A DNA stretch of 64,000 bases. Source: Flavobacterium sp. LMO8 (lineage in GTDB: Bacteria; Bacteroidota; Bacteroidia; Flavobacteriales; Flavobacteriaceae). The notes below the pieces were generated by a model that saw only the letters and a program-made list of their open reading frames with translations, had not been told where the DNA came from and did no database searches. A program made the translations under genes and the position numbers. Below are positions 1-64,000 of the stretch, piece after piece (within the stretch, counting starts at the first letter, position 1; the number at the start of each line of letters is the position of its first letter). The DNA is taken from the NCBI RefSeq assembly GCF_009495755.1, contig NZ_WIBJ01000031.1, positions 201,790 through 265,789 of the forward strand, written 5' to 3'.

Positions 1-264
1 CAAGCGATGTGTTTCTTTGCAGGTGCTAATTCTATTTTTGCGGGAGATAAATTATTAACGACTCCAAATCCAGATGTTAATGAAGACATGAAAATGTTTG
101 ATTTGTTAGGATTAAATCCTCAAAAGCCATTCATCAAGAAGATGCAACCTGAAACCGTAGAAGCAGAAGATTCGGCTTATCAACCATTAGGTGAAAAACC
201 AAAATGGACGAGACCAGGGCATAAAATTGAAAAAAATATTGAAGCATCAATTACTAAAAAGTAA
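1..264 (+). CDS. bioB: Biotin synthase, C-terminal part (cut by window start)
   Basis: The reading frame is open from the first base, so the start and the radical-SAM core with its CxxxCxxC cluster lie outside the window. What remains is the C-terminal segment of the barrel, with the family hallmark FAGANSIF followed by [10 protein letters not shown]. BioB inserts sulfur into dethiobiotin to make biotin, using a 4Fe-4S and a 2Fe-2S cluster in the cytoplasm. The tail after about residue 45 of the visible part is charged and continues past the usual BioB end, as in other flavobacterial copies. It is followed after 81 bases by rpoN on the same strand. Identity is confident; completeness cannot be judged. 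Confidence 0.93.
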
Positions 265-345
265 TTTCAATTTATTTAGAACTATTAATGTATTGATTTG
301 TTTTTGAAGTATTAAACAGAATAGTGTCATTATTATTAAGTTGTT

Positions 346-1815
346 ATGTTAAAACACAGTTTACAATTCAAATTATCTCAAAAATTATCGCCTCAACAAA
401 TTCAGTTGATGAAGTTAATTCAATTGCCTACGCAAGCATTTGAGCAACGTCTTCAGGAAGAATTGGTTGAGAATCCTGCTTTGGAAGAAAGCAGCAAAGA
501 AGATAATTACGAAGCAGATGATTACGAAGTAAACACAAACGATGACGATTACGACGATTATGACAACGACCATATCGACGCACAAGATATCAACATCGAT
601 GAATATTTAAGTAACGACGAAACGCCCGATTACAAATATCAAACTAATAATTACAGCGATGACGATGATGACAAATCACTTCCGTTTGCTGCGCCTGTTA
701 GTTTTCATCAAGATTTAATCAATCAGTTAAATACATTTATTTTAAGTGATGACGAACGCGATATTGCCGAATTTTTAGTAGGAAGTATTGACGATATGGG
801 TTACATCAGAAGAACTACACAAGATATTGTAGACGACATGGCTTTTACCCAAGGTATTTATACCGATGAAGCTTCAGTTGAACGTATTTTGCATTTGGTA
901 CAAGAATTAGAACCTGCTGGAGTTGGAGCACGCGATTTACAAGAATGTTTGTTGTTGCAATTAAAACACAAAACACCGTCGGATTCTATCAATTTAGCCA
1001 TTCAAGTTATTGAACAGCAATTTGATGCATTTAGTAAAAAACATTACGATAAATTATTGCAAAAATTTGATGTTTCGCAACAACAATTAAGAAAAGCCAT
1101 TGACGAAATTGAAAAACTAAATCCGAAACCAGGAGGTAGTTTTGACGGCAATCAGAAAATGGTAGAACACATTGTTCCCGATTTTACGATTCGAATTGTT
1201 GATGGCGAATTAGAATTGCTATTAAACGGAAGAAATGCTCCAGAATTACACGTTTCTAAAGATTATCAAGAAATGTTGCAAAGTTACAAAGACACTTCTG
1301 AAAAATCGACTTCTCAGAAAGATGCGGTTCAATTTATCAAACAAAAATTAGATTCGGCAAAATGGTTTATTGATGCGATTAAACAGCGTCAGGAAACCTT
1401 ATATGTGACCATGAATGCGATTATGTTTTATCAGCAAGAATACTTTTTAGAAGGAGAAGAAACTAAACTTCGCCCGATGATTCTGAAAGATATTGCTGAT
1501 ATGGTTGGTTTAGACATTTCAACGGTTTCTCGTGTAGCAAATAGTAAATATGTTGATACTCCTTACGGAACGAAATTAATCAAAGAATTCTTTAGTGAAT
1601 CAATGACGAACGACCAAGGAGAAGAAGTTTCTACTATTGAAATTAAAAATATCTTACAACAAGTAATTTCGGAAGAAGATAAAAGAAAACCGCTACCAGA
1701 CGATCAATTAGCTGAAATTTTAAAAGAAAAAGGTTATCCAATTGCCCGAAGAACAATCGCGAAATATCGCGAACAATTAGATATTCCAGTAGCTCGTTTG
1801 AGAAAGAAAATCTAA
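346..1815 (+). CDS. rpoN: RNA polymerase sigma-54 factor RpoN
   Basis: This 489-residue protein is a full-length sigma-54. Residues 1-45 form the Gln- and Leu-rich region I that contacts AAA+ activators. Residues 50-110 are a strongly acidic region II (Asp/Glu/Asn runs). The core-binding domain follows, then a helix-turn-helix around residues 380-400. The RpoN box that reads the -24 promoter element lies at about 467-476 (ARRTIAKYRE). It directs core RNA polymerase to -24/-12 promoters. No obvious -24/-12 promoter or enhancer-binding activator was recognised in the window, so its targets lie elsewhere. A membrane protein gene follows after 10 bases and is probably cotranscribed. Confidence 0.97.
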   Translation: MLKHSLQFKLSQKLSPQQIQLMKLIQLPTQAFEQRLQEELVENPALEESSKEDNYEADDYEVNTNDDDYDDYDNDHIDAQDINIDEYLSNDETPDYKYQTNNYSDDDDDKSLPFAAPVSFHQDLINQLNTFILSDDERDIAEFLVGSIDDMGYIRRTTQDIVDDMAFTQGIYTDEASVERILHLVQELEPAGVGARDLQECLLLQLKHKTPSDSINLAIQVIEQQFDAFSKKHYDKLLQKFDVSQQQLRKAIDEIEKLNPKPGGSFDGNQKMVEHIVPDFTIRIVDGELELLLNGRNAPELHVSKDYQEMLQSYKDTSEKSTSQKDAVQFIKQKLDSAKWFIDAIKQRQETLYVTMNAIMFYQQEYFLEGEETKLRPMILKDIADMVGLDISTVSRVANSKYVDTPYGTKLIKEFFSESMTNDQGEEVSTIEIKNILQQVISEEDKRKPLPDDQLAEILKEKGYPIARRTIAKYREQLDIPVARLRKKI

Positions 1816-1825
1816 CAGTGTAATT

Positions 1826-2437
1826 ATGGATTTAAAAAAAATATTACCTGTTTTTTCGTATATTTTTCATCCCATATTTGTTTCAATTTATGGTACTTTA
1901 TTTTTCTTTTTAATTGCCAATTCTTTTTACTACAATTCGCAAATCATCGTAACATTAATTCAAGTAACAATCCTTACTTTGTTATTGCCATTATCGATGT
2001 ATTTTTTATTTAGATCGTTAGGTGTAGTTAGCTCGTTTACAGAAGCCAGTATTAGCGAGAGAAAAATGCCTATTGCAGTACAAGCAATTTTGTTGTTTGT
2101 ACTAATAAAATTTAGTGTTTCACAAGATTCTGTTGCTGAATTGTATTTCTTTTTCCTTGGTGGATTTTTAAGCAGTATAATCGTTTTAGCGAGCGTTATA
2201 TTAAAATTCAAGGCAAGTTTGCACATGATAGGAATTAGTGCTTTAACGTGCTTTATTTTTGGTTTAAGCATGTATTACCAATTGCATTTTGTAAACCTTA
2301 TTGCTTTTTGTATTGTTTGCATTGGTTTAGTAGCTTCTTCTCGCTTATACATGAAAGCACATACGTACACCGAACTTATTGCAGGAATTATTATAGGAGC
2401 CGGACCACAAGTGTTTTTGTATCAGTATTGGTTATAA
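1826..2437 (+). CDS. Six-segment membrane protein, PAP2-like C-terminus
   Basis: A 203-residue polytopic inner-membrane protein with about six hydrophobic segments. Near the C-terminus it has SRLYMKAHTYTE, which resembles the SRxxxxxHxxxD motif of PAP2-type lipid phosphatases, with Glu in place of Asp. The other PAP2 motifs (KxxxxxxRP, PSGH) are not seen, so it may be a non-catalytic relative. It starts 10 bases after rpoN and is probably in its operon. Its last 6 bases overlap the stop of the convergent barrel gene. Function is not known; the PAP2 link is inference from one motif. Confidence 0.75.
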   Translation: MDLKKILPVFSYIFHPIFVSIYGTLFFFLIANSFYYNSQIIVTLIQVTILTLLLPLSMYFLFRSLGVVSSFTEASISERKMPIAVQAILLFVLIKFSVSQDSVAELYFFFLGGFLSSIIVLASVILKFKASLHMIGISALTCFIFGLSMYYQLHFVNLIAFCIVCIGLVASSRLYMKAHTYTELIAGIIIGAGPQVFLYQYWL

Positions 2438-3091
2438 GATATAAAACATTAGTCCAACCTTTAAAGATGTAACATTGTTTTCTGAAGCAGTTTTATTTTC
2501 ATCTATAAATGGATTTAAACCATAATGAATGTATGCGTTCCAGGTATTAAACCCAAAAGTTAGATAGGTTGCATATTGAAATTTATTTAAAATAGCATTT
2601 AAATTTTCTTTTCCTGAAACTGTATCACTTTCAAATTTAAAATTTCCATTAATCAAATAACTAGTTACGAAACCACCATAAATTCTCCAAAATTTATGAC
2701 TATTAGGAGTTGCATTTCTCCAACGAATTTCTAAAGGAATATCAACATAGTGCAAATAGATACTACTTTTAACCAATTTAAAATCAGGATCATTGGTAAC
2801 AACAGACAAATCAATTGTTTGCTTTAAATCATTATATGAATAACCTATTCCTGGAGCTATTGCCCAATGGCAATTTTTAGATATTGGAAAATCTCTTAAA
2901 AATCCAGCAGAAATACCAGTAGAAAATGAGTATTGCTTAAAGTTTTCAGGGATTTTTTGTAAGATATTATAAGAAATAGAAACATAGAACTGATCTTCTC
3001 TAAAAAGAGAATCCGCAACAGGTTTTGTCTCAAATTGTGAAAAACCAATTGTTATGTTGAGCAGAAAAAAAAGGGATACAAATAATCGCAT
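2432..3091 (-). CDS. Outer-membrane beta-barrel protein (PorT/porin-like)
   Basis: A 219-residue protein with a clear Sec signal peptide (residues 1-19, ending in GFSQ). It then has alternating polar and aromatic strands such as YVSISYN, WAIAPGIGYSY and IYLHYVDIPLEIRW, ending in a hydrophobic strand (LKVGLMFYIL) typical of small outer-membrane barrels of the PorT/OmpW-like class in Bacteroidetes. It lies downstream of the ExbB-ExbD operon on the same strand but is separated from it by a terminator-like hairpin at 3118-3141. Substrate and role are unknown. PorT itself is a T9SS component, but the match here is only to the general fold. Confidence 0.7.
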   Translation of the reverse strand: MRLFVSLFFLLNITIGFSQFETKPVADSLFREDQFYVSISYNILQKIPENFKQYSFSTGISAGFLRDFPISKNCHWAIAPGIGYSYNDLKQTIDLSVVTNDPDFKLVKSSIYLHYVDIPLEIRWRNATPNSHKFWRIYGGFVTSYLINGNFKFESDTVSGKENLNAILNKFQYATYLTFGFNTWNAYIHYGLNPFIDENKTASENNVTSLKVGLMFYIL

Positions 3092-3117
3092 TATATTTTT
3101 TTATAAAAATAATAAAA

Positions 3118-3141
3118 AAAGGCACGCAATAGCGTACCTTT
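3118..3141 (-). terminator. Terminator after the exbD operon
   Basis: Ten-base arms 3118-3127 and 3132-3141 pair with one mismatch around a 4-base loop. On the minus strand the stem is followed by a run of T. It sits 20 bases past the second exbD stop. Confidence 0.7.
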
Positions 3142-3161
3142 TAATTTATAAGATAAAAATA

Positions 3162-3635
3162 CTATTCAACAGGATTTCCCTGTGTTGTTGTATAATTTAC
3201 TTTTAATTGATCTATTTTACGTAATTCTAATTTAATAGCACTTACTAAACCCATTTTCACTTGTTTATCAATTTTCAATGAAGTAGTAAGGTATTTTTCA
3301 TCTTCAGAGTTACGTTGTGCTCTTTCTGAAATAATAAAGTTTCTGATATCGGCTGGTGAAGCCATTTTATCAGCTAATTGAATACGATCTGAAGACCCAA
3401 GAGAGGCACGATATCTCGAACTTGGTTTTCCAGCATAAACATACATTACATATTGCTTTTTGTGCAATTTAGCGGTTTGATTCGCTTTTGGTAATGTATT
3501 TTCAATTTTTAAGTCACTATCTTTCATAGTAGTAGCCGTCATGAAGAAGAACAAAAGCATAAATACAATATCTGGCAAAGATGCAGTTGAAATAGCAGGT
3601 AAATCTCCCGATTTTTTCTTTTTAAATTTAGACAT
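3162..3635 (-). CDS. ExbD/TolR family proton-channel subunit (second copy)
   Basis: This 157-residue ExbD-like protein has a basic cytoplasmic N-terminus (KFKKKKSG), one membrane helix starting at SLPDIVFMLLFFFM with the essential proton-carrying Asp at residue 22, and a periplasmic domain. ExbD works with ExbB to harness proton motive force for TonB-dependent uptake. It is the last gene of a four-gene minus-strand operon, 21 bases after the longer exbD. Paired exbD genes of unequal length are the usual arrangement in Flavobacteria; the two probably form a heteromer or serve different TonB-type partners. No TonB gene is adjacent. Confidence 0.9.
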   Translation of the reverse strand: MSKFKKKKSGDLPAISTASLPDIVFMLLFFFMTATTMKDSDLKIENTLPKANQTAKLHKKQYVMYVYAGKPSSRYRASLGSSDRIQLADKMASPADIRNFIISERAQRNSEDEKYLTTSLKIDKQVKMGLVSAIKLELRKIDQLKVNYTTTQGNPVE

Positions 3636-3656
3636 ACTTACTTAATATTATATTAA

Positions 3657-4271
3657 TTATTTTTTTGGCTCAGCTTCAGAAAGTCTCATAGGAAACATTT
3701 CTTGAATCTTTTTTACTTTTGGTTCTAAATCCTCTACTAAACCTTCGGTTGCTTTAGAAGCTGGATCACTATAAATGTATTCCATTTCTGTAAAAGTCAT
3801 ACCGTAACGTTTCTTACATTCTCTATTTCTTAAGAAATTATAAGCTGCAACTAATTCATTTTGAACAGCAATATAAGTTTCATAAGATGTTTGCCCGTCA
3901 TTATTTAATGAAATAACCGCATCAACAGGACTGTCTGAAGAATTTGGATCTTTTTTTCCATTACAATAAGCACATATATTTTTACCATTGTTTTCAAGAA
4001 AATCTATAGCAGTTTGTCTCAGGTCTTTAATTTCAACTAATTTCTCTTCAACAAGAAGTTGGTTGTCTTTATTAACTAAAACTGTTAAAATATTTCTATC
4101 ATTAATAGGTGGAACTGGTGGGTTCTCTTCATAACGAGGCAAGAGTCTGTTAATCCCTTGGTCAACTCCAATAGTGGTAGTTACCAAGAAGAAAATCAGT
4201 AGTAAGAAAGCGATATCTGCCATTGATCCGGCATTTACTTCAGGTGGTAAACCTCTTCCTTTTCTAGCCAT
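3657..4271 (-). CDS. ExbD/TolR family proton-channel subunit (long copy)
   Basis: A 204-residue ExbD with N-terminal MARKGRGLPPEVNAGSMAD, a membrane helix with the conserved Asp at residue 19, and an unusually long periplasmic domain. That domain contains a CAYC pair and a later Cys (RNRECKKRYG), so a disulfide is possible. The long insertion containing the cysteines is not present in classical E. coli ExbD (about 140 residues). It starts 2 bases after the upstream membrane protein gene ends, which implies tight coupling. The role is proton-driven energy transfer to the outer membrane together with the ExbB at 4720-5532. Confidence 0.9.
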   Translation of the reverse strand: MARKGRGLPPEVNAGSMADIAFLLLIFFLVTTTIGVDQGINRLLPRYEENPPVPPINDRNILTVLVNKDNQLLVEEKLVEIKDLRQTAIDFLENNGKNICAYCNGKKDPNSSDSPVDAVISLNNDGQTSYETYIAVQNELVAAYNFLRNRECKKRYGMTFTEMEYIYSDPASKATEGLVEDLEPKVKKIQEMFPMRLSEAEPKK

Positions 4272-4273
4272 AA

Positions 4274-4699
4274 TTATTTTTTAATTTTGTTAAATCCTGT
4301 CCAAAACATAGTACCAATTGCTACAAGAGCTAATAAATAAAATGTATTTAAACCAGTACTAACCCATTTAGATGTGCTTTCTGAAGCAATAATTTCATTT
4401 GAAGCTGATTTAATTTCTGTACCATCGGCTAAAATAAATGAAACTAATACTACTCCGAAGAATACACCTATATAAATAAGTGTTTTCTTTAAATTCTCTT
4501 TATTTGAGAATAAATTCTTAAATACATAAATTAAAACTACTACTACGCAAGCAAGTAGAATTACATAAGATAAATATATAAGAGGAGAAATCCAACTATT
4601 GTCTTCGCTATCGCTTGTAGCCATTAAGCCTCCTAAGGCAACTAAACTTAATATTGAAATTACAATAGCTGCTATTTTTGTTACTTTGTGTAAATTCAT
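4274..4699 (-). CDS. Four-helix membrane protein inside the exb operon
   Basis: A 141-residue protein with four predicted membrane helices and short loops (for example ISPLIYLSYVILLACVVVVL and TLIYIGVFFGVVLVSFILA). No recognisable catalytic motif. It sits between exbB (20 bases upstream) and the long exbD (2 bases downstream), so it is very likely cotranscribed and may associate with the ExbBD channel. I do not recognise a named family. The genomic position is the only clue to function. Confidence 0.75.
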   Translation of the reverse strand: MNLHKVTKIAAIVISILSLVALGGLMATSDSEDNSWISPLIYLSYVILLACVVVVLIYVFKNLFSNKENLKKTLIYIGVFFGVVLVSFILADGTEIKSASNEIIASESTSKWVSTGLNTFYLLALVAIGTMFWTGFNKIKK

Positions 4700-4719
4700 A
4701 ACAGTTATATATTTATTAA

Positions 4720-5532
4720 TTATTTTTTGCTGTAATCAGATAACATATCTACTAAAGAGATAGATGCATCTTCCATATCGTTAACGATAGAATCGATTTT
4801 AGCTGTAATATAGTTATAGAAAACCTGTAAAATAATAGCAACGATAAGACCGAATACTGTTGTTAATAAGGCTACTTTAATACCTCCAGCAACTAATGAT
4901 GGCTCCATAGATCCAGCAGACTGAATTTGGTCAAACGCTTCAATCATCCCGATAACAGTTCCCATGAACCCTAACATCGGTGCTAAAGCGATAAATAATG
5001 AAATCCAAGAAACGTTTTTCTCTAATTGACCCATTTGAACACCACCGTAAGCTACGATTGATTTTTCAGCTGAATCTAAACCATGAGAATAACGATCTAA
5101 ACCTTGGTAGAAAATTGACGCTACAGGTCCAGCTGTGTTTCTAGCTACTTCTTTAGCAGCATTAACTCCACCTGAATTTAAAGCGATTTCTACTTCACTA
5201 ATTAATTTTTTAGAATTTGTAGAAGATAAGTTTAAATAGATGATTCTTTCAATTGCAATTGCTAAACCTAAAATTAAACAGATTAATACAATTCCCATGA
5301 AAGCAGGACCACCTTCAATAAAACGTTTTTTCATTCCTTGTGTAAAAGTAACTTCTTCAGCTACAGCTTCGTCAGTTGTTGTTGCTGCTGCCTCATCAGT
5401 TGTTGCTTCTGTTGCAGTTGTATCAGCTACTTGTTCTGTAGCAGGAGCTGCTGCTTGAGTTGAATCTTGAGCTTGAACATTTCCAAAAGTCATAAGCCCC
5501 GTGATTGCTAAAATAGAAAATAATCTTTTCAT
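4720..5532 (-). CDS. exbB: ExbB/MotA/TolQ-type proton channel
   Basis: A 270-residue member of the MotA/TolQ/ExbB family. Residues 1-21 look like a signal peptide (ending NVQAQ), followed by an Ala/Thr/Glu-rich acidic spacer to about residue 62. A first membrane helix follows at about 75-95 and the conserved channel core with two helices in the last third (SLFIALAPMLGFMGTVIGMI and VALLTTVFGLIVAIILQVF). The N-terminal extension is longer than in E. coli ExbB and puts an acidic segment in the periplasm. It is the first gene of the exbB-TM-exbD-exbD operon. Upstream, a near-consensus -7 box (TATCTTTA, minus strand) lies just before the gene. Confidence 0.92.
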   Translation of the reverse strand: MKRLFSILAITGLMTFGNVQAQDSTQAAAPATEQVADTTATEATTDEAAATTTDEAVAEEVTFTQGMKKRFIEGGPAFMGIVLICLILGLAIAIERIIYLNLSSTNSKKLISEVEIALNSGGVNAAKEVARNTAGPVASIFYQGLDRYSHGLDSAEKSIVAYGGVQMGQLEKNVSWISLFIALAPMLGFMGTVIGMIEAFDQIQSAGSMEPSLVAGGIKVALLTTVFGLIVAIILQVFYNYITAKIDSIVNDMEDASISLVDMLSDYSKK

Positions 5533-5615
5533 CGCTTTTGTTCTTAAATTTAATTAGTTAATTGGGTTTAAAGATATAAAAATATTTATAAAATTTTAAA
5601 ATTAATATCATTCTG

Positions 5616-5703
5616 CAGAGAGGAAGGGATTCGAACCCTCGATACCCTTGTGGAGTATACACACTTTCCAGGCGTGCGCCTTCGACCACTCGGCCACCTC
5701 TCT
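5616..5703 (-). tRNA. tRNA-Ser (anticodon GGA)
   Basis: An 88-base gene on the minus strand. The 7-base acceptor stem pairs 5697-5703 with 5617-5623, and 5616 supplies the discriminator G. The D-arm begins TGGCCGAGTGG, the anticodon loop is CTGGAAA giving GGA (reads UCC/UCU serine codons), a long class II variable arm follows, and the T-arm has GGTTCGAATCC. The long variable arm and the G discriminator fit tRNA-Ser. The mature CCA is not encoded. It stands alone between exbB and the asparaginase gene. Confidence 0.97.
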
Positions 5704-5778
5704 ATTGAAACAATACTCGATTTTAAGGGTGCTAAATAACGCAAAAAAACTCATGTATAAAAATTTTAAACGTTATTT

Positions 5779-6810
5779 TTATAACATTTCTCCTCGGATT
5801 CCCGTTTCAAATATGGTCTTAAAAACATTATTTGATACTTTTTGACCTAAGAGATACATCAATTTAGTGATAGCAGCCTCAGTAGTAATGTCTTTACCTG
5901 AAATTACTCCTATATTTTTTAATTGTGTACTGGTTTCGTAATTTCCCATCGAAACACTTCCTCCACTACATTGTGTAACGTTAATAACATGTATATTATT
6001 ATGAATTGCATGCTCTAATGTTTGCACAAACCATTCTTCTGTGGGTGCATTTCCTGAACCATACGTTTCTAAAACAATTCCTTTTAAATTAGGAATGGCA
6101 AAAAAAGCATTTAAAACATGTTGATTAATACCTGGGAAAATCTTTAAAATAGCCACATTGTCATCAAAATCGGTATGTACTTTTAGCTTTGTAGTTGGCT
6201 TTTGTCTTAAAATAACATCATTATTTACCTTTAAATGCACTCCTGATTCCGCCAATTCAGGAAAATTTGGTGATGTAAAAGCATTAAAATGTTCGGCGCT
6301 GATTTTTGTGGTACGATTTCCGCGATATAATTTATATTCGAAATACAAACATACTTCTTGAATTACCGGTTTTTTATTTTCTTGAAGTGTAGCTACTTGA
6401 ATAGCTGTGATTAAATTTTCTTTAGCATCCGTACGTAAATCCCCAATTGGCAATTGCGAACCTGTAAAAATAACTGGTTTTGTTAAGTCTTCTAACATAA
6501 AACTCAATGCTGAAGCACTATACGACATCGTATCCGAACCATGTAAAACTACAAATCCATCAAATTTTGAATAATTTTCCTCGATAATTTTGGCCATTTT
6601 TTGCCAATTGGAAATATTCATATTTGAAGAATCGATAGGCACATCAAACGAAATGGTTTCAATTTGACAATCTAATAAATGTAATTCGGGAATTCGGCTT
6701 AACAACTCATTAAAATCAAAAGCTTTCAAGGCTCCTGTTTCAAAATCTTTTACCATTCCGATGGTACCACCGGTGTAAATTAAAAGTATTTTTGGTTTAT
6801 GAGATGTCAT
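5779..6810 (-). CDS. ansA: L-asparaginase, cytoplasmic type I
   Basis: A 343-residue asparaginase that converts asparagine to aspartate and ammonia. The two catalytic threonine motifs are present: TGGTIG at residues 13-18 and HGSDT at 90-94. A later conserved segment (ETYGSGNAP, about 250) belongs to the C-terminal domain. There is no signal peptide, so it is the cytoplasmic type I form. Its start overlaps the end of the upstream acyltransferase gene by 14 bases, indicating an operon. Length is normal for the family. Confidence 0.94.
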   Translation of the reverse strand: MTSHKPKILLIYTGGTIGMVKDFETGALKAFDFNELLSRIPELHLLDCQIETISFDVPIDSSNMNISNWQKMAKIIEENYSKFDGFVVLHGSDTMSYSASALSFMLEDLTKPVIFTGSQLPIGDLRTDAKENLITAIQVATLQENKKPVIQEVCLYFEYKLYRGNRTTKISAEHFNAFTSPNFPELAESGVHLKVNNDVILRQKPTTKLKVHTDFDDNVAILKIFPGINQHVLNAFFAIPNLKGIVLETYGSGNAPTEEWFVQTLEHAIHNNIHVINVTQCSGGSVSMGNYETSTQLKNIGVISGKDITTEAAITKLMYLLGQKVSNNVFKTIFETGIRGEML

Positions 6811-7936
6811 TAGTATATTTCAATTTATTCACAACCGGATTAGCGTACATTGCCAAGAAACCTTCTCTCATGGTTTCATTATCGGCATCAATTCGCATTT
6901 CTAATCTTCTTTCAAACAATTGACGTTCTTTTTCGTTGTACAAATGCTCAAATCGAGTTGTTTTGTATAAAATATCGTAAGCAATAAAATTCGTTGGCCA
7001 CAATTTATAAGTCTGAAGAATTGAATCATCAATTACTTGAGCCAAAGCTTGAATTTGCTTGTTGTTGTTATCGGTTTCCGCTTTAATTTTTTCATATTCC
7101 TTTTCTAAAACGTCGCCCACATGAATGTGAATGCGTTTCTTTTGCCCGATGATTCCACTTAATAGTGTTATAAAATCTTCGTTTTTCTCCTTAATATATA
7201 CTTCGTCTTTTGAAAGCGCTATTAATTGAGGCATTTTCAAAGCATCAGTTGGATCATATTCGTACGAAATAGAAACTGGAACAATTTTTAATTTCTTAAA
7301 GAAGTCCATTCCTTTTTCCTCGTCGTTTGCCATTCCTACCATTTTCAACACACCTTGATGCGTGGCATCGTTACCGTCTTTGGTTCTTCCTTCGCGTTGG
7401 GCAATCCAAACCGAACGATTTTCTTTTGACAATAAATGACACATGTATTCTGACATCAATTTTGAACTTTGTAATAATTCTCTAGGCGATAATCCTCTTT
7501 GAACTAAAAAATTTCTGTTCAATTTCGATAATTTCAAAAGGAAATCTTTTTGTACCAAATTATCTCCAATAGCCGAAGCCGTCATCACTAATCCATGATC
7601 AATTAATGAAACATTCAACAAAGAAGTATCCAAAATAATATCACGGTGATTGGAAATAAACAAATACGAAGTATTAGGTTCTAATTTCTCAAAACCCGAA
7701 GTGGTAAGTCCTTCCGAACTTCTCTCTAAAACTCTTTGAATGGATTGATACACAAAATTAACTTGAAAATCGCGAATAGAATGCGTTCTACTCAATTGCA
7801 ATTTCCATTCTTCTTCCTCCATTTCTGGAAAAGTAAAATCCATCATGGCCTTCATCATAGGGTGATGCAACAAAGACTTTATGGCTTCGTTAACTTCTGA
7901 ATCATAATACGGGCGAATAGAATCGAATTTTGACAT
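6797..7936 (-). CDS. Glycerol-phosphate/1-acyl-glycerol-phosphate type acyltransferase
   Basis: A 379-residue protein of the PlsB/PlsC acyltransferase superfamily. The acceptor-binding block is SNHRDIILD around residues 95-103, and a second block is QREGRTKDG near 185. In classical members the catalytic motif is HxxxxD; here His97 is followed by Asp at +2 (HRD) and +6, so the spacing is not canonical. It presumably transfers an acyl chain to a phospholipid precursor at the inner membrane. The asparaginase gene follows with a 14-base overlap. The substrate is not known. Confidence 0.85.
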   Translation of the reverse strand: MSKFDSIRPYYDSEVNEAIKSLLHHPMMKAMMDFTFPEMEEEEWKLQLSRTHSIRDFQVNFVYQSIQRVLERSSEGLTTSGFEKLEPNTSYLFISNHRDIILDTSLLNVSLIDHGLVMTASAIGDNLVQKDFLLKLSKLNRNFLVQRGLSPRELLQSSKLMSEYMCHLLSKENRSVWIAQREGRTKDGNDATHQGVLKMVGMANDEEKGMDFFKKLKIVPVSISYEYDPTDALKMPQLIALSKDEVYIKEKNEDFITLLSGIIGQKKRIHIHVGDVLEKEYEKIKAETDNNNKQIQALAQVIDDSILQTYKLWPTNFIAYDILYKTTRFEHLYNEKERQLFERRLEMRIDADNETMREGFLAMYANPVVNKLKYTNDIS

Positions 7937-7998
7937 AGTTTTTTTGAAATCAATTCACAAAAGAACAAAAATTTTATGAATTGGTGTTTGATTTTAGA

Positions 7999-8772
7999 TT
8001 AAATTCCGAAAATTTGTTTTGAATTTTCTGTTGTAATTTTTGCAATTTCTTCTACAGACAACTGATAAATTTCAGCTAACTTTTGTGCAACTAATAAGGT
8101 ATAACTGCTTTCGTTTCGTTTTCCTCTGTATGGAACTGGCGCTAAATAAGGCGAATCTGTTTCTAAGACAATCTGTTTCAAATCGATTTCATTTAAAAAT
8201 TGGTCAATTTTTCCGTTTTTGAAAGTAGCAACACCTCCAATTCCAAGTTTCATTCCTAACGAAATTGCTCTTTGGGCTTGACCCAAATCACCCGTAAAAC
8301 AATGAAAAATTCCGAATAAATCAGGGGCTTTTTCGCTTTCCAAAACCTCAAAAACTTCATCAAAAGCATCACGACAGTGAATATTGATTCCTAATTTATA
8401 TTTTTTTGCTAATTGGATTTGGTGTTTGAAAGCATGTTGTTGTTCCTTCAAAAACGTTTTATCCCAAAACAAGTCGATTCCGATTTCTCCAACGGCATAA
8501 AATTTTCTCGAAGCCAATTCTTTTTCCACATGCGCTAATTCTTCCAAATAGTTTTCCTTCACATACGTTGGATGCAATCCCATCATTAAAAACACGTTTT
8601 CGGGATATTGCTTTTCTAATTCGTACATTTTAGCTGTATAATTAGAATCGATAGCAGGAACAAAAAAACGAGAAACGCCAGCGTTGATGGCTCTTTTCAT
8701 CATTTCGTTGCGATCTTGATCGAATTCTTCTGAATATAAGTGAGTATGTGTATCGGTAAGGATTAATTGCAT
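7999..8772 (-). CDS. TatD family metal-dependent hydrolase
   Basis: A 257-residue TIM-barrel hydrolase with the TatD metal site: TDTHTHL near the N-terminus, GEIGIDLFW, INIHCRDAF, GIFHCFTG and the final LETDSPYLAPVPYRG. TatD proteins are Mg-dependent 3'-5' DNA/RNA exonucleases or D-aminoacyl-tRNA deacylase-like enzymes. I chose the ATG at 8772 rather than a TTG two codons earlier. A TAACTTTG promoter box lies 39 bases upstream of that ATG. The acyltransferase gene lies upstream in reading order of the next unit with a 62-base gap. Confidence 0.93.
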   Translation of the reverse strand: MQLILTDTHTHLYSEEFDQDRNEMMKRAINAGVSRFFVPAIDSNYTAKMYELEKQYPENVFLMMGLHPTYVKENYLEELAHVEKELASRKFYAVGEIGIDLFWDKTFLKEQQHAFKHQIQLAKKYKLGINIHCRDAFDEVFEVLESEKAPDLFGIFHCFTGDLGQAQRAISLGMKLGIGGVATFKNGKIDQFLNEIDLKQIVLETDSPYLAPVPYRGKRNESSYTLLVAQKLAEIYQLSVEEIAKITTENSKQIFGI

Positions 8773-8810
8773 GTTCAATGTTGCGAGTTTTAAAGTTTCG
8801 AATTGTGGTG

Positions 8811-8818
8811 CAAAGTTA
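8811..8818 (-). promoter_or_regulatory. -7 promoter box of tatD
   Basis: TAACTTTG on the minus strand matches the Bacteroidetes TAnnTTTG element and lies 39 bases from the ATG. Confidence 0.6.
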
Positions 8819-8864
8819 TATTCTGAAATCTAAAATTGTTAATCATAAATCATAAATTTTAGTT

Positions 8865-8872
8865 TATTTTTG
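8865..8872 (+). promoter_or_regulatory. -7 promoter box touching the start of the retropepsin-like gene
   Basis: TATTTTTG matches TAnnTTTG and ends only 4 bases before the ATG at 8877. Transcription would begin at or very near the start codon, giving a leaderless or almost leaderless mRNA. Confidence 0.55.
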
Positions 8873-8876
8873 ATTC

Positions 8877-9314
8877 ATGGAAGATTTGCAAGACTTTTTA
8901 AAAGGAAAAAAATATAAAAAGATAAAATTCACGGTGCTAAAAACCCAACATTTATTAATCAAAGGAAAAATAAATGGCATTAAAGGCAACTTTATTTTAG
9001 ATACTGGAGCGAGTAATAGTTGTGTAGGATTTGAAAGTATTGAACAGTTTAAATTAGATGCCCAATTTTCTGAGACTAAAGCCGCTGGTGCTGGCGCTAC
9101 TGGAATTGAAACGCAATTAGCAAGGAATAACCAAATTCAATTTGGAAGATGGAAAAACAAAAAATTCCATCTTATTGTTTTTGACATGAGTCATGTGAAT
9201 GAAGCTTTAACTCAATACAAAACCAAACCCGTTGATGGCATTATTGGTGCTGATATTTTACTAAAAGGAAAAGCGATTATTGATTATAGCAATCATTGTT
9301 TGTATTTGAAGTGA
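8877..9314 (+). CDS. Retropepsin-like aspartic protease (clan AA)
   Basis: A 145-residue single-domain protein with the aspartic protease signature FILDTGAS (catalytic Asp42) and a matching hydrophobic-Gly motif GIIGADIL at about 119-126 that completes the half-barrel fold. Such proteins act as homodimers. There is no signal peptide, so it is probably cytoplasmic. It is divergent from tatD and stands alone; its promoter box lies right against the ATG. The substrate is unknown; related bacterial proteins are called aspartyl protease family or TIGR02281-like. Confidence 0.85.
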   Translation: MEDLQDFLKGKKYKKIKFTVLKTQHLLIKGKINGIKGNFILDTGASNSCVGFESIEQFKLDAQFSETKAAGAGATGIETQLARNNQIQFGRWKNKKFHLIVFDMSHVNEALTQYKTKPVDGIIGADILLKGKAIIDYSNHCLYLK

Positions 9315-9316
9315 AA

Positions 9317-9345
9317 CAAGTTCAAGTACAAGTTCAATCTCAAAA
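9317..9345. repeat. Degenerate AAGTTCAA repeat (copy A)
   Basis: The 21 bases 9317-9337 match 14611-14631 with one difference and contain AAGTTCAA twice. Related copies lie upstream of the polyprenyl synthase stop and near tyrS. Confidence 0.6.
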
Positions 9346-9443
9346 ATCAAAATCAATATTTGAAAATCAAACTTTTATTCTCAAACCTCTTTTGTCTTTT
9401 TTTGTAACACAGATTAAAAAATTTGAATAAATTTAAAAAGAAA

Positions 9444-9471
9444 AATCCCAAACTCTTACGAATTTAGGATT
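9444..9471 (-). terminator. Terminator of sucB, near-identical to the hemD terminator
   Basis: Arms 9444-9452 and 9463-9471 pair with one mismatch; on the minus strand a T-rich run follows. The surrounding 37 bases are almost the same as those at 52211-52248, which end hemD. Confidence 0.7.
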
Positions 9472-9481
9472 CTATATTTAT

Positions 9482-9510
9482 ACCTACAAGGTTTTAGAAA
9501 CCTTGCAGGA
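9482..9510. repeat. REP-like palindrome (CAAGGTTT family)
   Basis: Arms 9482-9494 and 9498-9510 (core CAAGGTTT...AAACCTTG) pair at 11 of 13 positions around a 3-base loop. It sits between the sucB stop and the sucB terminator. The same core recurs widely in Flavobacterium genomes as I recall them. Confidence 0.65.
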
Positions 9511-9521
9511 TATTTAACTAA

Positions 9522-10739
9522 TTATAATTCTAACGCTTTTTTCACATTTCCACCCATTAATAATTCTGTTGGGTTTTCTAATGCTTCTTTAACTGCAACT
9601 AAGAATCCGACTGACTCGCGCCCGTCGATGATTCTGTGGTCGTATGATAAGGCAACGTACATTACTGGAGCAATTACAATTTGACCGTTTTTAACGATAG
9701 CTCTTTCTACCACATTGTGCATTCCTAAAATACCAGATTGTGGCGGATTGATAATTGGTGTAGATAACATACTTCCGAAAACACCACCATTAGAAATTGT
9801 GAATGTTCCACCTGTCATTTCATCAACTGTGATTTGTCCGTCACGAGCTCTGATAGCTAATCTTTTGATTTCTGCTTCAACACCTCTGAACGATAATGTT
9901 TCTGCATTTCTCATTACAGGAACCATTAATCCTTTTGGACCAGAAACCGCTACTGAAATATCACAGAAGTCATAAGAAATTTTCTCTTGACCATCAATCA
10001 TAGAGTTTACATCTGGATATAATTGTAAAGCACGAGTTACTGCTTTTGTAAAGAACGACATGAAGCCTAATCCTAAACCATGTTTCGCTTTGAACTCTTC
10101 TTTATATTGATCACGTAAAGCGTAAATAGCCGTCATGTCTACTTCATTGAAAGTAGTTAACATTGCTGTTTCGTTTTTAGCCGAAACCAAACGCTCTGCT
10201 ACTTTTCTACGTAACATAGAAAGTTTTGTTCTTTCTGAACCACGGTTTCCACCTGTTGGCGTTCCCATTGATGGAACTGCGTTTACAGCGTCATCTTTAG
10301 TGATTCTTCCACCTTTACCTGTTCCTACAATTGCAGAAGGCTCAATGTTTTTTTCGTCTAATATTTTTCTAGCTGCTGGAGATGGCGCTTGAGTTGCGTA
10401 TGTTTTTTCTGCTACTGGAGCTACTTTTGGAGCCTCAGCTTTTGGAGCTTCAACCGCTTTTGCTTCTTCTTTAGCTGGAGCTGCACCACCCTCTGGTTTT
10501 GCTGCACCTGTATCGATTAAACAAACTACAGCACCAACAGCTACTGCATCACCTTCTTCTGCTTTTAATGTAATGATTCCACTTGCTTCAGCTGGCAATT
10601 CTAATGTTGCTTTGTCTGAATCAACCTCAGCAATCGCTTGGTCTTTTTCTACATAATCACCATCTTGTACTAACCATGTAGCAATTTCTACTTCTTTAAT
10701 TGATTCCCCTGGAGAAGGGACTTTCATTTCTAAAATCAT
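9522..10739 (-). CDS. sucB: Dihydrolipoyl succinyltransferase (2-oxoglutarate dehydrogenase E2)
   Basis: A 405-residue E2. Residues 1-80 are the lipoyl domain with lipoylated Lys43 in VDSDKATLELPA. An Ala/Pro/Glu-rich hinge follows (about 85-115), then the E3-binding domain (about 118-155, SPAARKILDEKNIEPS...GRITKDD). The catalytic domain has His368 and Asp372 in SYDHRIIDGRES near the end. It transfers succinyl groups from lipoamide to CoA in the TCA cycle. Located 85 bases downstream of sucA on the same strand, so cotranscription is likely. No lpd gene is adjacent. Confidence 0.96.
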   Translation of the reverse strand: MILEMKVPSPGESIKEVEIATWLVQDGDYVEKDQAIAEVDSDKATLELPAEASGIITLKAEEGDAVAVGAVVCLIDTGAAKPEGGAAPAKEEAKAVEAPKAEAPKVAPVAEKTYATQAPSPAARKILDEKNIEPSAIVGTGKGGRITKDDAVNAVPSMGTPTGGNRGSERTKLSMLRRKVAERLVSAKNETAMLTTFNEVDMTAIYALRDQYKEEFKAKHGLGLGFMSFFTKAVTRALQLYPDVNSMIDGQEKISYDFCDISVAVSGPKGLMVPVMRNAETLSFRGVEAEIKRLAIRARDGQITVDEMTGGTFTISNGGVFGSMLSTPIINPPQSGILGMHNVVERAIVKNGQIVIAPVMYVALSYDHRIIDGRESVGFLVAVKEALENPTELLMGGNVKKALEL

Positions 10740-10746
10740 GTTTTTT

Positions 10747-10790
10747 AGTTTAAAAGTTTAAAATAAGTTTAGAAGTTTAAAAGTTGTGTT
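10747..10790. repeat. Tandem GTTTAAAA repeats between sucA and sucB
   Basis: The spacer holds repeated AGTTTAAAAGTTTAAAA units. A 17-base stretch is shared in inverted orientation with 57361-57380 in front of tyrS. No stable hairpin is seen. Confidence 0.55.
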
Positions 10791-10824
10791 AGTCTTAAAC
10801 CTAAACTATTATCTGTTTTTATTT

Positions 10825-13599
10825 TTATTGAAATAATGTTTTATCAAATACCATAGCGATAGCATTTTTCTGACGTTTTTTAGAACGCTCATAACTTCCA
10901 GCTGCTGGTGCACTATATGCTTTTGGCGAAGCTAATCTTAATTTTACAAGATCAAAATTCATTAACATATATGAATAAGCTCCCATGTTTTTAGGTTCTT
11001 CTTGTGCCCAAACATAATCATCTACATTTGGATAACTGTCGATAATGGCTTTGATTTGGTCAACTGCTAATGGGAATAATTGTTCTAAACGAACAACCGC
11101 CACATCGTTTCTACCTAATTCTTCTCTTTGTGCAATAATATCATAGTATACTTTACCTGTACACAATACTAATGTTTTAATCGCCTTTTTGTCTGTTACA
11201 TTTGGATCATCTAAGATTTCTTGGAATTGACCTGTAGCTAATTCTTCTTTAGTAGAAACTGCTAATGTGTGACGCAATAAACTTTTCGGCGTAAAAACGA
11301 TTAACGGCTTACGAAACTTGGTTTTCATTTGTCTTCTTAACAAATGGTAAAAGTTTGCAGGCGTAGTACAATCTGCAACATACATATTGTGTTTTGCACA
11401 CATTTGTAAATATCGCTCCATACGTGCAGATGAATGCTCTGCTCCTTGATTTTCATATCCGTGTGGCAACAACATAACCAATCCGTTTTGGTTATTCCAT
11501 TTGTCTTCACCTGCCGAAATGTATTGGTCAATCATAATTTGAGCACCATTAGAAAAATCTCCAAATTGCGCTTCCCAAATTGTTAAAGTGTTTGGAGATG
11601 CTAATGCATAACCATACTCAAAACCAACTACACCATACTCTGAAAGGTGTGAATTATAGATATAAAAATCACCTTTTTTATCATTTATTTTATCTAAAAG
11701 AATTACTTCTTCTTCAGAATCTTCAACTTTTACAACTGCATGTCTGTGGGAGAATGTTCCTCTTTCAACATCTTGTCCAGAAATACGAACATTATATCCT
11801 TCACTAATTAATGAACCATAGGCTAATAATTCTCCCATTGCCCAATCTAAATTATTATTCTCAAAATACATATCATTTCGATCTTTAATAATTTTTGTGA
11901 TTTTACTAATGAATTTTTTATCAGATGGTAGTTCGCATATTGTTTTTGCAATATCAGTTAATTTATTTTGATCAAATGTTGTGTCGTATTTTTTTAACAT
12001 TCCACTATCAGAAACTTGCTCAAAACCAATCCACTCATTTTGCATAAATGGTGTAATAACGGTTAAATCTTTTTTACGAGATTCTTCTAAATTCTCATCT
12101 AATTTTGCCTTGTATTTTGCTTCTAATTCTTTTACATAATTTGCATCAATAATTCCTTCTTGAATTAATTTTTCTGCATAAATATCTCTAGGATTTTTAT
12201 GTTTAGAAATTGCTTTATATAAAATTGGTTGTGTAAATTTAGGTTCATCACCTTCATTATGACCATATTTTCTGTATCCTAGTAAATCGATAAATACATC
12301 CGAACCAAATTCCATTCTATAATCTAACGCAAATAACATCGCATGAACAACTGCTTCTGCGTCATCTGCATTTACGTGTAAAACTGGTGATAAAGTTACT
12401 TTTGCAATATCAGTACAATAAGTAGATGAACGTGCATCTAAATAATTCGTTGTAAATCCAACTTGGTTATTAATAACTAGATGAATAGTTCCTCCTGTTT
12501 TATAACCGTCTAATTTTGCCATTTGTATAATTTCATATACAATACCTTGTCCTGCAACAGCGGCATCTCCATGAACTGCAATTGGTAAAACTTTCGAAAT
12601 ATCATCCTTGTAAAATGAATCTTGTTTTGCACGAGCAATTCCTTCAATTACGGCACCAACTGTTTCTAAGTGTGAAGGATTTGGTGCTAAATTTAGATTT
12701 ATTTTTTTTCCCGAATCTGTTAATCTATCTGAAGTTAATCCTAAATGGTATTTAACATCCCCATCAAAATACATATCATCGTCATAATCTTTACCATCAA
12801 ATTCTGAGAAAATATTCTGTGTGTTTTTACCAAATATATTTGCTAAAACATTCAAACGACCTCGATGAGCCATTCCCATTACAAATTGCTCCACACCCTT
12901 TTCTGCAGCTGTTTCAATCAGTGCGTCTAAAGCAGGAATTGTTGACTCGCAACCTTCTAAAGAGAATCTTTTTTGACCAACATATTTAGCGTGTAAAAAT
13001 GTTTCGAAAGAAACCGCTTCATTCAACTTTCTTAAAATATTTTTCTTTTGGTCATAAGAAAAACTTGGTTGGTTATCATTAATATCTAACCTATTTTTAA
13101 TCCATTCTTGAATTCTCGGTTCACGAATGTACATAAACTCAACTCCGATAGATTGACAATACACGTTTTCTAAATGCTTAACAATATCTGCCAATGGACT
13201 TGGCTTCATATTAACCATTTTAGCCGCATCAAAAACCGTGCTCAAATCGGCTTGAGATAAACCAAAATTTTCAAGTGCTAATGAAGGTCCGTGAACTCTT
13301 CTATCTCGAACTGGATTTGTTTTTGTAAATAAATGACCACGTGTTCTATATCCTTCAATTAATTTAAGAACATTGAACTCTTTTTGCATTTTTTCAGAAA
13401 TTTCTCCTGAAGCACCCGAAGCTACTTGAACTACTTGTGCGGCAACTTCTTCAGAACCATAACCCGCTTGCGCGAAGTCAAATCCTTGAAAAAAACTTCT
13501 CCAGCTTGGCTCTACGCTATCCGGGTTTTGTAAATATTGTTCGTATAAATCTGCAAAAAATGCAGTATGTGCAGCGTTTAAAAAGGAAAACCTATCCAT
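10825..13599 (-). CDS. sucA: 2-oxoglutarate dehydrogenase E1 component
   Basis: A 924-residue thiamine-diphosphate dehydrogenase that decarboxylates 2-oxoglutarate and loads succinyl groups on the SucB lipoyl arm. The N-terminal segment (FLNAAHTAFFADLYEQYL...SWRSFFQGF) is the E1 assembly motif. The thiamine-site blocks MGMAHRGRLN (241-250) and HGDAA (343-347) are intact, and the C-terminal transketolase-type domain contains EAQFGDFSNGAQ. Length is normal (E. coli 933). A TTG-N21-TACTTTTG promoter lies at 13638-13669, and sucB follows. Confidence 0.97.
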   Translation of the reverse strand: MDRFSFLNAAHTAFFADLYEQYLQNPDSVEPSWRSFFQGFDFAQAGYGSEEVAAQVVQVASGASGEISEKMQKEFNVLKLIEGYRTRGHLFTKTNPVRDRRVHGPSLALENFGLSQADLSTVFDAAKMVNMKPSPLADIVKHLENVYCQSIGVEFMYIREPRIQEWIKNRLDINDNQPSFSYDQKKNILRKLNEAVSFETFLHAKYVGQKRFSLEGCESTIPALDALIETAAEKGVEQFVMGMAHRGRLNVLANIFGKNTQNIFSEFDGKDYDDDMYFDGDVKYHLGLTSDRLTDSGKKINLNLAPNPSHLETVGAVIEGIARAKQDSFYKDDISKVLPIAVHGDAAVAGQGIVYEIIQMAKLDGYKTGGTIHLVINNQVGFTTNYLDARSSTYCTDIAKVTLSPVLHVNADDAEAVVHAMLFALDYRMEFGSDVFIDLLGYRKYGHNEGDEPKFTQPILYKAISKHKNPRDIYAEKLIQEGIIDANYVKELEAKYKAKLDENLEESRKKDLTVITPFMQNEWIGFEQVSDSGMLKKYDTTFDQNKLTDIAKTICELPSDKKFISKITKIIKDRNDMYFENNNLDWAMGELLAYGSLISEGYNVRISGQDVERGTFSHRHAVVKVEDSEEEVILLDKINDKKGDFYIYNSHLSEYGVVGFEYGYALASPNTLTIWEAQFGDFSNGAQIMIDQYISAGEDKWNNQNGLVMLLPHGYENQGAEHSSARMERYLQMCAKHNMYVADCTTPANFYHLLRRQMKTKFRKPLIVFTPKSLLRHTLAVSTKEELATGQFQEILDDPNVTDKKAIKTLVLCTGKVYYDIIAQREELGRNDVAVVRLEQLFPLAVDQIKAIIDSYPNVDDYVWAQEEPKNMGAYSYMLMNFDLVKLRLASPKAYSAPAAGSYERSKKRQKNAIAMVFDKTLFQ

Positions 13600-13637
13600 A
13601 GTGTGTTGTCGGTAAGACCTATTAATTAAAATTTACG

Positions 13638-13669
13638 CAAAAGTAAAACATTTTATAATAATCTTTCAA
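13638..13669 (-). promoter_or_regulatory. sucAB promoter
   Basis: Minus-strand -7 box TACTTTTG at 13638-13645 with TTG at 13667-13669, spacing 21 bases. This matches the Bacteroidetes promoter pattern and lies 39 bases from the sucA ATG. Confidence 0.65.
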
Positions 13670-13713
13670 GGATTTTTATACTTTTATAACATTAATTTTT
13701 TTAAAATTGATTT

Positions 13714-14259
13714 ATGAAAAAGAATTTCGTAATAAATTTAACATTTTTGTTGGCCATTGTGGTTTTATTTGGATTTAATTCAGAAATTTATGCACAAGAA
13801 AACACCGAAATGAAAACAAAAAGTGATTTTTGGAACCATGTTCAATTTGGTGGAGGTTTAGGCTTAGGATTCGGCAATGGTTATGCCGATATTATGGTGG
13901 CACCAAGTGCTATTTACAACTTTAATCAATATGTTTCAGCAGGTTTAGGCGTGCAATACAACTATGTAAAACAACGCGATTTATACAAAGCGAATATGTA
14001 TGGTGGCAGTGTAGTGGCGTTGTTTAATCCCATCGAAGAATTACAAATTTCAACCGAATTAGAGCAATTAAGAGTGAACAGAACTTTTAATGATTCATTT
14101 GGAAGCGATTCTCAAGATTTTTGGAATACCGCTTTGTTTGTTGGAGCTGGATATCGTAATGAAAATGTAACTATTGGAATTCGATACAATCTTTTGCACA
14201 AAGACAGAGACAATATTTATGCTGAAGCTTTTATGCCTTTTGTGAGAATTTATTTTTAA
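13714..14259 (+). CDS. Outer-membrane beta-barrel protein
   Basis: A 181-residue secreted protein with a signal peptide (residues 1-27, ending IYAQE). It then has about eight amphipathic strands such as VQFGGGLGLGFG, AIYNFNQYVSAGLGVQYNY and ALFVGAGYRNENVTIGIRYN, closing with a Phe-terminated strand (FVRIYF), a typical outer-membrane insertion signal. The size suits an eight-strand barrel. It is divergent from sucA and overlaps the stop of the next convergent gene by 4 bases. Function unknown. Confidence 0.75.
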   Translation: MKKNFVINLTFLLAIVVLFGFNSEIYAQENTEMKTKSDFWNHVQFGGGLGLGFGNGYADIMVAPSAIYNFNQYVSAGLGVQYNYVKQRDLYKANMYGGSVVALFNPIEELQISTELEQLRVNRTFNDSFGSDSQDFWNTALFVGAGYRNENVTIGIRYNLLHKDRDNIYAEAFMPFVRIYF

Positions 14260-14606
14260 TACTTATTCCGAAACCACACTTTTTGCCACTCGCGTTTTAA
14301 GACCAAAAAAGCAACTTGTTCCGATAATTCAACCAAATCAGAACCATCTAATTTTTTGATTTGTTCTTCTGGAACATCAATAATATAGAGTAAATTCAAG
14401 TATTCAGCAAATTTATATTGAATGAGTTTGTAAATTTTTTCTTGAACCAAATTCTTAAATTCAAAAGGAAAAATACTCGCTGGCACATCTAAAGATTCAT
14501 TCGCCAAAGCAAAATCTTTATTGACTTGTTCAATCAATTTAAAGTACAAATGTTCTTCTTCGGCTTGCGAGATTAAAGCATCAATATTTGCTGGTGGATT
14601 ATACAT
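14256..14606 (-). CDS. Hypothetical cytoplasmic protein, 116 residues
   Basis: A small helical protein rich in Glu, Lys and Leu without membrane segments, signal or known motif (starts MYNPPANIDALISQAEEEH). It shares strand with the polyprenyl synthase 107 bases upstream. That gap is filled by degenerate repeats, so cotranscription is uncertain. The stop overlaps the convergent barrel gene by 4 bases. I do not recognise the family; the even amino-acid use and ATG start support it being real. Confidence 0.7.
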   Translation of the reverse strand: MYNPPANIDALISQAEEEHLYFKLIEQVNKDFALANESLDVPASIFPFEFKNLVQEKIYKLIQYKFAEYLNLLYIIDVPEEQIKKLDGSDLVELSEQVAFLVLKREWQKVWFRNKY

Positions 14607-14610
14607 TTTT

Positions 14611-14690
14611 CAAGTTCAATTACAAGTTCAAAAGTCAAGTTCAATTACAAAAATCAATAGCAATTACAAGTTTCAAATTTGAACTTTGAA
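14611..14690. repeat. Degenerate AAGTTCAA/CAATTACAA repeats (copy B)
   Basis: A 15-base unit starting CAAGTTCAATTACAA occurs at 14611-14625 and 14636-14650, with a partial third at 14661. The inverted form TTTGAACTTTG follows at 14679. It matches copy A at 9317. Confidence 0.65.
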
Positions 14691-14713
14691 ATTGATATTG
14701 TCATTGTTCTTGA

Positions 14714-15688
14714 TTACACGTTTCTTCCCATTAAATTCTCTCCAAAAGCTTTTAAAATAGCTTTCTTTTCAGCTTCGATATCCATTTTTTCTAATGTTTC
14801 AAATGCTTTGAAAGTGAAATCTTTAATCGCTTTTTTAGTCGCTTCACTTGCTCCAGAGGCATTAAAAATAGCTTTTACTGATTCAATTTTATCTGTATTT
14901 TCGGAAGGTTGAATGGAAAACAAATGCAATAATTGTTGTTTTTCTTCGGCTTTTGAAAATTCAATTGCTTTTAAGTATAAATAGGTTTTTTTGTTTTCGA
15001 TAATGTCTCCACCGACTTGTTTTCCGAAGGTTTCTGGATTTCCAAAAGCATCTAAATAATCGTCTTGTAATTGAAATGCAATACCTAAATTTAATCCGAA
15101 ATCATAAATCAAATCGGCATTTTCATCAGAAGTTTCGGCTACAATTGCACCCATTTTCATAGCAGCACCAACTAAAACCGCTGTTTTGTATTCAATCATT
15201 TTTAAATATTCTGGGATCGTAACATCGTCACGCATTTCAAAATCTACATCATATTGTTGCCCTTCACAAACTTCTAAAGCGGTTTTACTAAATAATTTTG
15301 CTAATTTTTGGAATGTTGCTGGCTCGTAATTTTCAAAAAATTGATACGCTAAAATCAGCATCGCATCACCCGATAAAATTCCGGTATTCAAATCCCATTT
15401 TTCATGAACGGTTTGATTGCCTCTTCGTAAAGGAGCATCATCCATAATATCATCGTGAATTAATGAAAAATTATGAAACACCTCAACAGCTGTCGCAGCA
15501 GGAATAGCTTTCTCGCAATTAACATTAAAAACTTCGCTTGCCATTAAAGTCAAAACCGGACGCATTCTTTTTCCACCAAGCGATAAAATATACTCGATAG
15601 GTTCGTATAAATTTTTAGGTTCTTTATTGGCAACGATTTGCGAAAAATGATTGCTCATTTTTTCTTGATAGTACGATATAGAATGCAT
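14714..15688 (-). CDS. Polyprenyl (farnesyl/geranylgeranyl type) diphosphate synthase
   Basis: A 324-residue trans-isoprenyl diphosphate synthase. The first Asp-rich motif is HDDIMDDAPLRRG, the second QLQDDYLDAFG; both bind Mg-diphosphate. GGKRMRP near residue 35 binds the diphosphate of IPP. It makes a polyprenyl diphosphate for quinone side chains or carotenoids. Chain length cannot be fixed from sequence by eye. The residues before the first motif (NFSLIHDD) suggest a medium or long product. It is divergent from the TetR-RND operon. Confidence 0.92.
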   Translation of the reverse strand: MHSISYYQEKMSNHFSQIVANKEPKNLYEPIEYILSLGGKRMRPVLTLMASEVFNVNCEKAIPAATAVEVFHNFSLIHDDIMDDAPLRRGNQTVHEKWDLNTGILSGDAMLILAYQFFENYEPATFQKLAKLFSKTALEVCEGQQYDVDFEMRDDVTIPEYLKMIEYKTAVLVGAAMKMGAIVAETSDENADLIYDFGLNLGIAFQLQDDYLDAFGNPETFGKQVGGDIIENKKTYLYLKAIEFSKAEEKQQLLHLFSIQPSENTDKIESVKAIFNASGASEATKKAIKDFTFKAFETLEKMDIEAEKKAILKAFGENLMGRNV

Positions 15689-15768
15689 TATTTGAATTTT
15701 TTGCTAAAATACTCCAATATTCTGAAATGTGACGAATTTATCAAATGTTAAATTTGTGTAAAAACAAT

Positions 15769-15808
15769 GGAAACTATTTTGGTGTTAAAAGTTTCCGATA
15801 TACATTTG
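15769..15808 (+). promoter_or_regulatory. Promoter and candidate TetR operator of the efflux operon
   Basis: -33 TTG at 15779-15781, 19 bases, then -7 TACATTTG at 15801-15808: a near-ideal Bacteroidetes promoter. Perfect inverted arms GGAAACT (15769-15775) and AGTTTCC (15790-15796) bracket the -33 box, so a repressor bound there would block the promoter. Confidence 0.75.
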
Positions 15809-15847
15809 TGCTCGAATTTTATCCCCAAATTAAAATTTAATTAAAAA

Positions 15848-16450
15848 ATGAAAGATAAAATAATCAATAAAGCTAAAGAAATGTTTTTGAGACTGGGTTT
15901 CAAAAGTATTACTATGGACGATATTGCTTGCGAAATGTGTATTTCAAAAAAAACTATTTACAAATATTTTTCCAATAAAGACATCCTAATTGAAGAAAGT
16001 GTTCAAATGGTGCACAAAGAAATTCATGAGACAATCGACAAAATTGTAGGACAGAATTTTAACGCCATTGAAGAGAATTTTGAAATTAGAAGAATGTTTA
16101 AAGAAATGTTCAAATCAGCAGAATCTTCTCCAATATATCAATTAAAAAAGCATTATCCTGAAATTTACGAGAAAGTTTTGAGTCTGCAAGTTAGTGTTTG
16201 TGAAGATTGTTTTAGAGACAACATTATTAAAGGAATCAACGAAGGTTTGTATCGAAACGATTTAGACATTGAAAATTATGTGAAGTTTTATTACACCCTG
16301 ATTTTCAGTATAAACGAAAACACTATGCTTGAAAAAGAGGCTCAAGAATTAGAAGTAAAAGCATTAGAATATCACATTAGAGCCATGGCAACATTAGCTG
16401 GAATAGTAGAACTTGAAAAACAATTAGAAACTCAAATACTTAATCATTAA
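15848..16450 (+). CDS. TetR family transcriptional regulator
   Basis: A 200-residue TetR protein. Residues 1-47 form the DNA-binding helix-turn-helix (AKEMFLRLGFKSITMDDIACEMCISKKTIYKYFSNKD). The rest is a variable ligand-binding helical domain. It is the first gene of an efflux operon and sits just downstream of a promoter with an inverted repeat, so it probably represses itself and the pump genes until a ligand binds. The tolC gene begins 21 bases later. Ligand unknown. Confidence 0.93.
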   Translation: MKDKIINKAKEMFLRLGFKSITMDDIACEMCISKKTIYKYFSNKDILIEESVQMVHKEIHETIDKIVGQNFNAIEENFEIRRMFKEMFKSAESSPIYQLKKHYPEIYEKVLSLQVSVCEDCFRDNIIKGINEGLYRNDLDIENYVKFYYTLIFSINENTMLEKEAQELEVKALEYHIRAMATLAGIVELEKQLETQILNH

Positions 16451-16471
16451 TTAAACATCAATAATCAATAA

Positions 16472-17818
16472 ATGAAACAAAAACTAATACTAACCTTATT
16501 GTTCGTTTCACTTTTCTTGAACGCTCAAGATAAAAAAGAAACCTATAGCTTTACATTGCAACAAGCAATTGATCATGCTATTGAAAACAACTATACTGCA
16601 ATTAATGCAAAACGTGATATTGAAGCTGCCAAACAAAAAAAATGGGAAACAACTGCAACTGGACTTCCACAAATTAGTAGTAACTTACAATATATAAACA
16701 ATCTTGACTTTCAAGTACAAGGGGTTTCAGGAAATGCATTTAATCCAAGTGGAGATCCAAACGAAATTTCAACTATTGCTTTTGGAACTAAACACAGCGC
16801 AAATGCTTCTGCAACCTTAAACCAATTAATTTTTGATGGTTCTTATATTGTAGGATTACAATCGGCTAAAGTGTATTTGCAAATTTCTCAGAATGCGAAA
16901 GACAAAACCGATTTAGAAATCAAAGAAATGGTTACGAATGCCTACGGAAATGTACTTTTAGCAAGAGAAAGTGTTTTAATCATTGAAAAAAACAAAACCA
17001 CTTTAGAAAAAACATTATTTGAAACAAATGAAACGTTCAAAAATGGTTTAACCGAAGAAGAAAACGTAGAACAACTTCAAATTACATTAACGCAATTGAA
17101 AAGTTCTTTGTCGAATGCACAAAAAAGAGCCGAAATTGCATTGAATCTACTAAAAATTTCTATGGGAATTGACATCAATAACGATGTAACTCTTACAGAA
17201 AAATTAGACGATTTAGCACTTAAAAATGTAGATTTAGCTGTGCTTTCAGAAGAATTTAATTCGCAAAATTCTATCGATTATAAAATCCAACAAAACAATG
17301 AAGAATCGAAACGTTTGTTATTAAAATTAGAACGTTTTAGAGCTTTGCCAACAGTTGGTGCACAATTGAATTATGGCGCTAATACATTTTCTAATGAATT
17401 TGATATAATTTCTGCACAACAAAAATGGTATAACTACTCTAATTTTGGTGTAAATGTAAGTATGCCAATATTTAGCAGTTTTAGAGATAGAGCCAGAACT
17501 CAACAAGCAAAAATTGCATTTGAACAAGCAAAAACACAACTTACCGAAACAGAGCAACGTTTAAAACTTCAATTTCAACAAGCTAAAACTGATTACGAAT
17601 ACAGTATTGAGCAATATTCAGCATCAAAAAGTAATTTAAAATTAGCCGAAAGAATCGAAAACAAACAACAAATAAAATTCAAAGAAGGACTTTCTACAAG
17701 TTTTGAATTTACCGAAGCACAACGTCAATTATACACAGCACAACAAGATTATTTACAAGCCATGATTGATGTTTTAAACAAAAAAGCAACTTTAGACAAA
17801 CTAACCAATAAAAAATAA
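16472..17818 (+). CDS. TolC-type outer-membrane efflux protein
   Basis: A 448-residue TolC family protein with a signal peptide (residues 1-18, ending FLNAQ). It has two Gln/Ala-rich coiled-coil repeats (for example QQAKTDYEYSIEQYSASKSNLKLAERIE). It forms a trimeric channel through the outer membrane. It sits between the TetR gene and the adaptor gene (9 bases downstream). Length and repeat arrangement are as expected for the family. Confidence 0.93.
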   Translation: MKQKLILTLLFVSLFLNAQDKKETYSFTLQQAIDHAIENNYTAINAKRDIEAAKQKKWETTATGLPQISSNLQYINNLDFQVQGVSGNAFNPSGDPNEISTIAFGTKHSANASATLNQLIFDGSYIVGLQSAKVYLQISQNAKDKTDLEIKEMVTNAYGNVLLARESVLIIEKNKTTLEKTLFETNETFKNGLTEEENVEQLQITLTQLKSSLSNAQKRAEIALNLLKISMGIDINNDVTLTEKLDDLALKNVDLAVLSEEFNSQNSIDYKIQQNNEESKRLLLKLERFRALPTVGAQLNYGANTFSNEFDIISAQQKWYNYSNFGVNVSMPIFSSFRDRARTQQAKIAFEQAKTQLTETEQRLKLQFQQAKTDYEYSIEQYSASKSNLKLAERIENKQQIKFKEGLSTSFEFTEAQRQLYTAQQDYLQAMIDVLNKKATLDKLTNKK

Positions 17819-17827
17819 AAACACGTA

Positions 17828-18991
17828 ATGAAAAAAATACTATACATCAGTTTATTAGGTTTACTAATTACTTCATGTGGTGGTGATTCAAAAAAATCAA
17901 CTACTTCAATAATCGAAAACGGAACGCTTGAAGAAATGCGTGCCAAAAGATCTGAACTTGTAGCACAAGCCGAATCGCTTAGAAAAGAAATGGAACTTTT
18001 AGACGTTGCCATTGGTAAAAAAGATACCAACGAAAAACTAACCTTAATTACAACCTTAACAGCAAAAGACACTGTTTTCAATCATTATGTAGAATTACAA
18101 GCAACGGTTCAAACCAAAGAAAACCTAATGTTGAGTGCCGAATTTGGTGGAATTTTACAACAAGTTTATGTGAAAGAAGGTCAAAAAGTAGCCAAAGGTC
18201 AAACCCTTGCAAGAGTTGATGATGGCGGATTATCTTCACAATTAGCACAAATGGAAACGCAAGCTGCATTAGCAAAAACAACTTTTGAAAGACAAGAAAA
18301 CCTTTGGAAGCAAAAAATTGGTTCTGAAATTCAATATTTACAAGCTAAAACCAATTATAATGCACAGTTAAAAGCGGTTGCCCAAATGAAAGCACAATTA
18401 GCAAAAACAGTTATTAGAGCTCCATTTTCGGGAACTATTGATGAAATTGCTTCTGAAAGAGGAAGTGTTGTTGGTCCTGGAACTCCAATTTTAAGAATTG
18501 TAAGTTTAGGAAATATGTATTTGGAAGCAGAAGTTCCAGAAAAAAACATTGGGACTATCAAAAAAGGTTCAGATGCCATTGTGAATTTTCCAGTTTTGGG
18601 AGAAACGTTTAATGCTAAAGTTACACAAGCAGGAAATTACATCAATCCAGCCAATCGTTCGTTCATGATTCAAATTGCTGTTCCTAATAAAAGTGGAAAT
18701 ATCAAACCAAATCTTTCTTCAAAAATTCAGTTAAAAGATTATTCAAATTCAAAAGCAATTACGGTTCCAATTAGCATAATTTCTGAAAATGCAGATGGAG
18801 AACAATTTTTATATGTAGCTCAAAACCCTGACAATAAAGGTAATGCAATTGCAAAAAAAGTAATTGTAAAAGTAGGTTTATCGCAAGGTGAATTAGTAGA
18901 AATTGTGGACGGAATTAAAGATGGAGATTTAATCATCAAAGAAGGTGCTCGAAGCGTAAAAGACGGACAAAAAGTATCGATAATTAAATAA
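17828..18991 (+). CDS. RND efflux periplasmic adaptor (membrane fusion lipoprotein)
   Basis: A 387-residue adaptor. The N-terminus is a lipoprotein signal with lipobox LLITSCGG, so Cys17 is acylated and anchored. The protein has a hairpin of Gln/Ala helices, a barrel-sandwich segment (EFGGILQQVYVKEGQKVAKGQ and VIRAPFSGTIDEI), and a beta-barrel and membrane-proximal domain. It links the RND pump with TolC. Fits between tolC (9 bases) and the RND pump gene (13 bases). Confidence 0.94.
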   Translation: MKKILYISLLGLLITSCGGDSKKSTTSIIENGTLEEMRAKRSELVAQAESLRKEMELLDVAIGKKDTNEKLTLITTLTAKDTVFNHYVELQATVQTKENLMLSAEFGGILQQVYVKEGQKVAKGQTLARVDDGGLSSQLAQMETQAALAKTTFERQENLWKQKIGSEIQYLQAKTNYNAQLKAVAQMKAQLAKTVIRAPFSGTIDEIASERGSVVGPGTPILRIVSLGNMYLEAEVPEKNIGTIKKGSDAIVNFPVLGETFNAKVTQAGNYINPANRSFMIQIAVPNKSGNIKPNLSSKIQLKDYSNSKAITVPISIISENADGEQFLYVAQNPDNKGNAIAKKVIVKVGLSQGELVEIVDGIKDGDLIIKEGARSVKDGQKVSIIK

Positions 18992-19004
18992 GTAGCAAAC
19001 AATT

Positions 19005-22000
19005 ATGAGCAATAAAAATAATAACGAATTCAAACTTTCTTCTTGGGCAATTGAGAACAAGATGACGGTTTATGTAATGATGGTGATTATCTTATTCTTG
19101 GGATTATCAGCTTATTACAGCATGCCAAGAGAAGATTTTCCTGAAATAAAAGAAACCAAAATTTACATCAGCACGGTTTATCCAGGAAATACAGCCGAAG
19201 ATATCGAACGCTTAATTGTGGATCCTTTAGAGGAAGAAATCAAAAACGTAAGTAACGTAGTTAAAGTACTTTCCACTTCGCAAGAAGATTACGGAATTAT
19301 CACGGTAGAATTTGACGAAAAAATTACGGTTGAAGCTGCCAAACAAAAAATAAAAGACAAAATTGATACCAAAACAGGTGGCGAAGATTGGCCAACTTTT
19401 AACGGTGCAAAAGTAGAACCGAATGTTTTTGACTTAAATATTTCGGAAGAAGTTCCAATACTAAACATCAATCTTCAAGGAGATTATCCAATCGAAAAAC
19501 TTAAGGTTTTTGGCGAATATTTGGAAGATGAAATCGAAGCATTAGAAGAAATTAAACAAGTAGATATTCGTGGTGCTCAAGAAAAAGAAGTAGAAGTTGC
19601 TGTTGATATTTACAAAATGATGGCTTCAAAAGTAAGTTTTGATGATGTCATCAATGCGGTTAGAAATGGAAACGTAACCATGTCTGCTGGAAATTTAGTA
19701 GCAAACGAACAAAGAAGAACCATCAGAATTTTAGGAGAAGTTGAAAATCCATCGGACTTAGAAAATTTTGTGGTTAAAACACAAGGTGGTGCTGTTTATC
19801 TTAAAGATATTGCTGAAGTTTCATTCAAAGACGTGGACAAAACTACTTTTGCAAGAGAATTTGGAAATAGTGTGGTGATGTTAGACGTAAAAAAACGTGC
19901 TGGTAAAAACATGATTGAAGCTACTGAAAAAATTAAAACCATTTTAGAAGATGCCAAAATCAATCATTTCCCTTCCGATTTGACGGTTTCTGTTACCAAT
20001 GATCAATCGTCAAGAACCTTAAATCAAGTAGATGATTTAGTAAATAATATCATTTTCGGAATTATATTAGTTGTTGGTGTTTTAATGTTTTTCCTTGGGT
20101 TTAGAAATGCACTTTTCGTTGGATTTGCCATTCCAATGTCGATGTTTATGTCGTTTATGATATTAGACGCGTTAGGCTACACCATGAACACGATGATTTT
20201 GTTCGGATTAATCATGGGATTAGGAATGCTAGTTGATAACGGAATTGTAGTAGTCGAAAACGTGTATCGATTAATGGAAGAAGAAGGCATGAGTCGCATC
20301 AAAGCCGCTAAAGAAGGAATTGGTGAAATTGCATTGCCTATTATTATTTCGACTTTAACCACAGTTGCAGCCTTTGTGCCTCTTGGAATGTGGCCAGGAA
20401 CCATGGGACAATTCATGATTTATTTCCCAATAACATTATCTGTTGTATTAGGTTCGTCATTATTTGTGGCTATCTTTTTCAATTCGGTTTTCGTTTCACA
20501 ATTCATGGATATTAACGAAAAAGTAGTTTCCAAAAAACAATTAATTCGTTTGTCGATCATTTTAGGTGGATTTGGAATTCTAATTTTAGTGTTTGGTGGA
20601 GCGGTTAAGGCATTAGGTTCGTTAATGATATTTACAGCCATCATGTTTTGGTTATATAAATATTTGATTAAAGGATTAACTACAGCTTTTCAAAACAAAT
20701 TATTAACTCGTTTAGAAAATTTTTACGAAAAAACATTGCGTTATTTCTTATCGGGAAGAAAACCTGTAATTACTATAATTGGAATGGTTGTGATGTTTTT
20801 TGTGGTAATTATGTTATATTTTGGATGGAGTGTTGGAAGCGGAAGAACAAAAGTGGAATTTTTCCCAGACAATACACCCAATCAAATTATTGTTTATATC
20901 GAATATCCACAAGGAACAGACATCAACAAAACCAATGAAATTACAAAATCTATCGAAAAACGTGTATTTAAAGTTTTAAATTCGGAAGAATTTGTTTACA
21001 AAGATGAAAACGGTACAAAACAAAATTATTTGGTTGAAAATGCTGTGGCTCAAGTAGGTGAAGGTGCCGGAAATCCTCAAACCGATGGTGGTTCTACTGC
21101 AGAAATGCCTCACAAAGGAAAAATTACTATTTCTATGAAAGAATTCAAATTTAGAAATGGTAGAGATTCTGAAGAGTTACGTAAAAAAATTCAGGCTTCC
21201 TTGAAAGATATTTATCCTGGAGTTTCTATTTCTGTCGAAAAAGATGCAGTTGGTCCACCAGCAGGTTATCCAATTAATATCGAAATAAAAGGAAACGATT
21301 ACACCGAATTAATCACTACTGCCGAAAGAATGAAGGATTATTTGAATGCTAAAAATATTCCTGGTGTTGATGAATTAAAAGTTGATGTAAACAAAGATAA
21401 ACCAGCCATGAAAGTGGTTATTGATAGAGAAAAAGCTGGAGAATTAGGTGTTGCTGCTGGGCAAGTTGGAAATCAATTAAGACGTTCTATCTTTGGAGAA
21501 AAAGCTGGTGTTTACAAAAAAGATGGCGAAGATTATGATATTTATGTTCGTTTTAACGAAGAAAATAGATACAACAAAAGTGCTATTTTTAATCAGAACA
21601 TCACGTTTAGAGATATGGCTTCGGGTCAAATTAAAGAAATTCCGGTTTCTACTGTTGCCAGTCAAAAGAATACCTCATCGTTTAGTGCTATTAAACACAA
21701 ACAATCAGGCAGAATTGTAGTTTTATATTCGGCTTTAGCTCCTGGTTTTACCGATGCTGGTGCTGTTGTGGCTCAAATTCAGGCAGAAATGGCTTCGTTT
21801 GATGCACCAAAAACGGTTAAATTTGATTACACAGGACAATTAGAAGAACAAGGAAAACAAATGGCTTTCTTAATGGGAGCTTTGTTTACAGGTTTATTCT
21901 TAATTTTCTTAATCTTAATTTTCCAATTCAATTCGGTTTCAAGACCAGCTATTATTATGGTAGCAGTTTTCTTGAGTTTCATTGGTGTATTTTTAGGATT

Positions 22001-22502
22001 AATGATTACCGGAAAACCATTCGTAATTATGATGACCATGATGGGAATTATTTCGTTAGCCGGAATTGTAGTTAATAATGGAGTTGTTTTGCTCGATTAT
22101 ACCGACTTATTAATTGCACGAAAACGAGAAGAACTTGGAGTAGGCAAAAAAGAACTTTTAAGCAATGAATTGGTTTTTGATGCTATTGTAAAAGGTGGTA
22201 AAGCCCGTTTAAGACCTGTATTATTAACTGCAATTACAACTGTTTTAGGTTTAATTCCATTAGCCATTGGATTTAATATGGATTTCTTTTCGCTTTTTGC
22301 TTCTGGAGATGCTAAAATTTACATGGGTGGAGACAACGTAATTTTCTGGGGACCATTAGCATGGACAGTAATCTACGGACTAATCTTTGCTACATTTTTA
22401 ACGTTAATTGTTGTTCCTGTTTTATTTTATTTAGTCAATCGATTAAAAGTTAGAATGAAGAATAGAAAAAACAAAGACTCTGAAATAGTACCATCAGTAT
22501 AA
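19005..22502 (+). CDS. RND efflux transporter permease (AcrB/CusA-like)
   Basis: A 1165-residue inner-membrane pump with the RND layout: one helix near residue 25, a periplasmic porter domain, six helices, a second periplasmic domain and six more helices. GLIMGLGMLVDNGIVVVENV carries the Asp of the proton relay. It is about 100 residues longer than AcrB because of loops in the second half. It is likely proton-driven and exports drugs or hydrophobic compounds. Metal export is less likely as no Met-rich motifs are seen. It ends the TetR operon, and a strong bidirectional terminator follows at 22506-22537. Confidence 0.95.
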   Translation: MSNKNNNEFKLSSWAIENKMTVYVMMVIILFLGLSAYYSMPREDFPEIKETKIYISTVYPGNTAEDIERLIVDPLEEEIKNVSNVVKVLSTSQEDYGIITVEFDEKITVEAAKQKIKDKIDTKTGGEDWPTFNGAKVEPNVFDLNISEEVPILNINLQGDYPIEKLKVFGEYLEDEIEALEEIKQVDIRGAQEKEVEVAVDIYKMMASKVSFDDVINAVRNGNVTMSAGNLVANEQRRTIRILGEVENPSDLENFVVKTQGGAVYLKDIAEVSFKDVDKTTFAREFGNSVVMLDVKKRAGKNMIEATEKIKTILEDAKINHFPSDLTVSVTNDQSSRTLNQVDDLVNNIIFGIILVVGVLMFFLGFRNALFVGFAIPMSMFMSFMILDALGYTMNTMILFGLIMGLGMLVDNGIVVVENVYRLMEEEGMSRIKAAKEGIGEIALPIIISTLTTVAAFVPLGMWPGTMGQFMIYFPITLSVVLGSSLFVAIFFNSVFVSQFMDINEKVVSKKQLIRLSIILGGFGILILVFGGAVKALGSLMIFTAIMFWLYKYLIKGLTTAFQNKLLTRLENFYEKTLRYFLSGRKPVITIIGMVVMFFVVIMLYFGWSVGSGRTKVEFFPDNTPNQIIVYIEYPQGTDINKTNEITKSIEKRVFKVLNSEEFVYKDENGTKQNYLVENAVAQVGEGAGNPQTDGGSTAEMPHKGKITISMKEFKFRNGRDSEELRKKIQASLKDIYPGVSISVEKDAVGPPAGYPINIEIKGNDYTELITTAERMKDYLNAKNIPGVDELKVDVNKDKPAMKVVIDREKAGELGVAAGQVGNQLRRSIFGEKAGVYKKDGEDYDIYVRFNEENRYNKSAIFNQNITFRDMASGQIKEIPVSTVASQKNTSSFSAIKHKQSGRIVVLYSALAPGFTDAGAVVAQIQAEMASFDAPKTVKFDYTGQLEEQGKQMAFLMGALFTGLFLIFLILIFQFNSVSRPAIIMVAVFLSFIGVFLGLMITGKPFVIMMTMMGIISLAGIVVNNGVVLLDYTDLLIARKREELGVGKKELLSNELVFDAIVKGGKARLRPVLLTAITTVLGLIPLAIGFNMDFFSLFASGDAKIYMGGDNVIFWGPLAWTVIYGLIFATFLTLIVVPVLFYLVNRLKVRMKNRKNKDSEIVPSV

Positions 22503-22505
22503 AAC

Positions 22506-22537
22506 AAAAAAATCCCGATGAAAATCGGGATTTTTTT
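22506..22537. terminator. Bidirectional terminator
   Basis: Perfect 14-base arms 22506-22519 and 22524-22537 with a GAAA loop and T-runs on both strands. It ends the RND operon on the plus strand and the YwqK-like gene on the minus strand. Confidence 0.9.
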
Positions 22538-22553
22538 ATACTTTAAATTTGAA

Positions 22554-22898
22554 TTAGTTTTTAACTAATACGTCTTTTGACCATTTTTTTACATCAGCAA
22601 TTCTACTATCTGAAAAATCTACTTCGCTTAATGAAGCATCACTCCAAAAAAACCATTTTCCAGTTTTAGCACCATTCAGATATTCTCCAATAGATTGTTT
22701 TGAACCATCTTCGTTATAAGCCATCCATTTTCCATGTAATTTTCCGTCTAAGTAATACCCTTCTTGTTTTACTTGTCCGTTATCATAATAATATGTTGCT
22801 TTTACCATTTGGTCAACCACCTCAAATTTTGGTTTTACTTCTTGTGCAAATGACAAACTTGAAACCAATAATACTGCTGCAATCATTAATTTTTTCAT
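22554..22898 (-). CDS. Secreted YwqK-like MORN-repeat protein
   Basis: A 114-residue protein with a signal peptide (residues 1-18, ending SLSFAQE) and two YwqK/MORN-type repeats (YYYDNGQVKQEGYYLDGKLHG and YNEDGSKQSIGEYLNGAKTG). These are short beta-hairpin repeats. The function is unknown; in Bacteroidetes they are often periplasmic. Promoter box TATATTTG lies 32 bases upstream of the ATG. Transcription ends in the shared terminator. Confidence 0.8.
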   Translation of the reverse strand: MKKLMIAAVLLVSSLSFAQEVKPKFEVVDQMVKATYYYDNGQVKQEGYYLDGKLHGKWMAYNEDGSKQSIGEYLNGAKTGKWFFWSDASLSEVDFSDSRIADVKKWSKDVLVKN

Positions 22899-22930
22899 AG
22901 TCTTCTCTTTTTAGGTTAACATTACAGTAA

Positions 22931-22938
22931 CAAATATA
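22931..22938 (-). promoter_or_regulatory. -7 box of the YwqK-like gene
   Basis: TATATTTG on the minus strand fits TAnnTTTG, 32 bases from the ATG. No clear -33 TTG was seen. Confidence 0.5.
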
Positions 22939-23007
22939 TAATTTATTTTACAATAAAAAAACTTTTGCTTAACAATTTGGTAACATTAAACAAAATTTAA
23001 CATTTAA

Positions 23008-23034
23008 AAAGCCAGTGCATAATGCACTGGCTTT
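23008..23034 (-). terminator. Terminator of the TlpA gene
   Basis: A perfect 13-base stem (23008-23020 with 23022-23034) around a single-base gap, flanked by AT-rich extensions. It lies 26 bases past the stop. Only a short T-run follows, so termination strength is uncertain. Confidence 0.75.
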
Positions 23035-23060
23035 AAATGAGGTATAAAAAAATGTTGTAA

Positions 23061-24068
23061 TTATTTCACTAAACCATCTAATAATTCAGTTAATGATGCT
23101 GATGATGGACGCGCTGCATCTGCTTTGATTACTTTTCCATCAGGTCCAATTAAAATGAATCTTGGAATTGAATTAATTCCAAAAGCTTTAATAAAATCAG
23201 ATGTCCAGTTTTTATCTGCAAACAATTGAATTCCACCTAATTCTTTAGCTGTTACCATTTTTTTCCATTTCTCATGATCTTTTTCAGTATCTACAGAAAT
23301 ACTAACAAACTCGATATTTTTTCCGTGATATTTTGCTTCTACTTTCTTTAAATATGGAATCTCTGCCAAACATGGACCACACCAAGTAGCCCAAACATCT
23401 ATATAAACATACTTTCCTCTTAAATCTTCTAATTTTGTTTTCCCACCTTTATGGTTTTCATATTCAAATGATGGTGAAGCAACTCCTTCCATTTTCTTAG
23501 CCGCCACTTTTTGATTGTAATAATCTAACAAGAATTTTTCTTCTTGATCAAATGAAGGACGTAGCATTTTTACTAAAGTTTTATCAAAACCTTTCCCGTC
23601 AATCATGCTAATATCATTCGCTTTCTTTTTAGCTAATGCCTCTTTAAAAGTAGCTTCGTTAGCATCAAATAAAGCTTCTAGCTCCATCTCAAACTTTTCA
23701 TCAGATAATGCTTTTTTTGCTAAATAGTTGTTTTCATTAGCTCCTTTTCCTTTGTAAACAATAGTTTCATCAAAATCTTTAGTATCTAATGTTAAGGTTA
23801 AATCATATCCGTTTTTAAGAAACATTGTTGTTCCTTCATTACCATCGTTTAACCGGTATACTCCTCCATCTTTAGAAGCTTCGAAAGTAGTTTGAAATTC
23901 TCCTTTTTTATTAATGCCAACTTTTTGTTTAAAAGTTCTTCCCGAAGAAATTGTAATTGTATCGGAAAATCTATTTGTAATTTTCACGTTTAAAGAAACC
24001 GTATTGGTCGTATTTTGAGCAAATCCTGAAAGAATTGCGGCAAAAAACAAAATGAATGCTTTTTTCAT
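23061..24068 (-). CDS. TlpA/ResA-like periplasmic thioredoxin with DUF4369-type N-terminus
   Basis: A 335-residue protein. Residues 1-18 are a signal peptide. About 25-125 is a beta-rich DUF4369-like domain, then a helical linker. A thioredoxin domain follows from about 200 with the active site WATWCGPC (Cys230, Cys233) and a cis-Pro in NSIPRFILI. It probably reduces disulfides in envelope proteins or serves cytochrome maturation. It is divergent from aspS. Promoter box TAGATTTG lies at 24094-24101. Confidence 0.92.
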   Translation of the reverse strand: MKKAFILFFAAILSGFAQNTTNTVSLNVKITNRFSDTITISSGRTFKQKVGINKKGEFQTTFEASKDGGVYRLNDGNEGTTMFLKNGYDLTLTLDTKDFDETIVYKGKGANENNYLAKKALSDEKFEMELEALFDANEATFKEALAKKKANDISMIDGKGFDKTLVKMLRPSFDQEEKFLLDYYNQKVAAKKMEGVASPSFEYENHKGGKTKLEDLRGKYVYIDVWATWCGPCLAEIPYLKKVEAKYHGKNIEFVSISVDTEKDHEKWKKMVTAKELGGIQLFADKNWTSDFIKAFGINSIPRFILIGPDGKVIKADAARPSSASLTELLDGLVK

Positions 24069-24093
24069 GTTTTAAAAGTGTTATTTATTGAAT

Positions 24094-24101
24094 CAAATCT
24101 A
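24094..24101 (-). promoter_or_regulatory. -7 box of the TlpA gene
   Basis: TAGATTTG on the minus strand, 26 bases from the ATG; no convincing -33 box. Confidence 0.45.
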
Positions 24102-24135
24102 TTAAAATTAAACGAATAAAATTAATATTTGTTAC

Positions 24136-24143
24136 TACATTTG
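24136..24143 (+). promoter_or_regulatory. -7 box of aspS
   Basis: TACATTTG fits TAnnTTTG and ends 16 bases before the aspS ATG at 24160. The divergent TlpA gene promoter lies 34 bases away. Confidence 0.6.
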
Positions 24144-24159
24144 CAAAAAATTTCAAGAA

Positions 24160-25905
24160 ATGTACAGAAGTCATAACTGTGGTGAATTAAATGCTTCACA
24201 CATCAATACAGAAGTTACCCTTGCAGGTTGGGTTCAAAAATCGAGAGATAAAGGTTTTATGATTTGGGTTGATTTACGTGACCGTTATGGTATCACGCAA
24301 TTAATCTTTGATGAACAAAGAACCGACAAAGCTGTTATTGAAAAAGCAAAATCTTTAGGAAGAGAATTTGTTATTCAAATCAAAGGAACAGTTATTGAGC
24401 GTGTTTCTAAAAACCCAAATATGGCAACGGGTGACGTTGAAATTTTAGTTGCTGAATTAACGATTTTAAACGAAGCACAATTGCCTCCATTTACTATCGA
24501 AGACGAAACAGATGGTGGTGAAGATATTCGTATGAAATATCGTTATTTAGATATCAGAAGAAATCCGGTTAAAAATAACTTATTGTTCCGTCATAAAGTG
24601 TCCATGGAAGTTAGAAAATATCTATCAGACCAAGGTTTTTGTGATGTAGAAACGCCTTATTTAATTAAATCTACTCCAGAAGGTGCGCGTGATTTTGTGG
24701 TGCCAAGTAGAATGAATGAAGGACAGTTTTATGCACTTCCACAATCACCTCAAACGTTCAAACAGCTATTGATGGTAGGTGGAATGGATAAATATTTCCA
24801 AATTGTGAAATGTTTCCGTGACGAAGATTTACGTGCTGACCGCCAACCAGAATTTACTCAAATTGACTGTGAAATGGCATTCGTAGAGCAAGAAGATATT
24901 TTAAATATGTTTGAAGGCTTAACACGTCATTTACTAAAAGAAATCAAAGGAATTGAAGTAGATAAATTCCCAAGAATCACCTACGATTACGCCATGAAAA
25001 CCTACGGAAACGACAAACCAGATATCCGTTTTGAAATGAAATTTGGGGAATTGAATGAAGTTGCACAACATAAAGATTTTCCAGTTTTCAATTCGGCTGA
25101 ATTAGTAGTCGGAATCGCTGCTCCAGGTTGCGCAAACTATACCAGAAAAGAAATTGATGCTTTAATTGATTGGGTAAAACGCCCACAAATTGGAGCTTCG
25201 GGAATGGTTTACGTGAAATGTGAAGAAGATGGAACTTTCAAATCATCAGTAGATAAATTCTACGATCAAGAAGATTTGAAAAAATGGGCAGAAATTACCA
25301 ATGCAAAAGCCGGAGATTTAATTTTAGTATTATCAGGAAAAGCAGATAAGACAAGAACACAATTATCAGCACTTCGTATGGAAGTAGCTACACGTTTAGG
25401 TTTGAGAAAATCTGACGAATTTGCTCCATTATGGGTGGTTGATTTTCCATTATTAGAATGGGATGAAGAAAGCGGAAGATACCATGCAATGCACCATCCG
25501 TTTACTTCTCCAAAACCAGAAGACATGGCATTAATCGAAACCGAACCAGGAAAAGTTCGTGCCAATGCTTATGATATGGTATTAAACGGAAATGAAATTG
25601 GTGGAGGTTCTATTCGTATTCACGATAGAGAATTACAAAGTAGAATGTTCGATTTATTAGGATTTAGTAAAGAAGAAGCTTTAGCTCAGTTTGGATTCTT
25701 AATGAATGCCTTTGAATTTGGAGCGCCACCACACGGAGGTTTAGCCTTTGGATTGGATAGATTAGTTTCTATTTTAGGTGGCCAAGAAACGATTCGTGAT
25801 TTTATTGCTTTCCCAAAAAACAACTCAGGAAGAGATGTAATGATTGATGCACCATCGATTATTGACGAAGCGCAATTACAAGAATTGCATATTAAATTAC
25901 GATAA
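24160..25905 (+). CDS. aspS: Aspartyl-tRNA synthetase
   Basis: A 581-residue class II synthetase. The N-terminal OB fold binds the anticodon ([26 protein letters not shown]). The class II motifs follow: motif 2 [19 protein letters not shown] and motif 3 [12 protein letters not shown]. The GAD insertion of bacterial AspRS lies in the middle. Length matches bacterial AspRS (about 590). It charges tRNA-Asp. A small membrane protein gene begins 2 bases after its stop. The presence of asnS in the window suggests it is discriminating. Confidence 0.97.
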
Positions 25906-25907
25906 AA

Positions 25908-26138
25908 ATGAAAAAAATTATTTTTCTTTTACTTTTAATAATCATTGGCCTAATTTCTTTTGGCTATTTCCAAAAAAACAATGGCTTAAATGGTGATAAA
26001 TGGATTGGAATTGGCGTTTTATTGATTGCATTTGCATTAATGCCTTTATTCATATATCACAGATATAAAAATAAAAATGTAAAAGATTATCTAATGTCAA
26101 ACTTTACTCAAGAAAAAGAAAACACTGATAATCAGTAA
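25908..26138 (+). CDS. Small two-helix membrane protein
   Basis: A 76-residue protein with two hydrophobic segments (IIFLLLLIIIGLISFGYF and WIGIGVLLIAFALMPLFIYH) and a charged C-terminal tail. It lies 2 bases after aspS and probably shares its transcript. No known motif. Its tail (NFTQEKENTDNQ) is polar. Family unrecognised; the tight spacing supports expression. Confidence 0.65.
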   Translation: MKKIIFLLLLIIIGLISFGYFQKNNGLNGDKWIGIGVLLIAFALMPLFIYHRYKNKNVKDYLMSNFTQEKENTDNQ

Positions 26139-26162
26139 TTTTGAAATATTTTTAACTTTTTC

Positions 26163-26192
26163 TTGTTCGTGTCAGAAATAAGTATATCTTTG
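26163..26192 (+). promoter_or_regulatory. Promoter of the cold-shock gene
   Basis: TTG at 26163-26165, 19 bases, then TATCTTTG at 26185-26192, the best textbook Bacteroidetes promoter in the window. The mRNA leader is about 20-25 bases, short for a cold-shock gene. Confidence 0.8.
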
Positions 26193-26221
26193 ACTATTAT
26201 TAATTTTTTTATATTACAAAA

Positions 26222-26422
26222 ATGCGCACAGGCAAAGTTAAATTCTTCAATGAATCAAAAGGTTACGGTTTTATTACAGATGATGAAACAGGAAAAGACA
26301 TTTTCGTACACGCAAGCGGAATGAGAGTTGAATCTCTTAATGAAGGTGATGCAGTTAGCTACGAAGAAGAAGAAGGAAGAAAAGGTAAAGTAGCTGCTCA
26401 AGTAGTAGTTATCGAAGACTAA
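26222..26422 (+). CDS. Cold-shock domain protein
   Basis: A 66-residue cold-shock protein with the RNP1 motif KGYGFIT and RNP2-like DIFVHAS. This single OB-fold binds single-stranded RNA or DNA and helps RNA unfold at low temperature. It has its own strong promoter and is followed by a terminator, so it is monocistronic. Confidence 0.95.
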   Translation: MRTGKVKFFNESKGYGFITDDETGKDIFVHASGMRVESLNEGDAVSYEEEEGRKGKVAAQVVVIED

Positions 26423-26454
26423 TATATATTATTTTTTGATTACCTAGAAAGAAC

Positions 26455-26479
26455 AAAGTCCCGATTTAATCGGGACTTT
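26455..26479. terminator. Bidirectional terminator of cold-shock gene and asnS
   Basis: Arms 26455-26465 and 26469-26479 (AAAGTCCCGAT/ATCGGGACTTT) with a 3-base loop and T-runs on the plus strand. It lies between two convergent genes. Confidence 0.85.
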
Positions 26480-26518
26480 TTTTATGAATTTTAAAAAAAT
26501 TCTATAGTATGTTTGTTA

Positions 26519-27967
26519 TTAAAATTCTGCGTTTTGTGGCGTTCTTGGGAAAGGAATTACGTCTCTAATGTTACCCATTCCGGTTACAAAAAGCACTAAT
26601 CTTTCAAAACCTAATCCAAAACCTGAGTGAACAGCCGAACCGAATCTTCTCGTATCTAAATACCACCAAAGTTCTTCTTCGTCAATTCCTAAAGCTTTCA
26701 TTTTTTCTACTAATACATCGTAACGCTCTTCTCTTTGAGAACCTCCAACGATTTCTCCAATTCCTGGGAATAAGATGTCCATTGCTCTAACGGTTTCTTT
26801 TCCTGGTTCAGTATTGTCGTTTAAACGCATGTAAAACGCTTTAATTTTCGCTGGATAATCAAATAAAATTACCGGACATTTAAAGTGTTTTTCTACTAAG
26901 AAACGTTCGTGCTCACTTTGTAAATCAGCACCCCATTCGTTAATGATGTATTGGAATTTTTTCTTTTTATTTGGAGTTGAATCTTTTAAAATATCAATAG
27001 CTTCCGTATAAGAAACACGTTTGAAGTTGTTGTCTATTACAAAACTTAATTTTTCTAAAAGCGTCATTTCGCTTCTATCTGCTTGTGGTTTTGACTTTTC
27101 TTCTTCTAACAATCTACTTTCTAAGAATTTCAAATCATCACCACATTTGTCAACGGTATATTTGATAACGTATTTGATGAAATCTTCCGCCAAATCCATG
27201 TTATCTGCTAAATCGTTGAAAGCTACTTCTGGCTCAATCATCCAAAACTCTGCTAAGTGACGCGAAGTGTTTGAATTCTCTGCACGGAATGTAGGTCCAA
27301 ACGTATAAATTTGACCTAAAGCCATAGCAAAAGTTTCACCTTCTAATTGTCCAGAAACAGTTAAATTGGTTTGTTTTCCGAAGAAATCTTCTTTGTAGTT
27401 GATGCTTCCGTCTTCGTTTCTTGGAGTAGAACCATCAATTGGTAAAGCAGTTACTTGGAACATTTCTCCAGCACCTTCGGCATCAGAACCTGTGATGATT
27501 GGTGTATTCACATAGAAAAATCCTTTTTCTTGGAAATATTGGTGCACTGCAAAAGCAAGAGTTGAACGCACACGCATAATTGCTCCAAAAGCATTCGTTC
27601 TTACACGTAAATGAGCATTTTCACGTAAAAACTCTAATGAGTGTTTTTTAGGTTGCATTGGGAATTTCTCCGCATCACTATCTCCTAAAATCTCTAATTT
27701 TGTTACTTGAATTTCTACTTTTTGTCCAGCACCACGGCTTTCTGCCAAGGTTCCAGTAACGCAAATTGCAGCTCCAGTTGTAATTCTTTTTAAGGTTTCA
27801 TCAGGTGTGTTTTCAAAATCTACCACACACTGAATATTATGAATGGTTGAACCGTCGTTCAACGCAATAAATTGATTGTTTCTAAATGTTCTAACCCAAC
27901 CTTTTGTTGTTACTTCATGTAATGTTTTCGTACTGTTTAAAAGGTCTATTACTTTTGAGTGTTTCAT
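26519..27967 (-). CDS. asnS: Asparaginyl-tRNA synthetase
   Basis: A 482-residue class II synthetase, sister of AspRS. It has an N-terminal OB fold ([20 protein letters not shown]), motif 2 ([22 protein letters not shown]) and motif 3 ([12 protein letters not shown]). It charges tRNA-Asn directly, so an amidotransferase route is not needed. Promoter box TATATTTG at 27990-27997 overlaps the end of the exporter gene upstream. It ends near the terminator shared with the cold-shock gene. Confidence 0.96.
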
Positions 27968-27989
27968 TTTGATTTATGATTTTAAAATA

Positions 27990-27997
27990 CAAATATA
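27990..27997 (-). promoter_or_regulatory. -7 box of asnS
   Basis: TATATTTG on the minus strand, 23 bases from the ATG and touching the stop of the upstream exporter gene at 27998. It allows separate asnS expression. Confidence 0.5.
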
Positions 27998-30409
27998 CTA
28001 TTTCTCGTTTGAATTTTCTTCTTCAATATCTTCTGCTAAAATATCTAATGTTGGTTCTAAGAATTCTTGTTGGTTAGCAATAGTTTTGTCTAAAGAAAGT
28101 AATAATGCAGGAAGCAAAATTAAGTTAGATAACATCGCGAATAACAATGTTGTTGCAACCAATCCTCCTAAAGCAACTGTTCCTCCAAAATCTGAAAGCG
28201 TAAATACTGAGAATCCAAAAAACAATACTACAGAAGTATAAAACATACTGATTCCTGCTTCTTTTAAAGTGGCATAAACAGAGCGTTTTATTTTCCAATC
28301 GTTCGCTTTTAATTCTTGACGGTATTTAGCCAAAAAGTGAATGGTATCATCTACTGATATTCCGAAAGCAATACTAAATACTAATATGGTTGAAGGTTTA
28401 ATTGGAATTCCTAAAAAGCCCATTAATCCTGCGGTCATTACCAAAGGTAAAATATTTGGCAACAATGATACTATAATCATCTTAAACGAACGGAACATAT
28501 ATGCCATTAATAGCGAAATTAGAACAATAGCAAAAAGTAACGATTGTACTAAGTTATCAATTAAATAATGAGTTCCTTTTTCAAACACATAAGCTTTTCC
28601 GGTTATGGAAACTTCATAGCGTTCATTTGGAAAAATATGATTGATTTTATCTTGCAAACGTTCTTCAATTTTTTGCATTTTATCAGTTCCAATATCTCTC
28701 ATAAAAGTAGTAATTCGAGCATATTGTCCTGTACTATCAACATAACTTTTCAGCATGTTTTCATTTCCTTTTTGAGTCGAATTTTTGATGTAGGATAAAA
28801 TAAATGCTTCCTCTTGTTTAGTAGGTAATTCGTAAAATTCCGGATTTCCATTATAGTAAGCTTGTTTGGAATATTTGACCAAATTCACCACTGAAACGGG
28901 TTTTGATAATTCCGGAATTTCTTCAATAGTTTCCTGGAGTTCTTCAATTCGTTTTAATGTAACCGATTTCAAAGCACCTTTTGGTCTTTTGGTGTCAACT
29001 ACAATTTCTAAAGGCATTACTCCGTCAAATTCTTTTTCGTAGAAAACAATATCTTTAAAGAAAGGTGCTTTTTTAGGCATATCTTCAATGATGCTTCCCG
29101 ATACTTTAATTTGATAAATTCCGATAATTCCTGAAACTAGTATTCCAATTGCAATTGAAAAAACAGCTACGCGATGATGTCTGATTGTATTTTCAATCCA
29201 ATTTATGAATGCTGCCATATAGTTTTTCCCTAGATGTGCCAAGTGTTTTTCTTTTGGCATTGGCATATAACTATAAACTATTGGGATGATGATTAAGCAT
29301 AAAATAAACAAGAAAACAATGTTTAATGAAGCTACAGTTCCAAATTCACTTAACAGTTTACTATCGGTAAAAATAAAAGTACCAAAACCAGCGGCTGTTG
29401 TTATATTGGTTAATAATGTGGCATTTCCAACTTTTGAAATAACTCGTTGCAACGACTTGGCTTTATTGCCATGATTCTTAATTTCTTGTTGGTATTTATT
29501 GATAAGGAAAATACAATTTGGAATACCAATTACAATAATTAATGGTGGAATAATCGCAGTTAAAACTGTGATTTCATATCCCAGAAGACCAAGAGTACCA
29601 AACGACCACATTACACCAATGATTACTACAAACATGGAAATCATCGTAGCTCTAAAACTTCTAAAAAAGAAGAAAAACAACAAAGATGTGATTCCAAGTG
29701 CGGCTCCAACAAACAATCCAATTTCACTAATAATGCTATTTGCATTTAATGTTCGAATGTATGGCATTCCCGAAACGCGAAGATCTAATCCGGTTTCTTT
29801 TTCAAAAGCACTGATTTTTTCTTGGCTAAGATGTTTTTCGATAAAAGCTTTTCTAGCAGGTGTGTTTACAATTTTTTTATCCATATAAATTGCAAAACGA
29901 ACAGCGCCACTTTCTTTGTTAAAAAGCATTCCTTCGTAAAAAGGTAAGTCGTTAAAGAATTCTTTTTCTTTTATTTTGAGATAAACATCAGAAATACTAT
30001 CGTTGTTTATGAATGATTTGAGTTTGAATTTTTGAGTAATTGTATCTTTTTCTAATACTCGTAAATCTTCAATAGAAAGTGTAAGTTCAGTTGCTTTGTC
30101 TTTTTTGATTTCAGAAACAAATTTTTCCCAAGCTTTATAATTTTTTTCGGTAAAGAAATTTTTGTCTTTAAATCCTAGAACAACTAAATTTCCTTCTTCA
30201 CCAAATTTTTCTAAAAACGAATTATACTGAATATTTACCTCATGATCATCAGGTAATAAGTTGGCTTCGGTAAAGGTAAAACGCATATTTTGCCATTGGA
30301 AAGCCATGAAAATGGTAAAAAGCAAAACAAGAATTAAAAGAAAAACGCGATTTCTTAAAATTTTACCGGCAATATAATCCCAAAAACTGGTGCTTAACCA
30401 CTTTAACAT
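27998..30409 (-). CDS. MMPL/RND-superfamily lipid-type exporter
   Basis: An 803-residue protein with 12 predicted helices. Each half has one helix plus a periplasmic loop of about 200 residues, then five helices. The helix-4 motifs GIPNCIFLINKYQQ and ISVDDTIHFLAKYR are those of MMPL/hopanoid-type exporters. No periplasmic adaptor is next to it. It probably moves a lipid or hydrophobic molecule to the outer membrane. Promoter box TACCTTTG at 30428-30435. Confidence 0.9.
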   Translation of the reverse strand: MLKWLSTSFWDYIAGKILRNRVFLLILVLLFTIFMAFQWQNMRFTFTEANLLPDDHEVNIQYNSFLEKFGEEGNLVVLGFKDKNFFTEKNYKAWEKFVSEIKKDKATELTLSIEDLRVLEKDTITQKFKLKSFINNDSISDVYLKIKEKEFFNDLPFYEGMLFNKESGAVRFAIYMDKKIVNTPARKAFIEKHLSQEKISAFEKETGLDLRVSGMPYIRTLNANSIISEIGLFVGAALGITSLLFFFFFRSFRATMISMFVVIIGVMWSFGTLGLLGYEITVLTAIIPPLIIVIGIPNCIFLINKYQQEIKNHGNKAKSLQRVISKVGNATLLTNITTAAGFGTFIFTDSKLLSEFGTVASLNIVFLFILCLIIIPIVYSYMPMPKEKHLAHLGKNYMAAFINWIENTIRHHRVAVFSIAIGILVSGIIGIYQIKVSGSIIEDMPKKAPFFKDIVFYEKEFDGVMPLEIVVDTKRPKGALKSVTLKRIEELQETIEEIPELSKPVSVVNLVKYSKQAYYNGNPEFYELPTKQEEAFILSYIKNSTQKGNENMLKSYVDSTGQYARITTFMRDIGTDKMQKIEERLQDKINHIFPNERYEVSITGKAYVFEKGTHYLIDNLVQSLLFAIVLISLLMAYMFRSFKMIIVSLLPNILPLVMTAGLMGFLGIPIKPSTILVFSIAFGISVDDTIHFLAKYRQELKANDWKIKRSVYATLKEAGISMFYTSVVLFFGFSVFTLSDFGGTVALGGLVATTLLFAMLSNLILLPALLLSLDKTIANQQEFLEPTLDILAEDIEEENSNEK

Positions 30410-30427
30410 CTCTCAAAAATTAGGGTG

Positions 30428-30435
30428 CAAAGGTA
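30428..30435 (-). promoter_or_regulatory. -7 box of the MMPL exporter
   Basis: TACCTTTG on the minus strand, 19 bases from the ATG, matches TAnnTTTG. Confidence 0.5.
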
Positions 30436-30484
30436 AAGGTTTTTGCTTAATTTATTGGTTTAGAGTGTAAGATTTAGTTTAATT

Positions 30485-32968
30485 TTACAGTCCTAAATCC
30501 AAATGATACGAAATTTTTATAGCAATATTGTCATCAAAATTAGCTAATTGATATGGTCCATATCTGTAAAAAGCTACTAAACCAATTCCTTTGTATATTT
30601 TATTACATTCAATTCCGCTTTCAAAAAAGCCGTCTTCCATAGTTTTGTAGTTGATACCAATATGCTGATTATTGTTGTTATCTGAACCGACTGCCATTCT
30701 TGTAACAATGGTAAATTCTGGGTTAATTTTATAACCTAATTTAATTTTATTAAAAGTATGTTTTAACTGTAATGAAGCGTATTTATTAGAGAAGAATTCA
30801 TTAAAATACATGGTTTCAAAACTGTTTTTTCCTGCAAAAGTTACTCGTTGTAAGATAGCCTCACGATTTAAATTATTAGGAACAATACTGTATAAATGAG
30901 TAATTGGAACATCACCAAACGCTATACCAGTTTGAAACAAAAACGAACTTTTTTGTCCAGATAAATAAGGTAATTCATAGAAAGTTTTGAAATCTATTTT
31001 TGAAAAGGCAAAATCATTTTCTAACACACCAGGTAGAGTTTGTGTAAGTTGAAGCGAAAATTTTGGATGGCGTTTTTCATATTCAATTTTTCCAAATGGT
31101 GTTTGCATGTAATTGCTAAAAGGATTCCATTGAAAAGCTAGCTGAACTGCTGTTATATTATAATTGGTGAATGCTTTACCATTTTTTACAAAAGTATAAT
31201 TAAACAGGGGTTGAATTTGATTATGAGAAACTCCTAAATAACTCGATGTTTTTGGTAAAACTTTACTTTCTATAAAAACCGAACTCATTCTATTGTTGTA
31301 AAAAGTGGAAATATTGATTGGTCGAGGATCATAAATTTTAAATCTTCGAGAATCTGTAATAAAATAGGTTTGTGCAATCTCGCTAATATCTTCTGAATAA
31401 GATGCACTAACCCATGTTTCAGATTTTGAGTGCGCCAAAAAGGAAGGTGTAATTCCGTATTTGAATTCGTCATCTTTTAATCCGTAGGCACAATAAAAAG
31501 TCACTTTGTATTTTTCAGAAAGTTTAGAATTTGTAACAGCTCCAGCTCCAAATCTAAAGCCTTCGAAATTATTATATTTAACAATACTTCTTAGGTCGAT
31601 ATCAAATATTGAAACTGGAAAATAGCCATTGATAATTTTTCTTCCCAAGAATAGTTTGTGTTCAATTCGTTCTGAAAGTGATAGACTGTCAATTGAAGTA
31701 TAAGTTCGGAGTTTTCTCTTATCGAGTGAATCTTTTTTAAACGTATTCCAATACTCGCTTTCTTGTTTTAAACTCGATTGAGGAACTTCAATTTTTACTC
31801 TCGGTTTAGAAATAGTAATTGGTTTATTGATTTCAATATCAAAAGGTGTAGATTCTAAAGAAATATAGGCCTGATCAGTAGTGTTTTTACTTTCAACTTC
31901 ACCTAAATCAGAACTAAATTTTATAGTACCTCCTAAGATTTTAATATCGTCTTGGTTATTTCCTTTTGAAACTTTGAATTTTCTGTTTTTTGGAAACCAA
32001 ATATCAATATCTTTTCTATAATCAAATGTGTAAGTAGCATTGATATTTACAATGCCATAAATACGAAAATAGGCTTTACAAATAGCATAATTTTGAGAAT
32101 CGATATAAAGTAGCCCTCTTAATCGATTGGTATTGAGCTTTTTTGGTTCAAAATAAATTCGGTAAGCATTTCTGCCATCTATTTTTACAGAATCAATTAA
32201 TTTGTAATTGTAAAGATTACGTCCAAAATTTGAAATTGGATTTTGCACCGGAATTTCTAAAATCTCAAACGGATTTTCATACACTGAATAGGAGATTAGT
32301 TTTAAACCTAAATATTCATAAACAGGTTGCTCAAAACCTGCCATTCTAGTGGCTAAAACTGTTTCTTTGCTTTGATATTGATTATGTTGAATTAAATTAA
32401 CTTTTTCAGTTTGATACAAATGTTGTCTTTCTGAGAACTTCTTAAATCTGTAATTTGATGAATCTAGTTTGATTAAAGATTTTCTAAAAAGTCTTTTTTT
32501 ATAAATGGTATCAATTTTTGATGAAATACTATCCGGATTTGCTGTTACTTGAACGTATTCGTAGTTTTTATATTGAAAACTCGAAAGTGCTTTTTCAGGG
32601 TCATTCGATTTTCGATTTTCAATTACTTTTTTGATAATGTTGTTAACGCTGTTTTCTGTATAGATTTCGGTTTTTTTTTCGTTTAAATCGTTTATTAACT
32701 TAATCGTAACATTGACAACCCTTGGTTCTGGATAAGTTATTTTTTCATAATAACCTTTAAAATTTACTTTTATGGGTAATTTAAAATCTTTAACTTCAAC
32801 TGTGAATTTTCCTTCCCAGTCGGCATTGAATTTAGTGTTGTTATAAGTAATTGTAGCAAAAGCAATAGGCACTTTTGAATCAAAGTCGATAATTTGTCCT
32901 TTTATTTTGGTTTGCGCTACTAAACTGTTGGTGATGATAAAGCACAAAAAAAGCCAAAAATATTTCAT
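30485..32968 (-). CDS. DUF5686-type outer-membrane protein with carboxypeptidase-like domain
   Basis: An 827-residue secreted protein. The signal peptide is residues 1-18. A carboxypeptidase-regulatory-like beta-sandwich follows (GQIIDFDSKVPIAFATITYNNTKFNADWEGKF). The long middle and C-terminal region is the DUF5686 family, ending in outer-membrane barrel strands (VAFYRYGPYQLANFDDNIAIKISYHLDLGL). It lies upstream of the MMPL exporter gene with a 75-base gap. Its role is unknown. Promoter box TATATTTG at 32993-33000. Confidence 0.85.
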   Translation of the reverse strand: MKYFWLFLCFIITNSLVAQTKIKGQIIDFDSKVPIAFATITYNNTKFNADWEGKFTVEVKDFKLPIKVNFKGYYEKITYPEPRVVNVTIKLINDLNEKKTEIYTENSVNNIIKKVIENRKSNDPEKALSSFQYKNYEYVQVTANPDSISSKIDTIYKKRLFRKSLIKLDSSNYRFKKFSERQHLYQTEKVNLIQHNQYQSKETVLATRMAGFEQPVYEYLGLKLISYSVYENPFEILEIPVQNPISNFGRNLYNYKLIDSVKIDGRNAYRIYFEPKKLNTNRLRGLLYIDSQNYAICKAYFRIYGIVNINATYTFDYRKDIDIWFPKNRKFKVSKGNNQDDIKILGGTIKFSSDLGEVESKNTTDQAYISLESTPFDIEINKPITISKPRVKIEVPQSSLKQESEYWNTFKKDSLDKRKLRTYTSIDSLSLSERIEHKLFLGRKIINGYFPVSIFDIDLRSIVKYNNFEGFRFGAGAVTNSKLSEKYKVTFYCAYGLKDDEFKYGITPSFLAHSKSETWVSASYSEDISEIAQTYFITDSRRFKIYDPRPINISTFYNNRMSSVFIESKVLPKTSSYLGVSHNQIQPLFNYTFVKNGKAFTNYNITAVQLAFQWNPFSNYMQTPFGKIEYEKRHPKFSLQLTQTLPGVLENDFAFSKIDFKTFYELPYLSGQKSSFLFQTGIAFGDVPITHLYSIVPNNLNREAILQRVTFAGKNSFETMYFNEFFSNKYASLQLKHTFNKIKLGYKINPEFTIVTRMAVGSDNNNNQHIGINYKTMEDGFFESGIECNKIYKGIGLVAFYRYGPYQLANFDDNIAIKISYHLDLGL

Positions 32969-32992
32969 GTAAGTAATTTCAAGTATTTCTAC

Positions 32993-33000
32993 AAATATAT
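32993..33000 (-). promoter_or_regulatory. -7 box of the DUF5686 gene
   Basis: TATATTTG on the minus strand, 25 bases from the ATG. Confidence 0.5.
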
Positions 33001-33057
33001 TGTTTTTTTTAGTTCAATATCATGATATTTAATCATTGAATTCTTTTAAAAATAAAA

Positions 33058-33084
33058 AAACTCCCAATATTGAATTGAGAGTTT
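33058..33084 (-). terminator. Terminator of pyrH-frr
   Basis: Eleven-base arms 33058-33068 and 33074-33084 with one mismatch, followed on the minus strand by a long T-run. It lies 47 bases past the frr stop. Confidence 0.75.
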
Positions 33085-33102
33085 AAATGTAATTTTATAA
33101 GA

Positions 33103-33115
33103 GTTCCGTAGGAAC
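33103..33115. repeat. Short GTTCC-GTA-GGAAC palindrome
   Basis: Five-base perfect arms with a 3-base loop between frr and its terminator. Flanked by GAAAT. It resembles a short dispersed Bacteroidetes palindrome. Confidence 0.4.
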
Positions 33116-33130
33116 GAAATTTTGGTAAAA

Positions 33131-33694
33131 TTATACTTTCATGATTTCAGCTTCTTTAACAGCTAAAAGTTCATCTATTTTCTTGATGAAAGAATCGGTT
33201 AATTTTTGAACATCTTCCTCTGCTTTTTTGCAAATATCTTCTGCAGTTCCGTCTTTTTCTTCTTTTTTGATGTCAGAATTAGCATCTTTTCTGTGGTTTC
33301 TGATGCCAATTTTAGCATCTTCAGCTTCAGCTTTTGCTTGTTTTACCAAGTCGCGTCTTCTTTCTTCAGTTAATGCTGGAATATTGATGATGATGTTGTC
33401 GCCGTTGTTCATTGGGTTTAACCCTAAATTAGCAATCATAATTGCTTTTTCAATAGGATGCAACATGTTTTTTTCCCAAGGTGTTACCGTTAATGTACGC
33501 GCATCAGGAGCATTAATGTTAGCAACTTGCGATAATGCAGTTTGTGAACCATAATAATCTACAAATACACCACCTAACATTTGAGGTGAAGCTTTCCCTG
33601 CTCTAATATTTAAAAATTCTTTCTCTAAATGCGCAACCGAACCTACCATAGCTTCTTTTGCACTGTCTAAAATAAAGTTAATTTCTTCTGTCAT
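33131..33694 (-). CDS. frr: Ribosome recycling factor
   Basis: A 187-residue RRF with long helices typical of the tRNA-like three-helix-bundle fold. The conserved block is EERRRDLVKQAKAEAEDAKIGIRNHRKDAN, followed by DDVQKLTD-like text (EEDVQKLTDSFIKKIDELLAVKEAEIMKV). With EF-G it splits post-termination ribosomes. It follows pyrH by 70 bases, the usual bacterial order. A hairpin fills the spacer. Confidence 0.97.
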   Translation of the reverse strand: MTEEINFILDSAKEAMVGSVAHLEKEFLNIRAGKASPQMLGGVFVDYYGSQTALSQVANINAPDARTLTVTPWEKNMLHPIEKAIMIANLGLNPMNNGDNIIINIPALTEERRRDLVKQAKAEAEDAKIGIRNHRKDANSDIKKEEKDGTAEDICKKAEEDVQKLTDSFIKKIDELLAVKEAEIMKV

Positions 33695-33714
33695 TTTTTT
33701 GTTTCAAGTTTAAG

Positions 33715-33760
33715 GTTTCAGGTTTCAAGTTAAGAACAATTACAACATGAAACGTGAAAC
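33715..33760 (-). repeat. Imperfect hairpin in the pyrH-frr spacer
   Basis: Arms 33715-33727 and 33748-33760 (GTTTCA-G-GTTTCA against TGAAAC-G-TGAAAC) pair at 12 of 13 positions around a 20-base loop. No strong T-run follows, so an RNA processing or repeat element is more likely than a terminator. Confidence 0.6.
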
Positions 33761-33764
33761 AAAA

Positions 33765-34472
33765 TTATATTGTTACCTTTGTTCCGATAGTTTCTCCTTC
33801 GCATACTTTTAATAAGTTACCATCTTTATTCATATCGAATACAATAATAGGCAATTTATTTTCTTGACTCAATGTAAAAGCAGTTGTGTCCATTACATTT
33901 AATCCTTTTGCTAATACATCTTCAAACGAAATAAAGTCAAATTTTACCGCATCAGCATTTTTTTCTGGATCTGAAGTGTAAACACCATCAACGCGAGTTC
34001 CTTTTAAGATTACGTCAGCACCTACTTCAATTCCTCTTAAAACTGCAGCAGTGTCAGTTGTGAAATACGGATTTCCTGTTCCTGCACCAAAAATCACGAT
34101 TCTTCCTTTTTCTAAATGACGCGTTGCTCTTCTTTTGATATAAGGTTCAGCAATTGCTTCAATTTTTAAAGCCGTTTGTAAACGGGTTTGCATTCCAGCT
34201 TCTTCTAAAGCGCCTTGTAAAGCCATTCCATTGATAACTGTTGCTAACATTCCCATATAATCCCCTTGCACTCTATCCATGCCGTTACTCGCGCCAGCTA
34301 CACCTCTAAAAATGTTTCCACCACCAATAACGATAGCGATTTCTACTCCTTTATCGTGAATTTGTTTTATCTCTTCAGCGTACTCAGCTAAGCGTTGTGG
34401 GTCAATTCCATATTGTCTTTCGCCCATTAAAGCTTCACCGCTTAATTTTAGAAGAATTCTTTTGTATTTCAT
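33765..34472 (-). CDS. pyrH: Uridylate kinase
   Basis: A 235-residue UMP kinase of the amino-acid kinase fold. The glycine loop is [10 protein letters not shown]. The conserved [20 protein letters not shown] near the end binds nucleotide, with [13 protein letters not shown] in the middle. It makes UDP from UMP; bacterial PyrH is regulated by GTP and UTP. Start is ATG after a 70-base leader from TATATTTG at 34547-34554. frr follows. Confidence 0.97.
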
Positions 34473-34546
34473 TCCAGTTTATTTTTTTTATGGAGTCATG
34501 CTTTCGCAAGCTCAAGTCATTTTGTCGTGTTGTATTATTTGTGGTG

Positions 34547-34554
34547 CAAATATA
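34547..34554 (-). promoter_or_regulatory. -7 box of pyrH-frr
   Basis: TATATTTG on the minus strand, about 75 bases from the ATG, so the mRNA leader is longer than average for this window. Confidence 0.5.
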
Positions 34555-34591
34555 GTTAAATAGCTTTTTTCTAAAAAAAATGTTTTGACAT

Positions 34592-35374
34592 TTATGTTGC
34601 TAAATTTTCAAATGTCTTTTTTGCTTCGTTATAGCCTGTTTCAAATATTAAATCCATTTTAGATTTATTGGTTTCAAACGTACTAAAGTTAATCAATTCT
34701 TTGGGTTCTATGATTAAATCGCAATGATTAAATTTTTGAAGATTGGAATTAGCTGTTAATAATTCTAATGCGCGATATGTTACGGATTTGATTGAATTCA
34801 GATTTTTAGCTTCGATATTTTGAACTGGACTTACGTAAACACCGATAATTGAATCACATTTTCCTTGTAATAAATCGGCTGGGAAATGATTCAAAATGCC
34901 GCCATCACTGTATAATTTTTCTTTAATCACGTAAGGCGAAATCATGCCAGGGACTGCAGTTGAAGCTAAAACAGCATCTACAATTTTGGTTTCGGGACTA
35001 AAAATTTTTAGTTTTCCTTTTACCATATCGGTTGCCGTGATGTAAGTCGGAATTTTTAAATCGCTAAGTGTAGTAGTTTCTCCAAAAATCTCTTCAAAAT
35101 ATTTTTTGAATGATTCTGAATCTACAATTCCAGGTTTTTTAAACGTAAAATGTTTCCAATGAAAAAAATAAATCGACTTGAAAAAATCTAAAATTTCTTC
35201 TGGCTTTTTACCAAATGCATACATAGTTCCTACAATGGCTCCTGCGCTTGAGCCTGAAATACAAGAAGGTTCAATGCCTTGTTCGGTTAAGAATTTTAAA
35301 ACTCCAGCATGAGCAATTCCTTTGGAACCACCACCAGAAAGCGCTAATCCGATTGATTTTGAAGTTAAATCCAT
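34592..35374 (-). CDS. Patatin-like phospholipase
   Basis: A 260-residue lipid hydrolase. The oxyanion hole is LALSGGGSKG at residues 9-18. The nucleophile is in SGSSAGA (GxSxG), and the second catalytic residue is Asp in SDGGILNHFP. I start at the ATG at 35374 because a TTG three codons earlier is weaker. It probably cleaves phospholipid acyl esters. No signal peptide is seen. Promoter TAATTTTG at 35401-35408 is back to back with that of the divergent thioredoxin-like gene. Confidence 0.93.
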   Translation of the reverse strand: MDLTSKSIGLALSGGGSKGIAHAGVLKFLTEQGIEPSCISGSSAGAIVGTMYAFGKKPEEILDFFKSIYFFHWKHFTFKKPGIVDSESFKKYFEEIFGETTTLSDLKIPTYITATDMVKGKLKIFSPETKIVDAVLASTAVPGMISPYVIKEKLYSDGGILNHFPADLLQGKCDSIIGVYVSPVQNIEAKNLNSIKSVTYRALELLTANSNLQKFNHCDLIIEPKELINFSTFETNKSKMDLIFETGYNEAKKTFENLAT

Positions 35375-35400
35375 ATGTAACAATTCTTACATTTAATTTC

Positions 35401-35420
35401 CAAAATTAGACTTAAATTTG
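35401..35420. promoter_or_regulatory. Back-to-back divergent promoter boxes
   Basis: Minus-strand TAATTTTG (35401-35408) and plus-strand TAAATTTG (35413-35420) are separated by 4 bases and are near-palindromic. They serve the patatin gene and the thioredoxin-like gene. Polymerase bound on one would block the other. Confidence 0.6.
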
Positions 35421-35438
35421 CCAAATAAAGTTAAGAAG

Positions 35439-36044
35439 ATGATAAATACTTTAAAGCAAGCATTAGAAAATAGTTTTTCTTTTGCCGATTACAGAAAAAA
35501 AGTAACCAGTTTAATTGCTGAAGGAAAATCTACGGGTCATACACAATCGGAAGATTTATTAAAATATTCCGAACTAAACGAAACCAGAATGAATCGTTTA
35601 GAAAAAACTATAGAAGTTACACCTGAAACGAAAGCTAAACTCCAAAACTTAGATAAAAAATACATTTGGTTAGTGCTAAGCGAAGGTTGGTGCGGTGATG
35701 CTGCGCAAATTGTTCCTGTAATTCATAAAATGGCAGACGCAACAGATAAGGTTGAATTAAAAATTGCTTTGCGCGATGATAACGATGCTTTAATGCAACA
35801 TTTTTTAACGAATGGAGGAAAAGCCATTCCAAAATTAATCGTTTTAGATGCTGAAACTTTAGAAGTAATTGCTGATTGGGGACCAAGACCTCATGATGCC
35901 AAACAATTGATTTTAGATTACAAAGCGGCTCATGGAGTAGTAGATGAAACGGCTAAAATTGAATTACAAAAATGGTATTTACACGATAAAGGAATTTCGA
36001 TTCAGAATGAAATTGTGGAAATGCATGAGCAAGTTTTAAGTTAA
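35439..36044 (+). CDS. Thioredoxin-fold protein with WCGDA site
   Basis: A 201-residue cytoplasmic protein. The thioredoxin fold spans about 70-180, with WLVLSEGWCGDAAQ at 77-90 and PKLIVLDAETLE beyond. In place of CxxC it has CGDA, so only Cys85 is present and it cannot make the usual intramolecular disulfide. It may act as a thiol-binding or one-Cys reductase. The start is the ATG at 35439: the TTG further upstream at 35418 lies inside the -7 box and would not be transcribed. Confidence 0.85.
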   Translation: MINTLKQALENSFSFADYRKKVTSLIAEGKSTGHTQSEDLLKYSELNETRMNRLEKTIEVTPETKAKLQNLDKKYIWLVLSEGWCGDAAQIVPVIHKMADATDKVELKIALRDDNDALMQHFLTNGGKAIPKLIVLDAETLEVIADWGPRPHDAKQLILDYKAAHGVVDETAKIELQKWYLHDKGISIQNEIVEMHEQVLS

Positions 36045-36121
36045 AATATTGGAACGCGGATGACGCGGATGTTTTACAACACAGATTTAAACGGTTTTTA
36101 TTAAACTTTGTGAAACAAAAA
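36045..36121. repeat. ACGCGGATG / ACACAGATTTAAACGG repeat remnant
   Basis: Two direct copies of ACGCGGATG-type units at 36054-36071, then ACACAGATTTAAACGG. A similar ACACAGATTAAA occurs near 9409. It fills the gap between two convergent genes. Confidence 0.45.
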
Positions 36122-36739
36122 TCATTTAATTGTTCCAATAATCCTCAACTTATCAGAAGTGGAAATTCCGCCAGGGTTACAACCAAGTTGCCCTTCCGGG
36201 ATTTCCATTTTTAGTTTTTCATAATAGTCGGCCCAAACTTCAAAATATTCGTTCGATTTAGGTGATTTGAAAGTCATTGGATACAAATCAAATAAAGGTT
36301 TTTTGTACGAATGTAAAAACGCATCGTAAATTAATTCCGAACAATAATACTTTCCATTGTTGTACAAATATTCATCATCATAAGGAACGCCAACTTGCTG
36401 CAATGAAAAAGTAATGGCTTCTGGAATATATTTTCGGTATTTGCGTTTCAATCTTCCAACAAACATTTCTTCATTTGTGTAGCTTTTAAAGGTTTTATAT
36501 GGTGCTATTTTAACCGCTTTTCCAGCAGCTTCAATTACAAATATTGAATCATTTTTGACATACACCATTCCTAAATGACTAAAATCTTTTCCTTGATAGC
36601 CTTCGGTAACTTCGTTAATGGCTTCACAAAGTGGACCGCAATTCATCGACTGAAATAAAATGTCGCCTGTTTTTAGTTTTATGTTTTGGGAAAAACTATA
36701 AAAAGAAAACCATAAGGTGAATAGGATAATTTTTTTCAT
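36122..36739 (-). CDS. YiiX/YaeF-like permuted NlpC/P60 cysteine hydrolase
   Basis: A 205-residue secreted protein. The signal peptide is residues 1-18 (ending YSFSQN). It has GDILFQSMNCGP near the N-terminus, a catalytic His in FSHLGMVY (about 60), and a catalytic Cys in YYCSELIYDAF (about 133), the order of permuted papain-like amidases (YiiX family). These may cut peptide or lipid amides in the envelope. It is cotranscribed with a secreted protein gene just upstream. Substrate unknown. Confidence 0.85.
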   Translation of the reverse strand: MKKIILFTLWFSFYSFSQNIKLKTGDILFQSMNCGPLCEAINEVTEGYQGKDFSHLGMVYVKNDSIFVIEAAGKAVKIAPYKTFKSYTNEEMFVGRLKRKYRKYIPEAITFSLQQVGVPYDDEYLYNNGKYYCSELIYDAFLHSYKKPLFDLYPMTFKSPKSNEYFEVWADYYEKLKMEIPEGQLGCNPGGISTSDKLRIIGTIK

Positions 36740-36740
36740 T

Positions 36741-37301
36741 TTAAAAAGATATTAAAGCAATGCCAAGACTTATACTTCCTTGACTATTGTTGTTTAATTT
36801 AAATCCATAGGAAACAACTTCAATAAAAAGTTGCATTTCATCAGCTTCTAAGTTTAATTTTATTCTTTTAAATGTTCCAGATAATTCACCTCTTCCAATA
36901 GCAAATGTTTGTCCTAACCCAATATCAATTCCAATTCGAGTTTCTTCACCAATTTTTGGCATAATTCTAAGGTTTGAAAATAAGGGAGCTACCACTAATT
37001 TTTCAGAAAGTTTCATCCCTATACCTGAATTGATACTAAAGCCCAGCCATTTATTAAAATGCAAGCCATAGCCAAAATTAGCATTGATACCATCTGGAAC
37101 AAACCAGCTGTTATTGGTTCTTCCATCTGGATAGACTTCTCCTCGATTTTTATTTCCTTGTAACGGAACGGAAATTTCAAATTGAGTATATGTAATTTTA
37201 TTTTTCGTTGGAATAGAATCGGAATCTTCAATAGTATATTCTACCTGTCCAAATGACAAGTTGAAAACAAACATGACAAAAATTAGAATTTTATTTTTCA
37301 T
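36741..37301 (-). CDS. Secreted hypothetical beta-rich protein
   Basis: A 186-residue protein with a signal peptide (MKNKILIFVMFVFNLSFGQ). The rest is beta-rich (FGYGLHFNKWLGFSINSGIG, AISLGIALISF-like end) and could be a small outer-membrane barrel. I start at the ATG at 37301; the longer reading frame would begin inside truB with no signal sequence. It overlaps truB by 11 bases and is 1 base from the YiiX-like gene. No known family. Confidence 0.7.
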   Translation of the reverse strand: MKNKILIFVMFVFNLSFGQVEYTIEDSDSIPTKNKITYTQFEISVPLQGNKNRGEVYPDGRTNNSWFVPDGINANFGYGLHFNKWLGFSINSGIGMKLSEKLVVAPLFSNLRIMPKIGEETRIGIDIGLGQTFAIGRGELSGTFKRIKLNLEADEMQLFIEVVSYGFKLNNNSQGSISLGIALISF

Positions 37302-37989
37302 CAAGGAGTGATTTTTCAAAATCATCTGGTGTAACTCCGTTTTCAACAGCATAATCGCCAATTTTTGTACGACGAAGCGCCGTTAAATGCCCGCCCGATT
37401 GTAACGCTAATCCAAAATCATACGCTAACGAACGAATGTATGTTCCTTTGCTGCATTTAACTCTAAAATCAACTTCGGGCAATTGAATTCGTGTGATTTC
37501 AAATTCGTAAATCGTAGTTTTTCTGGATTGAATTTCTACTTCTTCGCCAGCGCGCGCGTGTTCGTACAAACGTTTTCCGTCTTTTTTAATAGCAGAAAAA
37601 ACAGGTGGTTTTTGGTCGATTTCACCAATAAACTGTTTTGTAGTTTCTAAAATTAAAGCTTCTGTAATATGTGCTGTTGGAAAAGTGGCATCGACTTCAG
37701 TTTCTAAATCATAAGATGGAGTAGTAGCTCCTAAAACAATAGTTCCAGTATATTCTTTGGCTTGCGCCTGAATTTCGGTAATGTTTTTGGTGAATTTTCC
37801 AGTACAAATAATTAATAAACCAGTCGCTAACGGATCTAAAGTTCCGGCGTGACCAATTTTAAATTTCTTTGGTAAATCGTACTTGCGTTTTAAAATGTAT
37901 TTCAATTTGTTCACCGCTTGAAAGGAAGACCATTTCAAGGGTTTGTCGATTAAAAGTACTTTTCCGGCTAAAATTTCTTCGGCATTCAT
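37291..37989 (-). CDS. truB: tRNA pseudouridine-55 synthase
   Basis: A 232-residue TruB. The catalytic Asp52 is in GHAGTLDPLATGLL. It makes pseudouridine 55 in the T-loop of tRNAs. Conserved later blocks are AFSAIKKDGKRLYEHAR-type (PPVFSAIKKDGKRLYEHAR) and CSKGTYIRSLAYDFG. The start codon overlaps the uppP stop by one base, indicating translational coupling. It lies in the ftsX-uppP-truB operon. Confidence 0.97.
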   Translation of the reverse strand: MNAEEILAGKVLLIDKPLKWSSFQAVNKLKYILKRKYDLPKKFKIGHAGTLDPLATGLLIICTGKFTKNITEIQAQAKEYTGTIVLGATTPSYDLETEVDATFPTAHITEALILETTKQFIGEIDQKPPVFSAIKKDGKRLYEHARAGEEVEIQSRKTTIYEFEITRIQLPEVDFRVKCSKGTYIRSLAYDFGLALQSGGHLTALRRTKIGDYAVENGVTPDDFEKSLLDEK

Positions 37990-38774
37990 TAGATAATAGT
38001 TAATTTTTGTACGAAGAAATGAATCAATAGAATTGCAAATCCGGCAACGATTCGGTAATAACCAAAGATTTTAAATCCGTGTTTGGTTAAAAATCCGATG
38101 AATGATTTGATAGCAATTAAGGCTACAATAAATCCGACTACATTTCCAATAATTAATAAATTAATTTGGTCGTCTGAAAGTACAAAACCATCTTTATAAT
38201 AATCGTATGATTTTTTCAAAGTCGCTCCTAACATGGTTGGAATCGCTAAGAAAAACGAAAATTCGGCTGCTGTTGTTCGCGATAATTTTTGTGTCATTCC
38301 GCCTACAATGCTGGCACCACTTCTGGAAACACCAGGAATCATCGCTAAACATTGGAACAATCCAATTTTAAAAGCGGTTAAATACGAAATTTCTGTTCCT
38401 TCTGAATTTCCAAACCAATCATCGACTTTCAACAATAAAAATCCACCAATAATTAAGGAAATCGCTACTGTGATTGGATTTTCTAATAAACCATCAATAA
38501 AATCACTAAGCAATAATCCGAAAATTACGGCAGGAATAAAAGCAACAAATAATTTAAAGTAAAAATCAAGTGATTGAAAAAAACGTTTGAAATACAAAAC
38601 AATTACAGAAAGTATTGTTCCTAATTGAATTACGATTGTAAAGAGTTTAGTAAAATCGTCTTGTGCAATGCCAAAAAAAGACGAAGCAATAATCATATGT
38701 CCCGTTGAAGAAACAGGTAAAAATTCGGTTATTCCTTCAATAATGGCAAGAATAATGGCTTGAAATGTATTCAT
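37989..38774 (-). CDS. uppP: Undecaprenyl-diphosphatase
   Basis: A 261-residue integral membrane phosphatase (BacA family). It has the two conserved motifs: [16 protein letters not shown] near the N-terminus and PGVSRSGAS in the middle, and about seven or eight helices. It recycles undecaprenyl diphosphate to the monophosphate for wall synthesis and gives bacitracin resistance. It lies between the DUF3098 gene (67 bases upstream, in a repeat-filled gap) and truB (1-base overlap). Confidence 0.96.
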
Positions 38775-38775
38775 T

Positions 38776-38844
38776 TTAGTAATTAGAGATTAGTGATTAG
38801 AGATTAGCAAAACCTGCTTACTAATAACTGAATACTGAACACTA
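38776..38844. repeat. GATTAGAG / ACTGAATAC degenerate repeats
   Basis: TAGAGATTAG occurs twice in a row, then CTGAATACTGAACAC. A second block of the same kind lies at 39085-39129 on the other side of the small DUF3098 gene. Confidence 0.5.
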
Positions 38845-39081
38845 TTTTTTAGGGTTTTTTAAAATCGAATAAATCGTAATTCCGAATCCGATTAAAACAA
38901 CTGTTGGAGCCAAACGAATTCTTCTGAAACTAAACAATTCTTCACCATTAAAAACGTTAGGATCTTCGCTTCCGCCACCACTCATTAAAATGAATCCTAG
39001 TCCAATTACGGCCAATCCAACCAAAAGGATTTTATAATTTACTTTATCAAAAAGAAATTCAGGTTTATTGTTATTTTCCAT
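38842..39081 (-). CDS. DUF3098 family membrane protein
   Basis: A 79-residue protein with two membrane helices (YKILLVGLAVIGLGFILM and LAPTVVLIGFGITIYSIL) and a central loop with GGGSEDPNVFNGEELFSFRRI, the DUF3098 core. I start at ATG 39081 (MENNNK) because the upstream GTG gives an unlikely extension that runs into the repeat. It sits between ftsX and uppP, the usual flavobacterial order, so it may help the FtsEX division complex. Function unproven. Confidence 0.85.
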   Translation of the reverse strand: MENNNKPEFLFDKVNYKILLVGLAVIGLGFILMSGGGSEDPNVFNGEELFSFRRIRLAPTVVLIGFGITIYSILKNPKK

Positions 39082-39084
39082 ATT

Positions 39085-39129
39085 ATAAATTTTTAAATCA
39101 CTGTACACTTAATACTGGAACACTGATTA
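39085..39129. repeat. ACTTAATACTGG / ACTGATTACT degenerate repeats
   Basis: Bases related to the block at 38776-38844 (CACTTAATACTGGAACACTGATTACT) fill the gap between ftsX and the DUF3098 gene. Confidence 0.45.
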
Positions 39130-40005
39130 CTAGTAAAGATCATCTGTTTTTAAATTCAAGAAACGTTGTGTTGCAAAGAATGTACTGATAGAAGTAATTA
39201 CGATTCCAACTACTAACACTCCTAAAATTACGATTGCAATAGAAACATAATCTTTTGCAATGCCTAAACTTGGGAATAAACCATCTACATAAAACACTAA
39301 AGCCAATAAAGCAACAATAGCCAATCCAGAACCAATTAATCCTAATTTAATACTTCTCCAAATAAATGGTTTTCTGATGAACGATTTTGTTGCTCCCACC
39401 ATTTGCATTGTTTTAATCGTAAATCGATGTGAATAAACAGAAAGACGTAACGAACTATTAATTAACAACATCGCAACAACGGTTAAAATAGCACTGATGA
39501 TTAAAATCCAAAGACTAATTTTAGTCACGTTATTGTTTACCATATCTACTAGTTCTTTATCGTAGATAATTTCCGAAACCATTTCGTTTTTACGAATGTT
39601 TCGCTCAATTTTCTTGATGCTATCTGCAATTACATAATCACCTTTTAAGTGAATGTCAAATGAATTTTGTAATGGATTGAAACCTAAGAATTCCATAAAA
39701 TCCTTACCCACAATATCTACATTGTTTTTAGCGGCACTGTCTTTATGAACAAAAACGAAGTCCTTAATGAATTTGGCATTTTTCATTTCTGTGTCAAATG
39801 CACTTATAGTAGAATCATTAGCATCGTTATTGAAGAAAACCGTCATAGGAATGTTTTCTTTAAAATCATTCGTTATCTTTTTTGAATTGATTACAAAAAG
39901 TCCTAAAGCTCCTAAAAGAAACAATACTAAAAAGATACTTAAAACTACCGAAAAGTAGGACGAGATTAAACGTCGCTTGTTGTAATTTTCAAAAGATGAT
40001 GCCAT
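39130..40005 (-). CDS. ftsX: Cell division protein FtsX
   Basis: A 291-residue FtsX with an N-terminal cytoplasmic segment, a first helix, an extracytoplasmic domain (about 50-165), then three helices in the MacB/FtsX core (about 165-285). It ends in TQRFLNLKTDDLY. It works with the FtsE ATPase to activate wall hydrolases at the septum. ftsE is not adjacent, as is common in Bacteroidetes. It begins a minus-strand operon with DUF3098, uppP and truB. Confidence 0.93.
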   Translation of the reverse strand: MASSFENYNKRRLISSYFSVVLSIFLVLFLLGALGLFVINSKKITNDFKENIPMTVFFNNDANDSTISAFDTEMKNAKFIKDFVFVHKDSAAKNNVDIVGKDFMEFLGFNPLQNSFDIHLKGDYVIADSIKKIERNIRKNEMVSEIIYDKELVDMVNNNVTKISLWILIISAILTVVAMLLINSSLRLSVYSHRFTIKTMQMVGATKSFIRKPFIWRSIKLGLIGSGLAIVALLALVFYVDGLFPSLGIAKDYVSIAIVILGVLVVGIVITSISTFFATQRFLNLKTDDLY

Positions 40006-40093
40006 AAAATTCTATTTAAGCCGTAAAAATAGTAAAGATATTTTGTTTACATAGAATATAACAACAAAGTTTTAACTTTAGTATTATAAAACG

Positions 40094-40101
40094 TATTTTT
40101 G
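40094..40101 (+). promoter_or_regulatory. -7 box of leuS
   Basis: TATTTTTG matches TAnnTTTG, 41 bases before the ATG. It is divergent from ftsX. Confidence 0.5.
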
Positions 40102-40142
40102 CACCTTATTTTTTCGGATAAAACCGATAACAGAAAACTGAC

Positions 40143-43100
40143 ATGAAATACCACCACGAAAAAATCGAAGCCAAATGGCAACAATATTGGGCAGAAAACC
40201 AAACTTTTGCTGCATCAAATAACAGTGAAAAACCAAAATACTATGTATTAGATATGTTTCCTTATCCTTCTGGAGCTGGGTTACACGTTGGGCATCCACT
40301 GGGTTATATTGCTTCTGATATTGTCGCAAGATATAAAAGACATCAAGGGTTTAATGTGTTGCATCCACAAGGATATGATTCATTTGGTTTGCCAGCCGAA
40401 CAATATGCGATTCAAACGGGTCAACATCCAGCGGATACGACTCGTATGAATATTGAAGGTGGTGTGGATAAATCAGGAAACACGATTCAAGGCTACAGAA
40501 ATCAGTTGGATAGAATTGGTTTTTCTTTCGATTGGAGTCGTGAAGTGCGTACTTCTAATCCCGATTATTACAAGCATACGCAGTGGATTTTCATTCAATT
40601 ATTCGAATCTTGGTACAATAAAAATTCGGATAAAGCGGAAAGCATTTGTACGTTAATACAAGAATTTGAAAAAAACGGAAATGCAAATGTAAATGCGGTT
40701 TGTGATGATAACATTGCGCCATTTTCAGCTGAAGATTGGAAAACATTTTCATCAGAAGAACAACAAAAAATACTTTTACAATACAGATTAACCTATTTAG
40801 CTGAAACCGAAGTAAACTGGTGCGCAGCTTTAGGAACCGTTTTAGCGAATGACGAAATTGTAAACGGCGTTTCAGAACGTGGTGGACATCCAGTGGTTCG
40901 TAAGAAAATGACACAATGGAGTATGCGAATTTCTGCTTATGCGGAACGTTTATTGCAAGGTCTAAACGAAATCGACTGGAGTGAATCGATCAAAGAATCG
41001 CAAAGAAATTGGATCGGAAAATCAGTTGGAGCAATGGTTTCGTTCAATGTAAACAATCACGATGAGAAAATTGATGTCTTTACAACTCGTCCTGATACCA
41101 TTTTCGGAGTTACCTTTATGACATTAGCTCCAGAACACGATTTGGTTGCTCAAATTACCACTCCAGAACAAAAAGCTGCGGTGGAAGCCTATGTAGAAGC
41201 TACAGCAAAACGTTCAGAACGTGAAAGAATGGCAGATGTAAAGACCATTTCAGGAGTTTTCACAGGTGCTTATGCCGAACATCCATTTACAAAAGAACCA
41301 ATTCCGGTTTGGATTGGCGATTACGTATTAGCAGGTTACGGAACTGGAGCTGTAATGGCCGTTCCATGTGGTGATGAGCGCGATTATGCTTTCGCGAATT
41401 TCTTCAAAGGAACGCAAGGAATGCCAGAAATTAAAAACATTTTCAACCAAGATATTTCAGAAGCAGCTTTTGGAGAAAAAAGCGGTTTCGAATTAATAAA
41501 TTCTGATTTCTTAAACGGATTAGATTACAAATCGGGAACGAAAAAAATCATCGAAGAATTAGAAAAAATAAGCGCAGGAAATGCAAAAGTAAATTACCGT
41601 TTACGTGATGCCGTTTTCTCTCGCCAAAGATATTGGGGTGAACCTTTTCCTGTTTATTATGTGAATGGTTTACCACAAATGATTGACAAAAAACATTTGC
41701 CAATTGTTTTACCAGAAGTTGAAAAATATTTACCTACCGAAGACGGTCAGCCACCATTAGGTAACGCAACCGTTTGGGCTTGGGATACAGAAAAAAATGC
41801 AGTAGTTAGCAATGATTTAATTGATAACACAAAAGTTTTCCCACTAGAATTAAACACCATGCCAGGTTGGGCAGGTTCTTCTTGGTATTGGATGCGTTAT
41901 ATGGATGCACACAACACCGAAGATTTTGCTAACGAAGAAGCTATTAAATATTGGGAAAGCGTAGATTTATACATTGGTGGAAGCGAGCACGCAACCGGAC
42001 ATTTATTGTATTCTCGTTTTTGGAATAAATTCTTAAAAGACAGAGGTTATGCACCAACCGAAGAACCTTTCAAAAAACTGATTAATCAGGGAATGATTTT
42101 AGGGATGAGTGCTTTTGTTTATCAATCCGTAAGTGAAAACAAATCAGCTCCAACATTATATATATCAAAGGAACTACTCAATAAAGATTCTATTGAAAGT
42201 AATTGGATTGAAAGAAAAAGAGAAATTTTTTCAAATGCAGGTTTGTCAGAAGAAGAAATTAAAGCAGTTGTTTTTAGAGCAATTCATATTGACGTTTCTA
42301 CTCTTAAAAATGAAAATGAAGTTGATTTAGTCAAATTAAAAGATTGGAGAAGTGAATTTAATGACGGGGTTTTCTTAACTGAAGATGATGGTAAATTTAT
42401 CGTTCTAAGAGAAGTAGAAAAAATGTCGAAATCGAAATACAATGTGGTTTCGCCAGATGATATTTGTGAAGAATATGGAGCAGATACTCTACGTTTATAC
42501 GAAATGTTTTTAGGACCATTAGAGCAATCTAAACCTTGGAACACAGCAGGAATTACAGGAGTTGCTGGTTTCTTGAAAAAACTATGGAGATTATACTTTG
42601 ATGACAATGGTTCAGTAATTGTAAACGACGAACCAACGGCAGAAATGTACAAATCGTTACATAAAACCATCAAAAAAGTAACGGAAGACATTGAGAATTT
42701 CTCATTCAATACGTCGGTTTCTCAATTCATGATTTGCGTGAACGAATTGCAACAATTAAAATGTAATCATAGAGAGATTTTAGAACCGTTAGCGATTTTA
42801 GTTTCACCATATGCGCCACATATTGCAGAAGAATTATGGAGCGCTTTAGGTCACGAAGGGTCAATTGCAACCGTTGCTTTCCCAAAATTTGAAGAAAAAT
42901 ATTTGGTTGAATCTGAAAAAGAATATCCGGTTTCATTCAACGGAAAAATGCGTTTCACCATTAAATTACCATTAGATTTAACCAAAGAGCAAATTCAAGA
43001 AATTGTTTTAGCAGACGAAAGAACTATTGCACAATTAGCAGGAAATACACCAAAGAATATTATTATCGTTCCAGGTAAAATTATTAATTTGGTAGGGTAA
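40143..43100 (+). CDS. leuS: Leucyl-tRNA synthetase
   Basis: A 985-residue class I synthetase, longer than E. coli LeuRS (860). It has the HIGH site as PYPSGAGLHVGHPLGY, the editing domain (TRPDTIFGVTFM), and KMSKS. Two insertions distinguish it: one after IQLFESWYNKNSDKAES (about residues 160-215) and one in the catalytic core before KMSKS (about 665-755) containing a short beta-rich domain. Both insertions are recalled as standard in Bacteroidetes LeuRS. It charges tRNA-Leu and edits mischarged isoleucine or valine. A terminator follows at 43131-43156. Confidence 0.96.
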   Translation: MKYHHEKIEAKWQQYWAENQTFAASNNSEKPKYYVLDMFPYPSGAGLHVGHPLGYIASDIVARYKRHQGFNVLHPQGYDSFGLPAEQYAIQTGQHPADTTRMNIEGGVDKSGNTIQGYRNQLDRIGFSFDWSREVRTSNPDYYKHTQWIFIQLFESWYNKNSDKAESICTLIQEFEKNGNANVNAVCDDNIAPFSAEDWKTFSSEEQQKILLQYRLTYLAETEVNWCAALGTVLANDEIVNGVSERGGHPVVRKKMTQWSMRISAYAERLLQGLNEIDWSESIKESQRNWIGKSVGAMVSFNVNNHDEKIDVFTTRPDTIFGVTFMTLAPEHDLVAQITTPEQKAAVEAYVEATAKRSERERMADVKTISGVFTGAYAEHPFTKEPIPVWIGDYVLAGYGTGAVMAVPCGDERDYAFANFFKGTQGMPEIKNIFNQDISEAAFGEKSGFELINSDFLNGLDYKSGTKKIIEELEKISAGNAKVNYRLRDAVFSRQRYWGEPFPVYYVNGLPQMIDKKHLPIVLPEVEKYLPTEDGQPPLGNATVWAWDTEKNAVVSNDLIDNTKVFPLELNTMPGWAGSSWYWMRYMDAHNTEDFANEEAIKYWESVDLYIGGSEHATGHLLYSRFWNKFLKDRGYAPTEEPFKKLINQGMILGMSAFVYQSVSENKSAPTLYISKELLNKDSIESNWIERKREIFSNAGLSEEEIKAVVFRAIHIDVSTLKNENEVDLVKLKDWRSEFNDGVFLTEDDGKFIVLREVEKMSKSKYNVVSPDDICEEYGADTLRLYEMFLGPLEQSKPWNTAGITGVAGFLKKLWRLYFDDNGSVIVNDEPTAEMYKSLHKTIKKVTEDIENFSFNTSVSQFMICVNELQQLKCNHREILEPLAILVSPYAPHIAEELWSALGHEGSIATVAFPKFEEKYLVESEKEYPVSFNGKMRFTIKLPLDLTKEQIQEIVLADERTIAQLAGNTPKNIIIVPGKIINLVG

Positions 43101-43130
43101 TCCTAAAAGCAAATAAATTTTAAATTTATA

Positions 43131-43156
43131 ATCCCAAGCTTTTCTTAGCTTGGGAT
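43131..43156 (+). terminator. Terminator of leuS
   Basis: Arms ATCCCAAGCT (43131-43140) and AGCTTGGGAT (43147-43156) are perfect, with a 6-base loop and a T-run. Confidence 0.85.
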
Positions 43157-43205
43157 TTTTTATTTGACTTTGAAATTTTTAAACAAAAATGTTTGTTTTA
43201 GGTAT

Positions 43206-43249
43206 AAAAAACATGTTTTTTGTTAAATTTTTGCATTTTAACATGTTAA
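43206..43249. promoter_or_regulatory. Two spaced AACATGTT palindromes
   Basis: A perfect 16-base palindrome (43206-43221) and a perfect 12-base palindrome (43238-43249) share the core AACATGTT, and their centres are exactly 30 bases apart. They sit upstream of the coiled-coil membrane gene at 43357 and could be dimer-binding sites of a regulator. Confidence 0.4.
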
Positions 43250-43356
43250 TCTGAGGTTAGTTGTTGAAAAATGTATATATTTAGAAATCAAAAAATTATG
43301 ATTATTATTTTTTTAAAATAAATCTACTAGTTTTATTAATCCCAAATCGATAAACT

Positions 43357-43953
43357 ATGAAGAAAAATATAACTATTTCAGTAGTGCTGTTTTTTGTTTC
43401 TTGTTTTGTATTCTCTTTAAATGCTCAAGTTTCAGACAGTAATTTGTCAAAAAAGTTTTCAACTTTATTCAACAATTCATCTAGCTATCAAAATTATAAG
43501 ATGGTCAATAAAGATGACGCTTTAGATTTTCAAACCTATCTTCAGAATTATATTCAGCTGGAACAGTCTAATCAACTTGCTTTAAAAAATACGTTGATTG
43601 AAAATGAAAAAGAACTTTTGGTTTTAAAACAAGAAATGTCCGAGTTGATTACTATAAATCAAATGTTAATTCAAGATAGCGATAATGTTAGTCTTTTTGG
43701 AATGGCAATAAATAGAGATACCTATTATGTTTTTGTTTGGGTATTGTTTTTAGGGTTACTACTTTTTTCAATTGCGATGTATTATCGATTTAAAAAAGCT
43801 AACAAAATAACGGAAAGTTCTAAAATGGTTTTGCAAGAATTAGAAGATGAATATGAAAATTTCAGAAGAGTATGTATAGAACGTGAACAAAGTTTAAGAA
43901 GACAATTGTTTGATGAGATAAAAAAAACCAATGAATTAAGAGATGCTTCTTAA
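43357..43953 (+). CDS. Membrane protein with coiled coil
   Basis: A 198-residue protein with an N-terminal signal or helix (residues 1-23, ending SLNAQ). It then has a Lys/Glu/Gln helical region, a second hydrophobic segment at about 125-145 (YYVFVWVLFLGLLLFSIAMYY) and a charged coiled-coil tail. No enzyme motif is visible. In some genome annotations, relatives carry a tRNA methyltransferase name, but nothing here supports that. Monocistronic with its own terminator at 43974-43995. Confidence 0.7.
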   Translation: MKKNITISVVLFFVSCFVFSLNAQVSDSNLSKKFSTLFNNSSSYQNYKMVNKDDALDFQTYLQNYIQLEQSNQLALKNTLIENEKELLVLKQEMSELITINQMLIQDSDNVSLFGMAINRDTYYVFVWVLFLGLLLFSIAMYYRFKKANKITESSKMVLQELEDEYENFRRVCIEREQSLRRQLFDEIKKTNELRDAS

Positions 43954-43973
43954 TTAGAAATTTTTAGTATTTA

Positions 43974-43995
43974 AACCTTCTTAGAAAAGAAGGTT
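43974..43995 (+). terminator. Terminator of the coiled-coil gene
   Basis: Arms AACCTTCTT (43974-43982) and AAGAAGGTT (43987-43995) with a 4-base loop, followed by a T-run. Confidence 0.85.
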
Positions 43996-44092
43996 TTTTT
44001 TTGAGTTTAAAAAAATAATAGTTCAAACGAGAATTTTTTTTGTAACATTTTTCATTTTTTACGTATAATAGATAAACTAAAAAACTATAAAA

Positions 44093-44515
44093 ATGGAAAA
44101 GAGAAACATTGGAAAAATAATTGCTGGAGTTGTGGTCATTGGGTTTATATTTATTGCCGCTTTAATGTTTGGTTTGCCAAGATATAACGTATGGCAACAA
44201 GAAATGGCAGGAAAAGCAGAAATGGCAAAAGCCGAACAAAATCGTAGAATTTTAGTAGAAGAAGCAAAAGCCAAATTAGAAGCAGAAAAATTAAACGCCC
44301 AAGCCGAAATTGAACGCGCAAAAGGTATGGCAGAAGCAATGAAATTAGAAAACGGAACATTAAGCGAAACCTATAACCAATATTTATTCATTAGAACGTT
44401 AGAAAAATTAGCAGATAAAGGCGATTTACCGCAAATTATCTATGTGCCAACTAACGGAATGGTTCCAGTAATGGATGTTTCTAAAAAATCACCAGTAAAG
44501 CAAATGAAAGAGTAA
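44093..44515 (+). CDS. Orphan SPFH/prohibitin-tail-like membrane protein
   Basis: A 140-residue protein with one N-terminal membrane helix (residues 8-28). It then has an Ala/Glu/Lys coiled coil (EMAGKAEMAKAEQNRRILVEE...AQAEIERAKGMAEAMK), and ends in LPQIIYVPTNGMVPVMDV. The coiled coil plus IIYVP resembles the tail of SPFH (stomatin/prohibitin) proteins, but the band-7 domain is absent. It may assemble on the membrane or be a degenerate relative. Reading frame is intact with normal codon use. Function unknown. Confidence 0.7.
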   Translation: MEKRNIGKIIAGVVVIGFIFIAALMFGLPRYNVWQQEMAGKAEMAKAEQNRRILVEEAKAKLEAEKLNAQAEIERAKGMAEAMKLENGTLSETYNQYLFIRTLEKLADKGDLPQIIYVPTNGMVPVMDVSKKSPVKQMKE

Positions 44516-44557
44516 TTGTTTTTAGAATTATTTAACGAATGCCAAAATGTCATTTTG

Positions 44558-44565
44558 TATCTTTG
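44558..44565 (+). promoter_or_regulatory. -7 box of the zinc peptidase gene
   Basis: TATCTTTG, 54 bases before the ATG at 44620. No clear -33 box. Confidence 0.5.
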
Positions 44566-44619
44566 GCTTGTAATTTGTTGTTGATTTTAGTAAATTTAGA
44601 AATTTAAAATATAAAAGAT

Positions 44620-45315
44620 ATGTGGACATATTATATCATTATTGGAGCTATTGCTCTTGTGAGTTGGTTAGTAAGTAATAAATTGAAGAGCAAGTTTGCT
44701 CATTATTCTAAAGTTACGTTACGAAACGGAATGAGTGGTGCTGAAATTGCAGAAAAAATGTTGCAAGACCACGGAATTACCGATGTAAAAGTAATTTCAA
44801 CACCTGGTCAATTAACAGATCATTACAACCCAGCAAACAAAACAGTTAATTTGTCAGAAGCAGTTTATAACCAAAGAAATGCTGCGGCAGCGGCAGTAGC
44901 GGCTCACGAATGTGGTCACGCTGTGCAACATGCTCATGCGTATCAATGGTTAACGATGCGTTCTAAAATGGTGCCTGTAGTAAACATTTCGTCAAGTATG
45001 TCGCAATGGTTAATTATGGGAGGTTTAATTTTAGGATTTGCTTCAAAATCAGGTATTGGTTTTTATGTAGCGGTTGCAGGTTTAATTTTAATGGCAATTG
45101 CAACTACTTTTAGTTTTGTAACACTTCCAGTAGAGTACGATGCGAGTAACAGAGCTTTAGCTTGGTTAAAAAATAAAAATATGGTAAGTCAGCAAGAATA
45201 TGCTGGTGCTGAAGATTCATTAAAATGGGCAGCAAGAACATATGTAGTTGCCGCTTTAGGAGCTTTAGCGTCGTTATTATATTGGGCTTTCCAAATTTTA
45301 GGTTCGAGAGACTAA
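44620..45315 (+). CDS. Zinc-dependent membrane peptidase (YugP-like)
   Basis: A 231-residue membrane metallopeptidase. The N-terminal helix is residues 3-20. The zinc motif HECGH lies at 96-100 in VAAHECGHAVQHAHAY. Further helices surround 130-170. The C-terminal part contains the third-ligand region VEYDASNRALAWL. It probably processes membrane-associated substrates. It has its own promoter and a terminator at 45335-45366. Confidence 0.9.
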   Translation: MWTYYIIIGAIALVSWLVSNKLKSKFAHYSKVTLRNGMSGAEIAEKMLQDHGITDVKVISTPGQLTDHYNPANKTVNLSEAVYNQRNAAAAAVAAHECGHAVQHAHAYQWLTMRSKMVPVVNISSSMSQWLIMGGLILGFASKSGIGFYVAVAGLILMAIATTFSFVTLPVEYDASNRALAWLKNKNMVSQQEYAGAEDSLKWAARTYVVAALGALASLLYWAFQILGSRD

Positions 45316-45334
45316 ACGAATATTTTATAAAATT

Positions 45335-45366
45335 AAAATCCGTCAGACGCAAGTATGACGGATTTT
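45335..45366 (+). terminator. Terminator of the zinc peptidase
   Basis: Arms AAAATCCGTCA (45335-45345) and TGACGGATTTT (45356-45366) with a 10-base loop and a T-run. Confidence 0.85.
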
Positions 45367-45386
45367 TTTAATAAAATTATATTAGT

Positions 45387-45463
45387 TTGTCATTTCGACG
45401 TAAGGAGAAATCTCATAATTCGAGACTTTTGATATGTGACTTCTCCTTACGTCGAAGTGACAA
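45387..45463. repeat. Long REP-like inverted repeat (TTCGACGTAAGGAGAA family)
   Basis: Arms 45387-45415 and 45435-45463 are 29 bases long and pair at 26 positions around a 19-base loop. The core is TTCGACGTAAGGAGAA. It lies between two convergent genes, the zinc peptidase and the Lrp/AsnC regulator. Its sequence resembles a dispersed flavobacterial palindrome family. Confidence 0.75.
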
Positions 45464-45476
45464 TATTTAAAAAAAA

Positions 45477-45947
45477 TTACAACTGAATTTGTCTCTCAAT
45501 TTGTTGCTCCAAAGAAATATATGTTTCCGTTCGTGAAACACCATCTATAGGTTGGATTTTTTTGTTGAGTAATTGCATCAAATGTTCGTTATCTCTACAA
45601 ATCAGTTTGATTAAAATACTCCAATTTCCCGTGGTATAATGACATTCCAATACTTCCGGAATCTTCTTCAATTCTTTCACCACTTCAGGATTACTAGAAG
45701 CTTTTTCTAAATAAATTCCGATGAAAGCCATCGTACTATAACCCAAAACTTTCGTATCCACAATAAATTTCGAACCTGAAATCACACCCGCTTGTTCCAG
45801 TTTTCTTAGTCGTTGATGAATCGCAGCGCCAGAAATCCCAATTTTATTCGCAATCTGTAAAATAGGTTTACGAGCATCGTCCATTAAATCGCGAAGGATT
45901 TCTTTGTCAATTCCGTCGATTTCAATTTGTAAGTGATTTATCTTCAT
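45477..45947 (-). CDS. Lrp/AsnC family transcriptional regulator
   Basis: A 156-residue regulator. Residues 1-60 are the helix-turn-helix (LRDLMDDARKPILQIANKIGISGAAIHQRLRKLEQAGVI). Residues 68-150 are the RAM ligand domain (VLGYSTMAFIGIYLEKAS). It probably senses an amino acid. It is immediately upstream in the same orientation as a saccharopine-dehydrogenase gene reads (that gene lies at higher coordinates), 104 bases apart, so a link to lysine metabolism is plausible but not proven. Confidence 0.94.
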   Translation of the reverse strand: MKINHLQIEIDGIDKEILRDLMDDARKPILQIANKIGISGAAIHQRLRKLEQAGVISGSKFIVDTKVLGYSTMAFIGIYLEKASSNPEVVKELKKIPEVLECHYTTGNWSILIKLICRDNEHLMQLLNKKIQPIDGVSRTETYISLEQQIERQIQL

Positions 45948-46000
45948 TTTTAGGTAATTTGAAAGTAAAAATACAAAATCGATTTCAAATAGAATAAAAA

Positions 46001-46031
46001 AAATCCGAAACCAATTACGATTTCGGATTTT
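46001..46031 (-). terminator. Terminator of the saccharopine dehydrogenase gene
   Basis: Arms AAATCCGAAA (46001-46010) and TTTCGGATTT (46021-46030), 10-base loop, long T-run on the minus strand. It separates the gene from the Lrp gene, which therefore needs its own promoter. Confidence 0.8.
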
Positions 46032-46050
46032 TAAAGTCTTGAAATAATGA

Positions 46051-47421
46051 TTAATTGTTCACATTTAGTGGATTGTAACCTAAATAAGGTACTTCCATTT
46101 CTTTGAAAATTACACCGTAATCTTCTAATTCTTTTAGTATTGGATTGTACACTTCTTTTGTAATTGGTAATTGTACGCCAGGAGTGGTAATTTCTTTGTT
46201 TAAAATTTTTAATGTTGCAATTGCAACAGGTAGCCCAACTGTTTTCGCCATTGAAGTATAAGTTTGATCATCACCAATACAAACCATTGTTGAATCAATT
46301 TGTTTCTTTTCTCCATTTAATTCATAACCAAATTTATGATACATAACAATCATGTCTTTATCATTTGGTTCCAAAGCCCATTTTTCTGATAATATCTTTT
46401 CTAATATTTGAGCTGGAGTTGCTTTTACTAATCCTACTTTTTTGTTTGGATTAAATAAGTCAATTTCAACTAATTTGTCCCAAATAATATCGTCTTGATC
46501 AATTTTTTGAATGTGTCGTAATTTGATTTCTACAGTATCAGTTGGATGATAAGGTAAGAATGAATTCGTAAATTCTCTATAGGTCATGCTTTCCGAGTTG
46601 TCAATAGTATACGAATCGTCAGTCATTCCAAGTTGTACTAAAATGTCCCAAGCTCTTGAGTACCCAACTCTTCTAATCGTTCCTCGGTAACAAGTTAAAG
46701 CGTCGTCTAACCCATAAACACTTCTGTATTTTAAGGAATCTCGGTTGGCATACGCTTCAAATCTTCCGTAACCTTCCACTTCTAAAAATTCAGTTCTTCT
46801 AAATAATTTTGAATACGGAATGTACTTGTAATTTCCTTCTTGAATAAATTTTGCAGCACCACCTTGTCCTGCTAAAACAACGTTTCTAGGATTCCAAGTG
46901 AATTTATAATTCCATAAATTAGTATCGCTTTCAGGAGCTACTAATCCACCGCAGAACGATTCAAATAAAATGATGTTACCCCCTTTTTCGCGAATTTCAT
47001 CCAATACTTTCATCGCACTCATATGATCGATTCCTGGATCAAGCCCAATTTCGTTCATGAAAACCAAGCCATTTTCTTTAGCCGCAGCGTCTAGTTCTTG
47101 CATCGCGGGACTAATGTAAGATGCCGTCACCATGTGTTTTTTGTAAGTAATACAATCTTTAGCCACTTCTAAATGCAAATGTGCCGGCAGCATAGAAACT
47201 ACAACATCTGCTTTTTGAATTTCTTCTTTTCGTTGTGCCTCATTAAAAATATCAAAAGCAATGGCTCTCGCATTTTTGTGATTGTTAGTCTTTTGTTTAG
47301 CTAATTCTTCCGATAAATCAGCAATTGTAACATGTAGATTTTCTTTTTCCGAATTTCCTAAAAGGTATTTTATGAGTGATGAAGCTGATCTTCCTGCTCC
47401 AATGACTAAAATATGTCTCAT
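46051..47421 (-). CDS. Saccharopine dehydrogenase-like oxidoreductase
   Basis: A 456-residue NAD(P)-dependent dehydrogenase. The Rossmann motif is ILVIGAGRSASSLIKYL at the N-terminus. Next come AIAFDIFNEAQRKEEIQKADVVVSMLPAHLH and the conserved HMVTASYISPAMQELDAAAKENGLVFMNEIGLDPGIDHM, hallmarks of the LYS9-type saccharopine reductase group. The substrate is unproven; lysine degradation via saccharopine is one option. The next gene (Lrp) is on the same strand beyond a terminator. Confidence 0.92.
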   Translation of the reverse strand: MRHILVIGAGRSASSLIKYLLGNSEKENLHVTIADLSEELAKQKTNNHKNARAIAFDIFNEAQRKEEIQKADVVVSMLPAHLHLEVAKDCITYKKHMVTASYISPAMQELDAAAKENGLVFMNEIGLDPGIDHMSAMKVLDEIREKGGNIILFESFCGGLVAPESDTNLWNYKFTWNPRNVVLAGQGGAAKFIQEGNYKYIPYSKLFRRTEFLEVEGYGRFEAYANRDSLKYRSVYGLDDALTCYRGTIRRVGYSRAWDILVQLGMTDDSYTIDNSESMTYREFTNSFLPYHPTDTVEIKLRHIQKIDQDDIIWDKLVEIDLFNPNKKVGLVKATPAQILEKILSEKWALEPNDKDMIVMYHKFGYELNGEKKQIDSTMVCIGDDQTYTSMAKTVGLPVAIATLKILNKEITTPGVQLPITKEVYNPILKELEDYGVIFKEMEVPYLGYNPLNVNN

Positions 47422-47522
47422 CTTTGGGTGTGTTGTAAAAATATCACACGAAGATAGTAAAATGTTATATTTATGAAAACATTTTATTGATTTATGTCAT
47501 AATTTAACATAAAAACTTTTCC

Positions 47523-47530
47523 TATCTTTG
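47523..47530 (+). promoter_or_regulatory. -7 box of the DUF423 gene
   Basis: TATCTTTG, 17 bases before the ATG at 47548. Confidence 0.6.
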
Positions 47531-47547
47531 GTCTCAAATTTAAAAAA

Positions 47548-47934
47548 ATGGACAAAAGAATACTATTAGTTGCCGCATTTTTAGGGATAACGGCAATAAT
47601 TTTAGGGGCATTTGGAGCTCACGCATTAAAAAAATTACTTTCGATGGAGCAATTGGCAACATTTGAAGTTGGGGTGCGTTATCAAATGTATCATGCATTG
47701 TTTCTTTTGTTTATTGGAACTTTTACTTTTTTAGGAGAGAAAGAACGCTCAATCATTTTTTATTTAACGATAGTAGGTGTTTTGTTTTTTTCAGGGTCTA
47801 TTTATCTTTTAGCGACAAACACGGTTACCAATTTGAAGACTAAATTTCTAGGACCTATTACGCCAATAGGCGGTTTGTTCTTGGTTTCGGCTTGGGGATA
47901 CTTATTTTATGCTGTTTTATCTAAAAAACAGTAA
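47548..47934 (+). CDS. DUF423 family membrane protein
   Basis: A 128-residue protein with four membrane helices. The DUF423 core is LGAFGAHALKK near residue 25, followed by QMYHALFLLFIG and GSIYLLA...GPITPIGGLFLVSAW. It is an inner-membrane protein of unknown function; related YgdD-type proteins exist. It is divergent from the saccharopine dehydrogenase. Confidence 0.92.
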   Translation: MDKRILLVAAFLGITAIILGAFGAHALKKLLSMEQLATFEVGVRYQMYHALFLLFIGTFTFLGEKERSIIFYLTIVGVLFFSGSIYLLATNTVTNLKTKFLGPITPIGGLFLVSAWGYLFYAVLSKKQ

Positions 47935-47964
47935 TTAAAAAAACGCTATCTAAAATATAATTTA

Positions 47965-47972
47965 TAATTTTG
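47965..47972 (+). promoter_or_regulatory. -7 box of pckA
   Basis: TAATTTTG, 34 bases before the ATG. Confidence 0.55.
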
Positions 47973-48006
47973 CACTTTATTAAATACACAACATAACAAA
48001 CAATTT

Positions 48007-49632
48007 ATGGATACGAATACGCATATTACGAAATCGATTTCGTTAGAAAAGTACGGAATCGTTAATGTATCAGAAATAATATACAATCCTTCATACGACT
48101 ATTTATATAATGAAGAATTAAATCCAGCTTTAGAAGGATTTGAAAGAGGGCAGTTATCTGAACTTGGTGCGGTTAACGTAATGACAGGTGAATTCACAGG
48201 TCGTTCTCCTAAAGATAAATATATTGTTAAAGATAGCGTTACAGAAAACACGATTTGGTGGAATTCTGATAAAGCAGCTAACGATAACAAACCGATTTCA
48301 CAAGATACTTGGAATGCTTTAAAAGAAACTACGGTAAAGCAATTGTCAAACAAAAAATTATATGTGGTTGACGCTTTTTGTGGTGCAAACGAAAATACTA
48401 GATTGAAGGTTCGTTTCATCATGGAAGTAGCATGGCAAGCACACTTTGTTAAAAACATGTTCATCCGTCCAACAGAAGCTGAATTAGATAATTTTGGAGA
48501 GCCTGATTTTATTGTAATGAACGGTTCAAAAACAAGTTTCAAAGTTTACGGAGCTCACGGATTAAACTCTGAAGTATATGTAGCGTTCAACTTAACGGAG
48601 AAAATCCAATTAATTGGAGGAACTTGGTACGGTGGAGAAATGAAAAAAGGATTATTCTCAATAATGAACTATTACTTGCCATTACAAGGAATCGCTTCTA
48701 TGCACTGTTCAGCTAATAAAGGAAAAGATGGTGATGTGGCTGTTTTCTTTGGTTTATCAGGAACAGGAAAAACTACTTTATCAACAGATCCAAAACGTGA
48801 ATTAATCGGAGACGATGAGCACGGATGGGATAACGATGGTGTTTTCAATTTTGAAGGTGGATGTTACGCAAAAACTATCGATTTAAGTGCAGCAAACGAA
48901 CCAGACATCTTTGGAGCAATCAAAAAAGACGCGTTGTTAGAAAACGTAACAGTTGATGCTAACGGAAAAATTGATTTTAAAGATGGTTCTGTTACTCAAA
49001 ACACACGTGTTTCTTATCCAATTAACCATATTGAAAATATTGTAAGACCCGTTTCTAAAGCAGGTCACGCTACTAAAGTTATTTTCTTAACAGCAGATGC
49101 CTTTGGAGTAATGCCTCCCGTATCTAAATTAACTCCTGAACAAACTAAATATTACTTCTTGTCAGGATTTACAGCTAAATTAGCAGGAACTGAAAGAGGA
49201 GTAACACAACCAGAACCAACATTTTCAGCTTGTTTCGGAAAAGCATTCTTATCTTTACACCCAACAAAATATGGTGAAGAATTAGTTAAGAAAATGGAGC
49301 AACACAATGCTACAGCTTACATGGTAAACACAGGTTGGAACGGAACAGGAAAACGTATTTCAATCAAAGATACAAGAGCAATTATAGATGCTATCTTAGA
49401 TGGTTCAATCGAAAAAGCGGAAACAAAAACAGTTCCAGTATTTAATTTTGTAGTTCCTACTGCTTTACCAAATGTAGATACCAACATTTTAGATCCAAGA
49501 AATACCTATGCTGATGCTGCTGAATGGCAAACAAAAGCAGAAGATTTAGCTTCAAGATTTATCAAAAACTTCGTTCAATATACGGATAACGAAGAAGGAA
49601 AATCTTTAGTAGCAGCTGGTCCTCAATTGTAA
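48007..49632 (+). CDS. pckA: Phosphoenolpyruvate carboxykinase (ATP)
   Basis: A 541-residue ATP-dependent PEP carboxykinase. The N-terminal substrate segment has TGRSPKDKY (64-72). The P-loop is [11 protein letters not shown] (249-259), followed by the metal site GDDEHGWD. It converts oxaloacetate to PEP for gluconeogenesis, linking to the TCA enzymes sucAB in this window. Length matches bacterial PckA. A terminator follows at 49652-49678. Confidence 0.97.
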
Positions 49633-49651
49633 TATAATAAAATTAAATAGT

Positions 49652-49678
49652 AAAAGTCCTGAAATATTCAGGACTTTT
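49652..49678 (+). terminator. Terminator of pckA
   Basis: Arms AAAAGTCCTGAA (49652-49663) and TTCAGGACTTTT (49667-49678) with a 3-base loop and T-run. Confidence 0.9.
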
Positions 49679-49699
49679 TTGTTTGCGTAATAAGTGTTA

Positions 49700-49897
49700 T
49701 TATTTTTTTATTTTTCCTAAGATTAATTTAGTAAGTAAAATTAAAAACAATATCACTGCTATTAATGTAGTTATTGTATAATAAGGAATTACATAATAAT
49801 TATCATAAATACTAAAGAAAAAAAAGTCTTCTTTTAATGTTAAACTAGCAGTTGACAACACAATAATGGTTGTAACATAAATCATTATTTTTTTCAT
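49700..49897 (-). CDS. Small two-helix membrane protein (cassette gene 3)
   Basis: A 65-residue protein with two hydrophobic segments (MIYVTTIIVLSTASLTL and YYTITTLIAVILFLILLTKLIL) and a basic end. Its start overlaps the stop of the previous gene by 4 bases (ATGA arrangement), so translation is coupled. No motif is recognised. It may be an accessory or second protective protein of the cassette, but this rests only on position. Confidence 0.6.
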   Translation of the reverse strand: MKKIMIYVTTIIVLSTASLTLKEDFFFFSIYDNYYVIPYYTITTLIAVILFLILLTKLILGKIKK

Positions 49898-50475
49898 AGT
49901 TTGTTTTGATTTAAAAAGAAAGCATTGAAAAAATTAAATTCCCCCATTTCAATGTCTTGAAAATTAATATTTGGAATTGTTTCATTTGCTAATTGAATAG
50001 GAAATTTATTAAAACCAGTTTGTTTCTCAATTATGCATGATATAGTTTTGATTTCTTCTAAAAAAATCGATTGCTCTTTTTCGGGATTATGCATAGGAAC
50101 TGTTTTCCATTTATATGGATTTAATTCAATTTCATTTTCTAGTATATAAATCAAATATAAGGGAACTAAAAAACTAATATGAATACAAATTTTATTCAGA
50201 GTTGAGTCTCGTAAAACATCTATTTCTAAAGAAATACATCTGTCCTCCCAATTAGAAACAGTCACGTCGGTAATGTTTTTTAAATGGTCAATGTTTTTTA
50301 TTTCATCAATTATCTTGATATAAAAATCAGATTCTAAATAATTAGAAAATTCATTTAAAGTATTTGTTAAATTCTTATATTCAAAAGTTTTCAAATAGTT
50401 TTCCTTATCAAGTATATTATCAATATTCTTTGGATAAAATAAATAAGCTAAATTTTTTAAATTTTTTTGTATCAT
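49894..50475 (-). CDS. Hypothetical cytoplasmic protein, candidate immunity protein (cassette gene 2)
   Basis: A 193-residue soluble protein very rich in Asn, Ile, Lys, Glu with no signal peptide. Early residues LFYPKNIDNILDKENYLKTFEYKNL and the middle WEDRCISLEID...HISFLVPLYLIYI look like a small mixed alpha/beta fold. I recall similar proteins beside polymorphic toxins in Bacteroidetes, but cannot confirm this. It begins 3 bases after the lipoprotein gene, and the AT-rich, Asn-rich composition differs from the core neighbours. Immunity role is inference. Confidence 0.6.
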   Translation of the reverse strand: MIQKNLKNLAYLFYPKNIDNILDKENYLKTFEYKNLTNTLNEFSNYLESDFYIKIIDEIKNIDHLKNITDVTVSNWEDRCISLEIDVLRDSTLNKICIHISFLVPLYLIYILENEIELNPYKWKTVPMHNPEKEQSIFLEEIKTISCIIEKQTGFNKFPIQLANETIPNINFQDIEMGEFNFFNAFFLNQNKL

Positions 50476-50478
50476 TTT

Positions 50479-51954
50479 TTAATTACAATTTCCATTACCA
50501 AAACTAGTTCTATATTGAGTTGGTATAATAGTAAAATTATTTGCGTTGAAGTTAACTCTTCCTCCAGGAATGTATAAAGGATAATTATGTTTTAATCTTT
50601 GTTTAAAGTACATGTCGACTATCATTCCAGATACTGGCTTGTTGCCAAATTTCTTTACTGTTTCATCCATTGCTTGTTCTAATGCATGAGCTGAGGTATT
50701 TGCGGCTAATCCAGGGCTAATATAAGTACTTCCAACACTTAGATTTATAGGGCAACCAAATAAAATGGCTTGAGGAAATTCGGATAAATGATTGACATAA
50801 ATTCCTTGAGGTGAAATAACGGTTACTTGAAAATGAATATTTAATACAGCTGATTCTTGCCAATTAGAGCCTGTTTGCTGAAAATTGAAACTTTCACAAT
50901 TTGGATCAATATCTACGTTCTCCGGTTCTACATCGTCGTTTTCAGGATTTAAAATATCAATGATAATCTCTGAAATAAAGTTGTGGTTTTCAGTTGTATT
51001 GCCATATGAGTTTAAATAGTCATTTGCCAAATCAATCAACTCCATTGCAAAAGCTGGGTCGGCATCAACTTGAGGTAAATAACTAGAAATTGAAGCTACT
51101 GCATCATCATTTACAGGATTAGTCCACCAAGCAAATTGAGTTGGAGATAAGTTTTTCACAAATTCTTTTACAATTTGAGCGGCCATTGTTGTGGTTATCG
51201 GGGCAGTTGTTACTGTTGTGGAACCAGTTCCAGCACCTAATCCACCATGATTGTTAGAAGAACTACCGCCAGCACCCCCGCCCGTTGAGTAATGAAAACT
51301 CCAGTAATAACTACAAGTAGAGTTTATTAAGGTTATTGTACTTTCTCCTGTTGAAGGATTGGCAACATCCATGTAGCCGTATTCATTAGTAATTTCATAA
51401 GTTTCATCGCAATAATAATTTAAATTACCAGTTTCATCACTATAAACAACAGTATTACTGCTTGAATAAAATATTTTGTTATTTAAATTTTCAGTGTTAA
51501 ACACTATTTCTCTAATAGAAGCATTAGTATTTTGACCATTCATTGCTGCTTCTTTATTTGGTCCATAGTTAACTAAATAAGTTTTTGTTGTGTTATCCAT
51601 TTGTTGAACAACTAAATTTTCAAAATCGTTTGAATTTTCTCTATAAACTGGAAATGTTAACGAGGTAAAGTTGTCGCCTTCAATCAACATTGCTTCTTCC
51701 GTATCAATTAATATGTCCAAAACTGGATCTATAATTATTTTTGAATTTATATTTTCTTTTTTTACGTTATTAATCGTGTTGATTTTTTCAAGAGCAAATG
51801 AATAATTGTTTATTCGATTCTCTTTTATTTTCTTTACTTTTATTTCGCTTTGGTTTTTTGAAGAAACAACATCTTCTTCAACTTGACAGCTTATAGTAGT
51901 TAGAGTTAAACTAAATGATAGTAAGAGTGATAATAATTTGATTTTTCGTTTCAT
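50479..51954 (-). CDS. Modular lipoprotein with distinct C-terminal domain (candidate effector)
   Basis: A 491-residue protein. The lipoprotein signal has lipobox TISC with Cys23. Residues 24-220 form a stalk-like N-terminal region. Residues 224-256 are a Gly/Ser/Thr linker. Residues 257-335 are helical (NLSPTQFAWWTNP...AFAMELIDLANDYL). Residues 352-491 are a separate domain with three Cys and the C-terminal SGMIVDMYFKQRLKHNYPL. Signal, conserved stalk, flexible linker and variable end is the design of polymorphic effectors. No toxin catalytic motif is recognised. Two small coupled genes follow. Confidence 0.65.
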   Translation of the reverse strand: MKRKIKLLSLLLSFSLTLTTISCQVEEDVVSSKNQSEIKVKKIKENRINNYSFALEKINTINNVKKENINSKIIIDPVLDILIDTEEAMLIEGDNFTSLTFPVYRENSNDFENLVVQQMDNTTKTYLVNYGPNKEAAMNGQNTNASIREIVFNTENLNNKIFYSSSNTVVYSDETGNLNYYCDETYEITNEYGYMDVANPSTGESTITLINSTCSYYWSFHYSTGGGAGGSSSNNHGGLGAGTGSTTVTTAPITTTMAAQIVKEFVKNLSPTQFAWWTNPVNDDAVASISSYLPQVDADPAFAMELIDLANDYLNSYGNTTENHNFISEIIIDILNPENDDVEPENVDIDPNCESFNFQQTGSNWQESAVLNIHFQVTVISPQGIYVNHLSEFPQAILFGCPINLSVGSTYISPGLAANTSAHALEQAMDETVKKFGNKPVSGMIVDMYFKQRLKHNYPLYIPGGRVNFNANNFTIIPTQYRTSFGNGNCN

Positions 51955-52263
51955 AATTGTTTGTCTTTAAAATTACTGAATTTTTTCCTAATTTGTTTTA
52001 AAAGTTAATAAATATTTAGGCAATTTATAAAGTAATATTTTATTTCTGTTACAGATTTTCTGTACATTTTCAATTTGATTTTCCAGTGTTTATTGAGTTT
52101 CTTTATTTTAAAATTATATTTTGTTGTTCTGAGGCGTCTTATTTTTACTTATCATAGAATAAATACTTATCACGAATTACACACTGTAGATATTGAGTTG
52201 TATTTTAAAACAAAAAACCCAAACTCTTTCGAATTTGGGTTCTATATAATTTTCCTTGTTTTT
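51955..52263. other. Intergenic region of 309 bases
   Basis: No convincing gene. It contains the upstream region of the lipoprotein gene, a perfect 15-base palindrome TACAGA-TTT-TCTGTA at 52050-52064, and the hemD terminator at 52216-52241. Otherwise AT-rich and unstructured. Confidence 0.6.
52216..52241 (-). terminator. Terminator of hemD, near-copy of the sucB terminator
   Basis: Arms AACCCAAA (52216-52223) and TTTGGGTT (52234-52241), loop of 10, T-run on the minus strand. Surrounding sequence 52211-52248 is almost the same as 9441-9477. Confidence 0.8.
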
Positions 52264-53022
52264 TTATTTTCCTTTATTAACCTCGGCAACATATTTTTCT
52301 AAAGCTCCCGTCATCGATGGAGTTCCAGGGCTTGGCGCCATGATGTCTACTCGCAAACCGTGTTCTAAAGCTTCTTTTTGAGTAGTACTTCCAAAAACAG
52401 CAATACGAGTATTGTTTTGTTTAAAATCTGGGAAGTTTTTAAACAATGATTTAATTCCGGTTGGACTAAAGAACGCTAAAACATCGTAATAAACATCTTT
52501 TAAATCTGTTAAGTCACTCATTACTGTTCTGTAAAAAACTGCTTTTGTCCAATCAACTTTTAAGCCGTCAAGTGTTTGAGGAACATCTGCATTTAATTGG
52601 TCGGAAGAAGGTAGTAAAAACTTCTCATCTTTGTATTTTTTAATAAGAGAAGACATGTCAACAAAGTCTTTTTGTCCAACATATATTTTTCTTTTTCTAT
52701 AAACTACATATCGTTGTAAGTAAAAAGCAACGGCTTCAGATTGACAGAAATATTTTAAATCTTCTGGCACTTTATAACGCATCTCTTCAGCTACTCTAAA
52801 AAAATGGTCAACAGCATTTCTACTTGTTAATATTATGGCAGTAAAGTTATTTAGATCTATTTTTTGAGCACGAACTTCTTTAGCAGGAACACCTTCTACG
52901 TGGATGAAAGGTCTAAAATCAACCTTTACTTTCAGTTTATTTTGAAGCTCAAAATAAGGAGAATTTTCTACTTTAGGCTCTGGTTGTGAAACTAATATTG
53001 TTTTCACTTTCAAATTTGACAT
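52264..53022 (-). CDS. hemD: Uroporphyrinogen-III synthase
   Basis: A 252-residue HemD-type protein with the two-domain fold of uroporphyrinogen-III synthase. Conserved pieces are VKTILVSQPEP near the start, IILTSRNAVDHFF, LLPSSDQLNADVPQTL and FFSPTGIKSLFKNFP. It closes hydroxymethylbilane to uroporphyrinogen III. I start at the ATG of MSNLKVK at 53022, 8 bases beyond the previous gene; a longer start would overlap it. Overall similarity is modest, as usual for HemD. Confidence 0.88.
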   Translation of the reverse strand: MSNLKVKTILVSQPEPKVENSPYFELQNKLKVKVDFRPFIHVEGVPAKEVRAQKIDLNNFTAIILTSRNAVDHFFRVAEEMRYKVPEDLKYFCQSEAVAFYLQRYVVYRKRKIYVGQKDFVDMSSLIKKYKDEKFLLPSSDQLNADVPQTLDGLKVDWTKAVFYRTVMSDLTDLKDVYYDVLAFFSPTGIKSLFKNFPDFKQNNTRIAVFGSTTQKEALEHGLRVDIMAPSPGTPSMTGALEKYVAEVNKGK

Positions 53023-53030
53023 ATTTCTCT

Positions 53031-53696
53031 CTAATTTTTTGTAAACCAATTATAAATAAAATAGTAAGGTGCTATTTCAAGGGTGCAAAGATATAAAATA
53101 AAATAAAATATTTTACGTAATAGTAAATTTTGATATAATTTCAGCGCAACCAAGTAAGTAGTGATGTTTATAGTAATTAAGACTGTCAGTAATGACCAAA
53201 AGAACCAATCTGAATTAAATGAATTGTAAAATAAAATGATGTTAATAGGTAATAAAATGAAACCAAAATAAGCTCTATAATTCACTTTCAGTAAGTTAAA
53301 TTGCTCGTTAAATTCTTCAATTTTAAATGCAGTTGCAATAATTTTCTCAATTAAGAATTTCGAAAGTATAAAAACAGTTAAAAAAGTAAAAACTTGAATG
53401 TAAACAATAAAGTCAGTTTTTTCGGCTCTATCAAATTGATTTAATATTAATAAAGTAAAGAATGAAAACGAAATTAGCTGTAAGATAAACATTGAAATAG
53501 TAAAGCCGCTCATTAAGTTACTACTGTCTCGGTAAATTTTAGTGTATTTATCGGAAAAAGCCAATCGAATAAATTCGTTAAATCGAACAGAAGAAATTGT
53601 TTTATTTATGGCAATAATTCCCACGCAAATAACAAACAAGATGGTTGCCCAGTCCTTGCTTTCGATGATTCTATCGTGTAATTGAATTGCTAACAT
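53031..53696 (-). CDS. DUF4271 family membrane protein
   Basis: A 221-residue protein with about six membrane helices and the DUF4271 pattern (SDKYTKIYRD...YRAYFGFILLPINIILFYN). It lies directly upstream of hemD, the standard flavobacterial pairing, and shares its transcript. Function unknown. A TAATTTTG box at 53704-53711 sits only 8 bases from the ATG, so the mRNA is near-leaderless. Confidence 0.88.
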   Translation of the reverse strand: MLAIQLHDRIIESKDWATILFVICVGIIAINKTISSVRFNEFIRLAFSDKYTKIYRDSSNLMSGFTISMFILQLISFSFFTLLILNQFDRAEKTDFIVYIQVFTFLTVFILSKFLIEKIIATAFKIEEFNEQFNLLKVNYRAYFGFILLPINIILFYNSFNSDWFFWSLLTVLITINITTYLVALKLYQNLLLRKIFYFILYLCTLEIAPYYFIYNWFTKN

Positions 53697-53703
53697 ACTG
53701 CCG

Positions 53704-53711
53704 CAAAATTA
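53704..53711 (-). promoter_or_regulatory. -7 box of the DUF4271-hemD unit
   Basis: TAATTTTG on the minus strand; its G is 8 bases from the ATG, leaving almost no leader. Confidence 0.5.
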
Positions 53712-53753
53712 CAAAAAATAGTATCACTTTCATTATTATAAAATTATTAAGAA

Positions 53754-53780
53754 TTGTCAACAAGAAATACCTTATTTTTG
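53754..53780 (+). promoter_or_regulatory. Promoter of the Dpm1-like gene
   Basis: TTG at 53754-53756 and TATTTTTG at 53773-53780, spacing 16 bases. The TTG is thus a -33 box, not a start codon. Confidence 0.55.
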
Positions 53781-53801
53781 CAGTTGAAATACAAGATTTT
53801 T

Positions 53802-54524
53802 ATGGCTCAAGGTATTGTTGTAATTCCAACTTTTAACGAAATTGAAAATATTGACGCTATCATTAAGGCTGTTTTTGCATTGCAAACGCCATTTGATGTT
53901 TTAGTAGTAGACGACAATTCTCCAGATGGAACTGCTGCAAAGGTAAAAGAATTGCAACAAGAATTTCCTTCGCAATTGCATTTAAAAGTTCGCATGAAAA
54001 AATCGGGTTTAGGAACGGCTTATGTAGCAGGTTTTAAATGGGCGCTTTCTCATGGATATGATTATATTTTTGAAATGGATGCCGATTTTTCTCACAATCC
54101 TAATGATTTAGAAAAGTTATTAGTAGCTTGTGAAAATGGAGCGGATGTTGCTATTGGTTCTCGATATTCAAACGGAGTAAATGTGGTAAACTGGCCTTTA
54201 AGCCGAGTTTTGTTATCTTATTTTGCTTCAGTTTATGTGAGGATTATAACCGGAATGAAAATTGCGGATGCAACAGCAGGTTTTAAATGTTACAGAAGAA
54301 CTGTATTAGAAAAAATTAATTTAGATAAAATAAAATTTGTGGGTTATGCGTTTCAAATAGAAATGAAATATCGTGCCTTTGTAAATAAATTCGTTATTGT
54401 TGAGGTTCCTATCATTTTTACAGATAGAACTAAAGGACAATCAAAAATGAGCGGTGGAATTATTCGTGAAGCCGTTGTTGGAGTAATAATGTTAAGAATA
54501 CATAAAATGTTTAATAGATTATAA
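53802..54524 (+). CDS. Polyprenol-phosphate mannosyl/glycosyltransferase (Dpm1-like)
   Basis: A 240-residue GT2 enzyme. It has VVIPTFNEIENI at the start, VVDDNSPDGT, the DxD-like MDADFSHNP and FTDRTKGQSKMSGGIIREA at the end. It transfers a sugar to a polyprenol phosphate carrier on the inner membrane. I use ATG 53802 because the upstream TTG at 53754 lies in the promoter. It is the first of a coupled operon with pyrC and the DUF4296 gene (stop and start overlap). Confidence 0.95.
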   Translation: MAQGIVVIPTFNEIENIDAIIKAVFALQTPFDVLVVDDNSPDGTAAKVKELQQEFPSQLHLKVRMKKSGLGTAYVAGFKWALSHGYDYIFEMDADFSHNPNDLEKLLVACENGADVAIGSRYSNGVNVVNWPLSRVLLSYFASVYVRIITGMKIADATAGFKCYRRTVLEKINLDKIKFVGYAFQIEMKYRAFVNKFVIVEVPIIFTDRTKGQSKMSGGIIREAVVGVIMLRIHKMFNRL

Positions 54525-55876
54525 TGAGTGCCAATACATATTTAATTAGAAATGCCAAAATTGTAAATGAAGGTGTTGTTTTTGAAGGGGATATATTGAT
54601 TGAAAATGAATTCATAAAAGAAATCGCACCTCAAATTAGTCTGAAATCGTCCGACTGTGTTATTATTGATGCAGAAGGGAGTTATGTAATGCCAGGAGCT
54701 ATTGATGACCAAGTGCATTTCAGAGAACCAGGACTTACTCATAAAGGAACTATCGAAACAGAAAGTAGAGCAGCGATTGCGGGCGGAATTACTTCATTCA
54801 TTGAGCAGCCAAATACGGTTCCAAATGCGGTCACTCAAGAACTTTTAGAAGATAAATACCAAATTGCTTCTCAAACATCGTATGCGAATTATTCGTTTAT
54901 GATGGGAGGAACGAATGATAATTTGGAGGAAGTTTTAAAAACTAATCCAAGGAATGTTGCCGGAATTAAATTATTTTTAGGTTCTTCTACTGGAAATATG
55001 TTGGTGGATAATCCAGAAGTTTTAGAAAAGATTTTTTCATCAACGAAGATGTTAATTGCGGTGCATTGTGAAGATGAAGCAACAATTAAAGCTAATACAC
55101 AAAAATATAAAGACGAATTTGGAGACGATATTCCAATGAAATACCATCACTTGATTCGTAGTGCCGAAGCTTGTTACTTGTCTTCGTCAAAAGCGATTGA
55201 ATTAGCTAAGAAAACAGGTGCGCGTTTACACGTGTTTCATTTGTCAACAGCAAAAGAAATGGACTTGTTTACCAATAAAATTCCATTAGAGGATAAACAA
55301 ATTACTGCCGAAGTTTGTATTCACCATTTATGGTTTACAGATGCTGATTACGATGCGAAAGGTTCGTTAATAAAATGGAATCCAGCAGTAAAAACTCAAG
55401 AAGATAAAGATGCTTTGTGGAAGGCCTTGTTAGATGACAGAATTGATGTAATTGCAACTGATCATGCTCCTCATACTTTAGAAGAAAAATGTAATCCTTA
55501 TTTGACGTGTCCTTCTGGAGGTCCATTGGTTCAGCATGCTGTTGTGGCTATGTTTGAAGCGCATCACCAAGGAAAGATTTCAGTAGAAAAGATTGTAGAA
55601 AAAATGTGTCACAATCCGGCCAAAATTTTTAAAATCGAAAAGCGTGGCTTTATTAAGGAAGGATATTATGCAGACATTGCAATTGTAAATGCTTATTTAC
55701 CTTGGAATGTTAAAAAAGAAAATATTATCGCAAAATGTGGTTGGTCTCCGTTTGAAGGCTATAACTTTAAATCACGTGTAACACATACTTTTGTTAACGG
55801 GAAATTAGTTTATCATAATGGTAAAGTAAAAGAAGCAAAAGCAGGACAACGTTTGTTATTTGAAAGAGAAGTGTAA
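54524..55876 (+). CDS. pyrC: Dihydroorotase-type amidohydrolase
   Basis: A 450-residue amidohydrolase. The metal site begins DDQVHFREPGLTHKG at residues 61-75; here Gln63 replaces the first His of the usual HxH. DHAPHTLEEK near 305 and the intermediate KxxxxG region (about 145) are present. It probably makes dihydroorotate in pyrimidine synthesis, partner to pyrH in this window. It overlaps the preceding stop by 1 base and is followed by the DUF4296 gene in the same manner. Confidence 0.92.
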   Translation: MSANTYLIRNAKIVNEGVVFEGDILIENEFIKEIAPQISLKSSDCVIIDAEGSYVMPGAIDDQVHFREPGLTHKGTIETESRAAIAGGITSFIEQPNTVPNAVTQELLEDKYQIASQTSYANYSFMMGGTNDNLEEVLKTNPRNVAGIKLFLGSSTGNMLVDNPEVLEKIFSSTKMLIAVHCEDEATIKANTQKYKDEFGDDIPMKYHHLIRSAEACYLSSSKAIELAKKTGARLHVFHLSTAKEMDLFTNKIPLEDKQITAEVCIHHLWFTDADYDAKGSLIKWNPAVKTQEDKDALWKALLDDRIDVIATDHAPHTLEEKCNPYLTCPSGGPLVQHAVVAMFEAHHQGKISVEKIVEKMCHNPAKIFKIEKRGFIKEGYYADIAIVNAYLPWNVKKENIIAKCGWSPFEGYNFKSRVTHTFVNGKLVYHNGKVKEAKAGQRLLFEREV

Positions 55877-56262
55877 TGAAACAAATACTATTTTTATTAC
55901 TAAGTTTATTGGTGTTTTCTTGTTCTAAGAATCCGGTTCCAAAACCTGATAATTTATTAGACGAGGAAGTAATGGTGGATATTATTTATGATGTTTCGAT
56001 TTTACAAGCAACAGATGGTTCTATGCCACATAAATTAAAAGAATATAATATTGAAATGGATCAATATATTTTTAAAAAATATAAGATTGATAACATAACT
56101 TTTCGACAAAATCAACGCTATTATGCCGCAGATGTTAGAAAATCAAAAAGAATATATAAAAGGGTAATTGAAAAATTTGAGCAAGAAAAATCTAAAATAT
56201 CTGGCGATTCAAACAAAAAAAAAGATAAAGATGGAAAAATTATTTACGAGCCCGTAAAATAG
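55876..56262 (+). CDS. DUF4296 family lipoprotein
   Basis: A 128-residue lipoprotein with signal peptide and lipobox VFSCSK (Cys16). It then has a short Pro segment and a helical DUF4296 core (DEEVMVDIIYDVSILQATDG...YKIDNITFRQNQRYY), and a Lys-rich tail. Envelope protein of unknown role. Its ATG overlaps the pyrC stop by 1 base, and its 3' end overlaps the convergent NAD-epimerase by 23 bases. Confidence 0.88.
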   Translation: MKQILFLLLSLLVFSCSKNPVPKPDNLLDEEVMVDIIYDVSILQATDGSMPHKLKEYNIEMDQYIFKKYKIDNITFRQNQRYYAADVRKSKRIYKRVIEKFEQEKSKISGDSNKKKDKDGKIIYEPVK

Positions 56263-57235
56263 CTTTTAAATAATCTTCTTTTTTTAGAAAAGTAAAATTA
56301 AGTTCCTTTTCAATTTTTGAAGTATCAAATGTAGTTTTAGTATGTGACGATTTTGCAGTACTTCTAGTTAATCTTCTTTTTCGATTTGCTATTTTTGAAA
56401 TCAACCAATCCATTCGCCAAGCGATAGAAGTCATGAATTTACTTGCTTCAATAGAAGGCTTTTTTAATTTCAATTTTTCTGCAATAAAATCAAGTAATGC
56501 TTTTGTGGAAATATTTTCACCAACTAAAGTATAACGTTCTCCATTGCTGTTACTATTCATTAATTGAATCATGCACTTCGCAACGTCTTCAACCGATATA
56601 ATTCCAATGTTGCCTTTCGTATAAAACGACAATCCCTTTTTTACCGATTGAATAATCACATCGCTACCTTTTTTTGGAAAACCATAACCAAAAATCACAC
56701 CCGGATTTATAATGACAACTTCCAAACCTTCCTGATGTCCGCGGAAAACTTCCATTTCTGCACCATATTTCGTAATGGCATAATCACTATGCAATTCTTC
56801 TGGATTCCACTCAGTTTCTTCTGTAATAGTAGTTTCGTGTTCTTTTGGATTTCCTAAAGCGGCAATCGAACTCACATGACAAAGTTTTTTTATGCCAAAA
56901 TCAATACAACAATTTACTACATTAGCCGTTCCTTCGATATTGATTTTTCGCAGTTCGTCTTCGTCATTTGGGTCGAATGTAATCAAAGCTGCACAATGAT
57001 AAACATGAGTGATATTTTCAAAAGCAATTTCCAAAGATGGAATATCTGTAATGTCGCCTTTTACCCAATTGATTTTATCAAAAAGAGCAGTTTGATTATG
57101 AAAAGCAAAAACATTTTTCACTTTTTCAATTTGTTTTTCCGAACGAAATAACGCTTTTACTTCCTCATTTTCTTGAAGAAGTTGCACTAACAAATGTGAA
57201 CCTACTAATCCTGTTGCTCCTGTAACTAAAATCAT
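56240..57235 (-). CDS. NAD-dependent epimerase/dehydratase (extended SDR)
   Basis: A 331-residue extended short-chain dehydrogenase. The cofactor motif is GATGLVG at residues 5-11. The catalytic YxxxK is in SDYAITKYGAE. It also has HVSSIAALG, typical of dihydroflavonol reductase-like SDRs. The sugar or steroid-type substrate is unknown. It is convergent with the DUF4296 gene and divergent from tyrS. Confidence 0.93.
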   Translation of the reverse strand: MILVTGATGLVGSHLLVQLLQENEEVKALFRSEKQIEKVKNVFAFHNQTALFDKINWVKGDITDIPSLEIAFENITHVYHCAALITFDPNDEDELRKINIEGTANVVNCCIDFGIKKLCHVSSIAALGNPKEHETTITEETEWNPEELHSDYAITKYGAEMEVFRGHQEGLEVVIINPGVIFGYGFPKKGSDVIIQSVKKGLSFYTKGNIGIISVEDVAKCMIQLMNSNSNGERYTLVGENISTKALLDFIAEKLKLKKPSIEASKFMTSIAWRMDWLISKIANRKRRLTRSTAKSSHTKTTFDTSKIEKELNFTFLKKEDYLKAILRARK

Positions 57236-57299
57236 GATGTAAAGATAATATTTTTTGAGAAGATAGAATATAGATATTAGAAGTTAGAAAATAGACTTG

Positions 57300-57380
57300 A
57301 CTTTATTATTGATTTTTGCATTTGAAATTGAACTTGAAATTGCCCTTGAATTTTGAATAAAACTTTTAAACTTTTAAACT
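57300..57380. repeat. Degenerate TTGAAATTGAAC and CTTTTAAACTTTTAAA repeats
   Basis: TTGAAATTGAACTTGAAATTG (inverted relative to copies A and B) and tandem CTTTTAAA lie before tyrS. 57361-57380 is the inverse of 10747-10766. Sits just upstream of the tyrS promoter. Confidence 0.55.
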
Positions 57381-57386
57381 AAAAGT

Positions 57387-57394
57387 TATCTTTG
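57387..57394 (+). promoter_or_regulatory. -7 box of tyrS
   Basis: TATCTTTG, 19 bases before the ATG at 57414. Confidence 0.6.
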
Positions 57395-57413
57395 CTCAAA
57401 TTATTTGAAAATC

Positions 57414-58703
57414 ATGAAAAATTTTATTGAAGAAGTGACTTGGAGAGGAATGCTCCACGACGTAATGCCAGGCACCGAAGAACATTTGATGGAGCAGATG
57501 CGTGTGGCGTATGTGGGTATTGATCCAACCGCCGATTCATTGCATATAGGACATTTAGTTGGGGTTATGTTATTGAGACATTTTCAATTGAGTGGTCATA
57601 AACCATTAGCGCTTGTAGGTGGAGCAACCGGAATGATTGGTGATCCATCAGGAAAATCTAACGAAAGAAATTTATTAGATGAAGCTACTTTGCGTCATAA
57701 TCAAGAAGCGATTAAAGGGCAATTGGCTCGCTTTTTAGATTTTACTTCTGCGGAAGCAAATGCTGCTGAGTTAGTAAACAACTACGATTGGATGAAAGAA
57801 TTCTCCTTCTTAGATTTCATTCGCGATGTGGGAAAACACATTACGGTGAACTATATGATGGCGAAAGATTCGGTTAAAAAACGTTTAACTGGAGAAACTT
57901 CAGAAGGAATGTCGTTTACGGAATTTACGTACCAATTAGTGCAAGGCTACGATTTTTTGCATTTATACCGTGCAAAAAAATGTACGCTTCAAATGGGCGG
58001 AAGTGACCAATGGGGGAATATCACTACTGGAACTGAATTAGTGCGAAGAATTGAATCTGGAAAAGCGTATGCTTTAACTTGTCCGTTGATTACAAAAGCG
58101 GATGGAACGAAGTTTGGTAAATCAGAAGGTGGAAATATTTGGTTAGATGCAGAAAGAACTTCGCCTTACAAATTTTACCAATATTGGTTAAATACTTCGG
58201 ATGTTGATGCAGAAAAATACATTAAAATTTTCACTTTCTTAGATAAAGAAACAATTGAAAGATTAATTGCTGAGCATAACGAAGCACCTCATTTAAGAGC
58301 TTTACAAAAACGTTTAGCAGAAGAAATTACCATTATGGTACATTCTGCAGCAGATTTAGAAAATGCAATCGCAGCTTCAAATGCGTTCTTTAGTCCGTCT
58401 ATGGATGAATTAAAAAAGTTAGATGAGAAAACGTTTTTAGAAGTGTTTGATGGTGTTCCTCAAGCTGAAATTTCAATGGAAGATTTCAATGCAGGTTTAG
58501 ATATGATTGCGGCATTAGCAGCAAAAACGAACTTCTTAGCTTCTAATAGTGATGCGCGTAGAGAATTGAAACAAAACTCGATTTCTTTGAATAAAGAAAA
58601 AGTGGGTGAAGATAAAATCATTACAAAAGAGGATTTAATCAACAATCAATTCTTGTTGTTGCAAAAAGGAAAGAAAAATTATTACGTAATTAAGGTTAAA
58701 TAG
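57414..58703 (+). CDS. tyrS: Tyrosyl-tRNA synthetase
   Basis: A 429-residue class I synthetase. The HIGH site is in [13 protein letters not shown]. The KMSKS variant is KFGKSEGG. The C-terminal S4-like RNA domain (about 360-429) ends in [10 protein letters not shown]. It charges tRNA-Tyr. I start at the ATG at 57414, as an upstream TTG falls just after the promoter box. A hairpin at 58704-58769 follows. Confidence 0.96.
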
Positions 58704-58769
58704 TTTTGTCATACTGAACTTGTTTCAGTATCTGATTTTAGAAGCTGAAATGAATTCAGCTTGACAAAA
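58704..58769. repeat. REP-like inverted repeat (CTGAACTTGTTTCAG family)
   Basis: Arms 58704-58732 and 58741-58769 pair at 22 of 29 positions around an 8-base loop, with T/A runs outside. It lies between convergent genes and may double as a terminator for tyrS and the LuxE-like gene. Confidence 0.65.
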
Positions 58770-58773
58770 AAAC

Positions 58774-59754
58774 TTATATTACCATCAAATTACAACCACG
58801 AATATCAGAATTATCAAAACGTCCCAACACTTCGAAAGAATGGTTGGGATATTTTTTTCCCAAATCTTGCGTAGCAATAAACGAACACGAATTGATATTA
58901 GCTAAATCAATCACGTTAATTCCGCCTGTTTTTCCTTCGGAAACATAAGTTAAAGCATCTTCCGTATCACGAATAAGAATTTGCATCCATTGAGGACATT
59001 CAAAAACACCATCGCCAAGAGAATACGCTTGTGAAAGTAATTCGGTCATACCATATTCTGAATGAATTTTTGAAACACCAAATCCGTTGCATAGAAGCGA
59101 ATGTAATTCTTCGCGAATCATTTCTTTTCTTTTGCCTTTCATGCCGCCGGTTTCCATAATAATGGTATTTTTTAATTGGAATTTTTGCTTCTCAATTAAA
59201 TCCAACAAAGCATACGTAACTCCAATTAAAATCACATTCTGACCTGAATTATCTAACTCAATTACTTTAGAAATTAATTCATCGTAATTATGCAAATAAA
59301 ACCCAGAATCTGAATGATTGCTACTTTGGATTAAATCTTCCACCATGTAAATTAACGAAGAACCTTCGCGCTCTAAATAGGATGGAAGTAAGGCTAAAAC
59401 ACAATAATCTTCAATATTTCCATAAAATTCTGAAAAGCCTAAGCGATAACTTTCTTCGTACCAACTTACATCGGTAACTAAGTGTTTACTGGTTTGCATT
59501 CCGGTTGTGCCGCTACTGGTAAACGTTTGCTGAATAGCTTCAGGCGAACTTAAAACGTTATGACTTTTAAAAAATTGAATGGGTAAAAATGGAATTTCAG
59601 TTAATGATTTCACGTTGGTTTTGTCTTTCTTCAAGAAGTTGCAAAATTGTTGGTACACCAAATTGTTATCGTACTGATGACGAAATACTTTTAAAGTAAT
59701 TTTTTCAAATTCTTTTTTAGAACCAATTTGGAAAATGTCTTCTTGTGAAATCAT
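58774..59754 (-). CDS. LuxE-like acyl-activating enzyme
   Basis: A 326-residue protein of the LuxE/PaaK-like acyl-adenylating group. The nucleotide motif is TSSGTTGMQTSKH at 79-91. A later EYGMTELLSQAYS is a common motif of ANL ligases. It probably activates a fatty or aryl acid and may hand it to a carrier protein. No luxC, luxD or carrier protein lies next to it. Its -7 box abuts the ATG, suggesting a leaderless mRNA. Confidence 0.88.
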   Translation of the reverse strand: MISQEDIFQIGSKKEFEKITLKVFRHQYDNNLVYQQFCNFLKKDKTNVKSLTEIPFLPIQFFKSHNVLSSPEAIQQTFTSSGTTGMQTSKHLVTDVSWYEESYRLGFSEFYGNIEDYCVLALLPSYLEREGSSLIYMVEDLIQSSNHSDSGFYLHNYDELISKVIELDNSGQNVILIGVTYALLDLIEKQKFQLKNTIIMETGGMKGKRKEMIREELHSLLCNGFGVSKIHSEYGMTELLSQAYSLGDGVFECPQWMQILIRDTEDALTYVSEGKTGGINVIDLANINSCSFIATQDLGKKYPNHSFEVLGRFDNSDIRGCNLMVI

Positions 59755-59758
59755 GGTG

Positions 59759-59766
59759 CAAAAATA
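59759..59766 (-). promoter_or_regulatory. -7 box touching the LuxE-like start
   Basis: TATTTTTG on the minus strand, its last base 5 positions from the ATG, so almost no mRNA leader. Confidence 0.5.
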
Positions 59767-59790
59767 GCAAACAAATTTATCTTAAATAAA

Positions 59791-59816
59791 AAAGCACCAA
59801 CTTTCGTTGATGCTTT
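59791..59816 (-). terminator. Terminator of the large T9SS gene
   Basis: Arms 59791-59801 and 59806-59816 with one mismatch and a 4-base loop, T-run on the minus strand, 22 bases past the stop. Confidence 0.75.
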
Positions 59817-59837
59817 TCAATATATTGTAAAAACTAA

Positions 59838-61892
59838 TTATTGAATAACTAATTTTCTTGTAGCAGTTTTACCTTCTTCGGTAACTTTTACAATGTAAAC
59901 GCCAGCATTTAAACCAGAAACGTTTACAGAATTGTTGATTACATTAGAATTAATAACTTCTTTTCCTAGTAAGTCAAAAATTTGAACAGACATTTCAGCA
60001 TTAGCTGTAGAAGTCAAGTATAACGTATTTCCTTTTAATGGGTTTGGATACATAGTTAAACCGTCTATTGCATTGAAAGAGTTAGTTGTTAAATAGGTGC
60101 CTAATGGATAAGGAACAGTACATGCAGCATTAGTAGTAGCGCCTTCTAATTGGTTAATTCCACTAAATGTCCAGTTTCCAATTACAAATGAAGTTCCGTC
60201 AGGACCAGTATTTGAAACTCTGTAAGCCCAACCATCTAAATAATCCCAAGGTGTTCCTGTACCGTCTGCATTTACATCTCCAAAAGTATCGATAATTACA
60301 CCGTTTTCGTATAACTCAATAGCATCATCACCGTTAATACCAACTACTCCGGTTGTATAATTAGGTGCAAATCCAAAGAAGTTTGTAAATTCTGTTGCTT
60401 CAGAAGCTACAAAAATACTTTGTCCGGCGTTTAGAGTTCCTGCTGGAAAAGTAAATTCAATTGTAGATCCATTTGAACCAGCTCCATTTGTAACAGAACT
60501 AATTCCGTATAAAGATAAATCAGCTATATCAGCTAATGCGTATAATTCAACACCTTTTGGAGTTCCACCTGTATTTGGGCCATCATACGCACCAATAATA
60601 ACTAAAGAATTTGTAGGCGCACCGAAAACATTTCCAGTAATCGCTACCAATTGATTAGCAGCAGGTGAAGATGATACAGTAATATCGCCACTATAAGAAT
60701 TTATTGCTAATCCTGAGGCAAGTCTAATAAATACTTCTGTAGAAGCAACGGTTCCAGATGCTGGAGTAATAGAAACAGAAGGTCCGAATCCTGAACCAGA
60801 AGTTAAAGAAACTTCAAAGTTAGTTGGAGCAGTAATTGTAATATTTGAAGTTAAGAATAATCCTTCTACAAATATTGAATCTTCATTTGAAGGACCAGCG
60901 CCAAAAGTGTAATTCATTGCTGCAGGAGCTCCACCTGTAATTGTGAATTGAGGAGCAGCAGGTGAAACAACACCAGTTAAAGCTAATATTTGATTTGTTG
61001 CACCAGTTGAAGAAGCTGTAATATCTCCATTATATGTGTTAGCTGATAACCCAGCCATTAATCTTACATATACGGTAGTTGGATTTACAGTTCCACTTGT
61101 TTGAGTTAACATTACTGATGAAGCAAAACCTGAGCCAGAAGTTAAAGAAACTTCAAAGTTGGCTGGAGCAGCAACTGTAATATTTTGTGTTAAATTTATT
61201 CCTGATACTGAAAATGAATCTTCTGCAGAAGGGCCATTACCTTCAAAATAATCTAAACTATTAACTGTTCCTGAAACAGAAATTGTAGGAGTTGAAGAAG
61301 CAGTAGTTGAATATGTTCCAAATGGAACTAAAGTGCTTAGTGCAGTTGCGGTATTACATAATCCTTCATTGTCTAATAGATTTTGTGCCCCAAAAGTAAA
61401 GTCAACAACATTAAAAGCGCCTCCATTTGCTGGTACACCAGCAACTCTATAATAATAGGTGTCAACATGTTCCCATGCTGTTCCAGTTCCGTCTACCGTA
61501 GCATCGCCAAAACGATCTATAACAGCTGTAGTTGCATCAATAATTTGAAAAGCATCATCGCCATTGTCATTAATTGCTGCTGAAAGAATTACATTCGCTC
61601 CTGAAATTCCAAACTCAGCGCTTAAAGTAGCTACATCATTAGTAATGTAAGCAAATGAATTTGTTAATGAACCAAGAGTTGTTAAATCAATATTAGTAAT
61701 AAAACCACCGCCGTTTGATTGTCTTACTAAATTCCATCCAGTTAAATCGACAGTTCCATCAACATATATTTCGACAGTTCTTCCTAGTTGTGTTGGGCAA
61801 GGAGAGTCGAAATATCCGGTAATGATAACTTCTTGTGCATTTGCAAAAGTAAATGCAAAAAGCATTGAAAATAAAAAGTAAATTTTTTTCAT
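59838..61892 (-). CDS. Large T9SS substrate with two lamin-tail-like halves
   Basis: A 684-residue secreted protein. Signal peptide 1-20 (FANAQ). Residues 21-194 and 428-600 each look like a lamin-tail-type beta-sandwich (VIITGYFDS and VIIGAYDGPN; NDNGDDAFQIID and GINGDDAIELYE; FGDATVDGTGTAWEH and FGDVNADGTGTPWDY). Between them are two about 105-residue Ig-like repeats (203-307, 314-421) sharing NFEVSLTSGSGF. Residues 610-684 are the T9SS type A sorting domain (MYPNPLKGN...GVYIVKVTEEGKTATRKLVIQ). It is exported to the surface by T9SS. Confidence 0.92.
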   Translation of the reverse strand: MKKIYFLFSMLFAFTFANAQEVIITGYFDSPCPTQLGRTVEIYVDGTVDLTGWNLVRQSNGGGFITNIDLTTLGSLTNSFAYITNDVATLSAEFGISGANVILSAAINDNGDDAFQIIDATTAVIDRFGDATVDGTGTAWEHVDTYYYRVAGVPANGGAFNVVDFTFGAQNLLDNEGLCNTATALSTLVPFGTYSTTASSTPTISVSGTVNSLDYFEGNGPSAEDSFSVSGINLTQNITVAAPANFEVSLTSGSGFASSVMLTQTSGTVNPTTVYVRLMAGLSANTYNGDITASSTGATNQILALTGVVSPAAPQFTITGGAPAAMNYTFGAGPSNEDSIFVEGLFLTSNITITAPTNFEVSLTSGSGFGPSVSITPASGTVASTEVFIRLASGLAINSYSGDITVSSSPAANQLVAITGNVFGAPTNSLVIIGAYDGPNTGGTPKGVELYALADIADLSLYGISSVTNGAGSNGSTIEFTFPAGTLNAGQSIFVASEATEFTNFFGFAPNYTTGVVGINGDDAIELYENGVIIDTFGDVNADGTGTPWDYLDGWAYRVSNTGPDGTSFVIGNWTFSGINQLEGATTNAACTVPYPLGTYLTTNSFNAIDGLTMYPNPLKGNTLYLTSTANAEMSVQIFDLLGKEVINSNVINNSVNVSGLNAGVYIVKVTEEGKTATRKLVIQ

Positions 61893-61915
61893 GTTTAAAA
61901 ATTATAAATTGAGAA

Positions 61916-61923
61916 CAAAGTTA
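61916..61923 (-). promoter_or_regulatory. -7 box of the large T9SS gene
   Basis: TAACTTTG on the minus strand, 24 bases from the ATG. Confidence 0.55.
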
Positions 61924-62018
61924 ATGAGAATTAATTTTATTTAAGAAATTAAGATGTTAACTTATAATTAAATTTGTAAAGAGTTGATATTTATGATTTT
62001 ATATTTTTTTAAAACTAA

Positions 62019-62042
62019 AAAGGCATCTATTAAGATGCCTTT
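62019..62042 (-). terminator. Terminator of the second T9SS gene
   Basis: Perfect arms AAAGGCATCT (62019-62028) and AGATGCCTTT (62033-62042) with a 4-base loop; T-run on the minus strand. Confidence 0.85.
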
Positions 62043-62063
62043 AAAATTGTATTGCTATATTAA

Positions 62064-62981
62064 TTATTCTATAACTAATTTTCTTGTAGCAGTTTTACCA
62101 TCTTCAGTAATTTTAACGATATAAACACCAGTAGTTAAGCTAGAAACATTTACAGTATTGTTTGTTACTTCTGAGTTTAATACATTTTTACCTAATACAT
62201 CAAAAATTTGAACCGACATTTCGTTATTAGCAGTTGAAGTTAAAAGTAAAGTGTTTCCTTTTAATGGATTTGGATACATTTTTAATCCTTCGATATTATT
62301 AAATGAAGAAGAACTTAAAACATCTACATTTCCAGAAAAAGCAACATTATCAATGCTAAAAGTTCCACCAGAACCTTCTGCGTTGAAACCATAAAAACGG
62401 AAAGTTACATTGCTTGTAAGGTTTTCAAATGCAGTTCCTAAAGTTATAGTCATTCCTGGTAAGTTACTTGTTGTTGCGTCTAAGATAACAAAAAAGATAT
62501 CGTTTGGTTGAACCGAAACTAATGTGCTTGCTCCTACAGATGCAGGTAAGTTGGTTGTAAAACCATCTAAACTTGAACGTACAGCAAAATTTCGCACACC
62601 TGTTCCAGATCTTCTTCCTACAAAGGTTATTGATGATAAATCGATTTGACCACCAGAATTTGGACCAACAGTAACTTCAAAAAAAACACCTGTGTCGACA
62701 AAACCAGAAAAGTTTGAATAATTGTCGTCTCCATTAATCCCACCTTCGGGTTGATTAATAAATGAAAATCGTCCACTAGCCGTGGAGTTTGTAGGAGGTG
62801 CAACTAAGTTAGTAGCTACAAAAGAGCTAAAATAAACGCCAGCAGCAACAGGTACTGGTGTAGGGTCTGTAGCTCCAGAAGCATTAGTTACTGATGCAAA
62901 ATCGTAAGTTGCTGTAAAAGGGCCCTGAGCAAAGCCAACACTTGCTATAATTACAGATAATAAAGTGTAAAGTTTTTTCAT
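62064..62981 (-). CDS. T9SS-exported beta-sandwich protein
   Basis: A 305-residue secreted protein. Signal peptide 1-19 (SVGFAQ). Residues 20-225 are a beta-sandwich with many Gly/Ser/Asn (FGFNAEGSGGTFSIDNVAFSG), similar to secreted PEP-CTERM-like or adhesive domains. The last 75 residues are a type A sorting domain nearly identical to that of the neighbouring large protein (MYPNPLKGNTLLLTSTAN). I start at 62981, since the longer frame begins inside the -7 box at 63006-63013. Confidence 0.9.
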   Translation of the reverse strand: MKKLYTLLSVIIASVGFAQGPFTATYDFASVTNASGATDPTPVPVAAGVYFSSFVATNLVAPPTNSTASGRFSFINQPEGGINGDDNYSNFSGFVDTGVFFEVTVGPNSGGQIDLSSITFVGRRSGTGVRNFAVRSSLDGFTTNLPASVGASTLVSVQPNDIFFVILDATTSNLPGMTITLGTAFENLTSNVTFRFYGFNAEGSGGTFSIDNVAFSGNVDVLSSSSFNNIEGLKMYPNPLKGNTLLLTSTANNEMSVQIFDVLGKNVLNSEVTNNTVNVSSLTTGVYIVKITEDGKTATRKLVIE

Positions 62982-63005
62982 GTTTATTTGTTTAAAAATT
63001 GAATA

Positions 63006-63013
63006 CAAAGATA
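63006..63013 (-). promoter_or_regulatory. -7 box of the second T9SS gene
   Basis: TATCTTTG on the minus strand, 25 bases from the chosen ATG at 62981. It excludes the ATG at 63008 as a start. Confidence 0.65.
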
Positions 63014-63072
63014 AAATTAAATATAATTTTCTGACAATAATAGTCGTAAGCTATTGTTGTATTTTAAAAGGT

Positions 63073-63414
63073 TTAATTAATAATTAATTTTCTAGTGGCA
63101 GTTGCATCACCTTCTTTTATCTTGATGATATAAACACCAGCTGAAAGATTACTTACATTTACTTCTTTTGAAGTAATAACCGTCTCTAGTACTTTTTTTC
63201 CAAGTACATTAAAAATTTCTACCTTTTTGTCTAAAGACGATTTGGTAGTAATGTAAATTTTTCCAGAGTTTACGGGATTTGGGTAAATGGCTAAGCCCTC
63301 AATTGTAGGTTCTTGAGTTTTAGTCGCAATAGCAGATTTGTTCTCTTGTGCCTGAAGGCTGAAAGAAAACAAAACCGTTAAAAGAAAAATAGTATAAAAG
63401 TATTTTTTTTTCAT
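63073..63414 (-). CDS. T9SS sorting-domain protein without cargo
   Basis: A 113-residue protein: signal peptide 1-23 (SLQAQE), about 18 residues of linker, then directly the type A sorting domain (IYPNPVNSGKIYITTKSS...AGVYIIKIKEGDATATRKLIIN). There is no room for a cargo domain. It could be a truncated cargo protein, a competitor or chaperone-like substrate of T9SS, or a small surface protein. It lies between two other secreted protein genes on the same strand. Confidence 0.85.
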   Translation of the reverse strand: MKKKYFYTIFLLTVLFSFSLQAQENKSAIATKTQEPTIEGLAIYPNPVNSGKIYITTKSSLDKKVEIFNVLGKKVLETVITSKEVNVSNLSAGVYIIKIKEGDATATRKLIIN

Positions 63415-63475
63415 GCGAAACTAATATTGAGTGTAAAGATAACCATTTTTTAATTACAAATACAATGCCAAATAA

Positions 63476-63500
63476 AAAATCCCTCTTCGTGAGGGATTTT
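63476..63500 (-). terminator. Terminator of the partial secreted gene
   Basis: Arms AAAATCCCTC (63476-63485) and GAGGGATTTT (63491-63500), 5-base loop, T-run on the minus strand. Confidence 0.85.
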
Positions 63501-63521
63501 AATTTATTTTACAGCTCTATA

Positions 63522-64000
63522 TTAGAAACCAGTTGTCCATCCTGTTGCCCAGTTTGGAGTATCTCCGCTATTTCCAGCTCCAGTATTTGTTCCTGTAGTC
63601 ATATAACTTGTGTTTGTTCCAGCATATTCAGAATTAGTAGTGATTGATGCTCCAAAATAGATAGGATTAAAAGTAACATTTCCATTATCTACATTTGTAT
63701 TTGCATTAGGGTCTTCTGTAGTGTTTTTAATTTTTAAACCTTTAGTAAATCCATCAATATAAATGTTTTGGCAATCCCACATACCAGCACCTTCTTTTAA
63801 GTAAATTCCATGTTCTGATCCAGCTAAACTTCCTTTTACAATTGTAAAGTTTTTTAAAGTTGCATTAGTAGTAGGAGTTGCTGCTCCATTATCTCCATTG
63901 TTAGAACCTTCAACACCAGCTTTAGCTACATCTTTGATGAAAACATTTTCAAGAGTTCCTGAATATCCATCTGCGAAATCTACTGCATCATCTTCACTGT
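63522..64000 (-). CDS. Partial secreted right-handed-helix-like protein (N-terminus beyond window)
   Basis: The minus-strand frame stays open to the last base, giving about 159 C-terminal residues: ...DDAVDFADGYSGTLENVFIKDVAKAGVEG... then LKNFTIVKGSLAGSEHGIYLKEGAGMWDCQNIYIDGF. Repeating short strands with Asp/Asn turns resemble a right-handed parallel beta-helix (pectate-lyase-like). The end TPNWATGWTTGF resembles a terminal tail found in flavobacterial secreted proteins, and there is no type A sorting domain. Function not known. Confidence 0.7.
   Translation of the reverse strand, partial: SEDDAVDFADGYSGTLENVFIKDVAKAGVEGSNNGDNGAATPTTNATLKNFTIVKGSLAGSEHGIYLKEGAGMWDCQNIYIDGFTKGLKIKNTTEDPNANTNVDNGNVTFNPIYFGASITTNSEYAGTNTSYMTTGTNTGAGNSGDTPNWATGWTTGF

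Follow-up and report, generated by a model that had tools for sequence, protein, structure and literature searches.

The tag-only gene and its protein

The window analyzed here, a stretch of 64,000 nucleotides from Flavobacterium sp. LMO8, contains a gene for a protein of 113 amino acid residues that carries a type A T9SS sorting domain (CTD) and no cargo; it is called the tag-only gene below. The sequence-only reading had described the protein as a signal peptide, a short linker and a sorting domain that fill the 113 residues, and this architecture was borne out by the open reading frame, by inspection of the sequence and by matches to TIGR04183 and PF18962. The coding strand of the 113-residue frame, absent from that reading, is the minus strand. 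Its remark that the gene adjoins genes for other secreted proteins also holds: two CTD genes lie downstream, and lipoprotein-type and TonB-dependent receptor genes lie upstream. The features of the locus are as follows.

63073–63414, minus strand: tag-only gene for the cargo-less CTD protein of 113 residues (ATG-to-stop frame; TIGR04183 and PF18962 matches; homologues in genus and family)
63349–63414, minus strand: signal peptide, residues 1–22, with cleavage expected before Gln-23 (inspection of the sequence)
63292–63348, minus strand: linker, residues 23–41, about 19 residues, with the highest entropy of the three parts (entropy over residues 23–37, dN over residues 23–41)
63076–63291, minus strand: type A T9SS CTD, residues 42–113, the most constrained part (profile matches, dN and entropy)
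63434–63441, minus strand: box resembling a sigma-A -7 box, TATCTTTA (read in the window sequence)
63457–63471, minus strand: sigma-54-like -24/-12 element, TTGGCATTGTATTTG (read in the window sequence)
63476–63500, minus strand: intrinsic terminator (hairpin) that separates the tag-only gene from the lipoprotein gene upstream
63522–63998, minus strand: 3' part of the upstream lipoprotein gene, which runs off the window; presumed counterpart of Fjoh_0546 (FII)
62064–62981, minus strand: gene for a 305-residue secreted protein, whose CTD belongs to the same locus-specific lineage as that of the tag-only protein (TIGR04183 match, tree)
59838–61892, minus strand: gene for a 684-residue secreted protein with a lamin-tail domain, whose CTD belongs to this lineage too (domain matches, tree)

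As judged by inspection, residues 1–22 are hydrophobic and end with SLQA before Gln-23; the structure model predicts a helix at residues 4–26. Exposure of a Gln residue after signal-peptide cleavage has been described for Bacteroidetes (PMC5837995). Gln-23 was invariant in all 23 rows of the genus-level alignment, and its column had zero entropy among the rows aligned there in the entropy alignment, which comes mostly from one genus. In the cross-genus alignment, the Gln-23 column was not among the invariant ones listed.

TIGR04183, the model of the T9SS type A sorting domain, matched residues 43–113 over its full length (positions 1–72 of 72) with an E value of 5.9e-17 and 61.4 bits against a cut-off of 23. 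Similarly, PF18962 matched the CTD with an E value of 1.5e-16 and 60.9 bits against a cut-off of 27, and it was also matched by all 22 homologues of the cross-genus alignment. No cargo domain was found. As only about 19 variable residues separate the signal peptide from the CTD, there is no room for one. The genome of Flavobacterium sp. LMO8 yielded 48 type A CTD matches, of which 44 exceeded the cut-off, and the tag-only gene is the sole complete cargo-less one among these 44; a second short type A frame is cut by the start of its contig.

The structure model of the tag-only protein, with a mean pLDDT of 83.6, comprises one helix and seven strands. The CTD fold was recovered, as the best match in the PDB was 8glk_D, the NucA CTD trapped in the SprA-PorV translocon (E value of 6.2e-5, TM score of 0.82 by target). 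The second-best match was 4g5a, a DUF3244 protein with a chain of 99 residues (E value of 2.3e-4). Similar to the tag-only protein, the DUF3244 proteins of Bacteroides have a small chain and a similar fold; however, the identity is only 16% and no DUF3244 sequence match was found at the threshold of the domain-family search. DUF6383 matched the tag-only CTD above its cut-off as well as 8 of the 22 homologues at an E value of 0.001. The DUF6383 and DUF3244 matches hint at a wider family of CTD-like domains.

Lys-109, near the C-terminus, was invariant in the tag-only family, both in the cross-genus alignment and among the 79 orthologues and the protein of the window. In translocon structures, the near-C-terminal Lys contacts PorV, and its main role has been suggested to lie elsewhere than in PorV binding (Lauber 2024, PMC10994853). 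The Lys of RemZ was equated with Lys-109 by its distance from the C-terminal end, which was derived from the length of RemZ, so that the correspondence is presumed. This residue is a general one, kept in 82% of the other CTDs sampled. In contrast, Lys-63, which was invariant, and Glu-84, which was nearly so, in the 22 homologues across genera were not so conserved in the neighboring CTDs or in other CTDs. Such family-specific conservation suggests, or at least hints at, a dedicated contact of these two residues.

Conservation and descent of the family

Similar short proteins, for which the sequence-only reading had proposed to search, were found in genomes of both the genus and the family. Within the genus, 60 of 61 genomes, that of Flavobacterium sp. 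LMO8 included, had a match at 1e-12, and the best match was a short frame of 105–171 residues from stop to stop in 59 of them by hand count of the listings. Of 299 family genomes, 127 were matched with the single sequence at 1e-18 and 182 with a profile at 1e-22. The remaining 117 had no match, so that the tag-only gene would be dispensable or diverged in many genomes; at most 15 candidates were scored per genome in both family searches and in the order-level search, and these absences are soft. The best E value was 8e-28 or lower in 134 family genomes, and 131 of those had frames of 102–182 residues. Short-frame homologues hence occur in at least 131 of the 299 family genomes, also a hand count. 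In the sample of the order, 73 of 296 genomes were matched, including 24 outside the family that had longer frames only. The counts include some loci (L149, L162 and L174, for instance) that bear the titles of unrelated organisms, probably because metagenome bins were mislabelled. SprA was found in 294 of the 299 family genomes, and its co-occurrence with the tag-only gene gave no contrast.

The protein encoded in genome G012 is identical to that of the window, and the two coding sequences differ by 13 synonymous and 0 non-synonymous changes. The adjoining lipoprotein of G012 is 89% identical and the 305-residue neighbor about 63% identical to their counterparts. Mean entropies over 79 orthologues and the protein of the window (one truncated locus of the 80 was dropped and gaps were not counted) were 0.82 bits for the CTD, 1.46 bits for the signal peptide and 1.87 bits for the linker. 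The dN/dS ratios of the CTD were about 0.03–0.04 in six close pairs (L103–L108). With the identical G012 left out, dN of the signal peptide exceeded that of the CTD in all 14 pairs and dN of the linker did so in 11 of the 14, the exceptions being L105, L115 and L154. The linker also varied in length and sequence across genera. By these measures, the linker is less constrained than the CTD, yet not unconstrained. Given that the CTD varies least and is under the strongest constraint, it is probably the functional part of the protein; the residual constraint on the linker keeps us from putting this more firmly.

The gene is almost certainly a genuine and conserved one for an exported, free-standing CTD. 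Chance is a poor explanation because the protein of G012 is identical despite synonymous changes, genus and family have further homologues of this size and the structure prediction of the CTD fold is good.

The relationships among CTDs were assessed with a tree of 87 sequences, in which the tag-only set comprised 29 named loci and that of the window, nearly all of Flavobacterium; loci of other genera were left out. The 30 tag-only CTDs formed one clade with a support of 100/99. These and 39 of the 40 neighboring CTDs grouped together (97/94), to the exclusion of 17 other CTDs from the genome of Flavobacterium sp. LMO8. The tree gave no sign that the tag-only gene and its neighbors had exchanged CTDs; it is built on few columns and several of its branches are long, so that its details are unsure. 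The CTD neighbors of the window (59838–62981, minus strand) share the locus-specific CTD lineage; their sizes, and partly their domains, differ between species.

Neighboring genes and upstream region

A gene for a LuxE-like acyl-protein synthetase (58774–59754, minus strand), matching PF04443 over the cut-off, is also found in the window. Beyond the window, positions 4311–10296 of L051 contain the rest of the lipoprotein gene, the TonB receptor gene and a phoBR-like pair, the presumed counterpart of Fjoh_0543–Fjoh_0546. The regulator pair is phoBR-like in that PhoB/PhoR-type families are among its best matches, below the curated cut-offs, and the name is taken from the F. johnsoniae locus. In F. 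johnsoniae, phoR, phoB, the TonB receptor gene and the FII lipoprotein gene are Fjoh_0543 to Fjoh_0546, of which Fjoh_0545 and Fjoh_0546 are strongly Pi-induced (PMC8115612). Fjoh_0547 is a CTD-containing protein of 112 residues (PMC7712824). Similar to the tag-only gene of the window, it encodes a small CTD protein after a TonB receptor and an FII lipoprotein, and it is the presumed orthologue on the grounds of order, length and type. A locus-tag search of open-licence full texts led to one paper, and no function was given for Fjoh_0547 in its passages.

Among the 80 named loci, where contig ends and inserts of several genes were scored as misses, a LuxE gene lay within four genes downstream in 70, and phoBR, TonB or lipoprotein-type genes lay within three genes upstream in 69; both were found together in 64. 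Five loci (L131, L132, L135, L149 and L150) had neither type of neighbor. In several loci, the LuxE-like gene was kept downstream even where the upstream side was rearranged.

The sample of other genera consisted of 36 genomes chosen for holding a tag-only gene. In 25 of them, the phoB-like gene directly adjoined the tag-only gene, with no TonB receptor or lipoprotein gene in between. The remaining 11 had TonB-receptor or lipoprotein-type genes upstream, two of them with an unassigned reading frame in between, and in several of the 11 the phoB-like gene was outside the stretch read. The LuxE-like gene then followed in 35 of the 36, directly or after other CTD genes; in L243 it came after an unassigned reading frame on the other strand. 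Two tag-only genes stood in tandem in 9 of the 36 loci (L239–L247). Moreover, trmB, LysE, TyrS and others kept the same order in many of the genomes examined. Judged from gene order, the conserved neighborhood shows vertical descent more than function, and the linkage to phoBR and LuxE is weakened as functional evidence because housekeeping genes keep their order too.

In most named loci, the tag-only gene is set apart in sequence by a terminator and a promoter of its own. A terminator was predicted in 44 of 51 named loci with the lipoprotein gene directly upstream (0.05 in shuffled sequences) versus 5 of 28 other loci. The pattern TAnnTTTR, corresponding to the sigma-A box, precedes the ATG by 17–32 bp in 78 of the 79 named orthologues (mean of 5.6 in shuffles).

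In addition, TTGG-N6-8-TTTG was found in 73 of 95 upstream regions of relatives (mean of 0.3 in shuffles) and was missing in that form in 22 of them. TTGG and TTTG stand 11 apart and upstream of TAnnTTTR, which is the form TGGYAY-N5-TTG of a sigma-54 -24/-12 promoter. Of 79 tag-only genes, 58 had this sigma-54-like element, compared with 4 of the 411 starts of other genes in these loci; TGGCA-N6-TTGC, its strict form, was found at only 8 of the 79. Reading TTGG...TTTG as the -33 box of a sigma-A promoter is less likely, as its internal spacing is fixed at 11 and its distance to TAnnTTT varies.

In other genera, a looser sigma-54-like pattern was present at 34 of 45 tag-only genes, which equals 34 of the 36 first or single ones; in the tandem pairs, it was present at the first gene in 8 of 9 and at the second in none. 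The element was 21–28 bp from the ATG in 6 of the 9 tandem-pair loci and downstream of the sigma-A box in 3 of the 4 that were read closely. A sigma-54 promoter fits poorly there because of these positions, and the element may be an operator in those loci.

The genome of Flavobacterium sp. LMO8 has TGGCAC-N5-TTG upstream of dnaK and, as seen by eye, TTGGCAC-N5-CTG upstream of groES, where CTG in place of TTG was missed by the pattern. In F. psychrophilum, sigma-54 promoters have been predicted for GroESL, DnaK, Lon, HtpG, Skp and the gliding operon, of which that of the gliding operon was tested by mutation (PMC9723704). The gene for sigma-54, rpoN, lies in the same window (346–1815, plus strand). 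Between the phoB-like and tag-only genes of L082–L101, which come from genera with a directly divergent phoB-like gene, a TTAATAACATTAAGGTAACA-like repeat of the TAAC type was noted by eye; it recurs and resembles a Pho box.

Possible roles of a free-standing CTD

Similar to the type A substrates RemZ, NucA and RemA, the tag-only protein has a type A CTD, the near-C-terminal Lys and the matching fold. Different from them, it has no cargo, and its presumed orthologue Fjoh_0547 has been reported in the supernatants of sprA and porV mutants (Lauber 2018, as cited in PMC7712824). Another small CTD protein is PorA (PGN_0123) of P. gingivalis, which can reach the surface in the absence of the translocation machinery, acts in signaling and influences the PorXY-SigP pathway (PMC7712824). 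PorA differs by its 246 residues, its FimH-like domain and its link to PorXY-SigP. A FimH-like Ig domain before the CTD is absent from the tag-only protein, whose 113 residues leave no room for it and matched only CTD-type families.

That the protein could occupy the T9SS or act as a decoy, as the sequence-only reading had suggested, is possible because its CTD shows conservation and has a fold resembling that of CTDs bound in the translocon, with the near-C-terminal Lys retained. We favor a role in trans and tentatively propose that the exported free-standing CTD acts on the T9SS, most probably as a regulatory ligand, either decoy or reporter. The CTD itself would be the effector. Following export by Sec, it would reach the periplasm and the outside, perhaps without SprA. 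The free CTD would then act in trans on the CTD-binding components of the T9SS (PorV, SprA and the sortase complex), and as their ligand it would either titrate CTD traffic or report it. Its regulation might lie within an envelope quality-control program. By analogy, the precedent of PorA as a small CTD protein in signaling would favor such a role, and the sigma-54-like element, along with the predicted sigma-54 regulon of F. psychrophilum that includes the gliding operon, is in line with it, as is the reported presence of Fjoh_0547 in supernatants. Against it, Fjoh_0547 may have no contact with the T9SS, since it is reportedly also present outside sprA and porV mutant cells. Moreover, the conserved Lys is general to CTDs, the strict sigma-54 form is rare, and in 3 of 14 pairs the linker has no higher dN than the CTD. 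The more specific proposal that a soluble CTD, made within an envelope-stress (sigma-54) program, binds the CTD-handling machinery and brakes or reports T9SS traffic is unlikely.

The closest rival, which we regard as somewhat unlikely, is an extracellular stand-alone Ig-like protein, i.e., a released CTD fold that serves in matrix, vesicles or binding and is exported independently of the T9SS. The mutant supernatants agree with it, as do the DUF3244 chain as second fold match, the DUF6383 match and the family-specific conserved residues. However, the protein retains the type A motifs as well as the near-C-terminal Lys, which would be needless for a domain freed from T9SS recognition, and the closest fold match is the CTD of a T9SS substrate. 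It is improbable that the protein is part of the outer-membrane system for phosphate starvation encoded at the phoBR locus, acting with the TonB receptor and the FII lipoprotein. These genes do adjoin the tag-only gene in the genome of Flavobacterium sp. LMO8 and in many named loci, two of them are strongly Pi-induced in F. johnsoniae, and the TAAC-type repeat was seen by eye in other genera. Their adjacency may nonetheless be mere inheritance, as housekeeping genes are conserved in the neighborhood too, and Fjoh_0547 goes unmentioned in the main text of PMC8115612, the study of Pi. Membership in the upstream Pho operon is disfavored by the terminator that separates the lipoprotein gene in 44 of 51 loci, by the gene's own promoter and by the 25 of 36 other-genus genomes with neither TonB receptor nor lipoprotein gene in between.

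The tag-only gene might also be a reservoir of CTD sequence that seeds the secreted neighbors by duplication, with any present function secondary. The grouping of neighboring and tag-only CTDs apart from the 17 others and the varying lengths of the neighbors point that way. The reading is quite improbable: the tag-only CTDs form their own clade and do not mix with neighbors of the same genome, a number of species have the tag-only gene and no CTD neighbor, and evolutionary usefulness leaves the strong selection unexplained. The minimal surface anchor suggested by the sequence-only reading, for which the linker peptide would have to be fixed to the surface by the sortase, is disfavored and at least as improbable. 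Some constraint on the linker, seen in the 3 of 14 pairs, would fit an anchor. The linker would be the sole part left on the cell after sortase cleavage, however; its entropy is the highest of the three parts, and between genera it differs in length as well as in sequence. That the tag itself is probably the working part likewise argues against an anchor. A degraded remnant of a larger secreted protein, which that reading had named as its refutation, can practically be dismissed. Only the small size agrees with decay, whereas conservation and purifying selection contradict it: at least 131 of 299 family genomes have short frames, the 30 sampled form one clade, and 13 synonymous but 0 non-synonymous changes separate the gene from that of G012. 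The report of Fjoh_0547 in supernatants also speaks against a remnant.

The CTD is a known domain and one member of the family, Fjoh_0547, was noticed earlier; no paper treating tag-only proteins as a conserved family was found in open-licence full texts. The usual view of a CTD is that of an address label, removed once it has been read. A widespread gene for the label only, in which the label is the most constrained part, would imply that a CTD can be an effector. One small gene in a tractable species such as F. johnsoniae would offer a simple genetic handle on T9SS regulation, and it bears on why one CTD protein reportedly bypasses SprA as well as on whether sigma-54 links envelope quality control to secretion.
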